From an uncultured Oscillospiraceae bacterium (GTDB taxonomy: Bacteria > Bacillota > Clostridia > Oscillospirales > Oscillospiraceae), in assembly GCA_947630785.1 (NCBI GenBank), contig CANRIW010000015.1, positions 1 through 45,963 on the forward strand: a stretch of DNA of 45,963 nt, in the 5' to 3' direction. The notes below the pieces were generated by a model. It did not search any database, was not told the origin of the DNA, and saw nothing but the letters and a program-made list of their open reading frames with translations. A program made the position numbers and the translations under genes. Shown piece after piece: positions 1-45,963 of the stretch (the first letter of the stretch is position 1; every line of letters starts with the position of its first letter).

Positions 1-206
1 CGTGGAGCGATTTCATCCTGCCCAACCTGCTGCTGAAAAACAAGGACCTGTGGACGGTGGCGGTGGGGCTGATGCACTTGGACGAGACGCAGTTTACCCG
101 GTTCGCCGCGGGGTCCATCTTTATCGCGGTGCCCATCGTGATCCTGTACTTCTGCCTGTCCGGGTTCCTGGTCACCGGCGTGACCGCCGGCGCCGCCAAG
201 GAATGA
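1..206 (+). CDS. Carbohydrate ABC transporter permease, C-terminal end (partial)
   Basis: The window opens inside a reading frame that runs from base 3 to a TGA at 204-206 (67 residues seen). The visible part has the end of a MalG-type inner-membrane permease: the W-S-D-F-x-x-P start, then a hydrophobic helix containing I-P-I-V-I-L, and a C-terminal G-x-T-A-G-A-x-K-E, which matches the usual G-x-x-x-G-A-V-K-G ending of sugar permeases. Such proteins form the membrane channel of a sugar importer with a second permease, a binding protein and an ATPase; none of these is visible because they would lie upstream. The family assignment is good, the substrate cannot be told. Confidence 0.8.
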   Translation, partial: WSDFILPNLLLKNKDLWTVAVGLMHLDETQFTRFAAGSIFIAVPIVILYFCLSGFLVTGVTAGAAKE

Positions 207-342
207 ACGGGCGGGGAAAAGAAAAGCGGACCGCCTCCCGCGGGGCGCTGAGCCCTCCCGCCTCCGCAAAAATGCTTTTTCAAGCGTAAAAGCTCCCCCG
301 GCGTGTGGACCGGCGGGATAAGGAAACATTTGCTATGTAAGG

Positions 343-372
343 CAAGGTGCAGTCTTTCGGGACTGCACCTTG
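343..372. terminator. Stem-loop between ABC permease and recombinase remnant
   Basis: A 12-bp perfect stem (343-354 with 361-372) closes a TTTCGG loop. It lies between the permease and the convergent recombinase stub. The downstream T-run is short on either strand (TCCGTTTT on plus), so it may work as a weak bidirectional terminator. Confidence 0.5.
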
Positions 373-378
373 TCCGTT

Positions 379-759
379 TTACGCGGACTGCATCCTCTTG
401 AGGTAATCGGCCCGGAGCCGCTCCAATTCCTGCTTCGTGGGGATGTCGATCATGCCGACAGCGGTAAAGTAGATGTCTACCTTGACGTAACAATGTCCGC
501 TGGATTTATCGTTGTTGTGGATCTCGATGCGCTGGATGAGGGTGTTGACAATGGTGGGAGTGAGTTCACGGACCATGGAGAACTCTCTGAGGCCATTCAA
601 GAGCATCCGCAGGTCGATGGCGGCCTTGTCGGCTTCCCTCAGTTTTTCCTCGCAGGCGGCGATGGACCTTTCCAACTCTTTCTGCTCTGCCTCGTAGGTC
701 GCGGACATCTTGCCGAAGCGTTCATCGGAGATCTTACCGGAGATGTTGTCCTCAGATAT
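379..759 (-). pseudogene. Large serine recombinase, C-terminal remnant (DUF4368 region)
   Basis: About 127 residues are left, starting at I-S-E-D-N-I-S-G-K-I-S-D-E-R-F and ending with a native-looking stop at 379-381. The segments K-M-S-x-x-Y-E-A-E-Q, a coiled coil of ~40 residues, I-Q-R-I-E-I-H-N-N-D-K-S-S-G and V-K-V-D-I-Y-F-T-A-V-G are typical of the DUF4368 tail found at the C-terminus of TnpX-like recombinases from Clostridial transposons. The catalytic serine domain, recombinase domain and zinc ribbon are all missing, so it cannot recombine DNA. An in-frame ATG exists at 789, but the ten residues before I-S-E-D do not fit the family and come from an inverted repeat. I read it as a truncated remnant. 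Confidence 0.8.
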
Positions 760-801
760 ATGATGTAAAGGGTGAGGGTCAAACCCCACCTAATACATCA
801 T
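760..801. repeat. 42-bp inverted repeat at the truncation point of the recombinase
   Basis: ATGATGTA (760-767) is matched by TACATCAT (794-801), and inside it GGTGAGG (771-777) faces CCCCACC (784-790) with one mismatch. The recombinase homology stops at 759, directly against this repeat. It could be a transposon end, an excision scar or a terminator-like hairpin; no T-run supports the last. Confidence 0.6.
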
Positions 802-903
802 AGCTGCGGCGGCTCATTTTGCGGTAAAATCAGCGGCAGTTATGAGGAAAGGAGCTATTTTTTCACTAACTGCAACCATTTTACCACGAAAGGAGCTTGT
901 TTT

Positions 904-1293
904 ATGAAATCCATCTTTGAGCAAACGGGCGGCACTTACTGCCAGGAGGGGGACTACCTGATCCCCAACCTGGAGCTGCCCGACACCGGCGAGGCCAAGT
1001 TCGGCAAGTATGGCCGGATGCGCCTCCGCTTCCTGAAAGACCACCGCCCCGGCCTGTACGCCGCCCTGCTCACCGGCGGGAAGCTCTTTGAGCATCTGGC
1101 GGAGATCGACCAGACCTGCCATGAGCGCATGGAGCGCATCTGCACCGGGATGGCCCGGCGGGAGGGCGTGACCGAGGTTCTCAAAGCCGAAGACCAAATG
1201 AAATGGGTGGGGCTGATGAACAACATCCGCAGCCGCGCCGAGGAGATCGTCACCGCCGAACTGGTCTATGCCGAGGAAGGGGGTGCCTGCTGA
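904..1293 (+). CDS. tnpV: TnpV-like transposon protein (copy 1)
   Basis: A 129-residue protein with the TnpV signature: E-G-D-Y-L-I-P-N-L near residue 16, then R-x-R-F-L-K-x-H-R-x-G-L-Y, G-K-L-x-x-H-L-A-E-I-D, G-V-T-E-x-L-K-A-x-D-Q-M-x-W-V, and M-N-N-I-R-x-x-A-E-E-I near the C-terminus. TnpV proteins are cargo of Clostridial serine-recombinase transposons such as the Tn4451 group; their biochemical role is not established. The ATG at 904 has an AAAGGAGC ribosome site seven bases upstream. The stop overlaps the ATG of the next gene by one base, so the two are probably co-translated. It is homologous to the minus-strand gene at 2165-2515. Confidence 0.8.
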   Translation: MKSIFEQTGGTYCQEGDYLIPNLELPDTGEAKFGKYGRMRLRFLKDHRPGLYAALLTGGKLFEHLAEIDQTCHERMERICTGMARREGVTEVLKAEDQMKWVGLMNNIRSRAEEIVTAELVYAEEGGAC

Positions 1294-1916
1294 TGAAGGG
1301 CAAGTTTGTATCCTTCCTGGCCGGCATGATCGCCACGCTGATCCTGGCGGCCCTGCCGGTCACGGCCCTGGCCGCGACCGGGGCGCTCACCATCGAGGTC
1401 AGTCCCATCAAAGTCCTGGTGGACGGCGAGGTCTTCCAGCCCAAGGATGTCAATGGCAACGACGTGATGGTGTTCACCTACAACGGCACCACCTATGCCC
1501 CGCTCCGGGCGCTGGCTGAAGCCTACGGGCTGGTGGTCGGGTATGACAGCGAGAATCACATCGCCACCGTGGACAAGCCCACGGCCCCTGATGTTCAGGG
1601 CGGCGACTACGCCAGCTTTGAGCGGATGTGGACAGTCGAGGAGAAGCCGGTCACTCATTACGGAAACGAGAAGATCTTCACCATGACCTATTCCGGCCCT
1701 CTGAGCATGAGCGAGTTCAAGGCGTGGTGGAAGTCCTTTGACGAGTCGGCCATCGAGGGCTACGCGGAGCGGATGATGGCGGAGGTACAGAAGACCGTTC
1801 CGGGCTATGTGGTGACGGCCTACTTCTCCTACGGTCAGTACAATCTCGGCACCGTCCGCGCCGAGAGCGGCTACACCGGAAGCAACTTCACCGGCGCGAC
1901 TGCCTGGATCGGATAA
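1293..1916 (+). CDS. Secreted stalk-domain protein (copper amine oxidase N-terminal-like)
   Basis: 207 residues. The N-terminus is a signal peptide (M-K-G-K-F, a hydrophobic stretch to about residue 24, then V-T-A-L-A-A). Residues ~38-90 resemble the copper amine oxidase N-terminal 'stalk' domain: V-L-V-D-G-E-V-F, then T-Y-N-G-T-T-Y-A-P-L-R-A-L-A-E-A-Y-G and a strand ending H-I-A-T-V-D. These domains are common in cell-surface proteins of Firmicutes and are not catalytic. The last ~110 residues (rich in W, Y and M) match nothing I recognise. The ATG overlaps the tnpV stop, so it needs translational coupling. A secreted protein as cargo of a TnpV-type element is unusual. Confidence 0.65.
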   Translation: MKGKFVSFLAGMIATLILAALPVTALAATGALTIEVSPIKVLVDGEVFQPKDVNGNDVMVFTYNGTTYAPLRALAEAYGLVVGYDSENHIATVDKPTAPDVQGGDYASFERMWTVEEKPVTHYGNEKIFTMTYSGPLSMSEFKAWWKSFDESAIEGYAERMMAEVQKTVPGYVVTAYFSYGQYNLGTVRAESGYTGSNFTGATAWIG

Positions 1917-1938
1917 GCATATAACGAAATATACGGGA

Positions 1939-1972
1939 GGCCCGTTTCCGGCATACAGCCGGGAACGGGCCT
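1939..1972 (+). terminator. Rho-independent-like terminator after the stalk-domain gene
   Basis: A GC-rich stem (GGCCCGTTTCCGG at 1939-1951 against its complement ending at 1972) with a short ATAC-type loop follows the TAA at 1914-1916. The tail is CTTTGTCATTT, a moderate T-run. Confidence 0.65.
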
Positions 1973-2164
1973 TTGTCATTTGTCCCCGCGATCCATCTCC
2001 GCAACAGACGACCAGGACTAAGAGGGTCGGTTTTCAGCGCAAACCGGCCCTGCCAGTCCCTCCAAAGGATCTGCGTTTTGCGGTACACTTGAATTATCAG
2101 AAGCAGCTTATGGATAAGTCCATATTCATTACAACTACCCCTTATTCAGTATTGTGGGACCTGC

Positions 2165-2515
2165 TCAGGAATAGATCAGTTCGTCCAAGATCACCTCCTC
2201 GGCGGCGTTGCGGATGTTGTTCATGGCATCCACCCAGGCCATCTGATCCTGGGCCTTGAGCTGCTCTGTGACACCCTGCTCCGCCGCCATCTGCCGGGTC
2301 AGCCGCTCAAACATCTCTGTCGCCTGCCAGTCGATCTCCGCAAGGTGGGCGTTGAGCTTGCCTGAAAGAAGCATCCCGGTGTAGATCCCGTTGCGGTGCT
2401 GACGCAGGAACTTCCTTCTTCTCGTGCCCCAAATGCCCGTCGGGATGTCCTCCGGGGCAGCCAGGTTTGGGATAAGGTAGTCGCCCTCCCAGTGGTACGT
2501 CAGGTTTGCGCTCAT
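2165..2515 (-). CDS. tnpV: TnpV-like transposon protein (copy 2)
   Basis: A 116-residue protein homologous to the plus-strand tnpV at 904-1293. Shared blocks are E-G-D-Y-L-I-P-N-L, R-x-x-F-L-x-x-H-R-x-G-I-Y, G-K-L-x-x-H-L-A-E-I-D, Q-G-V-T-E-x-L-K-A-Q-D-Q-M-x-W-V and M-N-N-I-R-x-A-A-E-E. The ATG at 2515 has a strong AGGAGG ribosome site. Copies 1 and 2 are clearly diverged, so this is not a recent duplication; they more likely entered with different elements. Function in transposition is unproven. Confidence 0.8.
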   Translation of the reverse strand: MSANLTYHWEGDYLIPNLAAPEDIPTGIWGTRRRKFLRQHRNGIYTGMLLSGKLNAHLAEIDWQATEMFERLTRQMAAEQGVTEQLKAQDQMAWVDAMNNIRNAAEEVILDELIYS

Positions 2516-2586
2516 TTGTTTGACCTCCTTCCTGTGATGGCTTCATTGTAGCAGTCACCGTTTCAAAAGACGAATGTGCGAAAAAG

Positions 2587-2626
2587 AAAACGCTCAGAAA
2601 AGCATTTCTGCCTTTCTGAGCGTTTT
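2587..2626. terminator. Bidirectional terminator hairpin
   Basis: A 14-bp perfect stem AAAACGCTCAGAAA (2587-2600) / TTTCTGAGCGTTTT (2613-2626) with flanking A- and T-runs. It insulates the mobile remnant on the left from the surface-protein gene on the right. Confidence 0.85.
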
Positions 2627-2800
2627 TGCCTTTACAACGCCGGGATTTAGTTTGTCGAAATTACTTCCTTATTGTGCCGGCCCTTGGCCGGGGGAGCTTG
2701 TCGTTTTTGCGGGGATATGGGTGTCGAAGCGCCACGAATATTTTATAAAATCGTACTTATATGAAGCAAATCGTCTGGTTGCGTCTCGGTCAGAAAATGC

Positions 2801-2829
2801 TTGATTTACACCTATTTAAATGTTATACT
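2801..2829 (+). promoter_or_regulatory. Sigma-A type promoter of the surface-protein gene
   Basis: TTGATT (2801-2806), a 17-bp AT-rich spacer and TATACT (2824-2829). Start of transcription would be near 2836, giving a leader of about 280 nt before the ATG at 3118. Confidence 0.75.
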
Positions 2830-2863
2830 GACCATGTTGAGTTGACAGAAAGCGTTTTGAAAT

Positions 2864-3097
2864 AGTACACTTTTTCAAAAAACAGAGGGAGGACGGAGGT
2901 GGATCGCTCGGCCCCCTGGGTTGTCGATTTTCAAGATTTTTTCGTGCTGAAAATCGGAGAATACTTTGAAAATGTGTACTTTTACAAAGTTAACTGTCGA
3001 CTTTGTATGGGTTGAGTATAACATGGAAAACGCAGAAATTCAAGCATTTTGCAAGGCGGTTTGTTTGTCGAATTGTGAGCTTGAAAAAGTACACTTT
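2864..3097 (+). repeat. Direct repeats AGTACACTTT in the 5' leader
   Basis: AGTACACTTT is found perfectly at 2864-2873 and 3088-3097, each followed by AAA after three or four bases. A related GTGTACTTTT lies at 2974-2983. The last copy ends 20 bases before the ATG, so a protein or RNA bound there could affect translation start. Confidence 0.5.
2925..2956 (+). other. Leader hairpin
   Basis: CGATTTTCA (2925-2933) and TGAAAATCG (2948-2956) form a perfect 9-bp stem inside the leader. It contains TTTTTTCG in its loop, so it is more likely an RNA structure than a terminator. Confidence 0.45.
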
Positions 3098-3117
3098 CTA
3101 AAATGGGAGGTTTTCTA

Positions 3118-6033
3118 ATGAAGAAGCGATTGAGTAAGGCCCTGGCCGCGCTGTTGGCGCTGGCCATGGTCGTCGCGCTGGTGCCGACGATGGCGTTGGC
3201 GGAAGAGAGCATTACACTAGCTGCCGAACAGTCATCTGTAAGTGCAGATAGTAGCGTTACATCAATCAAGCTAAACTTGACAGCTGAAACTACCACATTT
3301 CAGGAAACTATCACCTCTAATCCAACTTGGTTCACCCTATCTGGTGACCCTTCTGAAAGCAGTAGTATTACAGTTACAACTGTAGCAAGAGGTGAAACTG
3401 GTAAGGATGCTACTCTCACTTTGAGCAAAGGGCTTACTAAAGCTGGTGAACTGACTATCACAGTTGATAATCAAGCTTTCTCTGAGGCTCCTTCCAGTGG
3501 GAACACAGCGACCGTTACCGTCACAGCTGGTGAGCCCAGCCAGATTTCAGTTGTTACAGAACCGACTGCACCAGAAACTAATGGCGGTTCCCTTGGCAAT
3601 CCGATAGTAAAAGTAGTCGACAAGAACAATAATACGATTGACGGCAAAACTGTCAAGGTAGAAAAAGCCGATACCGGAAATTGGACTCTTGGCGGGACAG
3701 ACACTCAAAGTTCTTCGACCAGTGGTCAATATACTTTCAGCGGCCTTACCGCGACAAGCAAAGATGGCAGTGCCGTCAACGGTGCAAAGCTCAAATTCTC
3801 CGTGCAGGACAAGGAAGATGTGACTTGTGAAAGCACTACATTCGATATTCCTGCCTCCAAGGAAACCGGGCTGAAAAAGGTGACCGTCGATGACACCGAG
3901 GTAAACAACAAAACCTATACCGGCGGCAGTTCTGTTAACAATGCTGCCGATTTGGGCAGCATGCCAGTGGAAGACCTCTCCAATGTACAACTTAAGGTCA
4001 CTCCCCAATCGGCAGTTTCTTCTATTCTATACATGCTTAGTGAAGAGGAGCATCCATCCGAATTTTCCTCTGCGGGATCACTGTCTGGCTCTGGTGCAGA
4101 AGAGTATACCTGTGACCCCATTACTATTTCAGACAATTACTACATTATTATTGAAGTAACCGCTATGGACAATAGCGCGAAAGGTTATTATTCTGTACAA
4201 ATCTCTCAGGGGCCGGTAAAGCCTACCGTCACCGTAGCCCCCACTGAGATCAACGCCGGCACCAAGGACCCGACTGTGACATTGACCAGCAATCTTGACT
4301 TTGACAATGATACAACTGATAATTATGGATTCTCTGACGATAGTACCGGATTGACTGTTCAAAGCATTACTCACGACGGAAAGAAAGCCACGGTGAAACT
4401 CCAGGGCACGGCCAAAACGGGTAGCTTTAGCTTTACCGTCACCCAGGCAGCCTTTGGCGAGGAAAAGGCCAGTAGCCCTGCCGAAGCTGCAACCGTTACC
4501 GTCAATGCCGTCACACCCAATATCAGCGTCTCTCCAAGCACCATCAATGTGGGTACGGCGGCTGATGCCATCACTCTGACGGTCACTTCCAATCTGCCGT
4601 TCAAGAGCGAATTGAGCAAGAGCGACTTTGAAATTAAACTTAACTCTGAAACGACCGGCTTGACTGAATGTACCGTAGTCAAAGATACCAGCGAGACTGC
4701 GGCGAAGATTACATTCACTGGCGATGCGGCCAAGGCCGGAGAAATCACCATCCAGGCCAAAGCAGACGCCTATGACAATATGGCAAGTAGTGTAAGTAAC
4801 GAAGTGAAAGTTACCATCTCCGCCCCCGCCCCCACCACTCCCCCCGCCCCCAGCACCACCGTTGACCAGCCCGCCACGGACACGGACAGCGGCACGACGA
4901 CGGTGGACGTGAACACCAACTCCACCACCAGCGGCACCACGGCCAACGCCACGGTGCCCAGCTCCAGCATGGACCGGGCGGTCGATTCCGCCGTCAGCGC
5001 CGCTGAGAGCGCCGGCACGGCTCCCGTGGTGGAGGTGGAGGTGAAGACCTCCAGCCAGGCGGACGGCATCAGGGTGACGCTGCCCACCGGGGCGCTGGAC
5101 AAGCTGGCCGCGGTAGAGGACGCGGAGCTGATCATCACCTCCGACGTGGCTGAGGTGGCGCTGGACAGCACCGCCATCGGCGCGGTGGCCGAGCAGGCGG
5201 GCGCCACCGCCGTGCTGTCCGTGACCCCGTCCAAGACGCTGAACGCGGCCCAGACCGAGGCGGCGGACGGCGCGCCGGTGTATGATCTGACGCTGACCAG
5301 CAACGGCGAGGAGATCACGGAGTTTGACGGCGGCGTGCTGACCATCACCGTGCCCTACGCGCTGCCCGAGGGCAACGACGCCTCCACCGTCCGGGTGAGC
5401 TATCTGGACGACGAGGGCGATCTGACCCCCTGCGCCACTGTGTATGACGCGGCGGCCGGCAAGGTGGTGTTCGAGACCACCCATCTGAGCAAGTACGTGA
5501 TCACCAGCGAGGAGGTACACGTCTGCCCGTCGGACAAATTCACTGACGTGGACAAGACCAAGTGGTACCACGAGGCGGTGGACTTCATGGTGGAGAAGGG
5601 GATCATGATCGGCGTCTCCGGGGACAAGTTCGATCCCGAGGGCGTGACCTTCCGGGGCACCATCATGACCATGCTGGCCCGCATGAAGGGCGTGGATACC
5701 ACGGGCAGCGAGCCCTGGTATCAGGCCGGTGTGGACTGGGCCGTGGAGGCCGGCGTGTCCGACGGCATCGCTCCGGATCGGAAGATCACCCGCGCGGAGC
5801 TGGTGACGATGCTGTACCGGTACATAGACGAGCCCGAGGCGGACGTCGCCGTGCTGGACGGTTTCGATGACGGGGACGCCGTGCCCGAGTGGGCGGTCGA
5901 GGCCATGGCCTGGGCCGTGGCGAACGGCCTTGTGGAGGGCCGCGGCGGGCCCGCGCTGGCTTCTACGGAGACCGCGACCCGCGCGGAGGTCGCGAAGATC
6001 GTGATGGTCTTCTGCGGGCTCACCGGCAACTGA
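3118..6033 (+). CDS. SLH-anchored surface protein with Ig-like repeats
   Basis: 971 residues with a GGGAGG ribosome site eight bases before the ATG at 3118. Residues 1-28 are a signal peptide (M-K-K-R-L-S-K, hydrophobic core, M-A-L-A). Residues ~30-565 are beta-rich with repeated V-T-V-x-P-x-x-I-N-x-G-T and V-T-L-T-S-N-L patterns, as in bacterial Ig-like domains. A Pro/Thr/Ser-rich linker spans ~569-620, then a domain ending in L-S-K-Y-V-I at ~795. Residues ~805-971 hold three SLH repeats (F-T-D-V-x-x-x-x-W-Y, F-x-P-E-x-x-x-x-R-G and R-A-E-L/V motifs), which bind secondary wall polymer. The Ig part is AT-rich and the linker plus SLH part is strongly GC-rich, with the change near 4820, so the gene looks like a mosaic of a variable head and a native anchor. 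Ligand unknown. Confidence 0.85.
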   Translation: MKKRLSKALAALLALAMVVALVPTMALAEESITLAAEQSSVSADSSVTSIKLNLTAETTTFQETITSNPTWFTLSGDPSESSSITVTTVARGETGKDATLTLSKGLTKAGELTITVDNQAFSEAPSSGNTATVTVTAGEPSQISVVTEPTAPETNGGSLGNPIVKVVDKNNNTIDGKTVKVEKADTGNWTLGGTDTQSSSTSGQYTFSGLTATSKDGSAVNGAKLKFSVQDKEDVTCESTTFDIPASKETGLKKVTVDDTEVNNKTYTGGSSVNNAADLGSMPVEDLSNVQLKVTPQSAVSSILYMLSEEEHPSEFSSAGSLSGSGAEEYTCDPITISDNYYIIIEVTAMDNSAKGYYSVQISQGPVKPTVTVAPTEINAGTKDPTVTLTSNLDFDNDTTDNYGFSDDSTGLTVQSITHDGKKATVKLQGTAKTGSFSFTVTQAAFGEEKASSPAEAATVTVNAVTPNISVSPSTINVGTAADAITLTVTSNLPFKSELSKSDFEIKLNSETTGLTECTVVKDTSETAAKITFTGDAAKAGEITIQAKADAYDNMASSVSNEVKVTISAPAPTTPPAPSTTVDQPATDTDSGTTTVDVNTNSTTSGTTANATVPSSSMDRAVDSAVSAAESAGTAPVVEVEVKTSSQADGIRVTLPTGALDKLAAVEDAELIITSDVAEVALDSTAIGAVAEQAGATAVLSVTPSKTLNAAQTEAADGAPVYDLTLTSNGEEITEFDGGVLTITVPYALPEGNDASTVRVSYLDDEGDLTPCATVYDAAAGKVVFETTHLSKYVITSEEVHVCPSDKFTDVDKTKWYHEAVDFMVEKGIMIGVSGDKFDPEGVTFRGTIMTMLARMKGVDTTGSEPWYQAGVDWAVEAGVSDGIAPDRKITRAELVTMLYRYIDEPEADVAVLDGFDDGDAVPEWAVEAMAWAVANGLVEGRGGPALASTETATRAEVAKIVMVFCGLTGN

Positions 6034-6042
6034 ATCACTGAC

Positions 6043-6070
6043 AGAGGGCGGGGCTTCAGCCCCGCCCTCT
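6043..6070 (+). terminator. Terminator of the surface-protein gene
   Basis: A 12-bp perfect stem AGAGGGCGGGGC / GCCCCGCCCTCT with a TTCA loop, followed by CTTTT, ten bases after the stop codon. Confidence 0.9.
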
Positions 6071-6076
6071 CTTTTG

Positions 6077-6119
6077 ATAAAAAAGCCGCCGGTCCCCGAT
6101 ACAGGGGCATCCGGCGGCC
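6077..6119 (-). terminator. Terminator of the zinc-ribbon membrane operon
   Basis: Read on the minus strand, GCCGCCGG...CCGGCGGC with an inner CCCC/GGGG pair is followed by TTTTTTATC. It faces the preceding plus-strand terminator; the two genes converge here. A small extra hairpin (AAATCC/GGATTT) lies at about 6163-6178. Confidence 0.85.
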
Positions 6120-6194
6120 AGATTATCTGGTACAGTCATTCAGAGGGACCTGAGGGACAGGAAATCCATAAGGATTTCTGCTGGTTACCGGCAC

Positions 6195-6884
6195 TTAAAG
6201 CCGGAACGCGAGCTTATCCGACAGCAAGAGCGTGACCAGCAGGGAGACCACGGGGGACAGCCCCGCCGCAATGCCGAGACCGGCAGGGCCGAGACTCAGG
6301 ACGACGAAGAGGACCAGCACCATGAGGACCTCCCCCAGGGGCATTACGAGGAAGGCCAGTGCCGCGCCCACCGGGCCGATTCGGCCGCTGTCCAGCCGCC
6401 GGAAGGTCAGCAGGACGGCGGCGGGCCACAGCCAGCTGAACAGGCTCCAGCCGCTGCAAATGCCGTTCACAATGTCGCGTGCCTGTGGCCAATCCCCGAA
6501 AATCGTGGCGACAGGGAGCGCAAAGACGATCCCAAGCAGGGAGAGCAGCAGCATGGCCCCCGCCGCGGCGAGCACCAGCGCGTCGGAATAGCGGTAGCTG
6601 GCGATGTCGATTTTTTCCCGCCTGATGCCGAAGCACAGAATCACTCCCCCCAGGACCGGCCCCAGAACCGGCAGCAGGATTCGCACCAGGAGGGGCGTGA
6701 ACATCAGGTCCCTGACCAGGTCCCACAGGACCGGCACATAGAGGATGGCGATGAGCAGGACAAAGGGTATGACGGCCCGAACGCCCCCGGCGGCCGGCTT
6801 CGGGCGGGCCTGCAGCACTCTTCCGCACTTGGGGCAGACGGCGGAGCCGGCGGGGATGTTTGCCCCGCAGTATTTACAGAACAT
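6195..6884 (-). CDS. Zinc-ribbon membrane protein (short paralogue)
   Basis: 229 residues. It begins with a zinc ribbon M-F-C-K-Y-C-G-A-N-I-P-A-G-S-A-V-C-P-K-C-G (Cys pairs at 3/6 and 17/20), then has five or six hydrophobic segments. It is a tandem paralogue of the gene at 6904-7845: the segment W-S-L-F-S-W-L-W-P-A-A-V-L-L-T-F-R-R-L is identical and most of the C-terminal 90 residues align. Compared with that copy it lacks about 71 residues between S-D-A-L-V-L-A and M-L-L-L-S-L-L-G. The function is unknown; N-terminal zinc ribbons on membrane proteins usually mediate protein contacts. Last gene of a three-gene operon. Confidence 0.7.
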   Translation of the reverse strand: MFCKYCGANIPAGSAVCPKCGRVLQARPKPAAGGVRAVIPFVLLIAILYVPVLWDLVRDLMFTPLLVRILLPVLGPVLGGVILCFGIRREKIDIASYRYSDALVLAAAGAMLLLSLLGIVFALPVATIFGDWPQARDIVNGICSGWSLFSWLWPAAVLLTFRRLDSGRIGPVGAALAFLVMPLGEVLMVLVLFVVLSLGPAGLGIAAGLSPVVSLLVTLLLSDKLAFRL

Positions 6885-6903
6885 GGCTTTTCACCTCCGC
6901 CTC

Positions 6904-7845
6904 TCAGTCCCCGGCTTTTTTGCCCCACACGGGGCGCTGCGTGCCGCCCGACAGCAGATGTGTGACCAGCAGGGGGACCAGGGGAGCCAGTCCTATCGCA
7001 ATACCGAAGCCGTAAGGGCCGAGGTCCAGGGTGAAGATGAGAACCGGCAGCAGGATCAGCTCCGCCACGAACATTCCGAGAAAGCCCAGGGCAGCGGCCA
7101 CCGGGCCGATCCGGCCGCTGCCCAGCCGCCGGAAGGTCAGCAGGACGGCGGCGGGCCACAGCCAGCTGAACAGGCTCCAGATGCGGCAAATGACGACCGT
7201 ATACACGATGTATTCCGGCGATGCCCCGGAAATCGCGGAGGATAGCTGCGCAAAGGTAAGCCCAAGCAGGGAGAGCAGCAGCATGCCCCCCGCCGCGGCA
7301 AACAGATGGCCCTTTTCAGGCTTCCAGGCCCCTTTGCGGCCCAGGCCCAGAAGAAGGATGCCAAGCGCCGTCCAGACGTGCGCCAGCCGGAACAGCATCC
7401 TGACTGTGGGGAAAACGCTGACAACGGCGATATAAAAGGCTTCGCTGTATCGAATGGAAAAAGCAGATTCAGCTGCGGAGGATAACCAGGGGGCCAGAAG
7501 CCAGAGGCAGGCGAGCACCAGCGCGTCGGAATAGCGGTAGCTGGTGATGTCGATTTTTCCCCGCTTGACGCCAAAGAACAGAATCAGCCCCCCCAGGACC
7601 GGATCCGGGAGCGACACCAGAAGTGGCCAGACCGACCCCGGGCCAGCCGGGGTGAATATGAGTAGCAGCCTGCTGACCAGACTCAGCAGGGTCGGCACAT
7701 AGAAAACGGCGATGAGCAGGAAAAAGGGCGCGGCGGACTTAACGCCTCCGGCGACCGGCGCCGGCCGGGACGTCAGGTCTTTTCCGCAGTTAGGGCAGAC
7801 GGTGGAGCCGGCGGGGATGCTTGATCCGCAGTATTTACAGAACAT
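6904..7845 (-). CDS. Zinc-ribbon membrane protein (long paralogue)
   Basis: 313 residues with an N-terminal zinc ribbon (C-K-Y-C-G ... C-P-N-C-G, residues 3-20) and about eight hydrophobic segments. It shares its ribbon, the Y-R-Y-S-D-A-L-V-L-A block and its C-terminal 90 residues with the neighbour at 6195-6884, from which it is separated by 19 bp. The extra ~71 residues (about 140-210) hold two more hydrophobic helices and a basic G-R-K-G-A-W-K-P-E-K-G loop. This looks like tandem duplication followed by loss or gain of a helix pair. No enzymatic motif is visible; I cannot assign a function. Confidence 0.7.
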   Translation of the reverse strand: MFCKYCGSSIPAGSTVCPNCGKDLTSRPAPVAGGVKSAAPFFLLIAVFYVPTLLSLVSRLLLIFTPAGPGSVWPLLVSLPDPVLGGLILFFGVKRGKIDITSYRYSDALVLACLWLLAPWLSSAAESAFSIRYSEAFYIAVVSVFPTVRMLFRLAHVWTALGILLLGLGRKGAWKPEKGHLFAAAGGMLLLSLLGLTFAQLSSAISGASPEYIVYTVVICRIWSLFSWLWPAAVLLTFRRLGSGRIGPVAAALGFLGMFVAELILLPVLIFTLDLGPYGFGIAIGLAPLVPLLVTHLLSGGTQRPVWGKKAGD

Positions 7846-7864
7846 AGCTTCTCACTCCTGCCCC

Positions 7865-8242
7865 TTAGCGCTCGACCTTTTTGCCGCACTCGGGGCAGAA
7901 CAGGGCGTCAGCATCCAGCACCGCGCCGCAGCTGCACTTGCGCACCGCGTTCTGGGCGGCCTGGCCGTTCTCCTTCTGGAGCATGGTGTTCATCATCACC
8001 TCGCAGCACTCGGCGATCTTGCCGTAGGCGTACAGCCGCATTTGGCCCAGCCAGGCGAAGAAAATGCCGATCAAAATGACGAAGAAGCCCACCAGGGGCC
8101 CGATGATCTGGCCCTCTTCACCACGGATGAATGAGCCCACAGAGGCGCCGAGCAGGGCCCCGATGAGGATGCAGAAAAGGACCTCGATGGCAAAGATCAG
8201 TTGGGAGTAGCTTTGGATCTTTCTGCCGATATTGTTGAACAT
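7865..8242 (-). CDS. Small membrane protein with C-terminal zinc ribbon
   Basis: 125 residues. Two hydrophobic helices (about residues 15-36 and 46-66) with a G-A-L-L-G-A-S-V-G-S glycine-rich end on the first, then an amphipathic stretch, then a C-terminal ribbon C-S-C-G-A-V-L-D-A-D-A-L-F-C-P-E-C-G. The orientation is reversed compared with the two downstream genes, which carry the ribbon at the N-terminus. It is the first gene of the operon, with a GGAGAG ribosome site and a clear promoter upstream. It probably works with the two downstream proteins in the membrane; what they do is not apparent. Confidence 0.7.
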   Translation of the reverse strand: MFNNIGRKIQSYSQLIFAIEVLFCILIGALLGASVGSFIRGEEGQIIGPLVGFFVILIGIFFAWLGQMRLYAYGKIAECCEVMMNTMLQKENGQAAQNAVRKCSCGAVLDADALFCPECGKKVER

Positions 8243-8291
8243 AATGTTTCTCTCCTTTTGTTATTCTTTGATGGCTATGGGGTTACTGATT

Positions 8292-8320
8292 ATTGTATTT
8301 TCAGAAATCGTATTTGTCAA
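8292..8320 (-). promoter_or_regulatory. Promoter of the zinc-ribbon membrane operon
   Basis: On the minus strand TTGACA (8320-8315), a 17-bp spacer and TACAAT (8297-8292). Leader about 45 nt. This lies in the 314-bp gap 8243-8556, which otherwise holds only the possible promoter of the next plus-strand gene. Confidence 0.85.
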
Positions 8321-8500
8321 TCGGTTGTCCCCAATTTGTTGGCATAAATCTACAAAAGTTGTTGTATCAGGTGTAACTAAGAATAACTGGAAGGGAGCGG
8401 CCTGGCCTGTTATCATGGAACTTCACATATCGGTGGCAGATCAAAAGAGGACGAGCTGACAGCGCCAGTGTTTTTCAGAGGCCGGAGCGCAGGAAAGGGC

Positions 8501-8529
8501 TTTCCATTTCCGCCGGAATGTGTTAGAGT
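8501..8529 (+). promoter_or_regulatory. Possible promoter of the flavodoxin/ferredoxin gene
   Basis: TTTCCA, 17-bp spacer, TAGAGT with an upstream TGT (extended -10 type). Weak match, but placed about 20 bases before the ribosome site. Confidence 0.4.
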
Positions 8530-8556
8530 TTTTCCTGTGACAGGGAGGCTGTGCAG

Positions 8557-9513
8557 ATGAAGATCCTGATCGTCTATTATTCTCAGACGGGAAATACCCA
8601 GAAGATCGCCCGCGCCATCCGCGACGGTATGCGGGAGGAAGGCCACGCGGTGACGCTGAAGTTTTTGAAAAAGGTCGCCTATGACGAACTCAGCGCGTAC
8701 GACATGGTCGGGCTCGGCTCCCCCGTGTGGTATGAAATGCCGCCCAATGTGCGGAGGTTCGTGGAGGAGATGCCGCCCCAGGCGGGGAAGCTGGCCTTTT
8801 CCTTCTGTACCCATGGGACCATGCCGGATCTGTATTTCCCTCTGGCCGTCCCCCGGCTGATGAACGGGGGCTTCCGAGTCGTGGACTGGAGGGACTGGTA
8901 CGGCGACTGCACGGTCCAGATCTTCCCGGACCCCTATTATACGGCGGGGCACCCGGACGCGGTGGATCTGGAGGATGCAAAGGAGTGGGGCAGGGAGGTT
9001 TGCCAAAGGGCGGAGCGCGTCCGCGGCGGCGAGACGGACCTTCTCCCCGGGGCGCCGGCGCCCGACATGATGCCCATGCACGCGAACGCCGCCATCGACC
9101 ACCTGGGCGGCTTCCACAACGTACACGGCCGCCTGGTCCGGGATCCGGAGAAATGCCTGTATCCCAAGTGCCATATCTGCATGGACAACTGCACGATGGG
9201 CTATATCGACCTCGCCGCCCGGCCCCAGAGATACGGCAGCCGCGGCGACGCCTGTGACGACTGCCATGGCTGCACCTATTGCGAGCTGCTGTGCCCGACG
9301 GGCGCGATCCACCCCGCCGTGCCCTATGAGGAGGCGGCGCCGGTGGGGCAGGAGCACGGCTCGGCGCTGTTCGAGACGGTGCTCAGCAGGGCGGAGGAGG
9401 AGGGAAAATTCCGCCGCCTGATCCCGGCGGAGGAGGTCGGCACAAAGACGCCCTACTACTCCCGCCACCCCCGGCATCCCCGGAGAAAACAGCTTTCGTT
9501 CGAGGACGATTGA
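8557..9513 (+). CDS. EFR1-type flavodoxin/4Fe-4S ferredoxin fusion
   Basis: 318 residues. Residues ~1-150 are a flavodoxin fold with the FMN-phosphate loop Y-S-Q-T-G-N-T (9-15) and G-L-G-S-P-V-W-Y. The C-terminal part (about residues 195-255) carries two cysteine sets, C-x4-C-x2-C-x3-C and C-x2-C-x2-C-x2-C-x3-C-P-T-G-A-I, the second being a classic ferredoxin end, so two iron-sulfur clusters are likely. Such fusions pass electrons in anaerobes; the partner is not known. I chose ATG 8557 because GGGAGG at 8543-8548 is eight bases away, whereas the in-frame GTG at 8551 is only two. Monocistronic, between its own promoter candidate and a strong terminator. Confidence 0.8.
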   Translation: MKILIVYYSQTGNTQKIARAIRDGMREEGHAVTLKFLKKVAYDELSAYDMVGLGSPVWYEMPPNVRRFVEEMPPQAGKLAFSFCTHGTMPDLYFPLAVPRLMNGGFRVVDWRDWYGDCTVQIFPDPYYTAGHPDAVDLEDAKEWGREVCQRAERVRGGETDLLPGAPAPDMMPMHANAAIDHLGGFHNVHGRLVRDPEKCLYPKCHICMDNCTMGYIDLAARPQRYGSRGDACDDCHGCTYCELLCPTGAIHPAVPYEEAAPVGQEHGSALFETVLSRAEEEGKFRRLIPAEEVGTKTPYYSRHPRHPRRKQLSFEDD

Positions 9514-9548
9514 GATGACCGGCAGGGGACCGGCCTTTGGCTCCTGAC

Positions 9549-9594
9549 GTCAAAAGCTCCGAAGTCATTTGACTTCGGAGCTTTTGACTCTTTT
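9549..9594 (+). terminator. Terminator of the flavodoxin/ferredoxin gene
   Basis: An 18-bp perfect stem GTCAAAAGCTCCGAAGTC (9549-9566) with an ATTT loop, followed by TCTTTT. Confidence 0.92.
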
Positions 9595-9641
9595 CTCGCC
9601 GGTAAGCCGTTTCCACAGACTCAGGGCAGGATCGGCCTGTG

Positions 9642-10796
9642 TCAACTGTACGCGCTCCAGCGCCCCGCCAGGGCCTCCAGCACGCCCTGCAGCGCCGAGG
9701 TCTTGTACTCTCCGTCCAGATACGTGATATGCGCCATCAGCTGTCCCTTCACCGCCACGGCCTCCGTGCCGCCCTCCACCACCCAGGCGGCGTCCAGGCC
9801 CTCGATGTCCATGGGGATGTACTCGTGGCTCCGCTGTATTCTGTCCGCCATCACGCAGTCCACCCAGTCCATGGGGTCCATCCAGGGGGCCAGGCGGTAC
9901 ACGTCCTGATAGATGGTGGCCGCCACATGGCCGGGGTTCTCCACATACTCCCGGGTGTCCCAGTACTCTGAGAGAAAGGTCCGAGTGCAATCCCTGCGGC
10001 TGGTGTTCCCCATGAAGTCGGTGCGCTCCCCGGTCCAGCCCACGTCGCTGAGGACGATGTAGGGCCCGTCGGGCTGTGTTGGCATGGGGCCGTGCTGCAC
10101 GGTGACGAGCTGCAGCGCCGTCAGCGCCAGGAACAGGTATGACGCCCACCGGAGGCCGTGGACCAGGGCGAACCGGACGCGGCCCCGGCCCTTGGGGGCG
10201 TGGTCCAGAGGCACGCCCTGCTTCAGCCGCCGGTAGGTGCGGCCGATCTGCCACCTGTCGATGGTGTCCGCCGCGATGCCGGAGGCCAGCAGGAGGCAGT
10301 AGAAGACCACCAGGCCCGGCGCCACGAGCCAGTAGCGCCGCACCCCGGCGGTCAGCTCCACCGCCCCGCCGCTGATGGTGAGGATCATGGCCAGCAGCGC
10401 GGCAAACAGCCCCAGGGAGATCAGCGTGCCCACAAGAAGCCGCCGCCGGAGGCCCTTCAGAGTCTCCGCCTGCTGCCGGGGGTCCGCATAGAACTCCGGG
10501 GCGTCGCTGTCCTCCGGGGCCCGGAAATAGTGGGACAGCCCCCGGCTGGTGACGTATTCCCAGCCGCAGTCCTCATAGACCGCGATCTGCTCCTCCGGCA
10601 GGGCCGGACCGTCCGGGAGGGAGGCGCCGGCCACCTCCACCCGGTACCGGGTCCGGCTGGGCTCCACCCGCTCAAATTTGCTCCGGTATTCGCCCCGCTT
10701 CACCAGCCGCCAGCCCTTGGCCTCCATGTCGCCGTAAAATTTCTCGTTCTCCCCCAGGGCGTAGTCGCTGGGGTGGAGCTTCCACCTGTATTTCAT
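9642..10796 (-). CDS. DUF2812 membrane protein
   Basis: 384 residues. The N-terminal ~120 residues match DUF2812 (start M-K-Y-R-W-K-L, E-K-F-Y-x-x-M-E-A-K-G-W, then C-G-W-E-Y-V and Y-F-R-A-P). Hydrophobic segments follow at about 135-160, 165-195 and 235-255, and the last ~130 residues are polar, probably outside. In Clostridia DUF2812 proteins are almost always encoded with a PadR-family repressor, as here: its ATG overlaps the padR stop by four bases (10793-10796). The pair probably forms a self-regulated stress or envelope module; no activity is known for DUF2812. Confidence 0.75.
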   Translation of the reverse strand: MKYRWKLHPSDYALGENEKFYGDMEAKGWRLVKRGEYRSKFERVEPSRTRYRVEVAGASLPDGPALPEEQIAVYEDCGWEYVTSRGLSHYFRAPEDSDAPEFYADPRQQAETLKGLRRRLLVGTLISLGLFAALLAMILTISGGAVELTAGVRRYWLVAPGLVVFYCLLLASGIAADTIDRWQIGRTYRRLKQGVPLDHAPKGRGRVRFALVHGLRWASYLFLALTALQLVTVQHGPMPTQPDGPYIVLSDVGWTGERTDFMGNTSRRDCTRTFLSEYWDTREYVENPGHVAATIYQDVYRLAPWMDPMDWVDCVMADRIQRSHEYIPMDIEGLDAAWVVEGGTEAVAVKGQLMAHITYLDGEYKTSALQGVLEALAGRWSAYS

Positions 10797-11104
10797 CCCT
10801 GTTCCTCCTCCAGCACGGTCCCGTCGGCCACCAGCCGCTTGAGGCGTTTATACTCCGCCAGCAGGGCATCCCGGCCCGCGTCCGTGATGGCGTAGTTCTT
10901 CCGCCGGCCCTCCTCGCCGGTAAAGGCGATCCAGCCGTCCTTGTTCATGCGGTTCAATACACCGTACAGCGTCCCCGGTCCCATCACCAGCCGCCCGCCG
11001 GACAGCTCCCTGATGCGCTGCATCATGCCGTAGCCGTGCCCCGGCTTCAGCAGGGCCAGCAGGATGTAGTACATGGCCTCGGTCATGGGTCCCTGTTCCG
11101 GCAC
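10793..11104 (-). CDS. PadR-family transcriptional repressor
   Basis: 103 residues with a winged-helix domain: M-T-E-A-M-Y-Y-I-L-L-A-L-L, G-H-G-Y-G-M-M-Q-R-I, G-P-G-T-L-Y-G-V-L-N-R-M (recognition helix) and G-R-R-K-N-Y-A-I-T-D-A-G. The short C-terminal helix is for dimers (PadR-s2 size). I take GTG 11104 as the start: GGGAGGG lies seven bases upstream and PadR proteins of this class start just before the E-A/P-M-Y-Y-I-L-L block. A longer frame upstream to 11248 would cross the promoter. It likely represses its own operon through the AT-rich palindrome next to the promoter. Confidence 0.85.
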   Translation of the reverse strand: MPEQGPMTEAMYYILLALLKPGHGYGMMQRIRELSGGRLVMGPGTLYGVLNRMNKDGWIAFTGEEGRRKNYAITDAGRDALLAEYKRLKRLVADGTVLEEEQG

Positions 11105-11120
11105 GGCGCGTCCCTCCCTG

Positions 11121-11181
11121 CTATTATATACTTCGATATATCGTGTGACATAATAATAGCGGGCGCTGATCCCTTTGTCAA
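11121..11181 (-). promoter_or_regulatory. padR-DUF2812 promoter with putative PadR operator
   Basis: On the minus strand TTGACA (11181-11176), 17-bp spacer, TATTAT (11158-11153). The -10 lies in one arm of an interrupted palindrome: CTATTATA at 11121-11128 faces TATAATAG-like TAATAATAG at 11151-11159, and a smaller CGATATATCG lies at 11134-11143. A repressor here would cover the -10 and start site. Confidence 0.75.
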
Positions 11182-11231
11182 GAGGATCGCGCTCCTTTGG
11201 GCGGGGCGCCAGCGGCCGCGGGCGGAATATG

Positions 11232-11266
11232 AAGCAGGCCCGCCCCAAAAAGGGGCGGGCCTGCTT
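11232..11266 (-). terminator. Terminator between yerC-like gene and padR
   Basis: A 15-bp perfect stem AAGCAGGCCCGCCCC / GGGGCGGGCCTGCTT with a five-base loop. T-tail is weak on the minus strand (CTTCATATT), so efficiency is uncertain. Confidence 0.6.
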
Positions 11267-11275
11267 TGACGCGGC

Positions 11276-11575
11276 TTATTCCTGCCTGGGTTCTTTTCTT
11301 CGCTCGATGGCTGTCCGGAAGCCGCCCTTCCCAAAGGAGAAGATGCGATTTACCCGGCTGATGGTGGCGGAGCTGGCCCCGGTCTTCTCCAGGATCTCGG
11401 TGTACACCAGGCCCTCGTCCAGCAGCAGGGCCACATCGAACCGCTGCTCCATGGCCCGCAGCTCGCCCACGGTACACAGATCGTCGAAAAATGCCTGGCA
11501 CTCTTCCATGGTTTTCAACTGCAAGATGCTCTCATAGAGCGCTGTGCTGCGCTCTTTGTTACCGGTTCTGGGCAT
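11276..11575 (-). CDS. YerC/YecD-type TrpR-related regulator
   Basis: 99 residues, the usual family length. The TrpR-like helix-turn-helix is visible: C-T-V-G-E-L-R-A-M-E-Q-R-F-D-V-A-L-L-L, then Y-T-E-I-L-E-K-T-G-A-S-S-A-T-I-S-R-V-N-R (the recognition helix). YerC proteins in Firmicutes bind DNA as dimers; unlike TrpR they have no established tryptophan role. ATG 11575 has GGAGG upstream and matches the family start; a longer frame to 11680 crosses the promoter. It is divergent from the phosphoesterase gene, 157 bp away, which could be a target. Confidence 0.85.
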   Translation of the reverse strand: MPRTGNKERSTALYESILQLKTMEECQAFFDDLCTVGELRAMEQRFDVALLLDEGLVYTEILEKTGASSATISRVNRIFSFGKGGFRTAIERRKEPRQE

Positions 11576-11627
11576 GGCGGTTTCCTCCCTGTTTCTATAT
11601 AAGATGGATTTCTCTGGTAACATCCTT

Positions 11628-11656
11628 ATTTTAACACATATACTCCCGGTAGTAAA
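11628..11656 (-). promoter_or_regulatory. Promoter of the YerC-like gene
   Basis: On the minus strand TTTACT (11656-11651), 17-bp spacer, TAAAAT (11633-11628). A divergent weak -10, TATACT at 11690-11695, may serve the plus-strand phosphoesterase gene. Confidence 0.7.
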
Positions 11657-11732
11657 CTGTTTTTTCTTCTCTTTTCTCAAAAAATATGATATACTATGCT
11701 AAAATTGCGAAAGGCAGAGGGGAGGAGACGCT

Positions 11733-12851
11733 ATGGACCGGACCGCCGCCGTCATCCGGCCGGCCATTGAGCCGGGCCGCCGGGTGCTGTGTGTCAGCGA
11801 TATCCACGGCAATCTTCCGTTCCTGAAGGGCCTGCTGGCCAAAGCCCGCTTCTCCAGGGACGATGTGCTCATCCTCCTTGGGGATATCCTGGAGAAAGGG
11901 CAGGAGAGCCTGAACACCCTGCGGTACGTGATGGAGCTGTGCGGAGAATACACAGTGTATCCCCTCAGCGGCAACTGCGACCACATTGACCGGACCTTTT
12001 TGGAGGGCCGCCCCGGCGTGGACGCCGACCTGAGCCCGGTGTTCCGGTTCTGGAGGGAGCGGGCCCTCGTCAACCAGATGGGGGCGGAGCTGGGCTGCCC
12101 GCCCGTGGAGCGGGAGGAGGAGTTGCCCGCCCTCCGGGCCGCCATCCGGGAACACTTTCCGGAGGAGACCGCCTTCCTCTGCAGTCTGCCCCACATCCTG
12201 GAGGCGGGGAATTATATCTTTGCCCACGGGGGTGTCCCCCGGGAGGACCGGCTGGAGGAGCTGGACGCCTACCACTGCATGAAGAACGACGACTTCATGG
12301 GGCAGGGCCTGTCCTTCCGCAAGTGGGTGGTGGTGGGCCACTGGCCGGTGACCCTGTACCATCCCGATATCCCCGTCGCCCGGCCCCTCATCGACCGGGA
12401 GCGGCACATCGTGTCCATCGACGGAGGGTGCGTCCTCAAGCTGGACGGACAGCTCAACGCCCTTGTCATCCCGGACATCGGCGGGGACGACATGAGCTAT
12501 ATCGCCTACGACGGGCTGCCCGTGGTGGTGGCGGAGGACGCTCAGGCTCCCTCAAAGGATTCCGTCAACATCCGATGGAGCGACAGCGCCGTGGAGGTCC
12601 TCCGGGAGGAAGGGGACTGCGCCTGGTGCCGGCACGTCAGCTCCGGCCGGGAGTTGTGGATCCTGAAGGAATACCTGTACCCCCGCCGGTCCGACGGTCA
12701 CATCCACTGCGAGGACACCACCGACTATCTGCTGCCCGTGTCTCCCGGCGACCGGCTCGCCCTGGTCCGCCGGAGCAGCCGGGGCTGTCTGGCGAAGAAA
12801 GACGGGGCCACCGGCTGGTATCTGGGGAAGTTTCACCCGGCCGGCCGGTGA
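11733..12851 (+). CDS. Calcineurin-like metallophosphoesterase
   Basis: 372 residues. The metal-binding blocks of the family appear in order: S-D-I-H-G-N (D23, H25), L-G-D-I-L-E-K-G, S-G-N-C-D-H, F-A-H-G-G-V and V-G-H-W-P. The arrangement is closest to PP2A/ApaH-like enzymes (S-D-x-H-G, G-D-x-x-x-x-G, G-N-x-x, H-G-G), acting on phosphoester bonds with two metal ions. About 110 C-terminal residues lie beyond the catalytic domain and match no family I know. No signal peptide, so it is cytoplasmic. The substrate could be a phosphoprotein or a dinucleotide; the sequence does not settle it. Confidence 0.8.
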   Translation: MDRTAAVIRPAIEPGRRVLCVSDIHGNLPFLKGLLAKARFSRDDVLILLGDILEKGQESLNTLRYVMELCGEYTVYPLSGNCDHIDRTFLEGRPGVDADLSPVFRFWRERALVNQMGAELGCPPVEREEELPALRAAIREHFPEETAFLCSLPHILEAGNYIFAHGGVPREDRLEELDAYHCMKNDDFMGQGLSFRKWVVVGHWPVTLYHPDIPVARPLIDRERHIVSIDGGCVLKLDGQLNALVIPDIGGDDMSYIAYDGLPVVVAEDAQAPSKDSVNIRWSDSAVEVLREEGDCAWCRHVSSGRELWILKEYLYPRRSDGHIHCEDTTDYLLPVSPGDRLALVRRSSRGCLAKKDGATGWYLGKFHPAGR

Positions 12852-13102
12852 CGCGGGGGACAGATGATCCGTTTGACCGATAATTTTTCCGTCAAGTTTT
12901 TCTCAACGAAAAAACGACAAAATCCGGCATTTTCGAAGGTGTGGTGACAGAGAAAACGCCCGGTTTTCAACAACTTCCACCGAAGCTTCCACAACCTTTC
13001 CGAAAAAATGCGGTGGACATAATATCTGTCAAGGGGAAAATTGCCGTCTTTTCCCACAAAAATGACAAACAGTTACAGGATACGACAACACGTATGCCGC
13101 CC
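12852..13102. other. Intergenic region without a recognised gene
   Basis: AT-richer than its neighbours, with several runs of A or T and no credible reading frame, hairpin terminator or known RNA. Motifs such as TTCCACA recur (12975-13000) but do not match a DnaA box well. The rest of the gap (13103-13166) holds the miaB promoter and ribosome site. Confidence 0.5.
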
Positions 13103-13131
13103 TTGAATCCCACAGGGGTTTGTGATATCAT
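13103..13131 (+). promoter_or_regulatory. Promoter of miaB-mreD-mrdA
   Basis: TTGAAT (13103-13108), 17-bp spacer, TATCAT (13126-13131). Transcription would start near 13138, which excludes the upstream in-frame GTG at 13122 as the miaB start. Confidence 0.7.
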
Positions 13132-13166
13132 CGGATTCCACCACACAGCATATGGAGGGGACCCCT

Positions 13167-14579
13167 TTGGAGCGAACTACTCCCGTCATCCCCGCCGGTG
13201 ATATCCGGCGGCAGAGAGAATATTGCGCGGAACTGCGTGAGCGAAACGCCGCCCTGCCCGTCCGGCCCACCGCCTGGGTGGACACTTACGGCTGCCAGCA
13301 GAACGAGGCCGACTCCGAGCTGATCCGGGGGATGCTGGCGGATATGGGCTACGCCATCACCGACAGCGAGGCCGGGGCCGACGTGATCGTCATCAACACC
13401 TGCGCCATCCGGGAGCACGCGGAGCAGCGGGTGTTCGGCAACCTGGGCGCTCTGGTCCACGGCAAGCGGAAGAACACGGACCAGATCATCTGCGTGTGCG
13501 GCTGCATGGCCCAGGAGGAGCATGTGGCGGAGCGCATCCGCCAGACCTACCGGCATGTGGACCTGGTGTTCGGTCCTCAGGCGCTGTGGAAGTTCCCAGA
13601 GCTGCTGCGCCGGGTGTACCTCCGCCGGGGGAGGGTGTTCGACCGGGACGAGTCCGCCGGCGCCATCGCCGAGGGGCTGCCGGTGCGCCGGTCCGGTTCC
13701 ATCAAAGCCTGGGTGTCCATCATGTACGGCTGCAACAACTTCTGCACCTACTGCATCGTCCCCTATGTCCGGGGCCGGGAGCGCAGCCGGGAACCGGAGG
13801 TCATCCTGAATGAGATCAGGGAACTGGCGGAGCAGGGGTATAAGGACATCACCCTGCTGGGCCAGAACGTGAACTCCTACGGCAAGGACCTGGGGGAGGA
13901 CATCGACTTCCCCGCCCTGCTGGAGCGGGCCAACGCCATCCCGGGGGACTTTTTGCTCCGCTTCATGACCTCCCACCCCAAGGACGCCACCGAGCGCCTG
14001 TTCGACGTGATGCGGAACTGCGAAAAGGTGGCCCCCGTCATCCATCTGCCCTTCCAGTCGGGGAACAGCCGGGTGCTGGCCGCCATGAACCGGCGCTACA
14101 CCAGAGAACAGTACCTGGACAAGGTGCGGGCCCTGCGGGCGCGCATCCCTGATGTGGTGCTCACCAGCGACGTGATCGTGGGCTTCCCCGGCGAGACGGA
14201 GGCGGAGTTCGAGGACACCCTCTCCCTCATCCGGGAGGTCCGGTTCGACGCCCTCTTTACCTTCATCTTCTCTCCCCGGAAGGGGACCCCGGCGGCGGAG
14301 ATGGCCGACCCCGTCTCCCGCGCCGAGAAGCAGGTGTGGTTCGACCGGCTGGTGGAGGCGCAGAACGCCATTTCCCTGGAGAAGCATCAGGCGTATATCG
14401 GGAAGACCCTCCGCTGCCTCATCGACGGGGAGGGGGAGGACCCCCGGAACAGCCTGACCGCCCGCACCGCCGGCAACCGGCTGGTCCACCTGAACGGGGA
14501 CAAGGGCCTTATCGGGCAGTTCCGGGACGTAAAGATCACCGGCTGCTCCACCTGGGCCCTGTTCGGGGAGCTGGCATGA
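13167..14579 (+). CDS. miaB: tRNA-2-methylthio-N6-dimethylallyladenosine synthase
   Basis: 470 residues counted from a TTG at 13167. MiaB is a radical-SAM methylthiotransferase that adds a methylthio group to i6A37 in tRNAs reading UNN codons. Seen are the N-terminal cluster cysteines (Y-G-C-Q-Q-N-E-A-D, N-T-C-A-I-R-E-x-A-E, C-G-C-M-A-Q), the radical-SAM motif C-N-N-F-C-T-Y-C (C189, C193, C196) and a C-terminal TRAM-like end. The TTG is preferred because GGAGGGG sits six bases upstream and the predicted transcript starts after the GTG at 13122; the ATG at 13152 overlaps the ribosome site. First gene of a unit with mreD and mrdA. Confidence 0.92.
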   Translation: MERTTPVIPAGDIRRQREYCAELRERNAALPVRPTAWVDTYGCQQNEADSELIRGMLADMGYAITDSEAGADVIVINTCAIREHAEQRVFGNLGALVHGKRKNTDQIICVCGCMAQEEHVAERIRQTYRHVDLVFGPQALWKFPELLRRVYLRRGRVFDRDESAGAIAEGLPVRRSGSIKAWVSIMYGCNNFCTYCIVPYVRGRERSREPEVILNEIRELAEQGYKDITLLGQNVNSYGKDLGEDIDFPALLERANAIPGDFLLRFMTSHPKDATERLFDVMRNCEKVAPVIHLPFQSGNSRVLAAMNRRYTREQYLDKVRALRARIPDVVLTSDVIVGFPGETEAEFEDTLSLIREVRFDALFTFIFSPRKGTPAAEMADPVSRAEKQVWFDRLVEAQNAISLEKHQAYIGKTLRCLIDGEGEDPRNSLTARTAGNRLVHLNGDKGLIGQFRDVKITGCSTWALFGELA

Positions 14580-14611
14580 CCGCAGCTCATTTTGATTGGT
14601 AAGGAGCCGCT

Positions 14612-15115
14612 ATGACCAGACAGGACATCATCTTCCAATGGATCGCCTACGGCGCGGCGCTGCTGATCGTCGCGGCGGCGGATTACTATGTCCTGGGGCC
14701 CATGCCTATGGCCCTGCCCCTGCTGCTGCCCGCGGCCGCTGTCGCGGGGGGCGTGCTGGAGGGGCCCGCCTTCGGCGCGGTCTACGGGGCGCTGACGGGG
14801 CTGGTGATGAGCGGCCTGGGCCATCAGGGGGCGGGCTGCGTCCTGGCCTGCGCCGCGGCGGGGTGGCTGGCCGGACTGATCGCCCAGTATGTCCTTCGCC
14901 GGGACTGGTGGGGCTACCTCATCTGTGCGGCCGCGGTCCTGCTCTTCTGGGAGGTGTGGCAGGTGGGCAGCCGGTATTTTGCCGGTCTGGCCCCTGTAAA
15001 GGTGCTGATGGGCGTGGCTCTGCCCGAGCTGGGCTGGTCGCTGGTGTTCCTGCTGCCGGTGTACTGGCTGGAGCGGTTCTGCTGTGTCCGCTTTGGGAGG
15101 ATCGCCCATGAATGA
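14612..15115 (+). CDS. mreD: MreD-like rod-shape membrane protein
   Basis: 167 residues, five or six hydrophobic segments and very little polar sequence, the size and layout of MreD. It starts 32 bases after miaB with a TAAGGAG site, and its end overlaps the PBP2 start by eight bases. MreD is the least conserved Mre protein, so the call relies mainly on topology and on the mreD-mrdA order known in many bacteria. MreD would join MreC, RodA and PBP2 in the elongasome. The mreC of this genome region lies far away on the other strand (36045-36881). Confidence 0.65.
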   Translation: MTRQDIIFQWIAYGAALLIVAAADYYVLGPMPMALPLLLPAAAVAGGVLEGPAFGAVYGALTGLVMSGLGHQGAGCVLACAAAGWLAGLIAQYVLRRDWWGYLICAAAVLLFWEVWQVGSRYFAGLAPVKVLMGVALPELGWSLVFLLPVYWLERFCCVRFGRIAHE

Positions 15116-17171
15116 TCCCTTTGAATTCCTGCGCCAGCAGGAGCTGAAAACAGAAAAGGAGGCCCGGCGGCTGAAGCTCCGCACCCAGGCGCTGATGCTG
15201 ATCTTCTGCGGGATCCTCCTGGTCTTTTTCGCGGTGCTGTTCCAGCTCCAGATCGTCAACGGGGAGAGCTATCTGCCCACTGTCGTCCACCGCACCACCA
15301 CCGAGCGGGAGCGGGTGGACAGCGTCCGGGGGGAGATCACGGACCGCTATGGGCGGCTGCTGGTCACCAACACCATGAGCTATCATGTAGAGCTGAAACT
15401 GAGCGACATGGGGGAGCGGCGCAATGAGATCATCGCCGGTCTGCTGGCGCTGTGCAGGGAGCAGGGGGTGGAGTGGGCCGAGAACCTGCCTATCTCCCAG
15501 ACCGCCCCCTGGACCTATACCAAAGAGGACCCCCTCTGCTACGAGCATGAAAAGGAGGACGGCGGAACGGAGCTGCGGCCCACCTATCTGGGCAGTCTGG
15601 CCGAGAAGCGGGGCTGGGTGGAGGACGCCGTAAAGGACTCCCCCGACGCGGAGACCCTGTTCACCGCCATGTGCCTGGACTTCGGCCTCATTGAAGAGGG
15701 GGAGTCCCCCGACGCGGCTGACCGGGAGATGGCCGGGGTGCTGTACGCCCTCTACCTCCGGGCGGAGCAGGTATACTATCTGGACTATATCTTTGCCAGG
15801 GACGTGGACATTGCCTTCATCTCCAAGGCCAAGGAGCGGGGGCTGGACGGGGTGGTGTTCAAGACCGATACCGCCCGCAAGACCCTCACCAGCTACGCGG
15901 CCCACGTGCTGGGCACGGTAGGCGCCATCCAGGACGGGGAGCAGGACTATTACACTGATCTGGGCTATCCCCTGGACGCCAGGGTGGGCCGCAGCGGGGT
16001 GGAACTGGCCTTTGAAAACTGGCTCCACGGCACCAGCGGCACCCGCCTTGTGGTCAAAGGGGAGGACGGAGTGATCGAGGGGGAGAGCTGGGAGGATGAC
16101 AGCCCTCCGGTGGCGGGCGGCAACGTGTCCCTCACCCTGGATCTGGCCCTCCAGACCACCACGGAGAATCTGCTCGCCCAGTTTGAGTCCGGCCTGGAGG
16201 AGGAGGGCGGCGCCGCCGCGGTGGTGATGGACATGTCCGGCGGGGTGCTGGCCATGGCCTCCTATCCCGAGTTTTCCAAGTCCCAGCTGAACCGGGCCAC
16301 CCAGGGCCTCTACGCCCCTGGCTCCACCTTCAAGATGGTCACCGCCACGGCGGGGCTCACCGAAGGGGTCATCACCCCCTCGTCCATCACCACCTGCACC
16401 GGCTACTACACCTATTATGGCACCACCTACCGCTGCTGGATCGCCCCCGGCAGCCACAGCACCGAGAATGTGGTGGAGGCCATCAAGGACTCCTGTAACG
16501 TGTACTTTTACGACGTGGGCGCCAACCTGGGCATCGCCAAGCTGGGAGAGTACGCCTCCCGGTTCGGTCTGGGCCAGTATACCGGCATCGAGATCGACGA
16601 GTACAAGGGCTCCGTGGCCGGCCCGGAGACCTCCGAGGCGCTGGGCCAGGTCTGGTACGGCGGCAATGTGCTGAATGCCGCCATCGGCCAGGACAACAAC
16701 CAGTTCACCCCCATCCAGCTGGCCAACTACGTGGCCACTCTGGTCAACGGCGGCAGCCGCTATCAGGCCCATCTGCTCAAGGAGGTCCGCTCCGCTGACA
16801 GCGGCCAGGTCCTCCATGAGTACCAGCCCCAGGTGCTCAGCACCATCGACATCGACCCCGCCAACCTGGTGGCCATCAAGCAGGGCATGTACGATCTGTC
16901 CAAGACCCCGTCCATGGCCCAGTATTTCGGCAGCCTCCCGGTGGAGGTGGGCTGCAAGACCGGCACCGCCGAGGTGGCCGAGTCCACCGCCAACGCCGTG
17001 TTCGTCTGCTTCGCCCCCTATGACGATCCCCAGGTGGCCCTCTGCCTGGTGGCCGAGAAGGGCGCCTCCGGCGGCAACCTGGCCCAGATCGCCGCCGGCA
17101 TCCTTCAGCAGTATTTCTCCACCGGCAGCTCTCTGGACAGCGCCCCCGCCGAGAACACCATGGTCCGCTGA
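15108..17171 (+). CDS. mrdA: Penicillin-binding protein 2 (elongation transpeptidase)
   Basis: 687 residues with one N-terminal transmembrane helix (about 30-52) and a large outside part. The dimerisation domain begins with the usual R-G-x-I-x-D-R-Y-G-R-x-L (near residues 78-89). The transpeptidase has all three active-site motifs: S-T-F-K (S406, K409), S-C-N (462-464) and K-T-G-T (617-620). PBP2 cross-links peptidoglycan during side-wall growth with RodA, MreC and MreD. A charged insert (about 130-235) in the N-terminal part is common in Clostridial forms. ATG 15108 has GGGAGG seven bases upstream and overlaps mreD, indicating coupled translation. Confidence 0.92.
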   Translation: MNDPFEFLRQQELKTEKEARRLKLRTQALMLIFCGILLVFFAVLFQLQIVNGESYLPTVVHRTTTERERVDSVRGEITDRYGRLLVTNTMSYHVELKLSDMGERRNEIIAGLLALCREQGVEWAENLPISQTAPWTYTKEDPLCYEHEKEDGGTELRPTYLGSLAEKRGWVEDAVKDSPDAETLFTAMCLDFGLIEEGESPDAADREMAGVLYALYLRAEQVYYLDYIFARDVDIAFISKAKERGLDGVVFKTDTARKTLTSYAAHVLGTVGAIQDGEQDYYTDLGYPLDARVGRSGVELAFENWLHGTSGTRLVVKGEDGVIEGESWEDDSPPVAGGNVSLTLDLALQTTTENLLAQFESGLEEEGGAAAVVMDMSGGVLAMASYPEFSKSQLNRATQGLYAPGSTFKMVTATAGLTEGVITPSSITTCTGYYTYYGTTYRCWIAPGSHSTENVVEAIKDSCNVYFYDVGANLGIAKLGEYASRFGLGQYTGIEIDEYKGSVAGPETSEALGQVWYGGNVLNAAIGQDNNQFTPIQLANYVATLVNGGSRYQAHLLKEVRSADSGQVLHEYQPQVLSTIDIDPANLVAIKQGMYDLSKTPSMAQYFGSLPVEVGCKTGTAEVAESTANAVFVCFAPYDDPQVALCLVAEKGASGGNLAQIAAGILQQYFSTGSSLDSAPAENTMVR

Positions 17172-17177
17172 GAGACA

Positions 17178-17216
17178 AAAGATCCCGTGGTATCGCCTTG
17201 ATACCACGGGATCTTT
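17178..17216. terminator. Bidirectional terminator after mrdA
   Basis: A 17-bp perfect stem AAAGATCCCGTGGTATC (17178-17194) / complement (17200-17216) with a GCCTT loop between two convergent genes. Confidence 0.85.
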
Positions 17217-17235
17217 GCGCGTATTCCGATCATGT

Positions 17236-18069
17236 TCAGTCGAATCCGAGACCGAAATAACCCTGGGGAAAGGCCCTCCACCGGGAGGGCGGCGCCGCGA
17301 ACAGCCACCGCGCTCCGGCGAAGGGGACGCCGCCCCGGTCGGAGGCGGGCACTCTCACATCCGTGATCTGCCCGCACAGGGCGGACAGGATCGCCGCGCC
17401 CTGCTCTTCGTCCTCCGGTGCGCACAGCAGCTCCTTGACCACCGGGCGGTCCGGCCACATCTCCACGGCGGCGCAGCCAGGGCCGAGGGGCAGGTCCAGC
17501 CGGTACAGCCCGCTGCCGGGATGGGGGCACAGGACGGCCTGATACGCCAGCTCCCCGGCGGAAAACCGCACATGGGTCCGGCCGGCCAGCAGCTCCTCCC
17601 GCAGCGTGCCGTACTCCTCCGCCGTGACGGGGGAGAGGGGCCCGGGGACGGGCTCCGCCCGCAGTACCCGGTGACAGAATCCCGCCTCAAAGCCGTTCCG
17701 GGCAAAAAATCGAAACAGGGAGGGCTCCGCCGGCACGGTGAGCAGACAGTCATACCTCCGCTGGCGGGCGTACTCGGCGGCGTAGTTCAACAGCAGCGCG
17801 GCATGCCCCCAGCCCCGGGCGGCGGGATCGGTGGCCAGGGCATAGACATACCCAGCCCTGACGCTCCAGCCGTCCCCAAAGACCAGCTCTGTCTCCGGCA
17901 GGGCCAGCATGGAGCGCACCGCGCCGTCCTCTGTCAGTACCAGCGGGGCGTCTACCCCGCAGAGCTTATAAAATTGCCGCTGAAAGGCGGCGCCATCGCC
18001 GAAGGTCCGGGCCCAGAGGGCCTCGGCGGCGGGCAGTTCGTTTGGGCGGGCGGGGTGCAGCTCGATCAT
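17236..18069 (-). CDS. GNAT-family N-acetyltransferase
   Basis: 277 residues. The acetyl-CoA loop appears as A-L-A-T-D-P-A-A-R-G-W-G-H-A-A-L-L-L (R/Q-x-x-G-x-G/A), followed by a typical helix and L-F-R-F-F-A-R-N-G-F. The C-terminal ~110 residues are extra to a single GNAT domain. It could be a second degenerate acetyltransferase fold. The start ATG 18069 overlaps the stop of the upstream DUF2156 gene (ATGA), so both are made from one message. Such DUF2156-GNAT pairs recur in Clostridia. The acceptor is unknown. Confidence 0.75.
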   Translation of the reverse strand: MIELHPARPNELPAAEALWARTFGDGAAFQRQFYKLCGVDAPLVLTEDGAVRSMLALPETELVFGDGWSVRAGYVYALATDPAARGWGHAALLLNYAAEYARQRRYDCLLTVPAEPSLFRFFARNGFEAGFCHRVLRAEPVPGPLSPVTAEEYGTLREELLAGRTHVRFSAGELAYQAVLCPHPGSGLYRLDLPLGPGCAAVEMWPDRPVVKELLCAPEDEEQGAAILSALCGQITDVRVPASDRGGVPFAGARWLFAAPPSRWRAFPQGYFGLGFD

Positions 18070-18992
18070 GGGGCGACCTCCCGGGCGATATATTTTTCCA
18101 GCAGGATATCCGGGTAATAGGACAGCTTGGCCTTCCGGAGGCCCTCCAGCCCCATGTCGTCCTCCCGGTTGAGCCACTTCACCTGGGGATGGTTTTCCCG
18201 CACCCGCCGGGCCATCTCCCGGTTGACGGCGGCGTAGGCCCCCTGCACGTCCCCGAAGGACTTCTCGAAGTTCACGTCGAAGCACTCCGGGGTGATGAGC
18301 CCGCCCAGAGAGAAGGCGACGGGTCTTCCCTCCGCCCGGAGAAGCACTCCCTCCATGCCCAGCTGGTCCATGTGCTCCAGGGCGTCCAGCAGTACGGCGG
18401 ATTCCTCGGAGATGGTGTCCTCGCCGGCGGCGATCTCCCGGCGCTCCTCCGCCAAATGCCGCAGATTCCACTGCCGTTCCAAGTCCATGCACTCGCCGAC
18501 GTTCAGGGCGGTCACCGGCTCTGAGGTCCAGTCGGGGAACCGGGCGTCGAAGTGGCTGATGTGGTTCCGCTTGGCGTGGAGCTTCTTTCCCGGCAGGTCG
18601 GCCAGGCGGTTCACGTCGTACAGGTAGTCGAAGCTGTCCCGGTGGGATTCGAACGCGAACCGGCCGGGGCATGCCCCCTCGATGGCGTCCCGCTGCTCCC
18701 CGGTGACGCACACCAGCAGCGGCGGGACGCCCTGGGCGGCGGCGTCCTCTTTGATGGCGTCCAGGGCGGTGGCCAGGGGGCCGGAGCCCGCCGGATAGAG
18801 CCAGGCGGGGCCCAGGGAGCCCACTACCCGGATCAGCAGCCGGTCCTCAAACCGGGCGATCTGTTGGGTATAGATGTTCCGCCACAGGTAGATGGCGGCA
18901 AAACTGTACTCCAGGGACAGGGCCGGTTCGGCGGCCAGCAGGGGGGCGACCCATCGTCGGTCGGCCAGGTCGGGGTCTTTGAAGGCTATCAT
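18066..18992 (-). CDS. DUF2156 protein (phosphatidylglycerol lysyltransferase C-terminal-like)
   Basis: 308 residues from ATG 18992, which has AAGGAGA upstream; an ATG 33 bases earlier has no ribosome site. The fold is the double-GNAT type seen in the C-terminal part of MprF: blocks are S-F-D-Y-L-Y-D-V-x-x-L-A-x-L-x-G-K-K-L-H-A-K-R-N-H, W-N-L-R, E-G-V-L-L-R-A-E-G-R-P-V-A-F-S-L-G and the end W-L-N-R-E-D-D-M-G-L-E-G-L-R. These are characteristic of cytoplasmic DUF2156 proteins, which probably move an aminoacyl group from tRNA to an acceptor; the acceptor is unproven and there is no membrane part as in MprF. Coupled to the GNAT gene. Confidence 0.8.
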   Translation of the reverse strand: MIAFKDPDLADRRWVAPLLAAEPALSLEYSFAAIYLWRNIYTQQIARFEDRLLIRVVGSLGPAWLYPAGSGPLATALDAIKEDAAAQGVPPLLVCVTGEQRDAIEGACPGRFAFESHRDSFDYLYDVNRLADLPGKKLHAKRNHISHFDARFPDWTSEPVTALNVGECMDLERQWNLRHLAEERREIAAGEDTISEESAVLLDALEHMDQLGMEGVLLRAEGRPVAFSLGGLITPECFDVNFEKSFGDVQGAYAAVNREMARRVRENHPQVKWLNREDDMGLEGLRKAKLSYYPDILLEKYIAREVAP

Positions 18993-19065
18993 AGTTCGAC
19001 CAGTCTCCTTTTGTTCATTTGACATATCATATCACATTGATAGGGAAAGCGCAACGGCGCTTAGC

Positions 19066-19104
19066 GAGAAATCCCCGCCAGCTTGATGCCGGCGGGGATT
19101 TCTC
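19066..19104 (-). terminator. Terminator after rny
   Basis: A 14-bp perfect stem GAGAAATCCCCGCC / GGCGGGGATTTCTC with an 11-base loop, just beyond the rny stop codon. Confidence 0.75.
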
Positions 19105-19114
19105 ACTATGAATA

Positions 19115-20674
19115 TTACTTTGCGTACTCGATAGCCTTGGTCTCCCGGATGAGATTGACCTTGATCTGGCCGGGGTACTGGAGCTCGGCCTCGATCTTGT
19201 TGGCGATCTCCCGGGCCAGCAGGGCCAGCCGGTCCTCGGAGACCTCTTCGGGCTTGACCATGATGCGCACCTCGCGCCCCGCCTGGATGGCGTAGGCTTT
19301 CTCCACGCCGGGGAAGGAGGAGGACAGCTCCTCCAGCTGCTCCAGGCGCTTGATGTAGTACTCTACGTTCTCCTTGCGGGCGCCGGGGCGGGCGGCGGAG
19401 ATGGCGTCGGCCGCCTGGACCAGGCAGGCCACGATGGTCTTGGCCTCCACGTCTCCGTGGTGGGCCTCGATGGCGTGGATGACCGCCTCGCTCTCGTGGT
19501 ACTTCCGGGCCAGCTCCACGCCCAGCTGGACATGGGAGCCCTCCACCTCGTGGTTGACGGACTTGCCCAGGTCGTGGAGCAGGCCGGCGCGCTTGGCCTC
19601 GGCCACATTGGCGCCCAGCTCGGCAGCCAGCAGGCCGGCCAGATGGGACACCTCGATGGAGTGGTTCAGCACGTTCTGGCCGAAGCTGGTGCGGTAGTGC
19701 TGGCGGCCCAGCAGCTTGACCAGCTCGGGGTTCAGGCCGTGGACGTTGGTCTCGAACACGGCCCGCTCGCCCTCGGCGCGGATGGTGGCGTCCACCTCCC
19801 GCTTGGCCTTTTCCACCATCTCCTCGATGCGGGTGGGGTGGATGCGGCCGTCCAGGATGAGCTTTTCCAGGGCCAGCCGGGCGATCTCCCGGCGCACCGG
19901 GTCGAAGCAGGACACGGTGATGGCCTCGGGGGTGTCGTCGATGATGAGGTCCACGCCGGTCATGGTCTCCAAAGTGCGGATGTTCCGGCCCTCCCGGCCG
20001 ATGATGCGGCCCTTCATCTCGTCGTTGGGCAGGGGCACCACGGACACGGTGGCCTCGGACACGTGGTCGGCGGCGCACCGCTGGATGGCCAGGGCGATCT
20101 GCTCCCGGGCATAGGTGTCGGCCTCCTCCTTGAAGCGGTCCTTGATCTCCTTGAGCTTGACGGCTTCCTCGTGGGTGACCGCGTCTGCCAGCTGGTCGAT
20201 GAGATAGCGCTTGGCCTCGTCCACCGTCAGGCCGGAGATGCGCTCCAGCATCTCCAGCTGGCTGGCTTTGATCTGATCCAGTTCGGCCTTTTCAGTGTCC
20301 AGCGCGGCGATCCGCGCGGCGACGGTCTCCTCCTTGCGCTCCAGGTTCTCCAGCTTCTTGTCCAGGTTTTCCTCCTTCTGGTTCAGACGGTTTTCCTGGC
20401 GCTGGACCTCGGCCCGGCGGTCCTTGATCTCCTTGTCGAACTCGCTGCGGGCTTTCAGGATCTCCTCTTTTGCCTCCACGGTGGCCTCCCGCTTTTTGCT
20501 CTCGGCGCTCCGTGTGGCCTCGTTGATGATGCGCAGGGCCTCCTCCTCGGCGGAGCCGATCTCCCGCTCGGCGGCGGCCTTCCGGCGCTGATAGCCCACG
20601 ACCAGGCCGATGGCCAGGCAGATCACGCCCACCACCACGGCCACGATGACCAGTACGAACACTGGGACTTGCAT
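19115..20674 (-). CDS. rny: Ribonuclease Y
   Basis: 519 residues, the normal family length. Order: one N-terminal membrane helix (about 5-27), a long charged coiled coil (~30-190), a KH RNA-binding domain with [10 protein letters not shown] (222-231), and an HD domain with the metal motif L-L-H-D-L-G-K (H367, D368). RNase Y is a membrane-tied endonuclease that starts mRNA decay in Firmicutes. ATG 20674 has GGAGGTG upstream. The gene stands alone between a strong promoter with a ~215-nt leader and a terminator, which fits with autocontrol of its own message, but that is an inference. Confidence 0.95.
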
Positions 20675-20926
20675 GTGAGTTCCACACCTCCTGTTTTCTA
20701 AGATTTTCGTTGTTTTCAGGCAAAATTAAGCGCGATGCGCACAGAAACGCACCGCGATAATCGAAAAACCGCCCCATTTGGGCGCACTATTCGGGTTTAC
20801 AATCTATCACACGGACCGTATAGAAAACGCCGGACGGCGCTGCAAACTCATAAAACGGCGGGAGACCCGCGCGGTTTTTCAGAATTATCCTTTCATTATT
20901 GTAAAGGCCAACAGCTTTCCTGTCAA
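20675..20926 (-). promoter_or_regulatory. rny promoter and long 5' leader
   Basis: On the minus strand TTGACA (20926-20921), 17-bp spacer, TACAAT (20903-20898). The start would be near 20891, so the message has about 215 nt before the ATG. The leader holds no reading frame of note and several G/C-rich short complementarities. No known riboswitch was recognised. Confidence 0.8.
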
Positions 20927-20961
20927 GGGGGTTTTTCAACATTATTTTGGGTTTTTACAGG

Positions 20962-20990
20962 TAAAAACTCCCCCTGTTGGGGGAGTTTTA
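20962..20990 (-). terminator. Terminator of the dCMP deaminase-apbE operon, overlapping the apbE stop
   Basis: TAAAAACTCCCCC (20962-20974) and GGGGGAGTTTTA (20979-20990) form the stem with a TGTT loop; the minus-strand tail is TTTTTACC. The TAA of apbE (20990-20988) is the first base triplet of the stem. Confidence 0.85.
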
Positions 20991-22034
20991 TGGCTGGGCG
21001 ACGGTCAGATGACAGCCTGCCGAGAGGGCAAAGGCGCGCGCCAGCCCGGCGGTGACGGTGACCGAGCCGTCCTCCGAGACCAGGACCACCTCGAAATCCC
21101 GGTGGGCCCGCCAGTAGTCCAGGGCGCCCTCCGCCCCCATGACGAACAGGGCGGTAGAGAGGCCGTCGGCATAGAGGCCGCTGTCCGCCACGATGGTGAC
21201 CGAGGCCAGCCCGCTCCGGGCGGGGGCGCCGGTGCGGGGGTCCATGATGTGCCAGTAGCGGACGCCGTCCCGCTCAAAATAGCGCTCGTACCCGCCGGAG
21301 GTGACCACCGCCTTGTCCGACACGGACACCACGCCGATATATCCCTCCGGGTCCCCGGGGTCCCGGACGGCCACCCGCCAGTCGGACCCGTCGGGCTTGG
21401 AGCCCACAGTGTGGATGTTCCCCCCAAGCTCCAGCAGGGCGCTCTTTACGCCCTCCTCCCGCAGCAGGGCGGCCAGCTCGTCCCCGGTCCAGCCCTTGGC
21501 CACGGCCCCCAGGTCGATCTCCGACCCGGCGGGCAGGGAGGCGGTATCCCCCTCCAGCCGCACCTTTGTGTAGTCCACCTTTTCCAGCAGGGCGGAGAGG
21601 GCGGCCTCATCGGGGACGGTATAGTCCCCGGTGGTGAAGCCCCAGGCCCGGACCACCGGGTAGATGGTGATGTCCAGCGCGCCGTCCACTTGGGCGCACA
21701 GGGCTAAGGCCCGCCTCAGCAGCTCAGCCGTGTCGGGGGAGAGGGCGGCGGTCCCATCCCGGTTCAGGGTGGCGATCTCACTGTCCGGGTCGGTGACCGA
21801 CAGGCGGGACTCCAGCTCCAGCACCCGGTCCCTGGCGGCGGCCAGGGCGTCCGCCTCCCCGCCGTACACCGTAAGGGTCATCACCGTGTCCATGGCGGCG
21901 AAGGTGGTCTTTGCCGGCTCCGGCGCGGGCGTGCAACCAAAGGCCCCGAAAAGCGCCAAAAATGACGCAAAAAGCGCCGAAAACGCCGCGAAAGTGCGGG
22001 CTTCTGCGCGGTCTTTTCTGAGGGATCGCCTCAT
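20988..22034 (-). CDS. apbE: FAD:protein FMN transferase, lipoprotein
   Basis: 348 residues. The N-terminus is a lipoprotein signal peptide: basic start M-R-R-S-L-R-K, hydrophobic core, A-F-G-C as lipobox. ApbE proteins sit outside the membrane and attach FMN by a phosphoester to Thr/Ser of partner proteins such as Rnf and Nqr subunits. Family blocks seen are A-M-D-T-V-M-T, D-L-G-A-V-A-K-G-W (FAD site), L-L-E-L-G-G-N-I, H-I-M-D-P-R-T-G-x-P (metal site) and A-D-G-L-S-T-A-L-F-V-M-G. The start overlaps the dCMP deaminase stop (ATGA). No Rnf or Nqr genes are in the window, so its target is elsewhere. Confidence 0.92.
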   Translation of the reverse strand: MRRSLRKDRAEARTFAAFSALFASFLALFGAFGCTPAPEPAKTTFAAMDTVMTLTVYGGEADALAAARDRVLELESRLSVTDPDSEIATLNRDGTAALSPDTAELLRRALALCAQVDGALDITIYPVVRAWGFTTGDYTVPDEAALSALLEKVDYTKVRLEGDTASLPAGSEIDLGAVAKGWTGDELAALLREEGVKSALLELGGNIHTVGSKPDGSDWRVAVRDPGDPEGYIGVVSVSDKAVVTSGGYERYFERDGVRYWHIMDPRTGAPARSGLASVTIVADSGLYADGLSTALFVMGAEGALDYWRAHRDFEVVLVSEDGSVTVTAGLARAFALSAGCHLTVAQP

Positions 22035-22519
22035 TTCACCGCCTCGGGGATGGAGTCGTCCTCGTCGATCCACTCCTTTTCCACGTCTACCACCCGGTAT
22101 TCGGCGGGGGTGTCCCGCACCACCACCCGGCTGATGCCCGCGTTGATGATGAGCCGGCGGCACATGGAGCAGCAGGTGGTCCCCCGCAGCAGCTCCCCGG
22201 TGGCGGGGTCCTTGCAGGCCAGGTACAGGGTGGCCCCCAGCACCTCCCGCCGGGAGGCGGAGATGATGGCGTTGGCCTCGGCGTGGACGGAGCGGCACAG
22301 CTCGTATCGCTCCCCGGAGGGGATGTTCATGGCCTCCCGGGTGCAGTAGCCCAGGTCGCCGCAGTTCTTCCGCCCCCTGGGGGCGCCGTTGTAGCCGGAG
22401 GAGACGATCTCGTCGTTCTGGACGATGATGGCCCCGTAATGCCGGCGCATACAGGTGGAGCGCTCCAGCACGGTGGAGGCGATGTCCAGATAGTAATTCT
22501 CTTTGTCGATGCGGGCCAT
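22031..22519 (-). CDS. dCMP deaminase family protein
   Basis: 162 residues. A zinc-dependent cytidine/deoxycytidylate deaminase fold: H-A-E-A-N-A-I (zinc His and catalytic Glu) and T-C-C-S-M-C-R-R-L (zinc cysteines), with the substrate blocks S-G-Y-N-G-A-P-R-G and C-x-R. It converts dCMP to dUMP in the thymidylate route; related proteins are called ComEB in Bacillus. ATG 22519 has AAGGAGG upstream. First gene of an operon with apbE, two genes with no evident functional tie. Confidence 0.87.
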   Translation of the reverse strand: MARIDKENYYLDIASTVLERSTCMRRHYGAIIVQNDEIVSSGYNGAPRGRKNCGDLGYCTREAMNIPSGERYELCRSVHAEANAIISASRREVLGATLYLACKDPATGELLRGTTCCSMCRRLIINAGISRVVVRDTPAEYRVVDVEKEWIDEDDSIPEAVK

Positions 22520-22549
22520 GGCGCGGCCTCCTTTGGGAGATTTGGCTCA

Positions 22550-22578
22550 AGTATAGCAGGTTTTTTCCCGTTAGGCAA
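22550..22578 (-). promoter_or_regulatory. Promoter of the dCMP deaminase-apbE operon
   Basis: On the minus strand TTGCCT (22578-22573), 17-bp spacer, TATACT (22555-22550). Confidence 0.8.
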
Positions 22579-22611
22579 TGAAAGATTCACATTTTGTTTA
22601 CGTTTACCCCA

Positions 22612-22640
22612 TTGACGGGGACTAATTGGAGGCTTAATAT
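22612..22640 (+). promoter_or_regulatory. Promoter of the small zinc-ribbon gene
   Basis: TTGACG (22612-22617), 17-bp spacer, TAATAT (22635-22640). It is divergent from and 33 bp away from the previous promoter. Confidence 0.8.
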
Positions 22641-22693
22641 AAGAGTATCCTTCCAAAGCGCCCCAAAATCACCCGATGAGGAGGTGATCGCCC

Positions 22694-23089
22694 ATGATTC
22701 GGCGGGCTCTGACCCAGTTCATGGCCGGCCGCTACGGCGGCGACCAGCTGAATATGTTCCTGATCGTGATCTATGTGGTCCTCTGCCTCGTCGGGCTGTT
22801 CGTCCGCTGGGGGATCCTGGAGCTCGCCGCTCTCGTGCTGGTGATCGTCTGCCTGTTCCGCTCCCTCTCCCGGAACATCGACAAGCGGCGGGCGGAGAAT
22901 ACGAAATTCCTCCAGCTCACCCGGCCCATCGTGCGGCGCTTTTCCATCTTCCGCGCCCGGATGGCGGACAGAGATCATCGCTACTTCAAATGCCCCAACT
23001 GCGGCCAGCAGATGCGGGTGCCCAGGGGCAAAGGGCGGATCACCGTCCACTGCCGGTCCTGCGGCGCCACCTTTGAGGAGAAAAGCTGA
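22694..23089 (+). CDS. Membrane protein with C-terminal zinc ribbon
   Basis: 131 residues. Two adjacent hydrophobic helices (about 20-38 and 42-58), a basic linker (S-R-N-I-D-K-R-R-A) and a C-terminal zinc ribbon C-P-N-C-G-Q-Q-M-R-V-P-R-G-K-G ... H-C-R-S-C-G-A-T-F. The ribbon with the R-G-K-G segment is often found in small Clostridial membrane proteins of unknown role. AGGAGGTGATC gives a strong ribosome site. Monocistronic. It resembles in design, not in sequence, the protein at 7865-8242. Confidence 0.7.
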   Translation: MIRRALTQFMAGRYGGDQLNMFLIVIYVVLCLVGLFVRWGILELAALVLVIVCLFRSLSRNIDKRRAENTKFLQLTRPIVRRFSIFRARMADRDHRYFKCPNCGQQMRVPRGKGRITVHCRSCGATFEEKS

Positions 23090-23107
23090 ACACAGAGCGC
23101 AGAAATA

Positions 23108-23152
23108 CTCCCCCTGTGCAGGGCAGCGGCAAAGCTGCCCGCACAGGGGGAG
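23108..23152 (+). terminator. Terminator after the small zinc-ribbon gene
   Basis: CTCCCCCTGTGC / GCACAGGGGGAG with a second nested stem GGGCAGC / GCTGCCC, then CATTTTAT. Confidence 0.85.
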
Positions 23153-23206
23153 CATTTTATCCTCCGCAGGGATCCCGCTGCGGAGAGGCGAAAGGCCCGG
23201 CTGAGA

Positions 23207-24439
23207 TCAGTATCTGCCGTAGTCGAACAGGGTGTCCTTCCAGGCCTCCAGGTTCTCGGTCTTTACCTGGTCGATGGCGATGGTGTTGGTCATGATATAC
23301 CCGCCGCCGGGGGCCAGCAGATCGATCATCCCCTTGGTGTGGTCGATGACCCGCTGTTTGTCGCCCATCATCAGGTACTCGGTGGGCATGCCGCCGCCGA
23401 TGCAGGCCACATCGCCCAGGATCTGCTTGGCTTTTACCAGGTCCACGTCCTCGAAGAAGTAGATGACCTTGCCTTTGGGCACGTCGGCCAGCACCTCCAG
23501 CCGGGTGCGGTACTTGCCCTCGCAGATGACGATGGGGGTCATGCCCGCGTCAATGGAGGCCAGGATGACCTTTTTCAGGCCGGGCCAGTAGAACCGCTTG
23601 TAGTTCTCCAGGGACATAAAGTCGTCTACGCCGCAGTGGAGGGGGATGAACATGTACTCCGCGTGCTGCATTTTGGCGTTGGCGATGAAGGTGGGGATGT
23701 GCCGGGAGCAGATCTCCAGGGCGGCCTCCAGCCGCTCCGGCTCCTCGATGCAGTCCATGCAGGCCTCCATGATGCCCCGGATGTGGTCGGCGAACTCGTC
23801 GAAGGGGGTCATGATGGTGGCGCCGCCGAAGGGGATGAAGCCCCGCTCCACGGTGTGCTGGGCCTGGGCGGCGCACTTGCCCAGGTTCTCCATCACCAGG
23901 CTGCCGGTGTCCAGCATGGCCTTCAGAGTCTCCTGGACGGGGGGCGCGCCCAGCACCCCCAGGCTGTAGATGACCGAGTTGCACATGGCCGGGGGGTTCA
24001 GCAGGGCCACCCCGCCGAAATTGGCGTACTTCTGGGGCAGGACCTTCTGGAACAGGAACCAGTCGGGGTCCTTCAGGAAGGCGTCGTAGTCCTCGTCCTG
24101 AAGGAACTGCTTGTCGATGTACTGGTAGGGGGTGTCGGCGGGCAGGTTGTGATAGGGGCCGGGGAACCGGCACTGAGTGGAGCCCGCCCGCTCCATGGCC
24201 GGGATGGGGAACACCGTGGGCATATAGACCAGGTCGGGCTCATACCGGTCCAGCAGGTGGTCCAGGGCGGCGTTCAGGGTGAAGGGATCGGTCATGGAGT
24301 CCTGGAAGCTGACGCCGTACTCCAGCTGGTAGAAGTTGTTCCAGGTGGGGATGAAGGGGACGCGGTCCGGTTCGTGAAGGGACACGGCGGTCTGCACGCG
24401 CATTCCGCGCTGGACGATGGGGGGAAGCTGATCCATCAT
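23207..24439 (-). CDS. Uroporphyrinogen decarboxylase-family (methyltransferase-like) protein
   Basis: 410 residues, longer than heme HemE (~350). The UROD fold is indicated by the early D-R-V-P-F-I-P-T-W, the late I-P-L-H-C-G-V-D-D-F and G-G-G-M-P-T-E-Y-L-M-M-G-D, and the end G-G-G-Y-I-M-T-N-T-I-A-I-D-Q-V-K-T-E-N. In anaerobes such proteins are mostly corrinoid-dependent methyltransferases of the MtaA/MtbA type, with H and C as zinc ligands; the HC pair here is suggestive but the full H-x-C pattern is not clear. No corrinoid protein or heme gene is adjacent, so the substrate is open. ATG 24439 has AAGGAG nine bases upstream. Confidence 0.75.
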   Translation of the reverse strand: MMDQLPPIVQRGMRVQTAVSLHEPDRVPFIPTWNNFYQLEYGVSFQDSMTDPFTLNAALDHLLDRYEPDLVYMPTVFPIPAMERAGSTQCRFPGPYHNLPADTPYQYIDKQFLQDEDYDAFLKDPDWFLFQKVLPQKYANFGGVALLNPPAMCNSVIYSLGVLGAPPVQETLKAMLDTGSLVMENLGKCAAQAQHTVERGFIPFGGATIMTPFDEFADHIRGIMEACMDCIEEPERLEAALEICSRHIPTFIANAKMQHAEYMFIPLHCGVDDFMSLENYKRFYWPGLKKVILASIDAGMTPIVICEGKYRTRLEVLADVPKGKVIYFFEDVDLVKAKQILGDVACIGGGMPTEYLMMGDKQRVIDHTKGMIDLLAPGGGYIMTNTIAIDQVKTENLEAWKDTLFDYGRY

Positions 24440-24507
24440 GTTGACACGCTCCTTTTTCCTGATTTGTATGATTTCCGCCTCTCCGAAGGCGGTTCGGCAC
24501 GGGATGG

Positions 24508-25512
24508 TCAGAGGGGCCGCCGCAGGCGGAGGTCGTCGCCGTAAAAGGTCAGTTCCTGATACAGCCCGGCGAGGCGGGAGATCAGCTGGGGACTGTACCG
24601 GCCGGACATCTGCTCCACAGACAGATTGGTGGAGATGATGGTGTGTTTGTCCGCCTGGAGGCGGCTGTTCACCACCTCGTACAGGGAGGACTGGACCAGG
24701 GGGGTCGTGAACTCGCTGCCCAGATCGTCCAGGATCAGCAGATCGCAGCCCAGATAGCGGCGGGTGTCGTCCCTGGCCTGGCGGCCCTCATCGCCGTCCC
24801 TGGTGAACTTGCGGGTCTCAAAGGCGGCGAACAGATTGACGGCGGTGTCGTACACCACGGAGAAGCCCCGTGAGGACACCTCCCGGGCGATGCAGCCGGA
24901 CAGGAAGGTCTTGCCCAGGCCGGTGCCCCCGGACAGCAGCAGGTTTTTCAGAGGGTAGGCCGGGAACTGCCGGGCGAAACCCTCGCACACGGCGGCCACC
25001 CGCCGCATGTTTTCCCTGGGGGACCGGCCCTCTCCCTGCCAGGGCCGGTCGCTGTACACGTCCAGCCGCAGCTTGTCGAAGGACTGTTCCTCCGTCAGCC
25101 CCAGCAGGGCGGTGAGGGACTTCATCTGCTCCTCGGCGCAGAGGGCTTTCAGGCAGGCGCACATCTTCCCGTCTGCCCAGCCGGTGTCCCCGCAGAGGGG
25201 GCAGTCCGGGACTGCCTCCAGCTCCGCCGGGTCTGTGCCCAGCTCCTTCAGCAGGGCGGTCCGCTCCGCCTGAAGGGCCCGGTTCTTCTCCCGGATGGCG
25301 GCGATCTCCGGACCGTCGGGGTCGATGGGCCTGCCGCCGGTGGCCAGATGGGCCAGGTCGGCCATGGTGCCCCGCAGAGCGGCGTCCAGCTCCCTCAGCC
25401 GGGGAGAGCGGCCGTACAGCTCCCGTTCCAGGGCGAAGCGGCGGCGCTCCCCGGTCTCCTTCCGCCGGGCCAGACGGGCCGACGCCCGCTGGATCACGCT
25501 GGGTTCATACAT
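24508..25512 (-). CDS. Helicase loader DnaI/DnaC-like ATPase
   Basis: 334 residues. The N-terminal ~100 residues are a helical coiled region, followed by a four-cysteine zinc site (C-P-L-C-G-D-T-G-W ... C-A-C) near residues 105-125, as in DnaI. The AAA+ domain has Walker A G-G-T-G-L-G-K-T (about 195-202), Walker B L-L-I-L-D-D-L-G and sensor S-T-N-L. It loads the replicative helicase onto DNA. It follows dnaD with a six-base gap, the two forming a helicase-loading operon. Restart versus origin use cannot be told. Confidence 0.88.
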   Translation of the reverse strand: MYEPSVIQRASARLARRKETGERRRFALERELYGRSPRLRELDAALRGTMADLAHLATGGRPIDPDGPEIAAIREKNRALQAERTALLKELGTDPAELEAVPDCPLCGDTGWADGKMCACLKALCAEEQMKSLTALLGLTEEQSFDKLRLDVYSDRPWQGEGRSPRENMRRVAAVCEGFARQFPAYPLKNLLLSGGTGLGKTFLSGCIAREVSSRGFSVVYDTAVNLFAAFETRKFTRDGDEGRQARDDTRRYLGCDLLILDDLGSEFTTPLVQSSLYEVVNSRLQADKHTIISTNLSVEQMSGRYSPQLISRLAGLYQELTFYGDDLRLRRPL

Positions 25513-25518
25513 GGGCGG

Positions 25519-26493
25519 TCAACTCCCTTCTCTCTCCTTTTCCTGCTGCTCCAAAAACCGGTCCAGCCAGTCATCGTTCTTTTTGATGCGCTCCCGGCTG
25601 GGCTGAAAGTCGGCGGGCGCTTTGGCGGCGGGCTTTCCGCCCTGCCGCTTCGGGGGCCTGTCCTCCGCTTTTACCTGCTCCGGGGTGCGCCAGCCGGCCT
25701 GCTGCCAGCGCTCCAGGATGCGGTCCATGTAGGGCCAGTTCATCCTGCCCTTCTGGTACACGGTGCGCTCGTAGGCCAGGCGGATGAGGGCGTCGCTGTG
25801 GCCGGCCTCCACCCACTTGGCGATGAACTCCCGCTCCCTCCCCACGGCGGGGCGGCGATCCGCCACTCCCACGGCGGACAGGACGGCCGATTCCCGTGCG
25901 TCGATGCGCTCCTGGAGCCGGAGGTATTCCTCCGCCCGCTCCGGGGTATCCACCCCCAGCCGCTTCCAGCGGAAGCCCTCCTGCTGGATGCGGGGCATCC
26001 GGGGCAGATAGCCGGGGCTGCCCCGCTGCTGCCGCTCTTCCTGGACCACATAGTGGGTCATGGTGAGGATCACCTCGGCGGGCAGGGCCAGATAGTCGTA
26101 CAGGGTGTAGAGGCATTTCAGGTCGTTGTCGGTGAACACGCGGCCCAGGATTCGCTCCATCTCCTGATAGAGGGCCATGAAGTCGGGTTCCCGCTCCAGG
26201 GCGGCGTTGACCTCGCCCCGGGTGTACGCGGGGGGCGGGGCGTCCTCCGGCTTTGGGGGCTGCGGGGCGGGACCTCCGCTCTGGGTCAGGCCCAGGGCGG
26301 CCAGCCGCTCCAGCGCCCGGCTGAGCCGCGCGCCGTCCCAGCGGAGGGCGGCGGAGGCCTTTGCCTCGTCCCCGCCGCGCTCCAGCAGGGCCAGGTAGAG
26401 AAGGGCGCCGTCCCCGTCGCCGGACTCCACCAGCCGCCGGGCGGCCTGAGCCGACATGGACAGTATCTCGTTGGGCAGCAGCAGGGCTGTCAT
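25519..26493 (-). CDS. DnaD-domain replication initiation protein
   Basis: 324 residues. An N-terminal winged-helix-like part (about 1-75), a Pro-rich linker, then two DnaD C-terminal (DDBH2) domains: one with M-E-R-I-L-G-R-V-F-T-D-N-D-L-K-C-L-Y-T-L-Y-D (about 110-135) and a second ending Y-E-R-T-V-Y-Q-K-G-R-M-N-W-P-Y-M-D-R-I-L-E-R-W near 245-270. The Y-x-x-x-I-L-x-x-W motif is diagnostic for DnaD/DnaB-type primosome proteins of Firmicutes. It binds DNA and brings the loader encoded just downstream. The ATG at 26493 has GAGGAGG upstream. Confidence 0.9.
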   Translation of the reverse strand: MTALLLPNEILSMSAQAARRLVESGDGDGALLYLALLERGGDEAKASAALRWDGARLSRALERLAALGLTQSGGPAPQPPKPEDAPPPAYTRGEVNAALEREPDFMALYQEMERILGRVFTDNDLKCLYTLYDYLALPAEVILTMTHYVVQEERQQRGSPGYLPRMPRIQQEGFRWKRLGVDTPERAEEYLRLQERIDARESAVLSAVGVADRRPAVGREREFIAKWVEAGHSDALIRLAYERTVYQKGRMNWPYMDRILERWQQAGWRTPEQVKAEDRPPKRQGGKPAAKAPADFQPSRERIKKNDDWLDRFLEQQEKEREGS

Positions 26494-26529
26494 AGGGGCG
26501 TCCCTCCTCTCCGTGGAACTCTTGACCCT

Positions 26530-26558
26530 ATTTTACATGATTGAGAGGGAATTGACAA
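26530..26558 (-). promoter_or_regulatory. Promoter of dnaD-dnaI
   Basis: On the minus strand TTGTCA (26558-26553), 17-bp spacer, TAAAAT (26535-26530). Confidence 0.75.
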
Positions 26559-26605
26559 GAGGGCGGCGCTAATTGTAAATTTTCTGCGACGTCCCGGAGA
26601 AAGGG

Positions 26606-26634
26606 TTGTCATAATCAAACGGATTATGTAAGAT
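26606..26634 (+). promoter_or_regulatory. Promoter of the GH25 gene with a palindrome in the spacer
   Basis: TTGTCA (26606-26611), 17-bp spacer, TAAGAT (26629-26634). A perfect inverted repeat CATAATC-AAACG-GATTATG (26610-26628) fills the gap between the two boxes, a good position for a repressor. It is divergent to the dnaD promoter, 48 bp away. Confidence 0.7.
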
Positions 26635-26672
26635 AAAAGGGCATCGACTTGAACTCTGGAAAGGAGCCCGCC

Positions 26673-28130
26673 ATGAAAAAACGCATCCTCACCCTGCTGC
26701 TGGCCGCTGTACTGGCGTTCAGCTGCACCACCGCCACGGCCGCCGATACGCCGGAGCTCTCCCCCTTTGCCGACGTGTCTCCCGACAAATGGTACTATTC
26801 CTATGTGCTGGACCTGTACCGGCAGGGTGTTATCGGCGGGATGACGCCGACCAGTTATCAGCCCGGTGGGGCGGTGACCTGGGGACAGGCGTTCAAGCTG
26901 ATCCTGGGGGCCATCGGGGTGAAGGCCGACGAGTCCAAAAACGACGGCCACTGGGCCGACGTCTATGTCCAGCCCGCCATCGACAACCGCCTGGTGTTCT
27001 CCTTTGACAGCGATTACCTGGATGAGCCGGTGGACCGGCTGTCCATCGCGCGGATGACCGCCAGGGCTATGGATCTGGTGGCCATCTCCGGCCCGTCGCC
27101 CTATGTGGACTGCGACGACGGCTACGCGGTGGAGCTGTATGAGAAGGGCATCATGGAAGGCGAGCTGAGGGACGGCGTCCGCCGCTTCTATCCCGACCCG
27201 GACGATCAAAACGTCACCAGGGCGGAGATGGCCGCCGTCATCTGGCGGGTGATGAACTCCGACTACACGAAGGACATGACCCGCGTGAGCAATTACTGGG
27301 TGGATCTGTTCGACAGTGTGCCCCGCTCTGATTTCACCCGCTCCCAATTCTACACCGATGACCGGGGCCGGGTCTGCTACAGCGCCGGCGAGTATATCCG
27401 CGGCGTGGACGTTTCCGAGCACAAGGGGATCATCGACTGGTACGCCGTGAAGGCGGACGGCATCGACTTCGCCATCATCCGGGTGGGCGGCCGGTACCTC
27501 AACTCCGGCGGCATCTTTGAGGACAAGTACTGGAGGCGGAATATCGAGGGCGCCCTGGCCGCCGGACTGAACGTGGGGGTCTACTTTTTCTCCCAGGCGC
27601 TCAACGAGCGGGAGGGGCTTCAGGAGGCCGAGTATGTCCTGGACCTCATTAAAGATTACAAGGATCAGATCGAGTTCCCGGTGGTGTGCGACTGGGAGTA
27701 TTTGGGCAACTACTCCAGCACAAACCACGCCCGGACCTATTATTCCGAACCCGGCCCCGTCACCGACGGCATCGAGGCCTTCTGCCGGCGGGTGGAGCAG
27801 GAGGGCTATATGGCCGGGGTGTACTTCAACAAATACTGCGGGATGGTGAAAATGGATCTGTCCCGGTTGACCGATTATGAGTTCTGGTTTGACGAGTACA
27901 CCAGTTATCCCAGCAGCCCCTACCACTTCCAGATCTGGCAGTATTCCTGCACCGGCAAGGTGGCGGGCATCAGCTCCAACACCGACATGAACCTTTGTTT
28001 CGTCCCCTACGCGCCGGTGAAGCCCGCTGTGCCGAGGCCGGAGCCGGAACCGGAACCGGAGCCGGAGCCCACGCCGGCGCCCGCCCCGGAGGAGACCCCG
28101 GCCCCGGCGGAGAGCGGACCGGCCGAATGA
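26673..28130 (+). CDS. SLH-anchored GH25 lysozyme
   Basis: 485 residues with a signal peptide (1-24). Residues ~30-200 hold SLH repeats (F-A-D-V-S-P-D-K-W-Y-Y, W-G-Q-A-F-K-L-I, W-A-D-V-Y-V, F-Y-P-D-x-D-D-Q-N-V-T-R-A-E-M). The glycoside hydrolase 25 domain spans ~240-440: G-V-D-V-S-E-H-K-G (D246), A-I-I-R-V-G-G-R, C-D-W-E-Y (D340, E342 as catalytic pair), and I-W-Q-Y-S-C-T-G-K. GH25 enzymes cut the sugar backbone of peptidoglycan. The tail has an E-P-E-P repeat and Pro/Ala stretch. It is likely an autolysin on the cell surface. ATG 26673 has AAAGGAGC upstream; the in-frame codon at 26649 has none. Confidence 0.92.
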   Translation: MKKRILTLLLAAVLAFSCTTATAADTPELSPFADVSPDKWYYSYVLDLYRQGVIGGMTPTSYQPGGAVTWGQAFKLILGAIGVKADESKNDGHWADVYVQPAIDNRLVFSFDSDYLDEPVDRLSIARMTARAMDLVAISGPSPYVDCDDGYAVELYEKGIMEGELRDGVRRFYPDPDDQNVTRAEMAAVIWRVMNSDYTKDMTRVSNYWVDLFDSVPRSDFTRSQFYTDDRGRVCYSAGEYIRGVDVSEHKGIIDWYAVKADGIDFAIIRVGGRYLNSGGIFEDKYWRRNIEGALAAGLNVGVYFFSQALNEREGLQEAEYVLDLIKDYKDQIEFPVVCDWEYLGNYSSTNHARTYYSEPGPVTDGIEAFCRRVEQEGYMAGVYFNKYCGMVKMDLSRLTDYEFWFDEYTSYPSSPYHFQIWQYSCTGKVAGISSNTDMNLCFVPYAPVKPAVPRPEPEPEPEPEPTPAPAPEETPAPAESGPAE

Positions 28131-28135
28131 GACAG

Positions 28136-28167
28136 ACAGAGCGGAGGACGCAGGTCCTCCGCTCTGT
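28136..28167. terminator. Bidirectional terminator between GH25 and the kinase gene
   Basis: A 13-bp perfect stem ACAGAGCGGAGGA / TCCTCCGCTCTGT with a six-base loop, just after two convergent genes; TTTCC follows on plus. Confidence 0.8.
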
Positions 28168-28175
28168 TTCCATAT

Positions 28176-29093
28176 TTAGCCGATGAACTCGTGGAGCAGG
28201 GAGTCGGGGGGTACCAGCCCGGGGTCGATGGGCTCGAACCGGTCGAAGGCGGCCACCATATCCAGCAGCTCCCGGCGGCGGGGGTTGTCCTGGGGTACGG
28301 CGGCCATGATGGGCCGGGCGTAGGAGGCCATCACCGACACCTCATAGGCCAGAGAGGAGTCCAGCTTGATGTGGGCGGTGTCCTTGTAGGGGGAGATGTA
28401 CAGCTTTTCCCCCCGGCGGACGTTGCCCCACATCTCTAGGGTCCCGGCCACATCGGTGCCCCGGTAGTTGTAGTCCCGGACGGCACGGCGGGTCAGCCGC
28501 AGCCAGGTGGCCTTGAATACGGTCTTCTCCCCGTCCCGGATGTCGCTCCGGGCGGAGATATAGAGCCGGGCGGCCTCCGGGTGGCGGCTGGTCAGGTCGG
28601 TGTTCAGGGCGTGGATGCCCTCGAAGATGGCTATCTCGTCTGGGCCCACCTTCAGGGGAGTGCCCTTGCTGTCGTTGCGCATCTGGCGGGCGAACTCGAA
28701 GTGGGGCACCAGTACCCACTCGCCCCTAGCCAGCTTCTCAAAGTGCTCGTCCAGCAGGTCCAGATCCATCATTTTCGGGGACTCGTAGTCGATGGAGCCG
28801 TCGGGAGTTCGGGGGGCGGTGCGGGGATTCTGATGGACAAAGTAGTCGTCCATGGACACAGCGTAGCTGCCGATGCCCCGGCGCTCCAGCTCCTCCCGGA
28901 GCTTGTGGGCGGTGGTGGTCTTGCCCGAGCCGGAGGGGCCGGACAGCAGCACCACCGGGCTCTGCTTCCGGTTCTCGCAGATCATATCCGCGCACCGGCT
29001 GATGGCCTCCTGATAGCGGGCGTCGCACTCCTCCATGAACCCCTTGGGGTCCCGGCGGGCGGCCTCGTTGATCTCAGCTAATTGATATGCCAT
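28176..29093 (-). CDS. P-loop nucleoside (uridine-type) kinase
   Basis: 305 residues. Walker A G-P-S-G-S-G-K-T-T (52-60), S-M-D-D-Y-F-V (substrate-binding), and I-F-E-G-I-H-A-L-N (Walker B-like) match the uridine kinase/phosphoribulokinase group. About 40 residues precede the P-loop, more than in classical Udk. The family in Clostridia is usually annotated as nucleoside kinase; the true substrate is unsure. It is the last gene of the long train; in many Firmicutes a miaA gene follows mutL in this place. Confidence 0.8.
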   Translation of the reverse strand: MAYQLAEINEAARRDPKGFMEECDARYQEAISRCADMICENRKQSPVVLLSGPSGSGKTTTAHKLREELERRGIGSYAVSMDDYFVHQNPRTAPRTPDGSIDYESPKMMDLDLLDEHFEKLARGEWVLVPHFEFARQMRNDSKGTPLKVGPDEIAIFEGIHALNTDLTSRHPEAARLYISARSDIRDGEKTVFKATWLRLTRRAVRDYNYRGTDVAGTLEMWGNVRRGEKLYISPYKDTAHIKLDSSLAYEVSVMASYARPIMAAVPQDNPRRRELLDMVAAFDRFEPIDPGLVPPDSLLHEFIG

Positions 29094-29104
29094 AAAAAAC
29101 TCCT

Positions 29105-31042
29105 TTACGCGCGTTTGAATTGCTTCTCCAGCTGCTTTTTGGTCAGCTCGATGGCCACCGGCCGGCCGTGAGGGCAGTATTTCACCGCGCCGCTCATGAC
29201 CATCCGGGCCACCTCTTCCAGCTCCTCCTGGCCGGAGCGCCAGCCCCCCTTGATGGCCGCCTTGCAGGCCATGGTGTGGAGCAGTTCGTCCCGGACGCCG
29301 GCGGGGTCGGCGGTCCCCGTCACCCGCAGCCGCCGGGCCAGCTCCAGCAGGGCGGGCTCCATGTCCCCGGCGTCCAGATAGTCGGGGGCGGAGCGCACCG
29401 CCAGGGCGTTGGAGCCGAACTCCTCCAGCTCGAAGCCGAACCGGGAGAGCAGATCCGCCTGCTCCAGCAGCAGGGCCCGCTCCTCCGGAGCGGGGGTGAA
29501 GGTGAGAGGGGTCAGCAGCTCCTGGACCATGGGCTTGTAGTCCGCCGCCTTGAGCCGGTCGAAATTGGCCCGCTCGTGGGCGGCGTGCTTGTCGATGAGC
29601 AATACCTTCTCCCCCTGCTCCACCAGCACATAGGTGCGGAACAGCTCCCCCCGAACGACCCAGGGCTCCTCCTCGGGGGCGGGCTCAGGGGCGAGGGCAG
29701 GCTCTTCCTTCGCCCCCTCATCCGTCTCCCTGCGGGAGACACCTTCCCCCCTGAGGGGGGAAGGCTTGGGCGCGGGTTCGTCCACGGGCAGGGGCTTCAC
29801 CCGGCGGAAGGGGGTGGGACTCACCGCCTTTGGCCGCTGGGGGGCCGGGCCGGCGCCCGCCTTATACTCCTCCACCGTCATCCGCTCCCCCACGGGGGCT
29901 TTTGGGGCGGTGTAGTCGTTGAGGGGCAGGGCGGACTGCTTTGGGGCGGGGACGGCGGAGCCGTGCCCCATGGGCAGCGGCAGTTTGGTCTGATGGGGGG
30001 TGACGGTGTCCTCCCCCCTGGGGGCGGCGGAGAGGGACGCCTGGGGCCGGGTGTGATCCCGGTCCAGGGCGGCCAGCGCCGCATAGTACACGGCGGTGTA
30101 CACCGACTGTTCCTTCTGGAATTTGACTTCCGTCTTGGTGGGGTGGACGTTCACGTCCACCTCAGAGGGCCGCAGGGTCAGGTGGATGACACAGGCGGGG
30201 AATTTCCCCACCATCTTCTGATTTTTATATGCCTCCTCCACCGCGGCGGTCATCACCCGGCTCTTGACGTAGCGCCCATTGACGAAAAAGTGCTGATAGC
30301 CCCGGCTCCCCCGGCAGCAGGCGGGCAGGGAGATGAAGCCGGACACGGACATCCCTTCGCCGGAGCCGGTCACCGGCAGCAGACCCAGGGCGATGTCCCG
30401 GCCCAGCACGGCGTAGACGGCGCTCTTCAGCTGCCCGTCCCCGGGGGTGAGCAGTTCCTGCTTGCCGTCCCGGAGGAACTTCACCGACAGCTCCGGATGG
30501 GACAGCGCCACCCGCTGGACCACCGCGAATACGGCGGCCCCCTCAGCCACGTCCTTCTTCATGAATTTTAACCGGGCGGGGGTGTTGTAAAACAGGTCCC
30601 GGACGGAGAGGGTGGTGCCCTTGGGGCAGCCCGCCTCCTCCTGGGAGGTGACCACCCCGGCCTCCAGCGTCAGCACCGTGCCCAGGGCCTCGTCCTCCGT
30701 ACGGGTGCGCAGCTCCACCAGGGACACCGCCGAGATGGCAGCCAGGGCCTCCCCCCGGAACCCCAGGGTGCCGATGGCCTCCAAATCGTACTCGGTGGCG
30801 ATTTTTGACGTGGCGTGGCGGAGGAAGGCGGTGGCGGCCTGGTCCGCCGGGATGCCGCAGCCGTCGTCGCTTACCCGGATGAGGGTCATGCCCCCGTGGA
30901 CGATCTCCACCGTGACGGCGGAGGCCCCGGCGTCGATGGCGTTCTCCATCAGCTCCTTCACCACGGAGGCGGGGCGCTCCACCACCTCGCCGGCGGCGAT
31001 CAGATCGGCCACATGGGGGTCAAGCTGCTTGATAACGGGCAT
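29105..31042 (-). CDS. mutL: DNA mismatch repair endonuclease MutL
   Basis: 645 residues. The GHKL ATPase part (1-330) has E-N-A-I-D-A-G-A, D-D-G-C-G-I and G-F-R-G-E-A-L. A Pro/Ala-rich linker runs ~335-450. The C-terminal part has an endonuclease site: D-K-H-A-A-H-E-R, A-C-K-A-A-I-K and C-P-H-G-R-P. The second residue of the first motif is K instead of the usual Q and the final acidic residue is D. MutL links MutS to strand cutting. The linker contains an in-frame copy of a palindromic genome repeat (about residues 426-444). ATG 31042 has GGAGGT upstream and is two bases from the dtd stop. Confidence 0.95.
   Translation of the reverse strand: MPVIKQLDPHVADLIAAGEVVERPASVVKELMENAIDAGASAVTVEIVHGGMTLIRVSDDGCGIPADQAATAFLRHATSKIATEYDLEAIGTLGFRGEALAAISAVSLVELRTRTEDEALGTVLTLEAGVVTSQEEAGCPKGTTLSVRDLFYNTPARLKFMKKDVAEGAAVFAVVQRVALSHPELSVKFLRDGKQELLTPGDGQLKSAVYAVLGRDIALGLLPVTGSGEGMSVSGFISLPACCRGSRGYQHFFVNGRYVKSRVMTAAVEEAYKNQKMVGKFPACVIHLTLRPSEVDVNVHPTKTEVKFQKEQSVYTAVYYAALAALDRDHTRPQASLSAAPRGEDTVTPHQTKLPLPMGHGSAVPAPKQSALPLNDYTAPKAPVGERMTVEEYKAGAGPAPQRPKAVSPTPFRRVKPLPVDEPAPKPSPLRGEGVSRRETDEGAKEEPALAPEPAPEEEPWVVRGELFRTYVLVEQGEKVLLIDKHAAHERANFDRLKAADYKPMVQELLTPLTFTPAPEERALLLEQADLLSRFGFELEEFGSNALAVRSAPDYLDAGDMEPALLELARRLRVTGTADPAGVRDELLHTMACKAAIKGGWRSGQEELEEVARMVMSGAVKYCPHGRPVAIELTKKQLEKQFKRA
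29713..29766. repeat. Interspersed palindromic repeat inside mutL
   Basis: Contains CCCTCATCCG, then GTCTCCCTGCGGGAGAC (stem) and CCTTCCCCCCTGAGGGGGGAAGG (stem). It is closely similar, in reverse orientation, to 37491-37541. In mutL it is translated as P-S-P-L-R-G-E-G-V-S-R-R-E-T-D-E-G-A. Confidence 0.8.
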
Positions 31043-31044
31043 GG

Positions 31045-31479
31045 TCACACCTCCAGCAAAATGGTCACGGGGCCGTCGTTCTGGGAGAACACCTGCATGT
31101 CCGCGCCGAACTCCCCGTGCTCCACGGTGAAGCCGCGGGCGCGGCACTGGTCCATGAACCGCTCATACAGGGGGACGGCTAGGTCCGGCTTGGCGGCGTG
31201 GGAGAACCCCGGCCGCCGGGAGGACGTGTCGGCGTAGAGGGTGAACTGGCTCACCGCCAGGATGGAGCCCCCCACCGCCGCCAGATTCAGATTCATCTTC
31301 TCATTCTCGTCCTCAAAGATGCGGAGGCCGCAGACCTTGTCGGCCATCTTGTCGGCCTGGGTCTCGGTGTCGTCGGGGCCCACCCCCAGCAGCACCAGGA
31401 GGCCCCGGCCGATCTGGCCGTTGATGTTATCGTCGATCTCCACACGGGCGTTTTTCACCCGCGTCACCACCGCGCGCAT
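31045..31479 (-). CDS. dtd: D-aminoacyl-tRNA deacylase
   Basis: 144 residues, standard length. The two active-site motifs are present: S-Q-F-T-L-Y-A-D (77-84) and N-D-G-P-V-T-I (134-140). Dtd removes D-amino acids (and Gly) wrongly attached to tRNA. It is in the middle of the mutS-mutL train, 12 bases after the fRMsr gene and two bases before mutL. Confidence 0.95.
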   Translation of the reverse strand: MRAVVTRVKNARVEIDDNINGQIGRGLLVLLGVGPDDTETQADKMADKVCGLRIFEDENEKMNLNLAAVGGSILAVSQFTLYADTSSRRPGFSHAAKPDLAVPLYERFMDQCRARGFTVEHGEFGADMQVFSQNDGPVTILLEV

Positions 31480-31491
31480 ACGTTTTCCTCC

Positions 31492-31977
31492 TCAGTTGGG
31501 GGCCGGGAGGAGCTTCACGCACTCCTCCAGCCCGATGCGGTCCTCCTCGGTGAAGTGTCCGGGCAGGACGCTGTCCATATCCAGCACCCCCCAGATGGTC
31601 CCGTCGGCTCTCCGCAGAGGGATGACGATCTCCGAGTGGGTGTTGCAGTCGCAGGCGATGTGCCCCGCGAAGCAGGCCACCTCCTCCACCACCTGGGACT
31701 GGTTTTCCTTCCAGGCCGTGCCGCAGACCCCCTTGCCGTACCCGATGCGGCTCACCGCCGGCCGGCCCTGGAAGGGGCCCACCGCCAGCTCATCCCCCTC
31801 CACCAGGTAGAACCCCGCCCAGTTGGCGTCAGGGAACGCCTGGGCCAGAACGGCGGAGAAGTTGGCCAGGGCGGCGGTGAGATTGGGAGCGTCCGCCGTG
31901 TAGAGGGCCAGCTGCTCCTTCAACATCCGATAGAACGCCGGCTTTTCGGCGGGATATTGGACTTCGATGTAGCTCAT
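31492..31977 (-). CDS. Free methionine-(R)-sulfoxide reductase (GAF domain)
   Basis: 161 residues consisting of one GAF domain. Blocks W-A-G-F-Y-L-V, G-P-F-Q-G-x-P-A, G-K-G-V-C-G and F-A-G-H-I-A-C-D-x-x-T-x-S-E-I-V-I-P-L identify the fRMsr family. C85 and C109 are 24 residues apart, the spacing of the catalytic pair in this family; the third cysteine of the E. coli enzyme has no evident match ten residues before C85. It repairs oxidised free methionine with thioredoxin. It is placed between mnmE and dtd with short gaps, so it is co-transcribed with the translation-fidelity genes. Confidence 0.88.
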   Translation of the reverse strand: MSYIEVQYPAEKPAFYRMLKEQLALYTADAPNLTAALANFSAVLAQAFPDANWAGFYLVEGDELAVGPFQGRPAVSRIGYGKGVCGTAWKENQSQVVEEVACFAGHIACDCNTHSEIVIPLRRADGTIWGVLDMDSVLPGHFTEEDRIGLEECVKLLPAPN

Positions 31978-31993
31978 GGGCGGTCTCCTTTCG

Positions 31994-33361
31994 CTATTTG
32001 CCCACGCAGAACCGTTGGAAGATCAGGTCGGTGACGTCCTCCCGGACGGTGCGGCCGGTGAGCTCTCCCAGGGCGGACATGGCCTCCTCCACATCGGTCA
32101 CCACCGCGTCGGGGGGCATCCCGGCGGACAGGGCCTCCGCTCCCCGGCGAATGGCCTCCCGGGCGCGGGAGGCCGCCTCCATCTGCCGGGCGTTGGTGAG
32201 GACGGTGGCGGAACCGTCCACCCCCGCCGGGAACAGGGCGGCCACCGCCTGTTCCAATTCATCCAGTCCCTTGCCAGTGGGCGCGGACACCTCCACCGCG
32301 AGGGGCAGCTTCGACGGGTCAAGGAACGGCCCCGGCGCGGGGGGCAAATCGCGCTTGGACCACACCAGGATCGTGGGCGCCAGGGCCGCGGCCCGTTCCA
32401 GAAGGGCTGTATCCTCCTCCGTCACCGGGCGGGAGGAGTCCCACAGCACGAAGATCAGCTCCGCCCCCTCCATGGCGGCCCGGCTGCGCTCTACCCCCAG
32501 CCGCTCCACCTGGTCGTCGGTGTCCCGGAGGCCGGCGGTATCGATGAGCCGGAGGGTCATCCCGGCCAGGTTTACCCGCTCCTCCACCGTGTCCCTTGTG
32601 GTGCCGGGGACGGGGGTGACGATGGCCCGCTCCCGGCCCAGCAGGGCGTTGAACAGGGTGGACTTCCCCGCGTTGGGCCGGCCCACGATGGCGCAGGGCA
32701 CCCCCTCGTTGACGGCCCGCCCCCGGCGGTAGGTGGCGGCCAGATCGTCCAGCCGGCGGGCGGCCCCGTCCAGGGCCTCTCTCAGCTCGGCGGCCCGGAA
32801 GGGGTCGATGTCCTCGTCGGGATAGTCCAGCACCGCGTGGAAGTGGGCGCAGACCTCCGCCAGATCGTTGTAGATGTTGTCGATGGAGACGGCCAGGACG
32901 CCCCCCAGCTGGTTCGCCGCCTGCCGGACGGCGGCGGGGGTCTCGGCGTGGGTGAGATCGGCCACCGCCTCGGCCCGGGTCAGGTCCAGCTTGCCGTTCA
33001 AAAAGGCCCGGCGGGTGAACTCCCCGGCCTTTGCCTGCCGGGCCCCGGCGCGGAACAGGGCCTCCAGCCCCAGGGCCAGCGCCGCCGGCGAGCCGTGGCA
33101 TTGGAGCTCGGCGGTGTCCTCCCCGGTGTAGCTGTGGGGTGAGCGGGAGACGGTGGCCAGGCACCGGTCGATGACCGCGCCGTCCGCGTCCCGCAGTTCG
33201 CCGTAGACCAGCGTCCGGTCGGGCCGGGAGGACATGGGGCCGCCGTGGGCGGGGGTGAACACCCGGTCCAGCACGGCCACGGCGTCCGGCCCGGACAGGC
33301 GCAGGATGCCGATGGCGGTGGGGACAGGGGCCGTGGCAATGGCGGCAATGGTATCGTTCAT
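31994..33361 (-). CDS. mnmE: tRNA modification GTPase MnmE
   Basis: 455 residues. The N-terminal folate-binding domain starts with D-T-I-A-A-I-A-T-A and has Y-T-G-E-D and K-A-G-E-F-T-R-R-A-F-L-N-G-K-L-D-L. The G domain has G-R-P-N-A-G-K-S-T (227-235), D-T-A-G-L and a K-R-D-like W-S-K-R-D, and the C-terminus ends F-C-V-G-K, as expected for the F-C-I-G-K end with its redox-active Cys. With MnmG it makes 5-substituted uridine at tRNA position 34. mnmG is not in the window. Gap of 13 bases to mutS. Confidence 0.96.
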   Translation of the reverse strand: MNDTIAAIATAPVPTAIGILRLSGPDAVAVLDRVFTPAHGGPMSSRPDRTLVYGELRDADGAVIDRCLATVSRSPHSYTGEDTAELQCHGSPAALALGLEALFRAGARQAKAGEFTRRAFLNGKLDLTRAEAVADLTHAETPAAVRQAANQLGGVLAVSIDNIYNDLAEVCAHFHAVLDYPDEDIDPFRAAELREALDGAARRLDDLAATYRRGRAVNEGVPCAIVGRPNAGKSTLFNALLGRERAIVTPVPGTTRDTVEERVNLAGMTLRLIDTAGLRDTDDQVERLGVERSRAAMEGAELIFVLWDSSRPVTEEDTALLERAAALAPTILVWSKRDLPPAPGPFLDPSKLPLAVEVSAPTGKGLDELEQAVAALFPAGVDGSATVLTNARQMEAASRAREAIRRGAEALSAGMPPDAVVTDVEEAMSALGELTGRTVREDVTDLIFQRFCVGK

Positions 33362-33374
33362 AAACTCAAACCTC

Positions 33375-36011
33375 TTACGAGAGCTTCTGTTTCAGCTGAT
33401 AGAGCAGGTTCATGGCCTCGATGGGGGTCAGGGTCTCCACGGAAGTGGAGCGCAGGGTGTCCAGCACGGCGGAGCCCGCCATATCCCCCAGGGAGAACTG
33501 ATCGTCCGCCGGGGCGGAACTTTGGACGGGGGCGGTCCCGCCCCGCTCCTCCAGCTCGGAGAGGATGGCGCGGGCCCGGTCGATGACCTTGGCGGGCACC
33601 CCGGCCAGCTTTGCCACCTCGATGCCGTAGCTCTGGTCCGCTCCGCCGGGGACGATCTTCCGCAGGAACACGATGCCGTCCCCCCGCTTTTTGGCGGCGA
33701 TATGGTAGTTTTTCACGCCCTCAATGGCGCTTTCCACCTCGGTGAGCTCGTGGTAGTGGGTGGCGAACAGCGTTTTCGCCCCTAATTTCTTCTTGTCGGC
33801 GCAGTATTCCAGCACCGCCCGGGCGATGGACATGCCGTCGTAGGTGGAGGTGCCCCGGCCGATCTCGTCCAGCACCAGCAGGGATTTGCTCGTTGCGTTT
33901 TTCAGCATCTGGGCTACCTCGGTCATCTCCACCATGAAGGTGGACTGGCCGGCGGACAGGTCGTCGGACGCGCCGATGCGGGTGAACACCCGGTCCACCG
34001 CCCCGATCCGGGCGGACCTGGCCGGCACGAAGGAGCCCATCTGGGCCATGAGGACGATGAGAGCCACCTGGCGCATGTAGGTGGACTTGCCCGCCATGTT
34101 GGGCCCGGTGATGATGGCCAGCCGGTCCGCCCCGCCGTCCATATAGGCGTCGTTGGGGACAAAAAGGCTGTCCTTCAGCATCCTCTCCACCACCGGGTGG
34201 CGGCCCTCTTTGATGTCGATGACGCCGCTGTCGTCCACCAGGGGGCGGCAGTAGCCGTTCTCCACCGCCACGGCGGCAAAGGAGGTGAGCACGTCCAGCG
34301 ATGCCACCCCGGCGGCGGCCTGCTGCACCTGCCGCACCCGGCCGGCGGCGGTCTCCCGCAGCTCGGAGAAGAGCTGGTATTCCAAAGCGACTACCCGGCT
34401 CTGGGCGGAGAGGATCTCATGCTCCAGGTCCTTCAGCTCCTGGGTGAAGAACCGCTCGCAGTTCACCAGGGTCTGCTTGCGGATGTAGTCGTCGGGCACC
34501 AGGGAGAAATAGCTCTTGGACACCTCGATATAGTAGCCAAACACTTTATTGTAGCGCACCTTCAGGCTCTTGATGCCGGTGCGCTCCTTCTCCCGGGTCT
34601 CCAGGGCGGCCACCATATCCGCTCCGTGGTCCAGCACGTCCCGGAGGTGATCCACCTCCTCGTTGTAGCCCCGGCGGATGAAGTCGCCCTCCCGGATGGT
34701 GAAGGGAAGGCGGTGGCCGTCCTCGTCGTCCCGGATGGCGGAGCGGAGGAGGGCCTGTAAGTCCTGAAGCTCCGTGAACCGCTCCAAAAAGCCGAACCGG
34801 CGGGGGGCCGCCTGGGCCAGAGGGGCGGCCTGTCCGGCCAGCTCGGGCAGGACCCCCAGCCCCTCGGCCAGGGTGAGCATGTCCCGGGCGTTGGCGCTGC
34901 CGTAGGACACCTTGCCGATGAGCCGTTCCAGATCGGGCACCCGCCGGAGGGTCAGGGACAGCTCCTCCCTTGTCACCGAGTCCCCCACCAGAGCGGCCAC
35001 CTGGTCCTGCCGCACGGCGATGGCCGCCGGGTCCCGGAGGGGCTGCTCGATCCAGGAGCGGATGAGCCGGTGGCCCATGGGGGTGCGGGTGCGGTCCAGC
35101 ACCCACAGCAGAGAACCCTTCTTCTCCTGGCCCCGGATGGTCTCGGTGAGCTCCAGGGTCCGGCGGGCGGTCAGGTCCAGCTCCAGATATTTCGGTCCTG
35201 TCCCGCCGCCCAGCTCCAGGGCGGTGAGGTGGCTGAGGTCGGTCTTCTGGGTCTCCTTCAGATAGGCGGCCAGGGCCCCGGCAGCCTGCCAGCAGAGCAG
35301 GGCGCCGATGTCGTCCTCGGGCAGTTCCCTGCCGGCCTCCACCAGACCGCAGGAGATCAGAGCCTCCCTGGCCTGGGCGGGGCGGAAGGGGGCCTCGCCC
35401 CCGTTCTCACAGAGGCAGCCCAGCCGGTCCTTCAAAAAGTCCGTCAGCTCCTTTTCAGAGGCCGCCCCGTCGGACAGGATGGCCTCGCTGGGGGGGCAGG
35501 CGGACAGCCGGTTCAGCAGATGGGTCAGCCAGCCCTCCCCGGTGAAGGGGACGGCGGTGAACTGGCCGGTGGACAGATCGCACTGGGCCAGGGCGGCCCC
35601 GGCGCTGTCCTCGTAGACGGCGCAGATGAAGTTGTTGCGGCTCTCGTCCAGCATCACGTCGTCCATGGCGGTGCCGGGGGTGACGATGCGGATGATGTCC
35701 CGGTCCACCAGGCCCTTTGCCAGGGCCGGGTCCTCCATCTGCTCGCAGATGGCCACCTTGTACCCCCGCTTGATGAGCCGGGCAATGTAGTTCTGGGCGG
35801 AGTGGTAGGGCACGCCGCACATGGGCACCCGCTGGTCCTCCGGCTTGCCCCGGTCCCGGGTGGTGAGGGTGAGGCCCAGCTCCTCGCTGCCCAGCCTGGC
35901 GTCGTCGTGGAACATCTCGTAGAAATCGCCCAGGCGGAAGAACAGCAGACAGTCAGGGTACTGCTCCTTGATCTGCCAGTATTGCCGCATCATGGGGGTC
36001 AGCTCGGCCAT
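33375..36011 (-). CDS. mutS: DNA mismatch repair protein MutS
   Basis: 878 residues. It starts with the mismatch-contact segment: T-P-M-M-R-Q-Y-W, then R-L-G-D-F-Y-E-M-F containing the F-x-E wedge. The ATPase has Walker A G-P-N-M-A-G-K-S-T (636-644), Walker B L-L-V-L-D-E-I-G-R-G-T-S-T and the dimer motif near A-T-H-Y-H-E-L. It recognises mismatches and recruits MutL, which is encoded four genes downstream in the same direction. Confidence 0.97.
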   Translation of the reverse strand: MAELTPMMRQYWQIKEQYPDCLLFFRLGDFYEMFHDDARLGSEELGLTLTTRDRGKPEDQRVPMCGVPYHSAQNYIARLIKRGYKVAICEQMEDPALAKGLVDRDIIRIVTPGTAMDDVMLDESRNNFICAVYEDSAGAALAQCDLSTGQFTAVPFTGEGWLTHLLNRLSACPPSEAILSDGAASEKELTDFLKDRLGCLCENGGEAPFRPAQAREALISCGLVEAGRELPEDDIGALLCWQAAGALAAYLKETQKTDLSHLTALELGGGTGPKYLELDLTARRTLELTETIRGQEKKGSLLWVLDRTRTPMGHRLIRSWIEQPLRDPAAIAVRQDQVAALVGDSVTREELSLTLRRVPDLERLIGKVSYGSANARDMLTLAEGLGVLPELAGQAAPLAQAAPRRFGFLERFTELQDLQALLRSAIRDDEDGHRLPFTIREGDFIRRGYNEEVDHLRDVLDHGADMVAALETREKERTGIKSLKVRYNKVFGYYIEVSKSYFSLVPDDYIRKQTLVNCERFFTQELKDLEHEILSAQSRVVALEYQLFSELRETAAGRVRQVQQAAAGVASLDVLTSFAAVAVENGYCRPLVDDSGVIDIKEGRHPVVERMLKDSLFVPNDAYMDGGADRLAIITGPNMAGKSTYMRQVALIVLMAQMGSFVPARSARIGAVDRVFTRIGASDDLSAGQSTFMVEMTEVAQMLKNATSKSLLVLDEIGRGTSTYDGMSIARAVLEYCADKKKLGAKTLFATHYHELTEVESAIEGVKNYHIAAKKRGDGIVFLRKIVPGGADQSYGIEVAKLAGVPAKVIDRARAILSELEERGGTAPVQSSAPADDQFSLGDMAGSAVLDTLRSTSVETLTPIEAMNLLYQLKQKLS

Positions 36012-36044
36012 AGTCTCTCCCTCTTTCTCCGGAAACGGCGGGGA

Positions 36045-36881
36045 TTACTCCCCGCCGCTGTAATCGGTGATCACGTAGACGTATTTGATGTGCTGGATAT
36101 CGGCGGCAGGCTCCACCACCGCGTAGCGGCTGATGCCGTCCGCGTCGGTGCGGAGGTCTTTGACGCTGCCCACCAGGAGGTCCTCCGGGTACACCCCGCC
36201 CAGGCCCGAGGTGGCGACCTGGTCTCCCGCCACCAACTGGGCGTCCTCCGGCAGGAAGGACAGCTTCAAAAGCCCCTCCAGCATCAGGGTGAAGTCCCCC
36301 TGGAGGATGGCGTCCGTGTCGGCCCGGGCCACCCGCCCGCCCAACTGGGCGTCGGGGTCCAAAATGGTGGTGACGGCGGCCCAGTTGAGGCCGACCTCGG
36401 TGACGACGCCCACCAGATTGCCGTACTGGTCTATCACGCAGTCGTTCTCGGCCACCCCGTCGGCAGTCCCCCGGTCGATCATAATCCCGGCCTCCCAGTT
36501 GGAGGTGGAACGCCGGGTGACCGAGGCGTCCTCATAGGTGAGCTCGGGCCGCTCCTCCGCCAGACCCAGCAGGTCCTTCAGCCGTTCGTTCTCCCGGACG
36601 GCGTCCTCCCCGTTTCGGGCGGCCTCCTCCATCTCGGCCAGCCGCTGATGCAGGGCCTCGTTCTCCGCCATCAGCTCCTCATAGCGAAATGTGCGGTCAT
36701 ACTGGCCCTGGGCCCAGTCGGTCACCCAGGCGGAGACGGCGCGCACCGGGGTGGCCAGCACCTCCAGCACCTCCGCCAGCGGGTTGACGCCCAGGATATA
36801 GGAGCCCAGAGCGATCACCGCCGCCAGCAGGGCCGCCGCGATCAGCAGGAGCCCTCCGTTGTCCTTGAAAAACTGCTTCAT
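36045..36881 (-). CDS. mreC: Rod shape-determining protein MreC
   Basis: 278 residues: one membrane helix (about 9-30), a coiled coil (~65-105), then the beta-barrel pair with V-I-D-Q-Y-G-N-L-V-G-V-V and V-A-T-S-G-L-G-G-V-Y-P-E-D-L-L-V-G (the G-G-x-F-P-x-G-L-x-I-G element). MreC is the periplasmic-side scaffold of the elongasome and touches PBP2. The gene is 12 bases from maf, as in classical maf-mreBCD loci, but neither mreB nor mreD is adjacent; mreD-like and mrdA are about 21 kb away on the other strand. Confidence 0.9.
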   Translation of the reverse strand: MKQFFKDNGGLLLIAAALLAAVIALGSYILGVNPLAEVLEVLATPVRAVSAWVTDWAQGQYDRTFRYEELMAENEALHQRLAEMEEAARNGEDAVRENERLKDLLGLAEERPELTYEDASVTRRSTSNWEAGIMIDRGTADGVAENDCVIDQYGNLVGVVTEVGLNWAAVTTILDPDAQLGGRVARADTDAILQGDFTLMLEGLLKLSFLPEDAQLVAGDQVATSGLGGVYPEDLLVGSVKDLRTDADGISRYAVVEPAADIQHIKYVYVITDYSGGE

Positions 36882-36893
36882 ACCGTACTCCTC

Positions 36894-37472
36894 TCAGGGG
36901 TGAAAGGGGAAAAGGCCGAAGTCCTCCTCCAGCACCCGGCCCAGCCGGAACAGGGGAAGGCCCACCACGTTGCCGTAGTCCCCGGAGATGCCCTCCACCA
37001 GCAGGGCGCCCCTTCCCTGGATGCCATAGGCCCCCGCCTTGTCCATGGGCTCGCCGGTAGCGATATAGTCCCTGATGTCCGACTCGCTCAGAGGGCGGAA
37101 GCGGACGGCGGTGTTTTCGTGGAAGGTGACCGACTTCCCGCCGTGGATCACGGTGACCCCGGTGTAGACGTGATGCTCCCGGCCGGACAGGGCGGACAGC
37201 ATGGCAAAGGCGTCCTCCTGGCTGTGGGGCTTGCCCAGGATGGCGCCCTCCAGGGCCACCACCGTGTCGGCGGCGATGATGAGGGGCTCCGGCCCCTCCA
37301 GAGCGGCCACGGCGGACGCCTTCCGGCGGGACAGTTCTTCCACCATACGGGCGGGAGGGGTGCCCGGGGCTGTGGCCTCGTCCACGTCAGAGACGTGGAC
37401 CCGGAAGGTCAGGCCAACCTGGGTGAGCAGTTCCCGCCGACGGGGAGACTGTGACGCGAGGATGATATCCAT
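36894..37472 (-). CDS. maf: Maf/YhdE-type nucleoside triphosphate pyrophosphatase
   Basis: 192 residues. Motifs: L-A-S-Q-S-P-R-R-R-E-L-L at the start, S-R-R-K-A-S-A-V, A-D-T-V-V-A-L-E-G, L-G-K-P (the conserved catalytic loop), T-G-V-T-V-I and G-A-Y-G-I-Q-G-R-G-A. Maf enzymes hydrolyse non-canonical or dTTP/UTP nucleotides and affect septum formation. The upstream gap to the U32 gene holds an interspersed repeat (37491-37541). Confidence 0.93.
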   Translation of the reverse strand: MDIILASQSPRRRELLTQVGLTFRVHVSDVDEATAPGTPPARMVEELSRRKASAVAALEGPEPLIIAADTVVALEGAILGKPHSQEDAFAMLSALSGREHHVYTGVTVIHGGKSVTFHENTAVRFRPLSESDIRDYIATGEPMDKAGAYGIQGRGALLVEGISGDYGNVVGLPLFRLGRVLEEDFGLFPFHP

Positions 37473-37490
37473 TCAGATTGACTCCTTTTG

Positions 37491-37541
37491 AGCTCTCCCC
37501 CCTGGGGGAAGGTGCCCCCGCAGGGGGCGGATGAGGGGGGC
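37491..37541. repeat. Interspersed palindromic repeat upstream of maf
   Basis: CTCCCCCCTGGGGGAAGG, then GCCCCCGCAGGGGGC and GGATGAGGGGG. It is the second copy of the element found in frame in mutL at 29713-29766, with compensating changes in the stems. It fills most of the 74-bp gap between U32 and maf. Confidence 0.8.
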
Positions 37542-37546
37542 GCGTT

Positions 37547-39631
37547 TTATTCCACGTCCCGGTAATAGAGGCCCCGGGTGTAGCCGTTGGGGACGTAATT
37601 CCCCTCGCCCCGGTAGCGGTCCAGCACCTGGGCGCACTCCACGCCGTTCTCGGTAGTGAACAGCAGGCGGAGGGCGGACACGCCGGCCCGCTTATAGTCG
37701 GCCTCCCTGTCCGCCAGGTACAGCTTGTTGGCGTTGAGGATCTCGTTGCGGCAGCCGGGGGCCCGCTCCACCGGAAAACGGACGCCCTTCCGGTCGGTGA
37801 GCAGATTCACGTTCCCGCACACGCACTTGCCCGACTGGTTTTTGACGGCGCAGTTCTCGGTGATCATCAGGGGCAGGCGGCCGTAGGCGATGAGCTCCAC
37901 CGGGACGGCCTTGGCCAGGTCCCGGATCTGGGCCAGCTTCAGCTCAAAGGAGGCGGTGAGGGTCTCGAACCCCATCCGCTTGTACTCCTTGATGGCCTGG
38001 CTGTTGAACACGTGGAGGCCGAAATCCCCCCGGAGGCGGAACCCCAGCTCCCGCGCCAATGAGACAGAGCCCAGGTTGCCCAGAAACGCGTCGGCCACGC
38101 CGGCCTTCCGGCAGACCTCCAGCTGACGGCGGAGCTCGTCCAGCTCCCGGTCCAGGCAGATGCGGGGCAGCGCCGCCGCCACGGGCACCTGCCGGTCCAT
38201 CACCGCCCGGATCTCATCCGGGTGGGCGGCGATCTCCCCAGCGGGCAGGAGGATCAGATCGGGCCTGCGCTTCAAAAGTTCAAAGGTGAGCTGCTCCGCG
38301 CGCCGGAGGGACACCTGAATGGCCGGCTGTCCGCGGAAATTCTCGTACCGGGCGCCCATGCTGTACTGCCCGTGGCGGCGCTCCGGAAGGACGGTCCGCT
38401 GGCGGGACAGCTCCTCCAGGGCCTGACGCCGCAGGCCGTTGACAGCCGACAGGGGGACAGACAGCCCGTCCTCTACCAGGGCGAAGGTCCGCTCCGCCCG
38501 GTAGGGGGTGCCGCCGGTCTTGGAGAGCTGGGCCTCCACGATCTCCCGGGTCACGGGCCGGTTCCGGGCCAGCTCGGGCAGCTCGCCGGAGACGGTAGCC
38601 TGACGGCCTTCCGGGTCCTCCACGCCCACCTGGATGGGCTGGCCCACGCGGACCATGGCGTAGAGCTTCACCGGGACACGGGGGCCTTCTCCCTTTTCGA
38701 TGGCCGCCCGGGCGGCGGCGAACAGCTCTTTTGGCTCGGAGGCGTCCTGCCGGACGCCGAACATATCGGGGCCCTTCTTCCCGGTAAAATATCCGTCGGT
38801 AAAGCCCTGGCGGGAAAATGCCTGCTCCAGCCGGCGCATCTCCGCCGGAGAGGGCTCCCGTCCGTCCATCAGAGCGGAGGCGTAGGTCCTGGTGACGATG
38901 TAGACGTATTCGGGGCGCTTCATGCGCCCTTCGATCTTGGCGCAGGCCACCCCCATGCTCTCAAGCTCCTTCAGATGGCCCGCCAGGGACAGGTCCTTCA
39001 GGGACAGGGGATAGCGCTCTGCCAGTTCGTCCCCCCAGCCGTAGGGCAGGCGGCAGGGCTGGGCGCACATCCCCCGGTTGCCGCTGCGCCCGCCGATGAC
39101 GGAGGACATGAAGCACTGGCCGGACCAGCACATGCACAGTGCCCCGTGGACGAACACCTCGATCTCGATAGGGGAGCGCTCACAGATATAGGCGATGTCC
39201 CGCCCGGACAGCTCCCGGCCCAGCACCACCCGCCTCATCCCCAGGTCTGCCGCCGCCTTGACGCCGTCCAGGTTGTGGATGGTCATCTGGGTGGAGGCGT
39301 GGACGGGCAGGTCGGGTGCCACCTGGCGCAGGATGCGGACGATGCCCATGTCCTGCACCAGCACCGCGTCCGCCCCCAGCCGGGAGGCCTCTATGGCGCA
39401 CTCCGCCGCCGCGGCCATCTCCCGGTCGGAGCAGAGGGTGTTCAGCGTCAGATAGACCTTTACCCCCCGCAAATGGCAATAAGAAACCGCCTCCGCGAGC
39501 TCCTCGGAGGTAAAATTCCGGGCGCCGCGGCGGGCGTTGAATTGTCCGAATCCCAGGTAGACCGCGTTGGCCCCGCCGCAGACAGCGGCGCGCAGGGCCT
39601 CCGGACTGCCCGCGGGGGCCAGCAGTTCCAT
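37547..39631 (-). CDS. U32-family peptidase-like protein (RlhA/collagenase-like)
   Basis: 694 residues. The U32 barrel starts M-E-L-L-A-P-A-G-S-P-E-A-L and has V-Y-L-G, A-D-A-V-L-V-Q-D-M-G, F-V-H-G-A-L-C-M-C-W-S-G-Q-C and R-S-G-N-R-G-x-C-A-Q-P-C-R (iron-sulfur cysteines), K-I-E-G-R-M-K. A DUF3656-like C-terminal part follows. Despite the peptidase name, several members (RlhA, TrhP, UbiU) are prephenate-dependent or iron-sulfur RNA hydroxylases; the same role in tRNA or 23S rRNA ho5C formation is likely here. It follows zapA with a 21-base gap. Confidence 0.87.
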   Translation of the reverse strand: MELLAPAGSPEALRAAVCGGANAVYLGFGQFNARRGARNFTSEELAEAVSYCHLRGVKVYLTLNTLCSDREMAAAAECAIEASRLGADAVLVQDMGIVRILRQVAPDLPVHASTQMTIHNLDGVKAAADLGMRRVVLGRELSGRDIAYICERSPIEIEVFVHGALCMCWSGQCFMSSVIGGRSGNRGMCAQPCRLPYGWGDELAERYPLSLKDLSLAGHLKELESMGVACAKIEGRMKRPEYVYIVTRTYASALMDGREPSPAEMRRLEQAFSRQGFTDGYFTGKKGPDMFGVRQDASEPKELFAAARAAIEKGEGPRVPVKLYAMVRVGQPIQVGVEDPEGRQATVSGELPELARNRPVTREIVEAQLSKTGGTPYRAERTFALVEDGLSVPLSAVNGLRRQALEELSRQRTVLPERRHGQYSMGARYENFRGQPAIQVSLRRAEQLTFELLKRRPDLILLPAGEIAAHPDEIRAVMDRQVPVAAALPRICLDRELDELRRQLEVCRKAGVADAFLGNLGSVSLARELGFRLRGDFGLHVFNSQAIKEYKRMGFETLTASFELKLAQIRDLAKAVPVELIAYGRLPLMITENCAVKNQSGKCVCGNVNLLTDRKGVRFPVERAPGCRNEILNANKLYLADREADYKRAGVSALRLLFTTENGVECAQVLDRYRGEGNYVPNGYTRGLYYRDVE

Positions 39632-39652
39632 GAGCGCTCCTCCGATGATGGG

Positions 39653-39967
39653 TTATCTCTTCTGCTGGAGCTTGAAGATCTCCCGCTTCGCCTCGCTGAG
39701 TTCCATCTTCATTTTGGAGTTCTCCTCCATCAGCTCCTTGCACTGGCGGCGGAGATTCTCGGAGGCGTCCTGCTCCTTGAAGCGGTCGTCGGCGATGTTG
39801 AAGGCGGTGAGGACGGCGCAGTCCAGCTGGGAGATGCTGCCCCCCTGGCCGGTCTCCTTCATTTTGGCGTCGACATAGCCGGCTACCTTGCGGATATAGT
39901 CCTCTCCCTCGGCTGCCAGCAGGGTATAATTCAGCCCTCCCACGGTGACGGTGACGCGGTTTTGCAT
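39653..39967 (-). CDS. zapA: Cell division protein ZapA
   Basis: 104 residues. N-terminal strand pattern V-T-V-T-V-G-G-L-N-Y-T-L (typically I-x-G-x-x-Y), helix Y-I-R-K-V-A-G-Y-V-D-A-K-M, D-C-A-V-L-T-A-F-N-I-A-D, and a C-terminal coiled coil (about 60-100). ZapA bundles FtsZ filaments. It is the first gene of the minus-strand train; an extended -10 promoter lies ~35 bases upstream. Confidence 0.87.
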   Translation of the reverse strand: MQNRVTVTVGGLNYTLLAAEGEDYIRKVAGYVDAKMKETGQGGSISQLDCAVLTAFNIADDRFKEQDASENLRRQCKELMEENSKMKMELSEAKREIFKLQQKR

Positions 39968-40001
39968 GGCGGTCTCCTCCCTTATTTATTTCTAAATACA
40001 T

Positions 40002-40010
40002 ATTATAACA
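40002..40010 (-). promoter_or_regulatory. Extended -10 promoter of the zapA train
   Basis: On the minus strand TGTTATAAT with the perfect -10 TATAAT (40007-40002). The -35 region (TTCCCT) is poor. Confidence 0.65.
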
Positions 40011-40031
40011 CATTACTTGGGAAAAGGGAAT

Positions 40032-40060
40032 AAAAAATCCCCCTGCACGGGGGATTTTTT
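40032..40060 (-). terminator. Terminator of the RHH gene
   Basis: AAAAAATCCCCC / GGGGGATTTTTT with a five-base loop; the minus-strand tail is ATTTTTTATT. It precedes the zapA promoter. Confidence 0.9.
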
Positions 40061-40082
40061 AGAGAGCCGGTGACGGCGGCCC

Positions 40083-40253
40083 CTACTCCATCTCTTTCAG
40101 GCAGTATTCGATCATGCTGACCACCATGTTGTTGAAGCTGGTGCCGTTCTCGGCGGCCAGTTTGTCTACCTGTTCCGCAATGTCTTCGGATATATAGAGG
40201 CTCTTATAAATGCCCTTTCCCTTTTTCTTGGCTGATTTGGGTTCAAACGGCAT
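40083..40253 (-). CDS. Ribbon-helix-helix-like small protein
   Basis: 56 residues from ATG 40253, preceded by GGAGGGG; an in-frame ATG at 40271 would lie inside a palindrome. A basic tract (K-S-A-K-K-K-G-K-G) is followed by a short strand I-Y-K-S-L-Y-I and two helices (S-E-D-I-A-E-Q-V-D-K-L-A-A-E-N-G, S-F-N-N-M-V-V-S-M-I-E-Y-C-L), the arrangement of the CopG/Arc fold, which binds palindromic DNA as a dimer. It is divergent from another small gene at 40382, and the two share a region with two long palindromes, so self-regulation is likely. No toxin partner is seen. Confidence 0.7.
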   Translation of the reverse strand: MPFEPKSAKKKGKGIYKSLYISEDIAEQVDKLAAENGTSFNNMVVSMIEYCLKEME

Positions 40254-40268
40254 CGTTCTCCCCTCCTT

Positions 40269-40298
40269 CATTAGAAATTCTAACTGAAATTTCTAATG
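40269..40298. promoter_or_regulatory. Palindrome 1 before the RHH gene
   Basis: CATTAGAAATT (40269-40279) and AATTTCTAATG (40288-40298) form an 11-bp perfect inverted repeat with an eight-base centre, just before the RHH ribosome site. Confidence 0.75.
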
Positions 40299-40302
40299 AC
40301 TA

Positions 40303-40337
40303 ATATATGAGAATATCTGTTGTATTTTCTCATATAT
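40303..40337. promoter_or_regulatory. Palindrome 2 in the divergent promoter region
   Basis: ATATATGAGAA (40303-40313) and TTCTCATATAT (40327-40337) are perfect inverted repeats. The right arm lies in the spacer of the plus-strand promoter, so binding would block it. Confidence 0.75.
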
Positions 40338-40348
40338 CGTGATATACT
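40320..40348 (+). promoter_or_regulatory. Promoter of the small plus-strand gene
   Basis: TTGTAT (40320-40325), 17-bp spacer, TATACT (40343-40348). Confidence 0.7.
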
Positions 40349-40381
40349 CGGTTTACCAGGAATTAGAAGGGAGAACATACT

Positions 40382-40561
40382 GTGAAATCCATGAAAAAAG
40401 TGACCCTGCTGGTGGGGCCGGAGGTCTACGACTTTTACGAGCGGGTGGGAAAACAGGCCGGGGACCTGCCGGTGGAGCGGGTCATGGCCGACGCGCTGTT
40501 CAAGTTGGCGGGGGAGCTGTCCCTGGAGGCGCTGCACAAGAAGGGGAGCCGTCCCCAATAA
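40382..40561 (+). CDS. Small conserved-looking protein, possible RHH fold
   Basis: 59 residues, M-K-S-M-K-K-V-T-L-L-V-G-P-E at the start and L-H-K-K-G-S-R-P-Q at the end. GTG 40382 is chosen because GGGAG lies ten bases upstream; ATG 40391 is the alternative. A strand (K-K-V-T-L-L-V) then two helices (V-Y-D-F-Y-E-R-V-G-K-Q-A-G and P-V-E-R-V-M-A-D-A-L-F-K-L-A) fit a ribbon-helix-helix layout. Codon use is GC-rich like the core genome. It is divergent from the gene at 40083. I do not recognise its family beyond the fold, and the role is unknown. Confidence 0.65.
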   Translation: MKSMKKVTLLVGPEVYDFYERVGKQAGDLPVERVMADALFKLAGELSLEALHKKGSRPQ

Positions 40562-40568
40562 AAATCCC

Positions 40569-40597
40569 TTGACAAAGGAGATTTTCCATACTAAAAT
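40569..40597 (+). promoter_or_regulatory. Promoter of glyS
   Basis: Consensus TTGACA (40569-40574), 17-bp spacer, TAAAAT (40592-40597). Leader about 190 nt. Confidence 0.85.
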
Positions 40598-40658
40598 GCG
40601 TGTCATACGGGAGCGCGCGGCAGCCAGCCGTGAACTCAGGACCCGCGAGAAATCTGTT

Positions 40659-40716
40659 CGCCCTGAGGCTTGAGCGGTCTCAGGGCGGTTACTTTTTCTT
40701 GAAAGAAAAAGTAACC
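40659..40716 (+). other. Two hairpins in the glyS leader
   Basis: CGCCCTGAG / CTCAGGGCG (40659-40687) and, sharing one base, GGTTACTTTTTCT / AGAAAAAGTAACC (40687-40716). The second is followed by AAAAAG, not T. No T-box sequence was found, so these may be a repeat element or an RNA switch of another kind. Confidence 0.55.
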
Positions 40717-40797
40717 AAAAAGAACTTTAACTGAAGGGCGCGCCGCGCCTTCACCGCCGGACAGGAGCGGCGGCAAATCCAAAAAGGAGTGCTTTTC

Positions 40798-42219
40798 ATG
40801 AAAAACACCGACAAGACCATGGAACAGATCGTCAACCTGTGCAAGGGACGGGGCTTCATCTTCGCCGGCAGCGAGATCTACGGCGGTCTGGCCAACACCT
40901 GGGACTACGGCCCCCTGGGCGTGGAGCTGAAAAACAACGTGAAAAAGGCCTGGTGGAAGAAATTCGTCCAGGAGAACCCCTACAACGTGGGGCTGGACGC
41001 CGCCATCCTCATGAACCCCCAGGTGTGGGTGGCCTCCGGCCACGTGGGCGGCTTCTCCGATCCGCTGATGGACTGCAAGGAGTGCCACGAGCGCTTCCGG
41101 GCCGACAAGGTCATCGAGGACTGGTGCCAGGAGAACGGTTTTGAGCTGGGGCACAGCGTGGACGCCATGAGCCAGACCCAGATGAAGGACTTCATCGAGG
41201 AGCACAACGTCCCCTGCCCCACCTGCGGCAAGCACAACTGGACGGACATCCGCCAGTTCAACCTGATGTTCAAGACCTTCCAGGGGGTCACTGAGGACGC
41301 CAAGAACACCGTGTACCTCCGGCCCGAGACCGCCCAGGGCATCTTCGTCAACTTCCAGAACGTCCAGCGCACCACCCGCCGCAAGCTGCCCTTCGGCGTG
41401 TGCCAGGTGGGCAAGTCCTTCCGCAACGAGATCACCCCGGGCAACTTCACCTTCCGCACCCGGGAGTTCGAGCAGATGGAGCTGGAGTTCTTCTGCACCC
41501 CCGGCACCGAGCTGGACTGGTTCGCCTACTGGAAGGATTTCTGCCACAAGTGGCTGCTGGACCTGGGCATGAGGGACGAGAATCTGCGCCTCCGGGACCA
41601 CGAGCCCGAGGAGCTGTCCCACTACTCCAACGCCACCACCGACTTCGAGTTCGTCTTCCCCTTCGGCTGGGGCGAGCTGTGGGGGGTGGCCTCCCGCACC
41701 AACTTCGACCTGACCGCCCACCAGAACACCTCCGGCAAGGATCAGACCTATTACGATCAGGAGAAGAACGAGCACTATATCCCCTATGTCATCGAGCCCT
41801 CCCTGGGCGCGGACCGTGTCACCCTGGCCTTCCTGGTGGACGCCTATGACGAGGAGGTGGTGGACGCCGCCAAGAACGACGTGCGCACCGTCCTCCATCT
41901 CCACCCCGCTCTGGCCCCCTTCAAGTGCGCGGTGCTCCCCCTGAGCAAGAAGCTGGCGGACAAGGGCCGGGAGATCCAGGCCATGCTCTCCAAATACTTC
42001 ATGGTGGACTACGACGACGCCGGCTCCATCGGCAAGCGCTACCGCCGGCAGGACGAGATCGGCACCCCCTGGTGTGTCACCGTGGACTTCGACACCGTGG
42101 GCGACGCCGACAAGGCCGGGGACAACGCCGTCACCATCCGGGACCGGGACACCATGGAGCAGGTCCGGGTGCCCATCGACCAGCTGAAAGCCTGGCTGGA
42201 CGGGAAGCTGGACTACTAA
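40798..42219 (+). CDS. glyS: Glycine--tRNA ligase (dimeric type)
   Basis: 473 residues. A class II synthetase of the alpha-2 type: [10 protein letters not shown] (motif 1 area), [38 protein letters not shown] (motif 2), [16 protein letters not shown], and E-P-S-L-G-A-D-R (motif 3). The C-terminal anticodon-binding domain starts near residue 370 ([14 protein letters not shown]). Zinc-like cysteines are at C-K-E-C and C-P-T-C. ATG 40798 has AAGGAG upstream. Confidence 0.97.
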
Positions 42220-42225
42220 GCGGAA

Positions 42226-44085
42226 ATGAAGGGCTTTTTCGGGTATTTCCTGTTTCAGCGCCGCCCGCCGGAGGAAGGTTCCGCCGGACGGAGGGTGGCT
42301 TTTTGGCTGTGGAATGCGCTTCTGCTGGCGGGAGCGGCCATTGCGCTGGGTCTCATCTCCCTGGCGCTGGCCACCGGCAGCAACTACGGATGGGTCGTTT
42401 TTTGGGACTATTTTGCCCATCCGGGGCTGATCGTTCTCAACCTGCTGCCGCCGCTGGTGCTGGCCGCCCTGCTGTACGGGCTGCTGGGGCGGGCCTGGCT
42501 GGCCTATGCCCTCACCGCGCTGCCGGTGCTGGCCCTGTCCTTTGCCAACTACTATAAGCTGGCCTTCCGGGACGACCCGGTCATCGCCACGGACTTGACC
42601 CTGCTGAACGAGGCGGGCAAGATGACGGAGAACTACGCGCTGTTCCTGTCCGACAAGCTGATCGCCGCGCTGGCGCTGGCAGCTCTCAGCATTGTGCTGC
42701 TGGCGCTGCTGGCCAGAGGCAAACCGCGCTGGCCGGGGCGGGTGGCCGTCGGCGCGGCGGCAATCGTGGCAGCGGCGGCGCTGGTCCCCTCCTATACCGA
42801 TGTCGCGGTCTATACGCGGAACGCCGCCTTTGAGCACCTCAACCAGTGGGCCTCCACCCAGCAGTATATCGCGCGGGGGCTCCTGTATCCTTTCCTGCAC
42901 AGTGTTCCGGACGCCATCCCCCATCCGCCGGAGGGCTATTCGGAGCGTGAAGCGGAGGAGCTGCTGTCCCGGTATGAGGACGCGGACATCCCGGAGGACA
43001 AAAAGGTCAATATCGTGGGGATCATGCTGGAGGCCTTTGCCGATTTCTCCGGCTTTGAGCAGATCGAGTTCCAGCAGGATGTATACGCCGGCCTTCATGC
43101 CCTGGAAGCGGAGAGCTATTCCGGCACGCTGCTGACCAACATCTTTGCCGGGGGCACCGTCAATACCGAGCGGGGCTTTCTCACCGGCGATCCCTCCGGG
43201 GAATATGCCCCCCGGGCCAAGACAAGTTCCTATGTGTGGTACCTGAAGGACCAGGGCTATCGGACCTCCGGCGACCATCCCAGCTTCCAGTGGTTTTACA
43301 ACCGGGAAAACGTCAATGCCTATCTGGGCTTCGACAGCTATCGGTATGTGGAGAACTATTACACTCAGTTCACAAATGGATGGGTCGCCAACGACGTGAT
43401 TTTTATGCCTGAGCTCACCGCTTCTATCCAGGAGCAGCTCAAGGACGCGGCGCCGCTGTTCTCCTTCTCGGTCTCCTACCAAGGACACGGACCCTATACC
43501 ACGGACCAATGCTGGTGGGGCGGGGTGGACGATTATATCGCCAACTATGAGCTGGATACAGAGAGCCGGTATATCCTGGCCAATTATCTGGGCTCGGTCA
43601 TGGATACGCAGAGCCGCCTGCTTGCCATGGCAGATACTTTCCGCGCCAGCGACGAGCCCATCGTCCTGGTGGTATTTGGCGATCACAAGCCCTGGCTGGG
43701 CAACGGAAACTCCGTATATAACGCGCTGGGTATTGACCTTTCTCAGTCCACGGATGAGAGTATCTACACCTATTGGTCCACGCCCTATCTGATCTGGGCC
43801 AACGACGCGGCAGAGAAGGCCATCGGGCATGACCTTGTGGGCGAGGGTCCCACCGTTTCCCCCTGTTTTCTGATGGATGTGCTGTTTGAACAGCTTGGCT
43901 GGGAGGGGGACGCCTATATGCAGGCGGTCCGCTCCTGCCGGGCGGCGGTACCTGTGGTGCATACCGCTGGGTTCTACCTCACCGCCGACGGGACGCTGAC
44001 CCGTCAGTTGGATGAGACACAGGCGGAACTGGTCCGGCAGCTGGAGAATCTGGCATACTACAGGAAGCATCACTTTTTGTATTGA
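42226..44085 (+). CDS. LTA synthase-family sulfatase-fold membrane enzyme
   Basis: 619 residues. Five membrane helices in the first ~190 residues, then an extracellular alkaline-phosphatase-like domain. Metal and catalytic residues of LtaS are visible: L-E-A-F-A-D-F (metal Glu), G-G-T-V-N-T-E (T311 as nucleophile), Q-G-H-G-P-Y and F-G-D-H-K-P-W. LtaS-type enzymes add glycerol-phosphate (or a related group) to a lipid or polymer on the cell surface. It begins six bases after glyS with only a weak AGCGGA site, so translation may depend on glyS. Substrate here is unknown. Confidence 0.85.
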   Translation: MKGFFGYFLFQRRPPEEGSAGRRVAFWLWNALLLAGAAIALGLISLALATGSNYGWVVFWDYFAHPGLIVLNLLPPLVLAALLYGLLGRAWLAYALTALPVLALSFANYYKLAFRDDPVIATDLTLLNEAGKMTENYALFLSDKLIAALALAALSIVLLALLARGKPRWPGRVAVGAAAIVAAAALVPSYTDVAVYTRNAAFEHLNQWASTQQYIARGLLYPFLHSVPDAIPHPPEGYSEREAEELLSRYEDADIPEDKKVNIVGIMLEAFADFSGFEQIEFQQDVYAGLHALEAESYSGTLLTNIFAGGTVNTERGFLTGDPSGEYAPRAKTSSYVWYLKDQGYRTSGDHPSFQWFYNRENVNAYLGFDSYRYVENYYTQFTNGWVANDVIFMPELTASIQEQLKDAAPLFSFSVSYQGHGPYTTDQCWWGGVDDYIANYELDTESRYILANYLGSVMDTQSRLLAMADTFRASDEPIVLVVFGDHKPWLGNGNSVYNALGIDLSQSTDESIYTYWSTPYLIWANDAAEKAIGHDLVGEGPTVSPCFLMDVLFEQLGWEGDAYMQAVRSCRAAVPVVHTAGFYLTADGTLTRQLDETQAELVRQLENLAYYRKHHFLY

Positions 44086-44090
44086 GCGCG

Positions 44091-44129
44091 CGCGGTCTCC
44101 CGCCATGAGACGGGGGACCGCGATTTTTT
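44091..44129 (+). terminator. Terminator after the LTA synthase-like gene
   Basis: CGCGGTCTCCCG / CGGGGGACCGCG stem and six T's at 44124-44129. Confidence 0.9.
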
Positions 44130-44151
44130 CCGGCGCCGCCGCAAAAAAATG

Positions 44152-44180
44152 TTGACAACTGCCTCGAAACAGGGTATACT
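44152..44180 (+). promoter_or_regulatory. Promoter of the tRNA cluster
   Basis: Consensus TTGACA (44152-44157), 17-bp spacer, TATACT (44175-44180), about 30 bases before tRNA-Met. Confidence 0.9.
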
Positions 44181-44210
44181 AACTCTCGCCCCTGTTTAGG
44201 GCGGCACTAT

Positions 44211-44287
44211 GGCGGCGTAGCTCAGTTGGCTAGAGCACTCGGTTCATACCCGAGTTGTCACCGGTTCGAATCCAGTCGCCGCTACCA
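44211..44287 (+). tRNA. tRNA-Met (CAT), elongator
   Basis: 77 nt including encoded CCA. The acceptor stem is GGCGGCG / CGCCGCT with G1-U72, as in Firmicutes elongator tRNA-Met. Anticodon loop TTCATAC. Anticodon stem CTCGG/CCGAG excludes the initiator, which has three G-C pairs. The T-stem has a C-A mismatch (51-63). Confidence 0.92.
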
Positions 44288-44289
44288 AT

Positions 44290-44323
44290 CCCGGAGAAGC
44301 GGCGAGGGAGCCGCCTCTCCGGG
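44290..44323 (+). other. Hairpin between tRNA genes
   Basis: CCCGGAGA and GCGGC pair with GCCGC and TCTCCGGG. No T-run follows, so it may aid processing of the tRNA transcript rather than end it. Confidence 0.5.
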
Positions 44324-44356
44324 CTATCCCCAATATCCGCCCGCCTCGGGCACCGC

Positions 44357-44431
44357 GGCCCGGTGGTCAAGCGGCTAAGACACCGCCCTTTCACGGCGGT
44401 AACACGGGTTCGATTCCCGTCCGGGTCACCA
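44357..44431 (+). tRNA. tRNA-Glu (TTC)
   Basis: 75 nt with CCA. Acceptor GGCCCGG / CCGGGTC, anticodon loop CTTTCAC, stem CCGCC/GGCGG, T-loop TTCGATT. Confidence 0.93.
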
Positions 44432-44435
44432 ATAC

Positions 44436-44511
44436 GGAGGCTTAGCTCAGCCGGTAGAGCGCTTGCTTCACACGCAAGAGGTCACAGATTCGAGTTCTGT
44501 AGTCTCCACCA
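44436..44511 (+). tRNA. tRNA-Val (CAC)
   Basis: 76 nt with CCA. Acceptor GGAGGCT / AGTCTCC, anticodon stem CTTGC/GCAAG, loop TTCACAC, T-loop TTCGAGT. Last tRNA before an AT-rich accessory region. Confidence 0.9.
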
Positions 44512-44546
44512 AAAAGGCTCAAATTCGCAAGGATTTGAGCCTTTTT
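44511..44546 (+). terminator. Terminator of the tRNA cluster
   Basis: A 14-bp perfect stem AAAAAGGCTCAAAT / ATTTGAGCCTTTTT, the first base shared with the tRNA CCA end. Confidence 0.9.
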
Positions 44547-44571
44547 CATAACTTTTTTGCGATTTTTAATT

Positions 44572-44757
44572 TGGGTCAGCGTTTGGGTCAAGGGGCGACC
44601 CAGACCGTGACCCAGATGGCGAAAGGATACAGTGGACGCAATGGTTTTCAACGGATCCTATGCGTTTTGAAACGGAAAAGTTGTTATTTCCGCACCTTTT
44701 GTGTTTTGCCCTTTTGCTGGCTGTTTTGACACCAATTTGACACCTGATCGACACTCC
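44572..44757. repeat. Tandem and inverted short repeats downstream of tRNA-Val (possible integrase arm sites)
   Basis: TGGGTCA at 44572 and 44584 faces CGACCCA at 44596 and TGACCCA at 44608, with 12-bp spacing in each pair. Farther on TTTGACACC is repeated at 44725 and 44736 with a variant TCGACACTCC at 44748. Short directly repeated heptamers beside a tRNA 3' end resemble arm-type sites of tyrosine integrases; no integrase gene is present. Confidence 0.45.
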
Positions 44758-44778
44758 AGCAGGGTAGCTTTTTATGCA

Positions 44779-44806
44779 GAGAGCGGCGGCCAAAGCCGCC
44801 GCTCTC
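44779..44806. other. Strong hairpin without T-run
   Basis: GAGAGCGGCGGC / GCCGCCGCTCTC with a CAAA loop; followed by CGTGG, so not a typical terminator. Confidence 0.5.
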
Positions 44807-44889
44807 CGTGGAGCGACCCCGCCGGGGTGCCTTTTATTGTTCTATTTGTATTGTTACCCTGTCGTCTGTGACAGGGGGGTGGGATAGAT

Positions 44890-44991
44890 ATGATGGGATA
44901 CTCATGGGCGATTCCCGACGATGAGCCAAAGCCGAAGGACGCGAGAATCAAGAGCGGAAAATATGTTAAGAAAAAGCCTGAACAGGAGTAA
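44890..44991 (+). CDS. Small ORF ahead of the membrane protein
   Basis: 33 residues starting M-M-G-Y-S-W-A-I-P-D-D-E-P and ending K-K-K-P-E-Q-E. A GGGGGGTGGGA stretch ends four to six bases before the ATG. The stop is six bases before the start of the next gene, and AACAGGAG at its end is that gene's ribosome site. It is acidic at first and very basic at the end. Coding is plausible but not proven. Confidence 0.45.
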   Translation: MMGYSWAIPDDEPKPKDARIKSGKYVKKKPEQE

Positions 44992-44997
44992 TTAACT

Positions 44998-45687
44998 GTG
45001 AAAAAATCTTCATTTGTGTTTATCATAATGGCAGCGATATATCTTATTGTTGCTATATTAGATTGCTTTGGCTTGATGGAAATTACCGACAATATTTTAT
45101 TGGGCTTATCATTGTCCGCCCTCCTATCTGCAACCAGTGATATTTTATATAATATTGGGTGGAAAAGAGCTGCAACTAATGAATTTAATTATATAATACT
45201 GGTGTCACTAGAATTCTTATCAGAGAAACAAGCAAAGAATATTCCCATCACTAATCCTAACGTTAACATTAAAGGTGTTATGCAATACATTAGGGGGATG
45301 AGCAAAAATCATGAAAATGCGGTGCATCCTGTTAAATATGAGAAGAAGAAATTTATAACAGTTTTGAGAGCAGGTTCACAAGTTTCTTTCATCCTTTCGA
45401 TTACAGTTTTTATCCTCCTACCGTTTCTTTCACTTCCATTTCAAAGCCCTATCTCTACTTCTTTAACTTTAATCGCTTTTTCTGCAATGTGTTTTAACTT
45501 ATATCTTGCTGAGGCCATATCGGACATTTCAAATAAACGAAACGACGATTTTATGAATAAGGAACAAGTGATTATCCAGACGGCATATCCTGATTTTTAC
45601 TATTTCCTTAATGCGCGATTGCAGCCGGATGGGGAAAATGTTCCTGTGGAGGAAGTACAAGAGGTGAAAACAGATGCCCACTCTTGA
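44998..45687 (+). CDS. Four-helix membrane protein of an accessory island
   Basis: 229 residues from GTG 44998, with AGGAG upstream. Hydrophobic helices at about 6-22, 33-50, 126-148 and 151-172; a cytoplasmic-like loop of ~75 residues between the second and third, and a charged C-terminal tail. AT-rich codons contrast sharply with the GC-rich core and point to transfer. The end overlaps the ATG of the methyltransferase gene at 45674 by 14 bases, so the two are translationally coupled. I do not recognise the family; its position before a DNA methyltransferase suggests an anti-phage or restriction function. Confidence 0.6.
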   Translation: MKKSSFVFIIMAAIYLIVAILDCFGLMEITDNILLGLSLSALLSATSDILYNIGWKRAATNEFNYIILVSLEFLSEKQAKNIPITNPNVNIKGVMQYIRGMSKNHENAVHPVKYEKKKFITVLRAGSQVSFILSITVFILLPFLSLPFQSPISTSLTLIAFSAMCFNLYLAEAISDISNKRNDDFMNKEQVIIQTAYPDFYYFLNARLQPDGENVPVEEVQEVKTDAHS

Positions 45688-45952
45688 ATGGATCGGGAAA
45701 AGCAAGGTCATCAACCACCACCAGGAGGTTCCCTACCGGGTGCTGGAGCGGCGATACAGTTTTGACGTGGCGGGCCAGCACGACGCCGACAACGGCAGTG
45801 AGAACATGATCATCCGTGGTGACAATCTGGAGGCGCTGAAGGCCCTGCTACCTCGGTATGAGGGGCGGGTCAAGTGCATCTATATTGATATAATCATGCA
45901 GATTTTGATACAAAGCCGAGGAAAAATTAAAAAGTGTGCCTTTGCGGTGTAA
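45674..45952 (+). pseudogene. Type III-like DNA methyltransferase (Mod), interrupted
   Basis: The frame gives M-P-T-L-E-W-I-G-K-S-K-V-I-N-H-H then N-M-I-I-R-G-D-N-L-E-A-L-K-A-L and K-C-I-Y-I-D, the start of adenine methyltransferases of type III restriction systems. The family sequence should continue P-P-Y-N-T-G after I-D (catalytic D-P-P-Y motif IV), but here I-I-M-Q-I-L follows and a stop comes at 45950-45952. Bases from about 45890 onward are AT-rich and unrelated to the family. An insertion within codons of motif IV is the simplest reading; the rest of mod and any res gene would lie beyond the window. Confidence 0.75.
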
Positions 45953-45963
45953 TTTTTCGCTTG

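Follow-up and report, generated by a model that had tools for sequence, protein, structure and literature searches.

The RPEs of Rickettsia are dispersed palindromes that lie between genes and also in frame within the genes of unrelated proteins; they measure 105–146 bp and carry terminal inverted repeats (PMC2229807). The CGTC REPs, which include RPE-4 and RPE-6, are palindromic as well, form dimers, have many intragenic copies in DNA repair genes and lack a dedicated transposase, and their own features are a single 8–9 bp stem whose first two pairs are A/T and a terminal CGTC that is left unpaired (PMC3733652). For the GTAG REPs and REPINs, inverted doublets have been described as the mobile unit (PMC3116915). 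Since PMC3733652 reports both REPs in DNA repair genes and CGTC REPs without a transposase, the principle is already known, and what is added here is the repeat family itself, its distribution, which takes in viral contigs, and its stems made almost only of Watson-Crick pairs. We have found no description of this repeat in the literature, the coverage of which was partial with few subscription journals, so that this is weak evidence for novelty.

We have analysed a window of 45,963 nucleotides, i.e., the whole stretch of DNA presented above, which belongs to the genome called G000 here. The mutL linker holds an element that reads AAGCCTTCCCCCCTCAGGGGGGAAGGTGTCTCCCGCAGGGAGACGGATGAGGGGGCG (Table 1), and K-PSPLRGEGVSRRETDEGA is the in-frame translation of this two-hairpin repeat within the gene. 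According to Pfam, MutL consists of an N-terminal ATPase, DNA_mis_repair (to residue 322), a variable linker rich in P, A and E, and MutL_C (from residue 467), and the 18-residue peptide PSPLRGEGVSRRETDEGA makes up residues 427–444 in the linker. Codon counting places its DNA at 29711–29764 on the minus strand. The original prediction, which gave 29713..29766, was therefore right about the element and 2 bases off in its span, and its reading of the peptide as the translation of a two-stem repeat is confirmed by the sequence and the folds. The whole copy in Table 1 includes the leading AAG, while the covariance-model match covers 29716–29767. In DNA folding the copy forms two hairpins, with z values of −3.81 and −3.77 on its two strands, and in RNA folding the z values are −2.93 (at −34.1 kcal/mol) and −3.04. 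The pattern GGAAGGTG..GGATGAGG matches twice in the window, at the mutL copy and at the 37490 copy, and never in 100 window shuffles. The structure prediction of MutL, with a mean pLDDT of 44, is too poor to show disorder of the linker. At the Rfam gathering score the window has no match except three tRNAs; three consecutive tRNA genes lie at 44211–44508 on the plus strand.

Table 1 Coordinates of the elements and their host or neighbouring genes in the window.
Feature	Position	Strand	Basis or remark
Two-hairpin palindromic element, in frame in mutL	29711..29767	−	Also in L033 and L034; absent from L035, L036 and L041
Stem 1, CCTTCCCCCC TCA GGGGGGAAGG, 10 pairs	29742..29764	−	DNA and RNA folds; model positions 4–26
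Stem 2, GTCTCCC GCA GGGAGAC, 7 pairs	29724..29740	−	Fold; differs between copies
Unpaired tail, GGATGAGG	29716..29723	−	Unpaired in DNA fold; invariant, though search patterns demanded it
mutL, 645 aa + stop	29105..31042	−	Pfam, PDB matches, protein alignment
Decayed second copy, in the maf-U32 spacer	37490..37541	+	Model match 37490–37536
maf, downstream neighbour of the second copy	36894..37472	−	ORF; name from earlier note; matches in 25/25 genomes searched
U32-type gene, upstream neighbour of the second copy	37547..39631	−	ORF; name from earlier note

The general layout of the element is AAGCCTTCC-stem 1-GGAAGGTG-stem 2-CGGATGAGG, about 50–57 bp. Compared by description, it differs from the longer RPEs in this size and in having two separate hairpins, and from the CGTC REPs in having two stems, of which stem 2 is free in length and sequence, and the GGATGAGG tail. 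The geometry of the CGTC tag is not found, as GTC is paired in the mutL copy and all 29 aligned copies have G-C as their outermost stem-2 pair, where the C was not demanded by the pattern used for those. GTAG is absent from the consensus of these 29 copies, and the copies with 12-base flanks do not show it as a constant flanking motif either. On the other hand, inverted doublets like those of the GTAG REPs are found here: the element occurs singly or as tail-to-tail inverted dimers, and 14 of the 19 adjacent strict pairs have the tail-to-tail order, with gaps of 26–53 bp. In several copies (L225, L103, L026, L104, L226, L260) the leftward extension TTCCTCTAAAAGCC, or a sequence near it, is seen, which may point to a subfamily with a longer left end. 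We have also observed a sister repeat of the same layout with the frame GGGAGCTG..CTGAGGG. It gives 13 pattern matches in G000, one of them not a hairpin; the 12 hairpin copies lie on contigs C2, C6, C7, C8, C12, C23, C43 and C44 (L235, L236), and the pattern search finds none in G051. Two of 15 stem-2 types taken from it in five genomes are identical to types of the mutL-element family.

With a strict pattern, six copies are found in G000 and none by the reversed control, while a fixed-length pattern matched one copy only. The covariance model, for which 29 distinct copies were used, gives 37 matches in G000 at E up to 1, several being other-strand echoes, and 10 strong copies above 45 bits; that is, the genome-wide count proposed at the outset yields 10 strong copies in G000, with further copies in relatives. 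At E ≤ 0.001 the model matches in 26 of the 42 congeneric genomes, with 65 matches in G007, where about a dozen copies are clustered within 30 kb (C1:138000–168000). Three genomes (G040, G006, G021) have many matches of only ~37 bits, which may represent the sister family. Across the class, a looser pattern occurs patchily, in 46 of 391 sampled genomes and 30 of 222 genera; two genomes match the reversed control, and at least four of the 46 (G428, G411, G253, G352) have a single match without a hairpin that looks like chance.

The scan of named genomes gives at least 119 stretches. The 80 listed are mostly Clostridia-type records (Pseudoflavonifractor, Lawsonibacter, Intestinimonas, Gemmiger, Butyrivibrio and many MAGs), and among these listed matches there are also Selenomonas, two Bifidobacterium, Bradyrhizobium, Mesorhizobium, Rhodanobacter, a betaproteobacterium and a planctomycete. 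The RIME1 mosaic elements of Rhizobium consist of two large palindromes in intergenic DNA; in this general description they may resemble the present repeat, whose pattern is also found in records of Bradyrhizobium and Mesorhizobium. In viral contigs, which may contain host DNA, at least 120 stretches are found, with up to 6 copies in 8.7 kb among the 80 loci listed. Four such stretches (L369, L389, L408, L409) carry 4–6 copies each, L369 having 6.

The second copy in the window was originally said to keep its stems. This is true of stem 2 (GTCTCCC/GGGAGAC in mutL vs GCCCCC/GGGGGC here) but not of stem 1, which has lost pairs kept by the orthologues: it is partly broken in G000 and intact in G007 and G008, and the copy of G024 has diverged too. 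With its flanks the 37490 copy folds no better than shuffles (z −0.14 as DNA, −0.35 and −0.74 as RNA). The element is present upstream of maf in 4 of the 25 genomes searched (G000, G007, G008 and G024). The maf-U32 spacer without it measures 22 bases in G004 and 20 in G051, and the remaining 19 genomes have unrelated spacers upstream of maf. At another site, a dimer (L228, G000 C1:93397–93558) is present in G000 and absent in G051, G024 and G004; it precedes a gene that we take from its sequence to be ileS-like, and on its other side lies an apparent T-box leader with a terminator. A dimer on C18 of G007 is missing from G051, G000, G004 and G008, and G024 has a remnant of it. The maf-U32, ileS-type and C18 sites thus show that the element is gained or lost as a unit.

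Other sites are less simple. At the C8 site, different hairpins occupy the same gap in G004 and G007 and none is found in G051 and G024. This gap, which we assume to be purH-purD-like (L227, G000 C8:48210–48339), holds different hairpin repeats in G000, G004 and G007, as if it were a hot spot. At the C12 site, G008 is without the dimer yet retains AAGGCTT, the end of the element, so scars or a target preference are possible; three other rows misalign on the left there. The inserted blocks at the compared sites include additional bases beside the element. As for the features of MITEs, the element dimers are inverted, and inspection by eye reveals no target-site duplication at these sites.

A MutL match was obtained in 40 of the 42 congeneric genomes, and 30 of the loci were fetched. 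The covariance model matches mutL in three of them, G000, G007 and G008, and the model search finds no element in the other 27, including three congeners with ~90% DNA identity over mutL, so the insert is indeed absent from the mutL of some relatives, as had been proposed for checking. A weak match (E 0.043) at L037 1107–1155 is outside mutL. In G004, G051 and G024, with 89–90% identity over mutL, the linker at the element position is unrelated, and the linker is freely variable in 20 aligned MutL proteins. The carriers have MutL of 645 (G000), 660 and 646 aa, and the non-carriers G004 and G051 have 654 and 639 aa. Given these lengths and the very variable linker, the mutL site is neither a simple gain of 18 residues nor a clean pair of filled and empty sites, and the segment may have replaced MutL linker as well as lengthened it. 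The six-species tree from the mutL ends and maf is poorly supported in its branching (key supports 25–47); the mutL copy probably dates from an ancestor shared by G000, G007 and G008, unless it passed among them.

Among the three mutL orthologues, the 57 bases of the element carry four substitutions. One lies in the AAG and another in loop 2, and the remaining two are the two sides of the second stem-2 pair, which is T-A in G000 and C-G in the two congeners. As the other printed G000 copies do not have the mutL stem 2, this double change was not copied from those. All four substitutions alter an amino acid, which is readable as positive selection, and the frame is kept in three species; both would be expected if the peptide had been selected as a useful linker segment of MutL, the DNA palindromy being incidental. 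We consider this very improbable, since two of the four changes jointly restore a DNA pair, 27 of the 30 mutL loci are without the element, and this DNA is also found in intergenic positions and, read in other frames, in unrelated proteins.

Intragenic copies are a minority of the copies seen. In the survey for them, 206 copies led to 37 rows (34 distinct ORFs) that pass the length rule. Pfam was applied to 20 of the 34 ORFs and matched 4, of which tex is the only one then confirmed as an insert; in the Pfam results L190 may be a 5′ leader, L136 matches phage domains, and L124 (PALP) gave no PDB match. For the viral copies, with 30 rows listed, 10 ORFs were submitted to Pfam and 3 matched, one below the cut-off; L399 has a Hydrolase_2 match. 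PHROGs matched 4 of 10 proteins (9 viral ORFs and a phage-type gene).

The tex of a betaproteobacterial MAG contains an in-frame inverted dimer as an insert of ~38 aa: it is aligned with PDB 2oce on both sides, and query residues 287–324 fall between chain residues 250 and 255. In the phage-type gene (phrog_36399) of G008 and G007, the element is in frame in the C-terminal linker. This gene has no Pfam match and no plasmid relative; the element peptide is absent from the 15 aligned of its 16 viral relatives, which mostly have shorter linkers, that of L342 being longer. In a phage Sak4-like protein the element follows the AAA domain. None of the 15 aligned relatives (of 78) has the full peptide, and L483–L485 show a remnant-like VPPSPQGEG at the element position. 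In the phage ParB-like proteins L389 and L372 it stands behind the ParB-like part, where relatives align poorly, so this case is weaker. Residence in frame, which characterises the RPEs, is therefore found in mutL, the phage-type gene, tex and the Sak4-like gene, and less firmly in the ParB-like ones, and the earlier parallel with Rickettsia, a repeat turned into protein without a break of frame, is supported.

The idea that the element is built to be coding was rejected. It has fewer open frames (4.11/6) than its dinucleotide shuffles (4.87/6), a deficit partly due to the TGA of the tail that the pattern demands, and the element lengths fall into all three classes modulo 3 (75, 62 and 57 of 194). 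As open frames are not enriched, the kept frame reflects the insertions that survived and is not a property of the repeat. The mutL insertion survived because the frame was open by chance and the linker tolerates a peptide rich in P, S, G and E. The element is best read as a REP/RPE-like mobile palindrome tolerated in variable linkers, which most likely has no function in MutL.

The stem covariation check gave a strong result in stem 2. In the 29 copies there are 49 double-change cells vs 15.3 in shuffles, both sides are changed in 7 of the 9 pairs, and the covariation score is 0.207 vs 0.055 for shuffles, which leave the relatedness of the copies in place, and at most 0.060 for slid controls. 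The invariance of stem 1 (six pairs) and of the tail proves nothing, since the search pattern demanded it. From 228 copies we obtained 157 distinct stem-2 sequences, of which 142 symmetric ones were counted and 15 dropped. They contain 938 Watson-Crick, 20 G-T and 110 mismatched pairs. That is, G-T makes up 20 of 958 standard pairs, or 20 of 816 (796 Watson-Crick) without the outermost, pattern-fixed pair, while pairing the letters of different copies as a control gives 7231 Watson-Crick and 1009 G-T pairs (1009/8240). In the viral set (84 sequences, 7 dropped), which may repeat types already counted, there are 483 Watson-Crick vs 5 G-T pairs (5/488). Among the 110 mismatches, 59 are a stereotyped G-A at pair 2, seen in 59 of the 142 types.

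Selection on RNA usually goes through G-U. With so few G-T pairs, pairing appears to be kept as DNA, which suggests maintenance at the DNA level, by hairpin copying or cassette exchange, and not by RNA selection; low G-T would also be seen in young copies derived from masters with perfect pairing. Of the earlier claim that the RNA or DNA fold matters, it seems that the kept pairing holds, and for DNA rather than RNA. A functional RNA structure (terminator, mRNA stabiliser or attenuator) spread by selection, with the mutL copy tuning the mutL mRNA, is unlikely on these grounds. It would agree with the strong RNA fold of the mutL copy and with copies that lie between same-strand genes (maf-U32) or in a leader (ileS-type), but G-T pairs are few, the maf copy is without some pairs of stem 1 and its fold is not better than that of shuffles, close relatives lack the element at the same sites, and Rfam gives tRNAs only. 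Copies at the same site with identical stem 1 differ in several pairs of stem 2 (G000/G007 and G008/G007), a pattern that whole-hairpin replacement or recopying would give. Template switching yields multi-base compensatory changes in RNA stems, and such hairpins share with ours the compensatory changes of the arms, though in PMC8794818 they are described for RNA genes and not for dispersed repeats.

No dedicated transposase was found in the search for Y1-type enzymes at 14 loci, some of which are ended by contig ends. Only one locus (L062, G031) has a nearby copy, on one side and ~330 bp away, no RAYT flanked by copies is seen among the Y1 loci examined, and none of the four Y1 proteins scanned passes the cut-off of the REP transposase model (REP_Tyr). 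Among 40 genomes, 7 carry strict repeats; a Y1 match is present in 5 of these 7 and also in 13 of the 33 others; G017 and G002 have copies and no Y1 match. G000 itself encodes an IS200-type Y1 transposase (C18:29170–29505, L072), with no copy of the element within the surrounding 4 kb. A GTAG- or CGTC-tagged REP moved by a RAYT would share the look of the present repeat, i.e., a short palindrome, inverted dimers and intragenic copies in repair genes (PMC3733652, PMC3116915). We regard it as quite unlikely, as the aligned copies are without GTAG and the GTC of the other strand is inside stem 2 and paired. RAYT mobilisation is likewise not supported by the Y1 loci, the REP_Tyr scan or the co-occurrence in genomes.

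Taken as a whole, we think it probable that the element is a dispersed non-autonomous palindrome, moved in trans as a hairpin, carried by phages, maintained as DNA and neutral in MutL. It would spread as a hairpin, probably single-stranded, through an enzyme supplied in trans, and phages would carry it between species. Stem 2 may stay paired through recopying of the hairpin as DNA, by template switching from arm to arm or by replacement from another copy. We offer more tentatively a wider proposal: a two-hairpin mobile family in several bacterial phyla and in phages, with stem 2 as an exchangeable cassette, an enzyme that reads hairpin DNA, and a recurrent supply of P/S/G-rich linkers to proteins of bacteria and phages. 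There, the frames CCTTCC..GGAAGGTG..GGATGAGG and GGGAGCTG..CTGAGGG would hold stems whose sequence is free and which undergo swapping or recopying at the DNA level, and the G-A mismatch at pair 2 could be a recognition mark for the enzyme.

Scarcity of G-T pairs in freely varying stems offers a simple discriminator between RNA selection and DNA hairpin copying. The turning of palindromes into protein, best known in Rickettsia, is extended by this work to the source genus, a betaproteobacterium and viral contigs. Since most of the in-frame cases followed are in variable linkers, linker sequence may repeatedly arise from repeats of this kind.
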